From Acidiferrobacteraceae bacterium (lineage in GTDB: Bacteria > Pseudomonadota > Gammaproteobacteria > Arenicellales > UBA868), in the NCBI GenBank assembly GCA_002731295.1, contig PCBE01000121.1, forward strand, positions 1-13,719: DNA of 13,719 bases. The letters run 5' to 3'. Made by a program: the position numbers and the translations under genes. The notes under the pieces were generated by a model. It was not told the DNA's origin. It made no database searches and saw nothing but the letters and a program-made list of their open reading frames with translations. The stretch's first letter is position 1, and each line of letters opens with the position of its first letter. Positions 1 through 13,719 of this stretch are shown here, one piece after another.

Positions 1-46
1 GCTCAGCCGCGTCGTCAAACTCCAGGGGGGGTTCGTCAAGTTCCAT
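1..46 (-). CDS. 5' end of an unidentified gene, cut by the window edge
   Basis: On the minus strand an ATG at 46-44 opens a frame that stays open for all 15 codons to the window edge, reading MELDEPPLEFDDAAE. A GGAG ribosome-binding site lies 6 bases upstream of the ATG, which is good spacing and is the main support for the call. The visible peptide is strongly acidic with no membrane or signal character. The gene is in the same direction as the lyase gene ending at 171, so it could be the next gene of that transcript, 124 bases downstream. The family cannot be recognised from 15 residues. Confidence 0.42.
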   Translation of the reverse strand, partial: MELDEPPLEFDDAAE

Positions 47-63
47 GGATTACTCCAAGGCTG

Positions 64-86
64 TTCACTCCAGTGAATCACCGGTG
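64..86. promoter_or_regulatory. Two short palindromes upstream of the edge gene
   Basis: TTCACT-CC-AGTGAA (64-77) is a perfect 6-base inverted repeat and CACCGGTG (79-86) is a perfect 8-base palindrome directly beside it. A second CACCGGTG sits at 158-165 inside the 10-base palindrome ACACCGGTGT (157-166). All lie between the lyase stop and the start of the edge gene, where an operator for that gene could be. No -10/-35 pair is convincing here, so the regulatory reading is inference. Confidence 0.2.
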
Positions 87-170
87 CCGCCGTTGCATTG
101 AAATCAGCTAGGGCATTCTAAACGTAACGACATTCTTACGTCGCATAACAGTCTAAACACCGGTGTGTTC

Positions 171-1673
171 TCAGGAAGCCGATAGATGTCGTGCCTGTTT
201 GTGTAAATCGGTTAACGCTGTATCGATCCGAGCACACCGTTCAACAAGCCATTGCTGATGAACCGCGAGATCGCTAGTCACTTGATCAGCCTGGCGGACC
301 ACCTCCATTGGGTTAGCGCTACCAATTGTGACACGGGACTGAATAAACGACTCTGCATTTAACATTTTACGCAGTTCCGCATCGCCAATCTCTAACGAGC
401 ATCCGGCAATTGCCAACGCCGCCTCGTCGAGCCGGGTTGATGAAGCCTTAGACACCGGCTCACCGGCTTCAATTGACGCTTTAACGAATGCACCTACGAC
501 GTGATGTGCGACTCTGAACGGAAAATCAAAGCGACGTACAATCTCATCTGCCACGTGACTTGCTGTACTCCAGTAAACATCGGCACGCTCTCGCATTGTC
601 GACTCATGCACAATCAATGTACGCACACATTCCGTCATCAATTCCAGTGCATCCCGGCACGCATCGGTGGCGTTCGAAACGATATCCTCACCGTACACCA
701 TATCCAGATCGGTCGATAACACGCCGCGCTGACAACTCATTACCGCGGGTAACCAGCCTGCAGACTGTCCGGCCAATGATTTAATTCGCTCGAGCGCATG
801 CGGGTTTTTCTTTTGCGGCATGATGCTGCTGGTACCTGCCAACCCATCGTCAATTTCCAATAAAGAAAATTCCCACGAGCTCCAAACGTAAAGATCCGTT
901 GCGAATCGACCAAGATTGCTCATCATAATACTGAGTACCGCTATCGCCTCTTCAATATGATCACGGGCGAACTCTCCAGCATCGTTGGCGTTGACGACAA
1001 GACCTTCGTGCCCCAGCAAAGCAGCCGTGCGTTCTCGATCTAATGGCCAAGAAGTGCCAACTTGAGCAGCGCCGCCTAACGAGCTCAGATTCGTCCGTGC
1101 ATACAATCCTTGCATACGCTGCAGATCCCGCTCGAAGATGAAAGCTTCACGCATCAAATAGTGTCCAAAAGTCCACGGCTGTGCATGCTGGAGGTGTGTA
1201 TAACCCGGCATTATTAAATCTGCATGGCGAATTGAGCGCTCAATGATTTGCCGCTCCAAGTTACTGAGTAGCGCGAACAACTCCAACAGCAGATCGCGAA
1301 AGTAGAGCCTCTCCACAGCTGCTTCTTGATCATTACGGCTTCTGCCAGTCTGTAATCGACCAGCTATGTCCTCCCCACAGTGCTCTGAGAGAAAGCTTTC
1401 AAACTGGACGAGACATGAACCCGACTCGGCGACCCACGGGAAGCCCGCAGCACCGAGCGCCTGTATTTCGAGCAGCGTGTCAAGCAAACGACCGCCACGC
1501 TGTGGATCCAAAATGTCGTGCTCGACCAACATCACAACATGAGCGAGATCAACGTGTGTATATGCTTTGAACCGTCGTTTTATTCCAGGCAAGTGACGTT
1601 TTTCATCGTGTTCGACAAGCACTTTATTGCGGGGGCCCAATCGGGCCTTTTCAAGAAAGATGTCAGATTTCAT
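171..1673 (-). CDS. Argininosuccinate-lyase-like enzyme, fumarase/aspartase superfamily
   Basis: A 500-residue lyase of the family that eliminates fumarate from (or adds amines to) succinyl-type substrates. Superfamily motifs are clear: TGRSRNDQ (109-116), GYTHLQHAQP (157-166, with the Thr-His pair) and the signature loop GTSSIMPQKKNP (280-291) carrying the catalytic serine. The start at 1673 is preferred over the longer frame from 1730 because AGGTGGAG sits 4 bases before that ATG and the extra 19 residues are not lyase-like. Two differences from housekeeping ArgH stand out: the N-terminal WGGRF-type block is absent, and the block that normally reads like YNRDLQEDK, which binds argininosuccinate, here reads LDMVYGEDI. 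The fold and lyase chemistry are well supported; argininosuccinate as substrate is doubtful. A related aspartyl- or succinyl-amine lyase is an alternative. It is divergent from the oxygenase-like gene at 1923, suggesting shared control. Confidence 0.85.
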   Translation of the reverse strand: MKSDIFLEKARLGPRNKVLVEHDEKRHLPGIKRRFKAYTHVDLAHVVMLVEHDILDPQRGGRLLDTLLEIQALGAAGFPWVAESGSCLVQFESFLSEHCGEDIAGRLQTGRSRNDQEAAVERLYFRDLLLELFALLSNLERQIIERSIRHADLIMPGYTHLQHAQPWTFGHYLMREAFIFERDLQRMQGLYARTNLSSLGGAAQVGTSWPLDRERTAALLGHEGLVVNANDAGEFARDHIEEAIAVLSIMMSNLGRFATDLYVWSSWEFSLLEIDDGLAGTSSIMPQKKNPHALERIKSLAGQSAGWLPAVMSCQRGVLSTDLDMVYGEDIVSNATDACRDALELMTECVRTLIVHESTMRERADVYWSTASHVADEIVRRFDFPFRVAHHVVGAFVKASIEAGEPVSKASSTRLDEAALAIAGCSLEIGDAELRKMLNAESFIQSRVTIGSANPMEVVRQADQVTSDLAVHQQWLVERCARIDTALTDLHKQARHLSAS

Positions 1674-1719
1674 TTCACTCCACCTCGGGCGATTACGCGA
1701 GTTTGTGCTGGCTCTATCC

Positions 1720-1782
1720 AGTATAAACAAGACTCCGGATATTTCCGGAAGTGGCTCGCCTTAATAAGCGAGCTTAGCCGGA
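1720..1782. promoter_or_regulatory. Divergent control region with palindromes and a -10-like hexamer
   Basis: The 249 bases between the divergent lyase and oxygenase-like genes hold clustered symmetry. On the minus strand TATACT (1725-1720) matches the -10 consensus at five of six positions and would serve the lyase. Immediately upstream is an imperfect palindrome, ACTCCGGA and TTCCGGAAGT (1732-1739 and 1743-1752). Next comes a perfect 6-base inverted repeat GCTCGC/GCGAGC (1754-1759 and 1768-1773), and a third CCGGA box at 1778-1782. The position over a would-be -35 suits a regulator site. No convincing -35 was found, and which regulator would bind is unknown. Confidence 0.3.
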
Positions 1783-1922
1783 AACGTAACGAAGTGATTG
1801 ATAGAATGGTGGTTATGGATGGGATCATGGTGCAACAGTTTCAATTTCAAATTCGGGAGGACCCGGGCAATCTCTAGCGGGAGCTCATTTCCCTGATCAG
1901 GACAGACTGCCATAACAAACCA

Positions 1923-2957
1923 ATGACAGACTACGAACCTATTCCAGCTCCCGAAAATTTCCTCGACCAAGCCGAGCATTCGTGGACATTACCGGCTTAC
2001 TGGTATACCGATTCCAAAATATTCGGGAAGGAAAAGGAACAGATTTTCTATAAAAACTGGTGGTACGTGGGCGCGGTCCATCAGTTATCCAAGCCCGGTG
2101 AGTTCTTAACCACAACAGTGGTCGACCAAGAGATTTTCATCACTCGAGGCGAGGATAATGTACTACGTGCTTTCTATCCCGGTAATTTTCACGGAGCCCG
2201 CGGTGTAAAAGGTATAGAAAACTTCAACCCATCAGATTTTGGCCTGGTATCAGTCAGAGTGGAAACGCTAATTGGATTGGTTTTTGTCAATCTAGACGCC
2301 AACGCCGATGCACTGACCGATATTTCAGAATCCATGGTGAAAGATATGCGTGCGTATTGCCCGGGACTGGATGATCTGGTTCTGTCCAGAAATTACGAAC
2401 TACAAACGGCGGCGAACTGGAAAACACTGGTGGATAACGACCTGGAATCCTATCACTCGGCTGTGGCTCATCCATCGTTAATGGGATTGCTCGACTACTC
2501 AACCTTTGAAGTTTGGGAGGATCGATTTACCACATGCCATGCCATGACCAATAGTGATCCGGACAATCCAGCCTACAAGGTCGGTGCGGAAGATTCAGTT
2601 AAACGGGCGATCTATACCTGGTTGTGGCCCAACACGGCATTTTTCATTGCGCCAGGCCCCAAGAATCTCGGCGTATTTCAGATGATCCCAACCGGGCCTG
2701 AGAGTAGCCTGCAACGCTGGGAATTCTATTTTGAGAGCGAACAACCAACCGAAAGCGAGCAGGCATACCTTGACTGGACCATCAATACACTCATCCCTGA
2801 AGATACTGCGTTATACGAAAATGTCCAACACGGACTTCGTTCTCAAGGCTATTCTCAAGGCAGGTTTGTGATCAACAGAAACCGTCCTGAGTGGAGCGAA
2901 CACCACGTACATCAGTTTCAGACGCTGGTGCACGACGCAATTGTGACCGAATGCTGA
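1923..2957 (+). CDS. Rieske-oxygenase-like protein lacking the Rieske cluster
   Basis: A 344-residue homologue of the alpha subunit of GbcA/CntA-type Rieske oxygenases, and a clear paralogue of the product of 9186-10346; both C-termini share GLRS-GY-QGRFV and SEH-VH-FQ patterns. The catalytic half is kept: H178 and H183 in ESYHSAVAHPSL and D294 in LIPEDTALYENV form a 2-His-1-Asp iron site. The Rieske half is not. Where relatives have C-x-H and then C-x2-H, this protein reads FYPGNFHGARGVKGIENF (84-101), with no cysteine pair. Between the flanking conserved FY and FGL anchors it has 33 fewer residues than the intact paralogue, an exact in-frame loss. Without the [2Fe-2S] cluster it cannot take electrons as normal family members do. 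It may be a lone mononuclear-iron enzyme, a partner or regulatory subunit, or a decaying gene; the intact frame argues for function. The start has no strong ribosome-binding site. It heads the run leading to the methyltransferase 111 bases downstream. Confidence 0.85.
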   Translation: MTDYEPIPAPENFLDQAEHSWTLPAYWYTDSKIFGKEKEQIFYKNWWYVGAVHQLSKPGEFLTTTVVDQEIFITRGEDNVLRAFYPGNFHGARGVKGIENFNPSDFGLVSVRVETLIGLVFVNLDANADALTDISESMVKDMRAYCPGLDDLVLSRNYELQTAANWKTLVDNDLESYHSAVAHPSLMGLLDYSTFEVWEDRFTTCHAMTNSDPDNPAYKVGAEDSVKRAIYTWLWPNTAFFIAPGPKNLGVFQMIPTGPESSLQRWEFYFESEQPTESEQAYLDWTINTLIPEDTALYENVQHGLRSQGYSQGRFVINRNRPEWSEHHVHQFQTLVHDAIVTEC

Positions 2958-3068
2958 CTCCATGAGCACATGCAAGAACCTGGAAGACTTGTTAGATCTC
3001 TTTCAACGTTTGGTCGTTCAGCACATGTGCGAACAAAGACATGCCTCTGTGGTCCAGCGAGGACACCA

Positions 3069-3839
3069 ATGAGTAAGGCTCAAAACGCCACCCAGAAATT
3101 TCTGGACACGAATCAGTATTCCCGTAACTCAATATTGCGCTATGAATCAGTATACGGCACAGACTTCGTTAGCCCGGGTGGACGGCAGTACGCCTCTCAA
3201 CTGATTGAAAAACTCGCGCTCCCGTTCGATTCCACGGTACTCGATGTGGGCTGTGGTCTTGGCGGCAGCGCTTTTCTTATGGCTCAGAAGTTCAACCTGT
3301 TTGTAGATGGGATAGATCTTTCAACCAATATGTTGGCACTAGCACGAGAGCGGCTCTCAACATACCGATTGGGCAGTCGTGTCACTCTCCGCCACCAAGA
3401 CTGCCTGACCCTGAGCCTTCATGACCACTACGACGCGGTTTACAGCAGGGATGTGTTTCTGCATATCCAGGACAAGTCACATCTTTTTTCAACCCTGTAC
3501 AACGCGTTGAGGCGACCGGGTAAATTGTTGTTCACCGATTATTGTTGCAGTGAACAGCCCTGGCGTCCAGATTTTTCCCGTTATGTGAAAAGCCGCGGTT
3601 ATCACTTGCGTACAGTTTCACAATACGCAGATTTGTTATCTCAGGCCGGTTTCCAAGAAGTCCTTGCGTTGGATATTACCGCTCGCTTCATCGCAATTCT
3701 TGAGTCGGATATAACAAAAATAGCTGCCTTAGAGATGGATAAAGTCAGTCGGGACGAGTTGACGGAAAGTTGGCGCAGTAAACTGAACCGAGCCCATTCC
3801 GGCAATCATCGGTGGGGACTGTTTACCGGCGTAAAATAG
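3069..3839 (+). CDS. Phosphoethanolamine N-methyltransferase-like SAM enzyme
   Basis: A 256-residue SAM-dependent methyltransferase of the phosphobase (PMT) type, which in Plasmodium, nematodes and plants methylates phosphoethanolamine stepwise to phosphocholine. The SAM site is VLDVGCGLGG (57-66) with GIDLS (81-85). The match to the remembered Plasmodium enzyme runs along the whole length: FLDTNQYS (Y17), FVSPGG (33-38), YSRDVFLHI (125-133, with the catalytic-type D128 and H132), TDYCC (Y158), YVKSRGY (Y172, R176, Y178) and the C-terminal RSKLNRAHSGNHRWG with K238. These positions correspond to residues that hold the phosphate and the amine in PMT. The start at 3069 is chosen because GAGGA lies 5 bases before it; the frame stays open 33 codons further upstream, but that segment looks unlike the family. 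The GMC oxidoreductase follows after 78 bases. A different amine substrate is possible. Confidence 0.85.
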   Translation: MSKAQNATQKFLDTNQYSRNSILRYESVYGTDFVSPGGRQYASQLIEKLALPFDSTVLDVGCGLGGSAFLMAQKFNLFVDGIDLSTNMLALARERLSTYRLGSRVTLRHQDCLTLSLHDHYDAVYSRDVFLHIQDKSHLFSTLYNALRRPGKLLFTDYCCSEQPWRPDFSRYVKSRGYHLRTVSQYADLLSQAGFQEVLALDITARFIAILESDITKIAALEMDKVSRDELTESWRSKLNRAHSGNHRWGLFTGVK

Positions 3840-3917
3840 CGACTTGTCGATTAACCGCATCCGAGTATGTGACCACCCGCTCCTAAATAACGAGAAACTG
3901 CTATAGATGATCCTACG

Positions 3918-5519
3918 ATGAATGCAACCAACACTTTTGATTTCATCATTGTCGGCGCTGGCTCGGCTGGCTGTGTACTGGCAAACCACTTGAGCGCGGA
4001 TCGGCGCTTCACTGTACTGTTAATCGAAGCAGGGAAAATGAGTCACCCCCTCACACCAGTGCCGATCAGCTTCAGCCGCTTCATCGACAATCCGAAAGTC
4101 AACTGGTGCTATGGGTCGGAACCCGAACCGGTCATGGCCCAACGGTCGATACCAGTTCCCCGCGGCCGGATGCTTGGTGGTTCGAGTGCCATCAACGGAT
4201 TGGTATACGTACGCGGCCAGCCGTTGGATTACAACAACTGGGCACAATTGGGCAACAGAGGCTGGAGCTTCGACGATGTCCTGCCGATCTTTCAGCGCAT
4301 GGAGAACTACGAACCAGGGGCAGATGAATGGCGTAGGCAAGGTGGGCCACTGCATGTCAGCGAAGTTGCGGATCAGAATCCGCTGTACGATGCCTTAATT
4401 GCCGCCGGCGAAGAGATCGGGTTACCTAACAATCCGGACTACAATGGTGCCGACCAGACCGGCCTGTGCAAAACTCAGACCACCATTCGCGGTGGGAAAC
4501 GCATGAGCACGGCGGTGGCTTATCTGGAGCCGGCGAGGTCCCGCCCGAACCTAACGATTGCGACCGAGGCCTTGGCGCACCGTCTAACGTTAAACGGAAA
4601 ACGATGCACAGGCATCAGCTATGCGGTAGACGGCCGTACTATTGATGCCCAGGCGCGTGTAGAGGTGATCCTGTGCTGCGGGTCAATCAATTCGCCGCAG
4701 CTTCTGGAGCTATCTGGGATTGGACAACCTGCCCTGTTGAAATCTCAGGGAATTGAGGTGTGCCATGGCTTGCCGGGCGTTGGCGAGAGTTTGCGCGATC
4801 ACATCGCTCCACGCATGGGTTGGACAATCAGCAAACGTGGCGTGACGTTCAACGATCGGGCACGCGGTCTCGGGCTCCTGTGGCAAGTTGCCAGATACGC
4901 GATCAAAAGGGACGGCTTTTTGAGTCTTCCGTCGGCCCCGCTTGTTGCTTTCATTAAAACCCATGCCGACCTGGTGAGCCCCGACGCCCAGCTCCATCTC
5001 GTCCCGTATGCGTTTTCCCCCACCACACGCAGATTGCTTGACGAACCCGGTATGACGATTACCGTTTACCAGTTGCGCCCGGAAAGTCTGGGGTCAATTC
5101 ATATCAAGTCGACGGATCCACATGAGGCGCCGGCTATTCGTTTCAATTTCTTGTCCAACCCGCTGGACCGACAGACCCTGGTAGATGCCGTGCGTTTCAC
5201 CAGGCGTCTGATGCAGGCGCCGGCGATGGATCAGTTTCGCGGTATCGAGTTCAAGCCTGGGCCCGACGTACAAAGTGATGACGAGATTATCGAGTGGATC
5301 GGTAAAACCGCAGAAACGGCCTATCATCCGATCGGCACCTGCCGCATGGGCAACGATGAGAACGCAGTAGTCAACAACCAATTACAGGTACACGGTATCG
5401 AAGGTTTACGTATCGCCGACGGCTCTATCATGCCGACCCTTGTCTCAGGCAACACGAACGCCGCCTGCATTATGATCGGTGAAAAAGCCGCAGACATGAT
5501 TCTCGCTGAACAGAGGTGA
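3918..5519 (+). CDS. GMC-family FAD oxidoreductase, choline dehydrogenase-like
   Basis: A 533-residue flavin-dependent alcohol dehydrogenase of the glucose-methanol-choline family. The N-terminal FAD-binding motif is FIIVGAGSAGCVLANHLS, followed by the acidic FAD-ribose residue in LLIEAGK. Both family signatures are present: PRGRMLGGSSAINGLVYVRG near residue 90 and GSINSPQLLELSGIG near residue 255. The catalytic pair is H470 in AYHPIGTCRMG and N514 in NTNAACIMIGEKAAD, the His-Asn type seen in choline oxidase. Length fits BetA-like dehydrogenases. The family covers many alcohols and sequence alone does not prove choline. The neighbouring phosphobase methyltransferase makes an amino-alcohol substrate attractive, but that is inference; no betaine-aldehyde dehydrogenase accompanies it. 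The start lacks a clear ribosome-binding site. Confidence 0.88.
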   Translation: MNATNTFDFIIVGAGSAGCVLANHLSADRRFTVLLIEAGKMSHPLTPVPISFSRFIDNPKVNWCYGSEPEPVMAQRSIPVPRGRMLGGSSAINGLVYVRGQPLDYNNWAQLGNRGWSFDDVLPIFQRMENYEPGADEWRRQGGPLHVSEVADQNPLYDALIAAGEEIGLPNNPDYNGADQTGLCKTQTTIRGGKRMSTAVAYLEPARSRPNLTIATEALAHRLTLNGKRCTGISYAVDGRTIDAQARVEVILCCGSINSPQLLELSGIGQPALLKSQGIEVCHGLPGVGESLRDHIAPRMGWTISKRGVTFNDRARGLGLLWQVARYAIKRDGFLSLPSAPLVAFIKTHADLVSPDAQLHLVPYAFSPTTRRLLDEPGMTITVYQLRPESLGSIHIKSTDPHEAPAIRFNFLSNPLDRQTLVDAVRFTRRLMQAPAMDQFRGIEFKPGPDVQSDDEIIEWIGKTAETAYHPIGTCRMGNDENAVVNNQLQVHGIEGLRIADGSIMPTLVSGNTNAACIMIGEKAADMILAEQR

Positions 5520-5651
5520 TCGTTCGGCGTGATGTTGGTGCTATTCTTGATGAGATTCCCTATTTGTGATGGATTGTTGAAAGTACAATGTAAACGAGAT
5601 CTCGCAGGCTGCTCTCTCATTGAGTAACTTTATCTAACTAGGAAAACCGCT

Positions 5652-6455
5652 ATGCGGATAGACCCGTATCTGGATCGCATCGAGTACCACGGGTCGCGCG
5701 AACCGACTACTGAGACACTGCGGCAACTTCACCGAGCGCATATGCTCGCTGTCCCCTTTGAGAATCTCGATATCCCGCTGGGTCAGCCCATCGTTCTCTC
5801 CCTCCCATCGTTCTACGACAAGATCGTTCGACATCGTCGGGGAGGATTTTGTTATGAACTCAACGGCTTGTTTGGTTGGCTGCTTGAACAAATGGGTTTT
5901 CGGGTGGTGACGCTGTCAGCGCGGGTGTTCGACAAAGGCCAGCCAGGCGCAGAATTCGGCCATATGGTTCTGATGATCGAGATCGAGGAACGCCTTATTG
6001 CCGACGTCGGATTCGGGGAATCGTTTCTGGAACCACTTCAGCTTGAAATGGGCACAGAAAATATACAGCAGGGCAATGCATACCGCCTGACAGGGAAAGG
6101 CCCCGAGAAGATCCTTGAGCGGCGTCTGACTTCTGATTGGGCATCTCAATACGCCTTTGCGCTGATTCCCCGTCGACTGGATGACTTCACCGCAATGTGT
6201 CAACAACACCAGACATCCGCGACGTCTATTTTCACGCAAAAAACGGTATGCTCACTGGCAACAACATCGGGGCGTATCACGTTGTCCAATAACAAGTTAA
6301 TCAAGACGAGCGGGCGGGGGCACGAGGAACAGGAGGTGACAGAGGAGTCGGAATACCGCGCACTGCTAAAAACCGAGTTCGGAATAGATCTCAATGAAAC
6401 GCTGCGCGTTGACAGGCTCATGGCACTGGGCACACCGTCTGTGGGCGGGACTTGA
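5652..6455 (+). CDS. Arylamine N-acetyltransferase
   Basis: A 267-residue member of the arylamine N-acetyltransferase (NAT) family, which moves acetyl or other acyl groups from CoA to aromatic amines, hydrazines or, in some biosynthetic clusters, closes amide bonds. The Cys-His-Asp triad is visible: C67 in RRGGFCYELN, H104 in FGHMVL and D118 in DVGFG. The N-terminal VPFENLDI block is also typical, and the length is within the usual 250-290. AGGA lies 8 bases before the ATG. The 132-base gap after the GMC gene holds a perfect 10-base palindrome CGAGATCTCG (5595-5604), so it may have its own control or be read through from upstream. It converges on the next gene with only 23 bases between the stops. 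The natural substrate cannot be inferred. Confidence 0.9.
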   Translation: MRIDPYLDRIEYHGSREPTTETLRQLHRAHMLAVPFENLDIPLGQPIVLSLPSFYDKIVRHRRGGFCYELNGLFGWLLEQMGFRVVTLSARVFDKGQPGAEFGHMVLMIEIEERLIADVGFGESFLEPLQLEMGTENIQQGNAYRLTGKGPEKILERRLTSDWASQYAFALIPRRLDDFTAMCQQHQTSATSIFTQKTVCSLATTSGRITLSNNKLIKTSGRGHEEQEVTEESEYRALLKTEFGIDLNETLRVDRLMALGTPSVGGT

Positions 6456-6478
6456 ACAAAAGATCGATCCAATCATTT

Positions 6479-7039
6479 TCAGCGTGTTTCTCCATCCAGT
6501 GTGACCCCAAGACCCAGGACGACCCGATTTGCATAAGCGAAGTACCCAGTAACCTGGTTAACCTCCAAGATCTCACCATCACTGGCTCCAGCGGCTCGCA
6601 GAGTTTCGATCGATTCAACTGTCAATGCCGCCGGAGCAAGGGTCAAGGCCCGTACATACCCAAGAAGGGCCAATTCCTTACCATCGAATACTTCCTCTAA
6701 GCGATCACCCATCAGCGCATCGGCAATGGCCAACCATTTCTCCGGCTTTCCGGCATACGCCAGCCCACCTGCATAGGTATGATGATCTATGCAATACGTA
6801 CACTGGTTGAGGACACTGACGTAAAGACCCACTGCCTCTAAATACCAGAGTGCCAGTACATTGCCAGTATGTCCGAGAACGGCCCGGTAGAGTGCCGTAT
6901 GACCTTCTAGAGTATGCGGGCGTAGCGAGTGGGCGCTGAAGATATTGGCAATGGTGCCGTTCGGTCGCTGATATTTCTCGTACAGGGTTTTCAAGCGGCC
7001 AGCTGAATCTCCCCGTGATACCGATTTAATCCAGGTCAT
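6479..7039 (-). CDS. AhpD/carboxymuconolactone decarboxylase-family protein
   Basis: A 186-residue all-helical protein of the carboxymuconolactone decarboxylase/AhpD-like family, of the kind annotated as peroxidase-related enzyme. The redox motif is NQCTYCIDHH, with C80, C83 and H87 in the C-x2-C-x3-H pattern, and E68 twelve residues ahead of C80 corresponds to the usual proton-relay glutamate. Members reduce peroxides or act as thiol-disulfide enzymes; some have other roles. It is cytoplasmic, with no signal peptide. The ATG at 7039 has no good ribosome-binding site, but the N-terminus fits the family. It lies convergent to the acetyltransferase and downstream, on the same strand, of the Rieske-mttB pair, separated from it by 541 bases containing a tRNA fragment. 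Co-transcription with that pair is therefore unlikely. Confidence 0.83.
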   Translation of the reverse strand: MTWIKSVSRGDSAGRLKTLYEKYQRPNGTIANIFSAHSLRPHTLEGHTALYRAVLGHTGNVLALWYLEAVGLYVSVLNQCTYCIDHHTYAGGLAYAGKPEKWLAIADALMGDRLEEVFDGKELALLGYVRALTLAPAALTVESIETLRAAGASDGEILEVNQVTGYFAYANRVVLGLGVTLDGETR

Positions 7040-7137
7040 TGATCGTTAGAAATACTATCAATATTCAAGTCATGGCAACAATTTTGCACCCCGGAACATT
7101 GTCCACCCAACAGGGCACACATCAGTAGTTGATTAAG

Positions 7138-7187
7138 TGGCGGCTATGGGTGGGATCGAACCACCGACGCCGGCATCGTGAGTGCCA
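7138..7187 (-). pseudogene. Elongator tRNA-Met 3' fragment (att-like)
   Basis: Read on the minus strand this is the 3' half of a tRNA. It has an anticodon arm (7187-7171, four of five pairs), a loop CTCACGA, a 5-base variable loop, a perfect T arm GGTGG-TTCGATC-CCACC (7165-7149), the 3' acceptor strand CATAGCC (7148-7142), a discriminator G and CCA (7140-7138). The order and bases match gammaproteobacterial elongator tRNA-Met, whose loop would read CTCATAA. Here the anticodon position is CAC, and the D arm and 5' acceptor strand are missing, so it cannot be a working tRNA. Such 3' fragments are typical footprints of integration at tRNA genes. A second copy of the terminal 24 bases lies at 10577-10600. 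Confidence 0.7.
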
Positions 7188-7277
7188 TCACTAAGTTAGG
7201 CAGTATATGCAAATCAACGGCATACGCACACCGATCCCGCGTGTATGTGACTCAAATAGACTGTAGTGGACTCCAGT

Positions 7278-7296
7278 CGGTCACATTATGGTCACA
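7278..7296. repeat. 19-base repeat, left copy (phased GGTCACA tandem)
   Basis: CGGTCACATTATGGTCACA is identical to 10514-10532. It contains GGTCACA twice, starting 11 bases apart, about one helical turn, as in sites bound by a protein dimer or an integrase arm domain. GGACTCCAG lies 2 bases before it (7268-7276), and the reverse complement CTGGAGTCC lies before the other copy (10484-10492). Confidence 0.6.
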
Positions 7297-7580
7297 GTGA
7301 TGTGATCGAAAAAGGAACTCTTAGCCCCTAGAGATCAATGCCAGTTTTCAGTGGAACGATTAACTGGCCCCACTCCTGCTATCGGGACCCACACGTGAAT
7401 TAACACAGCTGTTTTATAGGCGTATGAAACGTATGATGGCTATTGGTTTATCGGTGGGAATAGGCGATGGGCTTTTGATAGTGTGTAGTTGGGGGGAATA
7501 AAAGATGACAAGGCACTTTGAGTATCTCCGCCCGGAGACTATCGATGCGGCCATAGGCATGAAGATAAAGCATCTCTCTG
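7297..7580. other. Gene-free stretch downstream of the MttB-like gene
   Basis: No gene is recognisable here; a short minus-strand frame overlapping the end of the MttB-like gene shows no family features. CCAGTT and AACTGG (7341-7346 and 7362-7367) form a short inverted repeat. A stem TCTCC-GCCC-GGAGA (7525-7538) lies 43-56 bases beyond the MttB stop but lacks a T-run, so it is a poor terminator. Together with 7040-7277 this makes a 541-base gene-free gap whose main content is the tRNA fragment and the 19-base repeat. Confidence 0.5.
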
Positions 7581-9146
7581 TCAGCTTCCCATTTGGGACT
7601 TGGGTAGGTGAATTGGGAATTCTTGTCTGATCTTTGCGTCGACTGAGTCGCCGAAGAAATTTGGGTAGTGGGAGCTGAGAATTTCATCAACCGTTTCTCG
7701 GCTCCTTGAGAAAAGATCTTGGGACCCTTCTTTTTCCCATTGATCCGTTGGCGTACGATCCATCAACGTGGGGTACACATACTCACTTTCCATATGGGCC
7801 AGCGTCTGGCTATTGCCTAAGAAGTGTCCGGGATCGATCGCGCTTGAGTGGATTACGTCAACGGAGAGGGTATCGTCTGAGACTTCAATGCCGCGTAGCG
7901 ATCTTGCGATCATGCCGATCGCCTCATTGTCGATGACCATGGATTCAAAACTGCAACCCATGAGGCTGCCCATCATCCCCCCAAACTCACAGAGTCGGTT
8001 CGCGCCCGCGTGTGCGGCCAGGGTATAGCTCAGCGCTTTTTCATAGCCGTATTGCGCATCAGGGATTTTTGCATCTGTCATCCCGCACCCGACACTGGTC
8101 GGAAGGTTGTAGAAGTTACCCATCTGAATTGCTGCGGCGGCGATAAGCGCCTGTTCGCCACCACCGCCACTAAAAGATCCGGTTCGCAAGTCCGTGATGA
8201 ATGGCCAGGCCGCAAAAGTCATCGGGCATCCTGGTTTGATGAGGTTGACAACAGCAAGGCAGGCCAATGTTTCTGCGACGACTTGGGCCAGGAGACCTGC
8301 AAGCAGTGCCGGTGCGGTGGCCCCAGATTGCGGTGCCACAGCGATGTCGCTGGTCAACCCCATCTTGCTGGCATCGATCAGAATTTCAAGGTTTTCCCGT
8401 CCAAATCTGAGCGGCGACACAATGGGACAGCCACCAAAAATGACCGAAGGTTTCTTGAGGAATGTCCCTTCGCCACCCGAAGCCAGGTCAAATAGACGAA
8501 TCGCAGGCGGAATGTTGTTGCGATTTCTGAAGGTGACACACGCCGGCTTCTCACTTGCCGCAAGAATAGCATAGAGCATATTGACATCATGTTCGTAGTC
8601 GTTTGGAACATCGGTCGCCAAGACGGTGTCACCCGACATATGAATATTGTCGAGCTTATCGACGAGTCGCGTGAAATCATAAATGTCCTGAAGCGTGGAT
8701 GGCCGATAAGTTTTTGACTTGGCATCAAAAGTCGTTACCGCGGTGCCCGAATTAGAAAAATAAACACTGTTATTCTTGCAGTGGATATCATCTTTACCCG
8801 CCCGGCTACCACGGGCGTACACCTGGTATTCACTGGCGGCACCGGCAAGAACATCCTCTACTAAGGCGCGGGGAAAACAAAGACGTCCATACTCGTTCTG
8901 AAAGGCCCCTCTAGGAAGCACGAGGTCAAGAAGTTCTTCGGTCGCATCTGCGATGCCAGTCTGCTCAACGATTGTGAGTGCGGCTTGATGGACTTTCCCC
9001 ACATCCCTTTCAGTCAGTGGTTGATAAAGCCCACCTTCGATACCCGGCCAGATGGCATTTGAATTAGAGGAATTTGCACGGTCTTTTCGTCGTGCCTCGC
9101 GGCCCCGACGTTTACGGCGGCTGGTCTGTTTGGTTTTTTCGGTCAT
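7581..9146 (-). CDS. MttB-superfamily (trimethylamine methyltransferase-like) protein, non-pyrrolysine
   Basis: A 521-residue member of the MttB superfamily (COG5598 type), TIM-barrel enzymes that pass a methyl group from a quaternary or tertiary amine to a cognate corrinoid protein. The N-terminus is Lys/Arg-rich (KQTSRRKRRGREARRKDR), as in many proteobacterial members. Family blocks follow: LYQPLTERDVGKVH, the glycine-rich middle, DAQYGYEKALSYTLAAHAGA, and FGGMMGSLMGCSFESMVIDN near residue 400. The frame has no internal TAG, so it is not the archaeal pyrrolysine type. Known non-pyrrolysine members act on glycine betaine, proline betaine, carnitine or gamma-butyrobetaine. The ATG at 9146 is chosen; a TTG at 9179 would start 6 bases after the upstream stop and cannot be excluded, as neither has a good ribosome-binding site. 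It lies directly downstream of the Rieske gene, almost certainly in one transcript. No corrinoid protein gene is in the window, so the methyl acceptor is unknown. Confidence 0.87.
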   Translation of the reverse strand: MTEKTKQTSRRKRRGREARRKDRANSSNSNAIWPGIEGGLYQPLTERDVGKVHQAALTIVEQTGIADATEELLDLVLPRGAFQNEYGRLCFPRALVEDVLAGAASEYQVYARGSRAGKDDIHCKNNSVYFSNSGTAVTTFDAKSKTYRPSTLQDIYDFTRLVDKLDNIHMSGDTVLATDVPNDYEHDVNMLYAILAASEKPACVTFRNRNNIPPAIRLFDLASGGEGTFLKKPSVIFGGCPIVSPLRFGRENLEILIDASKMGLTSDIAVAPQSGATAPALLAGLLAQVVAETLACLAVVNLIKPGCPMTFAAWPFITDLRTGSFSGGGGEQALIAAAAIQMGNFYNLPTSVGCGMTDAKIPDAQYGYEKALSYTLAAHAGANRLCEFGGMMGSLMGCSFESMVIDNEAIGMIARSLRGIEVSDDTLSVDVIHSSAIDPGHFLGNSQTLAHMESEYVYPTLMDRTPTDQWEKEGSQDLFSRSRETVDEILSSHYPNFFGDSVDAKIRQEFPIHLPKSQMGS

Positions 9147-9185
9147 TTCGCAGATTTCAGATACGAATCCTGTAAGCAAGCCTTG

Positions 9186-10346
9186 TTATGTCTTCTTCCA
9201 ATCAATCTTTACGCACTCGAGCGCATCCAGCAACAATTCCTGAAAATGATGCACTGCGTGCTCACTCAATTCGCTTTCCGTCTCGTCGACGACAAAACGA
9301 CCCTGGTTATATCCTTTGGATCGCAGTCCCTTTTGGACGCTTTCACACAAGCCGATATCCTCTGGCTGTAGAACCTCGTCCATATAGGTGATCGCATCGT
9401 CGAGCTGTTTGGTTCGCTTTCCTTCCAGCGTATAACAATCCAGATATTCAATGGATTTTTCTGCTCCGATTGGAATGATCTGCAGGGTCAGGATCAGGGG
9501 TTCACCGGGATAGGCCCAGATAGTCAGATTGGGCCACAGGTACCAGGCTGCGTAGCCGAAGTCGACATCGCCTTTTTCGAAACTGTAGGCTGCGTTGCTC
9601 TCCGATCGCGGCGCGGCTGCGATATGGCTTGAATGAATGCTGTAAGTCGTGGTGGTGTACGAATCCATGTCCATCAGGTCCACCAGTGCAGGATGGGCGG
9701 GGTGGCAGTGATAGCATTCTAGGAAGTTGTCAATCAGGACTTTCCAGTTGCAGGCCACTTCGTAAGTGACTCGTCCGGCGTATCCCAGCTCTGCTAGTTT
9801 CGGCATGTAGTGACGGATTTCCTGTTCCAGTCCCACGGTCTGGTCGTTCAGGGATTCCGCGTCTGGATCGAGGTTGACGTAAACGAAATCGGCAACAATT
9901 TCGACGCGCACAGATTTGAGACCGAAATTGCACTTGTTGAAATCCGGCAGATCTTCTGTGTTCCGCGCCCGCACCAGCGTTCCGTCAAAATCATACGTCC
10001 AACTATGATACGGACAGACTATCCGATTCTTGAGGTGTCCAGAGTCGTCCTTAATTAATTCGTGTCCCCGATGCTGACAGGCGTTGTAAAACCCGCGAAT
10101 TTCGCCGTCTCTCCCCTTGATCACCAGGATACCCTGGTCCTGTACGTCTACCCGTAGGTAAGAACCTGTCTGTGAAAATCGATTGATATGTCCAACCAGC
10201 CACCAGTTACGGTAAAACACCGCTTCCTTTTCGGCGTCGTACACTGCCGGATCCAGATAGTATCGGGACGGAACGGTGAAAGATCTACGCCGATCGCGGG
10301 TAAAGAGTTGGTCGTCAACATCGAATGCAAAATCGTCTTTTTTCAT
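9186..10346 (-). CDS. Rieske non-heme iron oxygenase alpha subunit, GbcA/CntA-like
   Basis: A 386-residue oxygenase subunit with both centres intact. The Rieske [2Fe-2S] ligands are C90 and H92 in NACQHRGHE and C111 and H114 in VCPYHSW. The mononuclear iron ligands are H213 and H218 in ECYHCHPAHPAL and D330 in QPEDIGLCESV. The overall pattern resembles GbcA (glycine betaine to dimethylglycine plus formaldehyde) and CntA (carnitine to trimethylamine). Which quaternary amine is used cannot be read from sequence. A separate NAD(P)H reductase is needed and none is encoded here. It is the first gene of a pair with the MttB-like gene 39 bases downstream (6 if the TTG start is used). The start is preceded by a weak AGAAG. 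Its short paralogue at 1923-2957 shares the C-terminal half but lacks the Rieske site. Confidence 0.9.
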   Translation of the reverse strand: MKKDDFAFDVDDQLFTRDRRRSFTVPSRYYLDPAVYDAEKEAVFYRNWWLVGHINRFSQTGSYLRVDVQDQGILVIKGRDGEIRGFYNACQHRGHELIKDDSGHLKNRIVCPYHSWTYDFDGTLVRARNTEDLPDFNKCNFGLKSVRVEIVADFVYVNLDPDAESLNDQTVGLEQEIRHYMPKLAELGYAGRVTYEVACNWKVLIDNFLECYHCHPAHPALVDLMDMDSYTTTTYSIHSSHIAAAPRSESNAAYSFEKGDVDFGYAAWYLWPNLTIWAYPGEPLILTLQIIPIGAEKSIEYLDCYTLEGKRTKQLDDAITYMDEVLQPEDIGLCESVQKGLRSKGYNQGRFVVDETESELSEHAVHHFQELLLDALECVKIDWKKT

Positions 10347-10354
10347 CTTCTGAC

Positions 10355-10388
10355 TCTATTGATGGCCAACACTTTTTCGTTCAATAGA
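10355..10388. promoter_or_regulatory. Inverted repeat just before the Rieske gene start
   Basis: TCTATTGA (10355-10362) and TCAATAGA (10381-10388) are perfect 8-base inverted repeats separated by 18 bases, ending 8 bases before the ATG of the Rieske gene. This may be an operator over the promoter or a stem in the leader RNA. No -10/-35 pair was convincing. The AT-rich arms make a stable RNA stem less likely than a protein site. Confidence 0.35.
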
Positions 10389-10419
10389 TAATCCCATCTT
10401 TATTCTCGCCCCGCTAGGT

Positions 10420-10460
10420 GTATTTAAGTCTATTGCCTACGACAAAGTTGTACTTAAGTC
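10420..10460. repeat. Two direct repeats of an 11-base motif, 30 bases apart
   Basis: GTATTTAAGTC (10420-10430) and GTACTTAAGTC (10450-10460) match at 10 of 11 positions and start exactly 30 bases apart, near three helical turns. They lie between the Rieske gene and the right-hand tRNA-end repeat. They could be recombinase arm sites or regulator sites for the Rieske-mttB pair; the sequence alone does not decide. Confidence 0.4.
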
Positions 10461-10513
10461 CTAAGCGAATGGTGCAGGACAGCCTGGAGTCCGCAGTGAA
10501 TCTGCTCGATCAG

Positions 10514-10532
10514 CGGTCACATTATGGTCACA
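10514..10532. repeat. 19-base repeat, right copy (phased GGTCACA tandem)
   Basis: Identical to 7278-7296 and in the same orientation, 44 bases inside the right-hand tRNA-end repeat. The left copy is 90 bases inside the left tRNA fragment. Both copies lie inside the interval bounded by the tRNA-end repeats, as expected for arm-type sites of an integrated element. Confidence 0.6.
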
Positions 10533-10576
10533 CTGGCCACCTAAAAAATAAGGAGCGTCGTAAGTCTTTGATAAGA

Positions 10577-10600
10577 TGGTGGCTATGGGTGGGATCTAAC
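10577..10600 (-). repeat. tRNA-Met 3'-end core repeat (att-like)
   Basis: On the minus strand this carries a T-arm remnant, the acceptor 3' strand CATAGCC, a discriminator A and CCA (10579-10577). It matches 7138-7161 in 22 of 24 bases, and the bases just outside also resemble each other (gataaga against gattaag). Nothing tRNA-like continues above 10600, so only the core survives here, whereas the left copy keeps 50 bases. Confidence 0.6.
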
Positions 10601-10839
10601 TGATCTGTAAGAGATTGAAATAGTTCATGTAATCTTGTGCCGGCCATATAGTTACCGTCGAAGTTGCCGTCGAAAGTGCTGGATTTGGTTGGATGGGGTT
10701 GGACGAATAGCGGCACACATCTTAGATCAAGATTTAGGTGTTGGCCTAGTAAACCGATGGTACTTATTTGACTACTCCGTTCTAATACCATCCGAGTATA
10801 TTCCGGTTTGCCATTTTCCGTTTTGAAAGAATTCGGATT
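10601..10839. other. Gene-free stretch upstream of the molybdopterin gene
   Basis: Frames of 63 codons (plus) and 87 codons (minus) cross this stretch but have no recognisable family, no good ribosome-binding site, and the minus frame runs through the tRNA-end repeat, so they are not called. A short direct repeat (ccgtcgaa, 10657-10664 and 10669-10676) is visible. With the cassette end and the promoter region, the whole 10347-10920 gap has no supported gene. Confidence 0.5.
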
Positions 10840-10863
10840 TATAATCGACGATCGAATCGATTA
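10840..10863 (+). promoter_or_regulatory. -10 box overlapped by a palindromic operator-like site
   Basis: TATAAT (10840-10845) is a perfect -10 hexamer on the plus strand, 75 bases before the molybdopterin gene. It overlaps an inverted repeat with 7-base arms, TAATCGA (10842-10848) and TCGATTA (10857-10863), separated by 8 bases. A site covering the -10 suits repression by a dimeric regulator. No good -35 lies at 16-18 bases (TTGAAA at 10823-10828 is only 11 bases away), so the promoter assignment is tentative. Confidence 0.38.
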
Positions 10864-10920
10864 ATTCACGAACCGGTTAGAATTTTTCAATCCGGGCGGA
10901 ACAGATTGCCGCGGTAATCA

Positions 10921-13116
10921 ATGCGGGCACGGTTGGACTTCAACAAAATGTTGAACACACAAAAAAAATGCGAGGTAGTCGAGACCGTCTGCGGGGTCTG
11001 CGACTCCGGCTGTGGGGTCAAGGTCCATCTGGTCGATGGCCGCATAGACCGGTTGTCCCCTCTGAAGGACCATCCCCTGGGAATCGTTTGCCCCCGTGGG
11101 GCCCGTGCGCCGGAGATCGTCTACTCTCAGGACCGTCTGCTCTATCCTCAGCGAAGGGTAGGGACCCGAGGTGAAGGTCGCTTCGAGCGGATCACCTGGG
11201 ACCAGGCTTACGAATTTTGGATCGATAAGCTTACCGAGCTAAAAGACGGCTACGGCCCGGAGGCGGTCTGCATGTACACAGGCCGGGGCAATTTCGAGTT
11301 TGGCATCCAGGAAACGTTTCCGCCGACAGACACCAGTGAGTCCTCGGCAAGTTCGGTCCTATTTCCGTTCGGCTCCTCCAACACTACCGGAGTAGGGGCC
11401 CTGTGCTTCGTTGCTTACGGCATGATCGCTCCGCAGTCATGCCTCGGTCAACACTACCGTCATCTCAGTGACGACCTCGACAATGCCGACCTGATCCTGG
11501 TCTGGGGCGCTAATCCGGCCACCGACTCTCCACCGTCGAACGTGAGGCGCATCAAGAGCGCCATCAAGCGCGGTGCGCGGGTCATCACCATCGACCACCG
11601 TTATAGTGAAACGGCCAGGGCGACGCGCTCCCAATGGATCCCGATACGTCCAGGAACTGACGGTGCACTCGCCCTCGGCGTTATCAGACTGTTGATCGAA
11701 CGGGAGCTGTATGACCATGAGTTCGTCGACCAATGGACCCACGGCTTCGATGAATTGCGCGCATATGTTGAGCGATTCAGCCCTAAACGTGTATCTGCAA
11801 TAACTGGCGTACCGGCCGAGTCTATCGTGGATCTAGCGCAGGCTATCGGGACCGCCAGAGGCTGCTCGATCCTCATGTACACCGGCCTGGAGTACAGTAA
11901 CAGCGGTGTCCAGGCTATTCGTGCCGTCCTCTCCATCCAAGCTCTGGCTGGACACATCGATGTTCCCGGTGGCAAGGTGTTTAAGATGCCCGATCGCGTT
12001 CAGCACAACCGCACGACGACCTCTCCTCCGGCGACCGGCAGACGCCCCATCGGCGCTAACCACTATCCGCTGTACTATCAACTCCGGAACGAAGCTCACG
12101 CGGCCGAGCTCCCCAGGGCAGTGCTCGATGCCGATCCCTATCCGATACGCGGGCTGATCGTCAGCGGCTCTTCACTAATCACTTCATGGCCGGACCCGGA
12201 CCTGTGGCGAAAGACATTGGCGGCGCTCGATCTGCTGGTCGTGGTGAACCGCTTCCCGACGGCGGACGCCCGGTTCGCCGACCTGCTGTTGCCTGCCGCG
12301 ACTCCGTTCGAGAGCTTGTCCTATCAGGTTCTCGATGGGTGGGCGCAGCTGCGGGCGCAGGTGATTGAGCCAAGAGGTGAGTCCCGTTCGGATTACCACA
12401 TATTCTCGGAGCTGGCTCGGCGCCTGGGCTACGGGCACCTCTGGCCACAGACGGACGAGGAGAAAGTCAGGACCGGCTTGAAGGGGACTGGGATTACGCT
12501 GGAGCAGCTTCGCGCGAGCCCGGCCGGCGTCAGACTTGCGGTACCCCGCATGCGGTACCGCAAGTTTGAATCAAGAGAACTGCGAGAAGACGGCAAGCCG
12601 GGTTTCGCCACCCCTACCGGTAAGTTCGAGTTCGCGTCGGAGTGGTTCCGCGACAACGGCTATGAGCCGCTTCCCGTCTACAGCGAGCCGGTAGAAGGCC
12701 CGCTGGCGGCGTCCGGACTGACCGGAGAATACCCTCTGGTGCTGAATACGGGTGCACGCACCCAGGCGACTTTCCGCTCCCAGCATGTCAACATCGGTGG
12801 CCTGTTGAAGCTACAACCGAAGCCGTTGGTTTGGGTCCACCCTGCCGATGCACGACAACGGGGTATCAAGGACGGGGATGAGGTCATGGTGGAATCGCCC
12901 CGAGGCCGGGTGCGCTTCCGGGCCCGGGTCACCCAAGACATCATGCCCGGAGTCGTCGAGGTCAACATGGGCGGTGGTGGCCCCCTGGGCTCGAAGGAGT
13001 GGCGTGAGGCCAACGTCAACAACCTCACAGACTTCGATAACCGTGACCCGATATCGGGCTTTCCCGTGTACAAAGCATTATTGTGCGATGTCCGTCTGGC
13101 GTCGCCGGAAGGGTAA
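10921..13116 (+). CDS. Molybdopterin-dependent oxidoreductase with [4Fe-4S] cluster
   Basis: A 731-residue catalytic subunit of the DMSO-reductase superfamily (bis-MGD molybdenum or tungsten enzymes). The N-terminal cluster motif is complete: CGVCDSGCGVKVHL with a fourth cysteine in GIVCPRGARAPE. The centre has the MGD-binding LVWGANPATDSPP and IPIRPGTDGALALG. The C-terminal domain (YPLVLNTGAR to RDPISGFPVYKALLC) is complete, so the TAA at 13116 is the natural end. The metal ligand is probably the cysteine in GVGALCFVAYG, as in thiosulfate, polysulfide or arsenate reductase types; this is inferred from position. There is no twin-arginine signal, so it should be cytoplasmic. No electron-transfer subunit or cofactor gene adjoins it. 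The start is uncertain: ATG at 10948 would remove nine residues and neither start has a good ribosome-binding site. Hand counts of two 60-base stretches give 62-63% GC, well above the genes to the left, hinting at separate origin. The substrate is unknown. Confidence 0.88.
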   Translation: MRARLDFNKMLNTQKKCEVVETVCGVCDSGCGVKVHLVDGRIDRLSPLKDHPLGIVCPRGARAPEIVYSQDRLLYPQRRVGTRGEGRFERITWDQAYEFWIDKLTELKDGYGPEAVCMYTGRGNFEFGIQETFPPTDTSESSASSVLFPFGSSNTTGVGALCFVAYGMIAPQSCLGQHYRHLSDDLDNADLILVWGANPATDSPPSNVRRIKSAIKRGARVITIDHRYSETARATRSQWIPIRPGTDGALALGVIRLLIERELYDHEFVDQWTHGFDELRAYVERFSPKRVSAITGVPAESIVDLAQAIGTARGCSILMYTGLEYSNSGVQAIRAVLSIQALAGHIDVPGGKVFKMPDRVQHNRTTTSPPATGRRPIGANHYPLYYQLRNEAHAAELPRAVLDADPYPIRGLIVSGSSLITSWPDPDLWRKTLAALDLLVVVNRFPTADARFADLLLPAATPFESLSYQVLDGWAQLRAQVIEPRGESRSDYHIFSELARRLGYGHLWPQTDEEKVRTGLKGTGITLEQLRASPAGVRLAVPRMRYRKFESRELREDGKPGFATPTGKFEFASEWFRDNGYEPLPVYSEPVEGPLAASGLTGEYPLVLNTGARTQATFRSQHVNIGGLLKLQPKPLVWVHPADARQRGIKDGDEVMVESPRGRVRFRARVTQDIMPGVVEVNMGGGGPLGSKEWREANVNNLTDFDNRDPISGFPVYKALLCDVRLASPEG

Positions 13117-13675
13117 AGCACAAGATCGGTGCGGGGTCTGTTCCAGGCCATTAAGGATGGTATCTGGGATACCAATATCAATTCCCAGTATGCTTTGAAG
13201 GATGCCGTGAAAGCTACTAGAAGGTCACTTACCCCCTTTGAAATATCTCCCCGAAAACGTGATTACCCTTGATACGTGACCGACCACCTTTGGTGCACTC
13301 CTTCTCTTCGACCATATTTAGTTCCGTCGGCATTGGGCCAGTGGTGATCAAAAATTGGAGGGATTCCGAGAAAAATCTACCTCGGGAATTGCACCAAAAT
13401 CCTGAGGAGGTCGAAACCCGAGATACCGATGCCTCATGTTAATTCGCCACCATCAACAATGAGCCAATTGTCTTTTGTTATACCAGTTAGGCGGCTAATG
13501 CTTTGGAGCATAGGGCTATTTTTTATCTAAGCAGAAACAGACAGAGAAATGTGTAGATGTGTTTCATCACTCGACAGTTTCTAAGCTGTGTTCGTAGAGA
13601 GGTGACTGGTTTGCGTCAGTCAAATTAGCCCAACTCTGACAAGTAGGAGTTTTTGGTTGCCATCCCTGTCTGTGA
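13117..13675. other. Mostly gene-free stretch; in-frame open segment after the molybdopterin stop
   Basis: Directly after the stop, the same frame stays open for 51 codons to a TGA at 13270-13272 and reads protein-like, for example GLFQAIKDGIWDTNINSQYA. It has a possible GTG at 13129 but no ribosome-binding site, and I do not recognise it. It may be a remnant or chance. A hairpin GGTATC-tgg-GATACC (13159-13173) lies inside it. Farther right, CTAATGCT/AGCATAG (13495-13513, one bulge) precedes six Ts (13519-13524), a weak terminator-like structure. Nothing else is supported. Confidence 0.4.
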
Positions 13676-13719
13676 ATGAAATTATTCAGAATATTACCTT
13701 CATGTTTGGCTTTAATTGA
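13676..13719 (+). CDS. Possible 5' end of a secreted-protein gene, cut by the window edge
   Basis: An ATG at 13676 opens 14 codons reading MKLFRILPSCLALI up to the window edge without a stop. A positively charged start followed by a hydrophobic run is the shape of a signal peptide or lipoprotein leader. There is no clear ribosome-binding site: GGAG at 13646-13649 is too far upstream. The call rests only on the peptide's character. Confidence 0.25.
   Translation, partial: MKLFRILPSCLALI

Follow-up and report, generated by a model that had tools for sequence, protein, structure and literature searches.

The ligands of both metal centres have been described as an identifying feature of Rieske oxygenases (PMC10952381). 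CntA, a group V enzyme of known structure (PDB codes 6y9c and 6zgp), is a head-to-tail trimer. The cluster and the iron of one subunit are 44 Å apart, and electrons cross to the neighbouring subunit over 12.2 Å. The cluster is bound by Cys86, His88, Cys106 and His109, no mutant made of the bridging glutamate Glu205 was active, and an asparagine in place of residue 203 marks clade Vb, which includes stachydrine demethylase (all from the structural account, PMC7948474). Two published systems depart from the one-chain arrangement. NdmC, of the caffeine N7-demethylase NdmCDE, is a mononuclear-iron oxygenase without a Rieske cluster; an extra cluster on the reductase NdmD, to which a Rieske domain is fused, is thought to serve it, and the glutathione S-transferase (GST)-like NdmE is required (PMC4408171). 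Chlorophyllide a oxygenase (CAO) of Micromonas occurs as two polypeptide chains (PMC9615114).

The window, by which we mean the whole 13,719-nucleotide stretch analysed here, from an Acidiferrobacteraceae bacterium, encodes a 344-residue protein (Table 1) related to CntA. The only Pfam domain is PF00848, found at 97.4 bits against a cutoff of 24.9. The Rieske domain PF00355 is absent, neither C-x-H nor C-x2-H is present and the four columns that hold the cluster ligands in an alignment of relatives are all gaps. The closest solved structure is CntA (6y9c, E value 2.8e-56), which is alike in catalytic domain, iron ligands, bridging glutamate and overall fold; it differs in carrying the Rieske cluster, a stretch that the window protein lacks, and in having Tyr203 where the window protein has Asp173. 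The best NCBIfam match is the glycine betaine monooxygenase family GbcA (NF058607), yet the score is 94.5 bits where 670 is the cutoff, and the window protein has no Rieske domain. Residues 106-136 of the 6y9c chain, in two aligned pieces, have no counterpart. With an offset of 20 between the two schemes, derived from Glu205, these are residues 86-116 in the published numbering, a stretch that contains Cys86, His88, Cys106 and His109, and so the gap covers all four cluster ligands.

Table 1. Features of the window and the Rieske-less lineages found among CntA-like relatives
Feature	Position	Strand	Basis or members
Rieske-less CntA-like oxygenase alpha subunit, 344 aa	1923..2957	+	ORF; PF00848 only; CntA 6y9c best solved relative
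Leftover Rieske base-domain strands, residues 26-86	1998..2180	+	Alignment; predicted strands 47-51, 61-66, 69-75, 81-86
Excision junction; 31 residues missing against P0003, 33 against the paralogue	2172..2240	+	Alignment, model, residue readout
E175, CntA bridging glutamate E205	2445..2447	+	CntA alignment
H178, iron ligand, CntA H208	2454..2456	+	CntA alignment
H183, iron ligand, CntA H213	2469..2471	+	CntA alignment
D294, iron ligand, CntA D323	2802..2804	+	CntA alignment
PMT-like N-methyltransferase, next gene	3069..3839 (earlier in-frame start 2970)	+	Solved relatives; same order in L050
GMC oxidoreductase, choline-dehydrogenase-like, third gene	3918..5519	+	Family models, solved relatives; same order in L050
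Intact paralogue, Rieske and catalytic domains (PF00355 and PF00848)	9186..10346	-	Pfam; possible, non-conserved partner
Rieske-less lineage 1, the window's			Window, P0001, P0002, L050 (4 rows)
Rieske-less lineage 2			P0091/P0108
Rieske-less lineage 3			P0140
Rieske-less lineage 4			P0095
Rieske-less lineage 5, possibly more than one loss			P0156, P0161, P0167, P0168, P0169
Rieske-less lineage 6, diversified clade			21 rows; nearest intact row P0102

An earlier note on this DNA had described an oxygenase that lost its Rieske cluster and kept its iron site, and that observation is confirmed. Residues 84-101 read FYPGNFHGARGVKGIENF, in frame from base 2172, as the note had it; the paralogue encoded in the window carries the cluster ligands C90, H92, C111 and H114, and H178, H183 and D294 of the shortened protein are in place, together with D171 and E175. 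The numbers need some correction. The spacing between the FY and FGL anchors, given as 19 residues against 52, is 20 against 53, so that the difference of 33 stands while the counts do not. A loss of 33 residues, or 99 bases, holds only against the distant window paralogue; measured against the nearest intact relative, P0003, in which the spacing is 51, it is 31 residues or 93 bases.

An AlphaFold2 model of the window protein has a mean pLDDT of 91.1, and its two best Foldseek matches are both CntA, with TM-scores normalised to the query length of 0.85 and 0.86. In the model the strands of the Rieske base sheet are still folded and a loop replaces the cluster stretch; the parts of low confidence (segments 90-93 and 95-97, pLDDT below 50) fall within this new loop at the junction. 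The retained base strands, the position of the low-confidence loop at about residues 90-97 and the match to CntA together suggest that the excision follows a structural boundary. A second model, from a clade of 21 Rieske-less sequences discussed below, likewise shows the base sheet folded and a loop in place of the cluster stretch, and here the iron-site region is predicted with less confidence, blocks of residues within 161-200 having pLDDT values of 68-78.

Homologues with the shortened segment exist, which the earlier note had proposed to look for. Among the best 120 of 704 hits in a protein search, P0001 (97% identity, representing a cluster of 292 sequences) and P0002 (89% identity, 376 sequences) have the same junction, as does L050, a copy with 94% identity in a gammaproteobacterial metagenome-assembled genome (MAG) from the Red Sea. 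The three group with the window protein in one clade with support values of 100/98, and in L050 the genes for the phosphoethanolamine methyltransferase (PMT)-like protein and the GMC oxidoreductase adjoin the oxygenase gene in the same order, an association the note had proposed to test. The Rieske domain is intact in P0003, which represents 37 sequences and is 69% identical to the window protein in the local alignment and 74% in the multiple alignment. A junction shared with other sequences speaks against chance and against an error of assembly or sequencing. The genome assembly consists of 126 contigs, the window being one of them, yet recurrence of the junction in P0001, P0002 and L050 rules such an error out in practice, and we assign it a negligible probability.

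The loss is not confined to this clade. Rows for a wider comparison were taken from the best 120 of 704, 504 and 462 hits, respectively, in three protein searches, P0091 and P0132 serving as the further queries; the share of Rieske-less rows is therefore no census and no frequency can be drawn from it. The combined set of 175 rows comprises 172 database proteins, the window protein, the paralogue and L050. All four cluster ligands are present in 134 rows and missing from 34, the window protein and L050 included. Seven N-terminally truncated rows without the ligands (P0027, P0028, P0029, P0129, P0159, P0165 and P0166) were set aside as fragments, which leaves 168 rows for comparison. These short relatives, of 203-263 residues, lack the Rieske part and several begin right after it; some lie on long contigs, P0029 for example on one of 87 kb, and P0159 aligns to the C-terminal part of the intact P0076. 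They may represent frameshifts, miscalled starts or additional losses.

A careful tree was built from 87 rows, the 34 that are Rieske-less and 53 of the 134 intact ones, with the deleted region left out. On this tree the trait needs six changes, the starred branches force six and the range over bootstrap trees is six to seven. An earlier tree of 94 rows, for which the intact sequences had been thinned from 131 to 66, also gives six changes, five of them forced by starred branches. A single origin of all Rieske-less rows is rejected by the approximately unbiased (AU) test with p = 1.7e-68. The junctions of the lineages listed in Table 1 are unlike one another, which fits separate excisions and not regain of the domain.

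Asp171, Glu175, His178, His183 and Asp294 are kept in all 34 Rieske-less rows. Glu175 is also invariant in the 134 intact rows, and its conservation may serve the iron site alone. A pair of cysteines near the iron, the counterpart of CntA C206/C209 and proposed to hold the iron reduced, occurs in 30 of the 34 Rieske-less and 110 of the 134 intact rows. The pair is present in every Rieske-less row outside the window clade, the four members of which have Ser-Ser instead. At the position of CntA Tyr203, asparagine is found in 32 Rieske-less rows, L050 among them, and aspartate in two; with Asp173 here, the window protein lacks the aromatic residue that defines clade Va.

The two halves of the protein have fared differently. 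Taking as conserved those columns with at least 95% agreement in 131 intact rows, none of the 40 in the catalytic part is lost (below 60%) across the 30 Rieske-less rows that do not belong to the window clade, whereas 3 of 16 are lost in the base sheet (residues 26-86) and the strand region 108-125. When conservation is judged on 24 close intact rows, 82 catalytic columns qualify, and the window protein departs at one of them, with an aspartate to glutamate change at position 267. In 12 of 12 pairings with intact kin, which were chosen by hand and are not independent of one another, the base sheet is conserved less than the catalytic domain would predict, with z values from -0.9 to -5.9. The value lies beyond -2 in eight pairs; the effect is weak for the window protein (-0.9) and strongest in the 21-row clade (-4.5 to -5.9, three pairs). 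We conclude that the catalytic half is kept while the remainder of the Rieske domain drifts.

Searches of genome collections added little on the other lineages. In samples of 398 and 299 genomes there was no match to them at E 1e-75 from which genomic context might be read, a result of little weight given that most of the sampled genomes listed are near complete. P0037 matched 10 of the 398 genomes at 1e-60, at 33-36% identity apart from the window's own genome, and in a class-level sample of 369 genomes the window's own genome was the sole match at 1e-58. A viral scan found no relative. The plasmid search with P0132 returned 66 records, and the 20 listed are all below 30% identity.

Is the gene in the window still in use? 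Comparison with L050 by the Nei-Gojobori method gives dN/dS of 0.169 over 314 codons (dS 0.155) and, for the catalytic half, residues 149-344, a value of 0.115, indicative of purifying selection in this one pair of sequences. The pair differs by 18 amino-acid changes, where 5000 neutral simulations with an equal number of changes averaged 33.3 and never fell below 22. Since 15% of those simulations were free of stop codons, the open frame by itself is weak evidence. Values for neighbouring genes are 0.075 (argH-like), 0.071 (MTTB family), 0.248 (GMC) and 0.280 (methyltransferase). The earlier note had named a deletion shared by no homologue, together with relaxed selection on the catalytic half, as the pattern of a decaying copy, and neither part is seen.

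Decay nevertheless deserves consideration in another form, in which the cluster was lost recently, the gene is disappearing from the genus and the low dN/dS is a lag. In L050 a 96-base deletion (window positions 1917-2012; L050 8003-8004) takes the start codon and the first 30 codons, leaving residue 49 as the first in-frame start. This suggests decay in that lineage, where the gene may be dying. Residues 31-85 look relaxed, with dN/dS of 0.55 on 8 changes only, and the gene is carried by just two of four genomes of the genus and two of 109 of the order. Against this, the window protein, P0001, P0002 and L050 form one clade, so that the deletion is older than their divergence and the substitutions behind the dN/dS values accrued after the loss. 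The frame is complete, full-length start included, in the window gene, P0001 and P0002, and path lengths from the common fork are 0.17-0.23 for the Rieske-less sequences, comparable with 0.20 for the intact sister P0003. We consider such decay unlikely.

The gene following the oxygenase encodes a protein whose best solved relatives are phosphoethanolamine N-methyltransferases (best E value 3e-60). Among family models the GMC protein scores best with choline dehydrogenases, at 600.8 bits (cutoff 605) and 520 bits (cutoff 732), and among its relatives of known structure are oxidases as well as an oxygen-dependent choline dehydrogenase. An MTTB-family methyltransferase, with a glycine betaine methyltransferase among its solved relatives, is also nearby. 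These neighbours, together with the asparagine or aspartate in place of CntA Tyr203, indicate that the substrate is probably an N-methylated compound. Between the GMC and MTTB genes the window (5652-7039) carries an arylamine N-acetyltransferase and a peroxidase-related gene; the same interval in L050 (11898-15680), read by eye, holds a xanthine-dehydrogenase-like set of three ORFs. A scan of positions 1700-4000 found one promoter-like site where 2.5 are expected and four terminator-like sites where 2.0 are expected.

The earlier note suggested two meanings for the shortened protein, a new class of lone iron enzyme or a pseudo-enzyme partner of a complete oxygenase. In the first case the iron site would need no Rieske cluster. 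Thiols might drive it, or hydrogen peroxide through a peroxide shunt, and the peroxide could then come from the GMC flavoenzyme encoded nearby. CntA oxidises carnitine with hydrogen peroxide and does not then need its reductase (PMC7948474, PMC10952381). The GMC gene lies beside the Rieske-less gene in L050 as in the window and has oxidases among its solved relatives, no donor in trans was found nearby and most Rieske-less rows have the cysteine pair near the iron. The shunt and the conserved GMC neighbour make this a real rival. Yet the bridging glutamate is invariant in all Rieske-less rows, those of the diversified clade included, the best models for the GMC protein are dehydrogenases, and the cysteine pair is replaced in the window clade and kept nearly as often in intact rows. 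On balance a lone enzyme is distinctly unlikely here. Extended to the whole set, as autonomous Rieske-independent oxygenases, peroxide- or thiol-driven, with at least six origins by excision and one lineage diversified into a family of its own, the proposal is more doubtful still.

If the iron is instead served in trans, candidates for the donor are available in the same genome, which is 81.5% complete and has 16 Rieske sites. A Rieske domain accompanies PF00848 at 11 of the 12 places where the latter occurs. The other five Rieske sites, read by eye, fall in a bc1-like protein, in two small ferredoxin-like proteins and in two oxygenase-like sequences that PF00848 does not hit. We recognised no NdmD-type Rieske-bearing reductase among the 16 sites, five of them judged by eye in this incomplete genome, and none of nine window proteins scanned matches a GST family, in which respects the locus differs from the caffeine system. 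No dedicated partner was found. The intact paralogue in the window is a possible partner, as the note supposed, but not a conserved one: G002, the other genome that carries the Rieske-less gene, lacks it on the corresponding contig, and the best match to it anywhere in that genome is only 46% identical. In G002 the oxygenase beside the MTTB gene is replaced by a shorter stretch (window 9139-10560 against L097 9085-9925), with a cupin-like ORF on the minus strand (L097 9326-9691; Cupin_2 E value 3e-5, under the curated cutoff) at its place. The paralogue is thus no fixed partner, and its role as an obligate one is unsupported.

A partner of a different kind would be a regulatory or structural pseudo-subunit that takes a place in the trimers of an intact oxygenase and adjusts their activity with no turnover of its own. 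The models, in which the base sheet and overall fold persist, and the head-to-tail assembly of CntA are compatible with such a role. A pseudo-enzyme would, however, be free to lose the iron ligands, which are invariant in all 34 Rieske-less rows, and comparison of the window with the matching G002 contig reveals no conserved partner gene. We regard this role as very unlikely.

That the same cut was made several separate times, with the iron site under selection, suggests that the electron relay either comes from a second protein or has become dispensable. Our best reading, to which we give about an even chance, is that of a working mononuclear-iron oxygenase subunit, CntA-like and of group V, that has shed its own cluster-binding stretch and would be supplied with electrons by a Rieske cluster that a different protein carries. 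The donor might be an intact alpha subunit of an oxygenase with which it forms a mixed trimer, or else a small Rieske ferredoxin. As the iron of CntA is fed by the cluster of the neighbouring subunit, a clusterless subunit could still be served by a neighbour. Activity, the donor in trans and the mixed oligomer are what we infer in this reading.

Loss of the Rieske cluster in the CntA-like subfamily is genuine, selected and recurrent. To speak of a new class, as the earlier note did, is too strong, given that the two-chain CAO of Micromonas and NdmC, whose reductase bears the Rieske domain that serves it, are already published. The two chains of the Micromonas enzyme reportedly carry the Rieske centre and the iron, respectively (Kunugi, 2013). 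That system is algal and belongs to a distant subfamily, and here no alpha subunit with the Rieske half alone was identified. What seems to be new is the repetition within one subfamily and the presence of a diversified Rieske-less clade; among the titles and opening parts of abstracts surveyed there is no description of repeated loss in CntA-like oxygenases. Existing names hide these proteins: among the Rieske-less rows named by their source, one is an 'SRPBCC family protein', and the labels of some others are choline monooxygenase or carnitine monooxygenase subunit. Repeated excision alongside an invariant iron site amounts to a natural experiment, run several times over, that bears on whether the cluster has to act in cis, can act in trans, or is needed at all.
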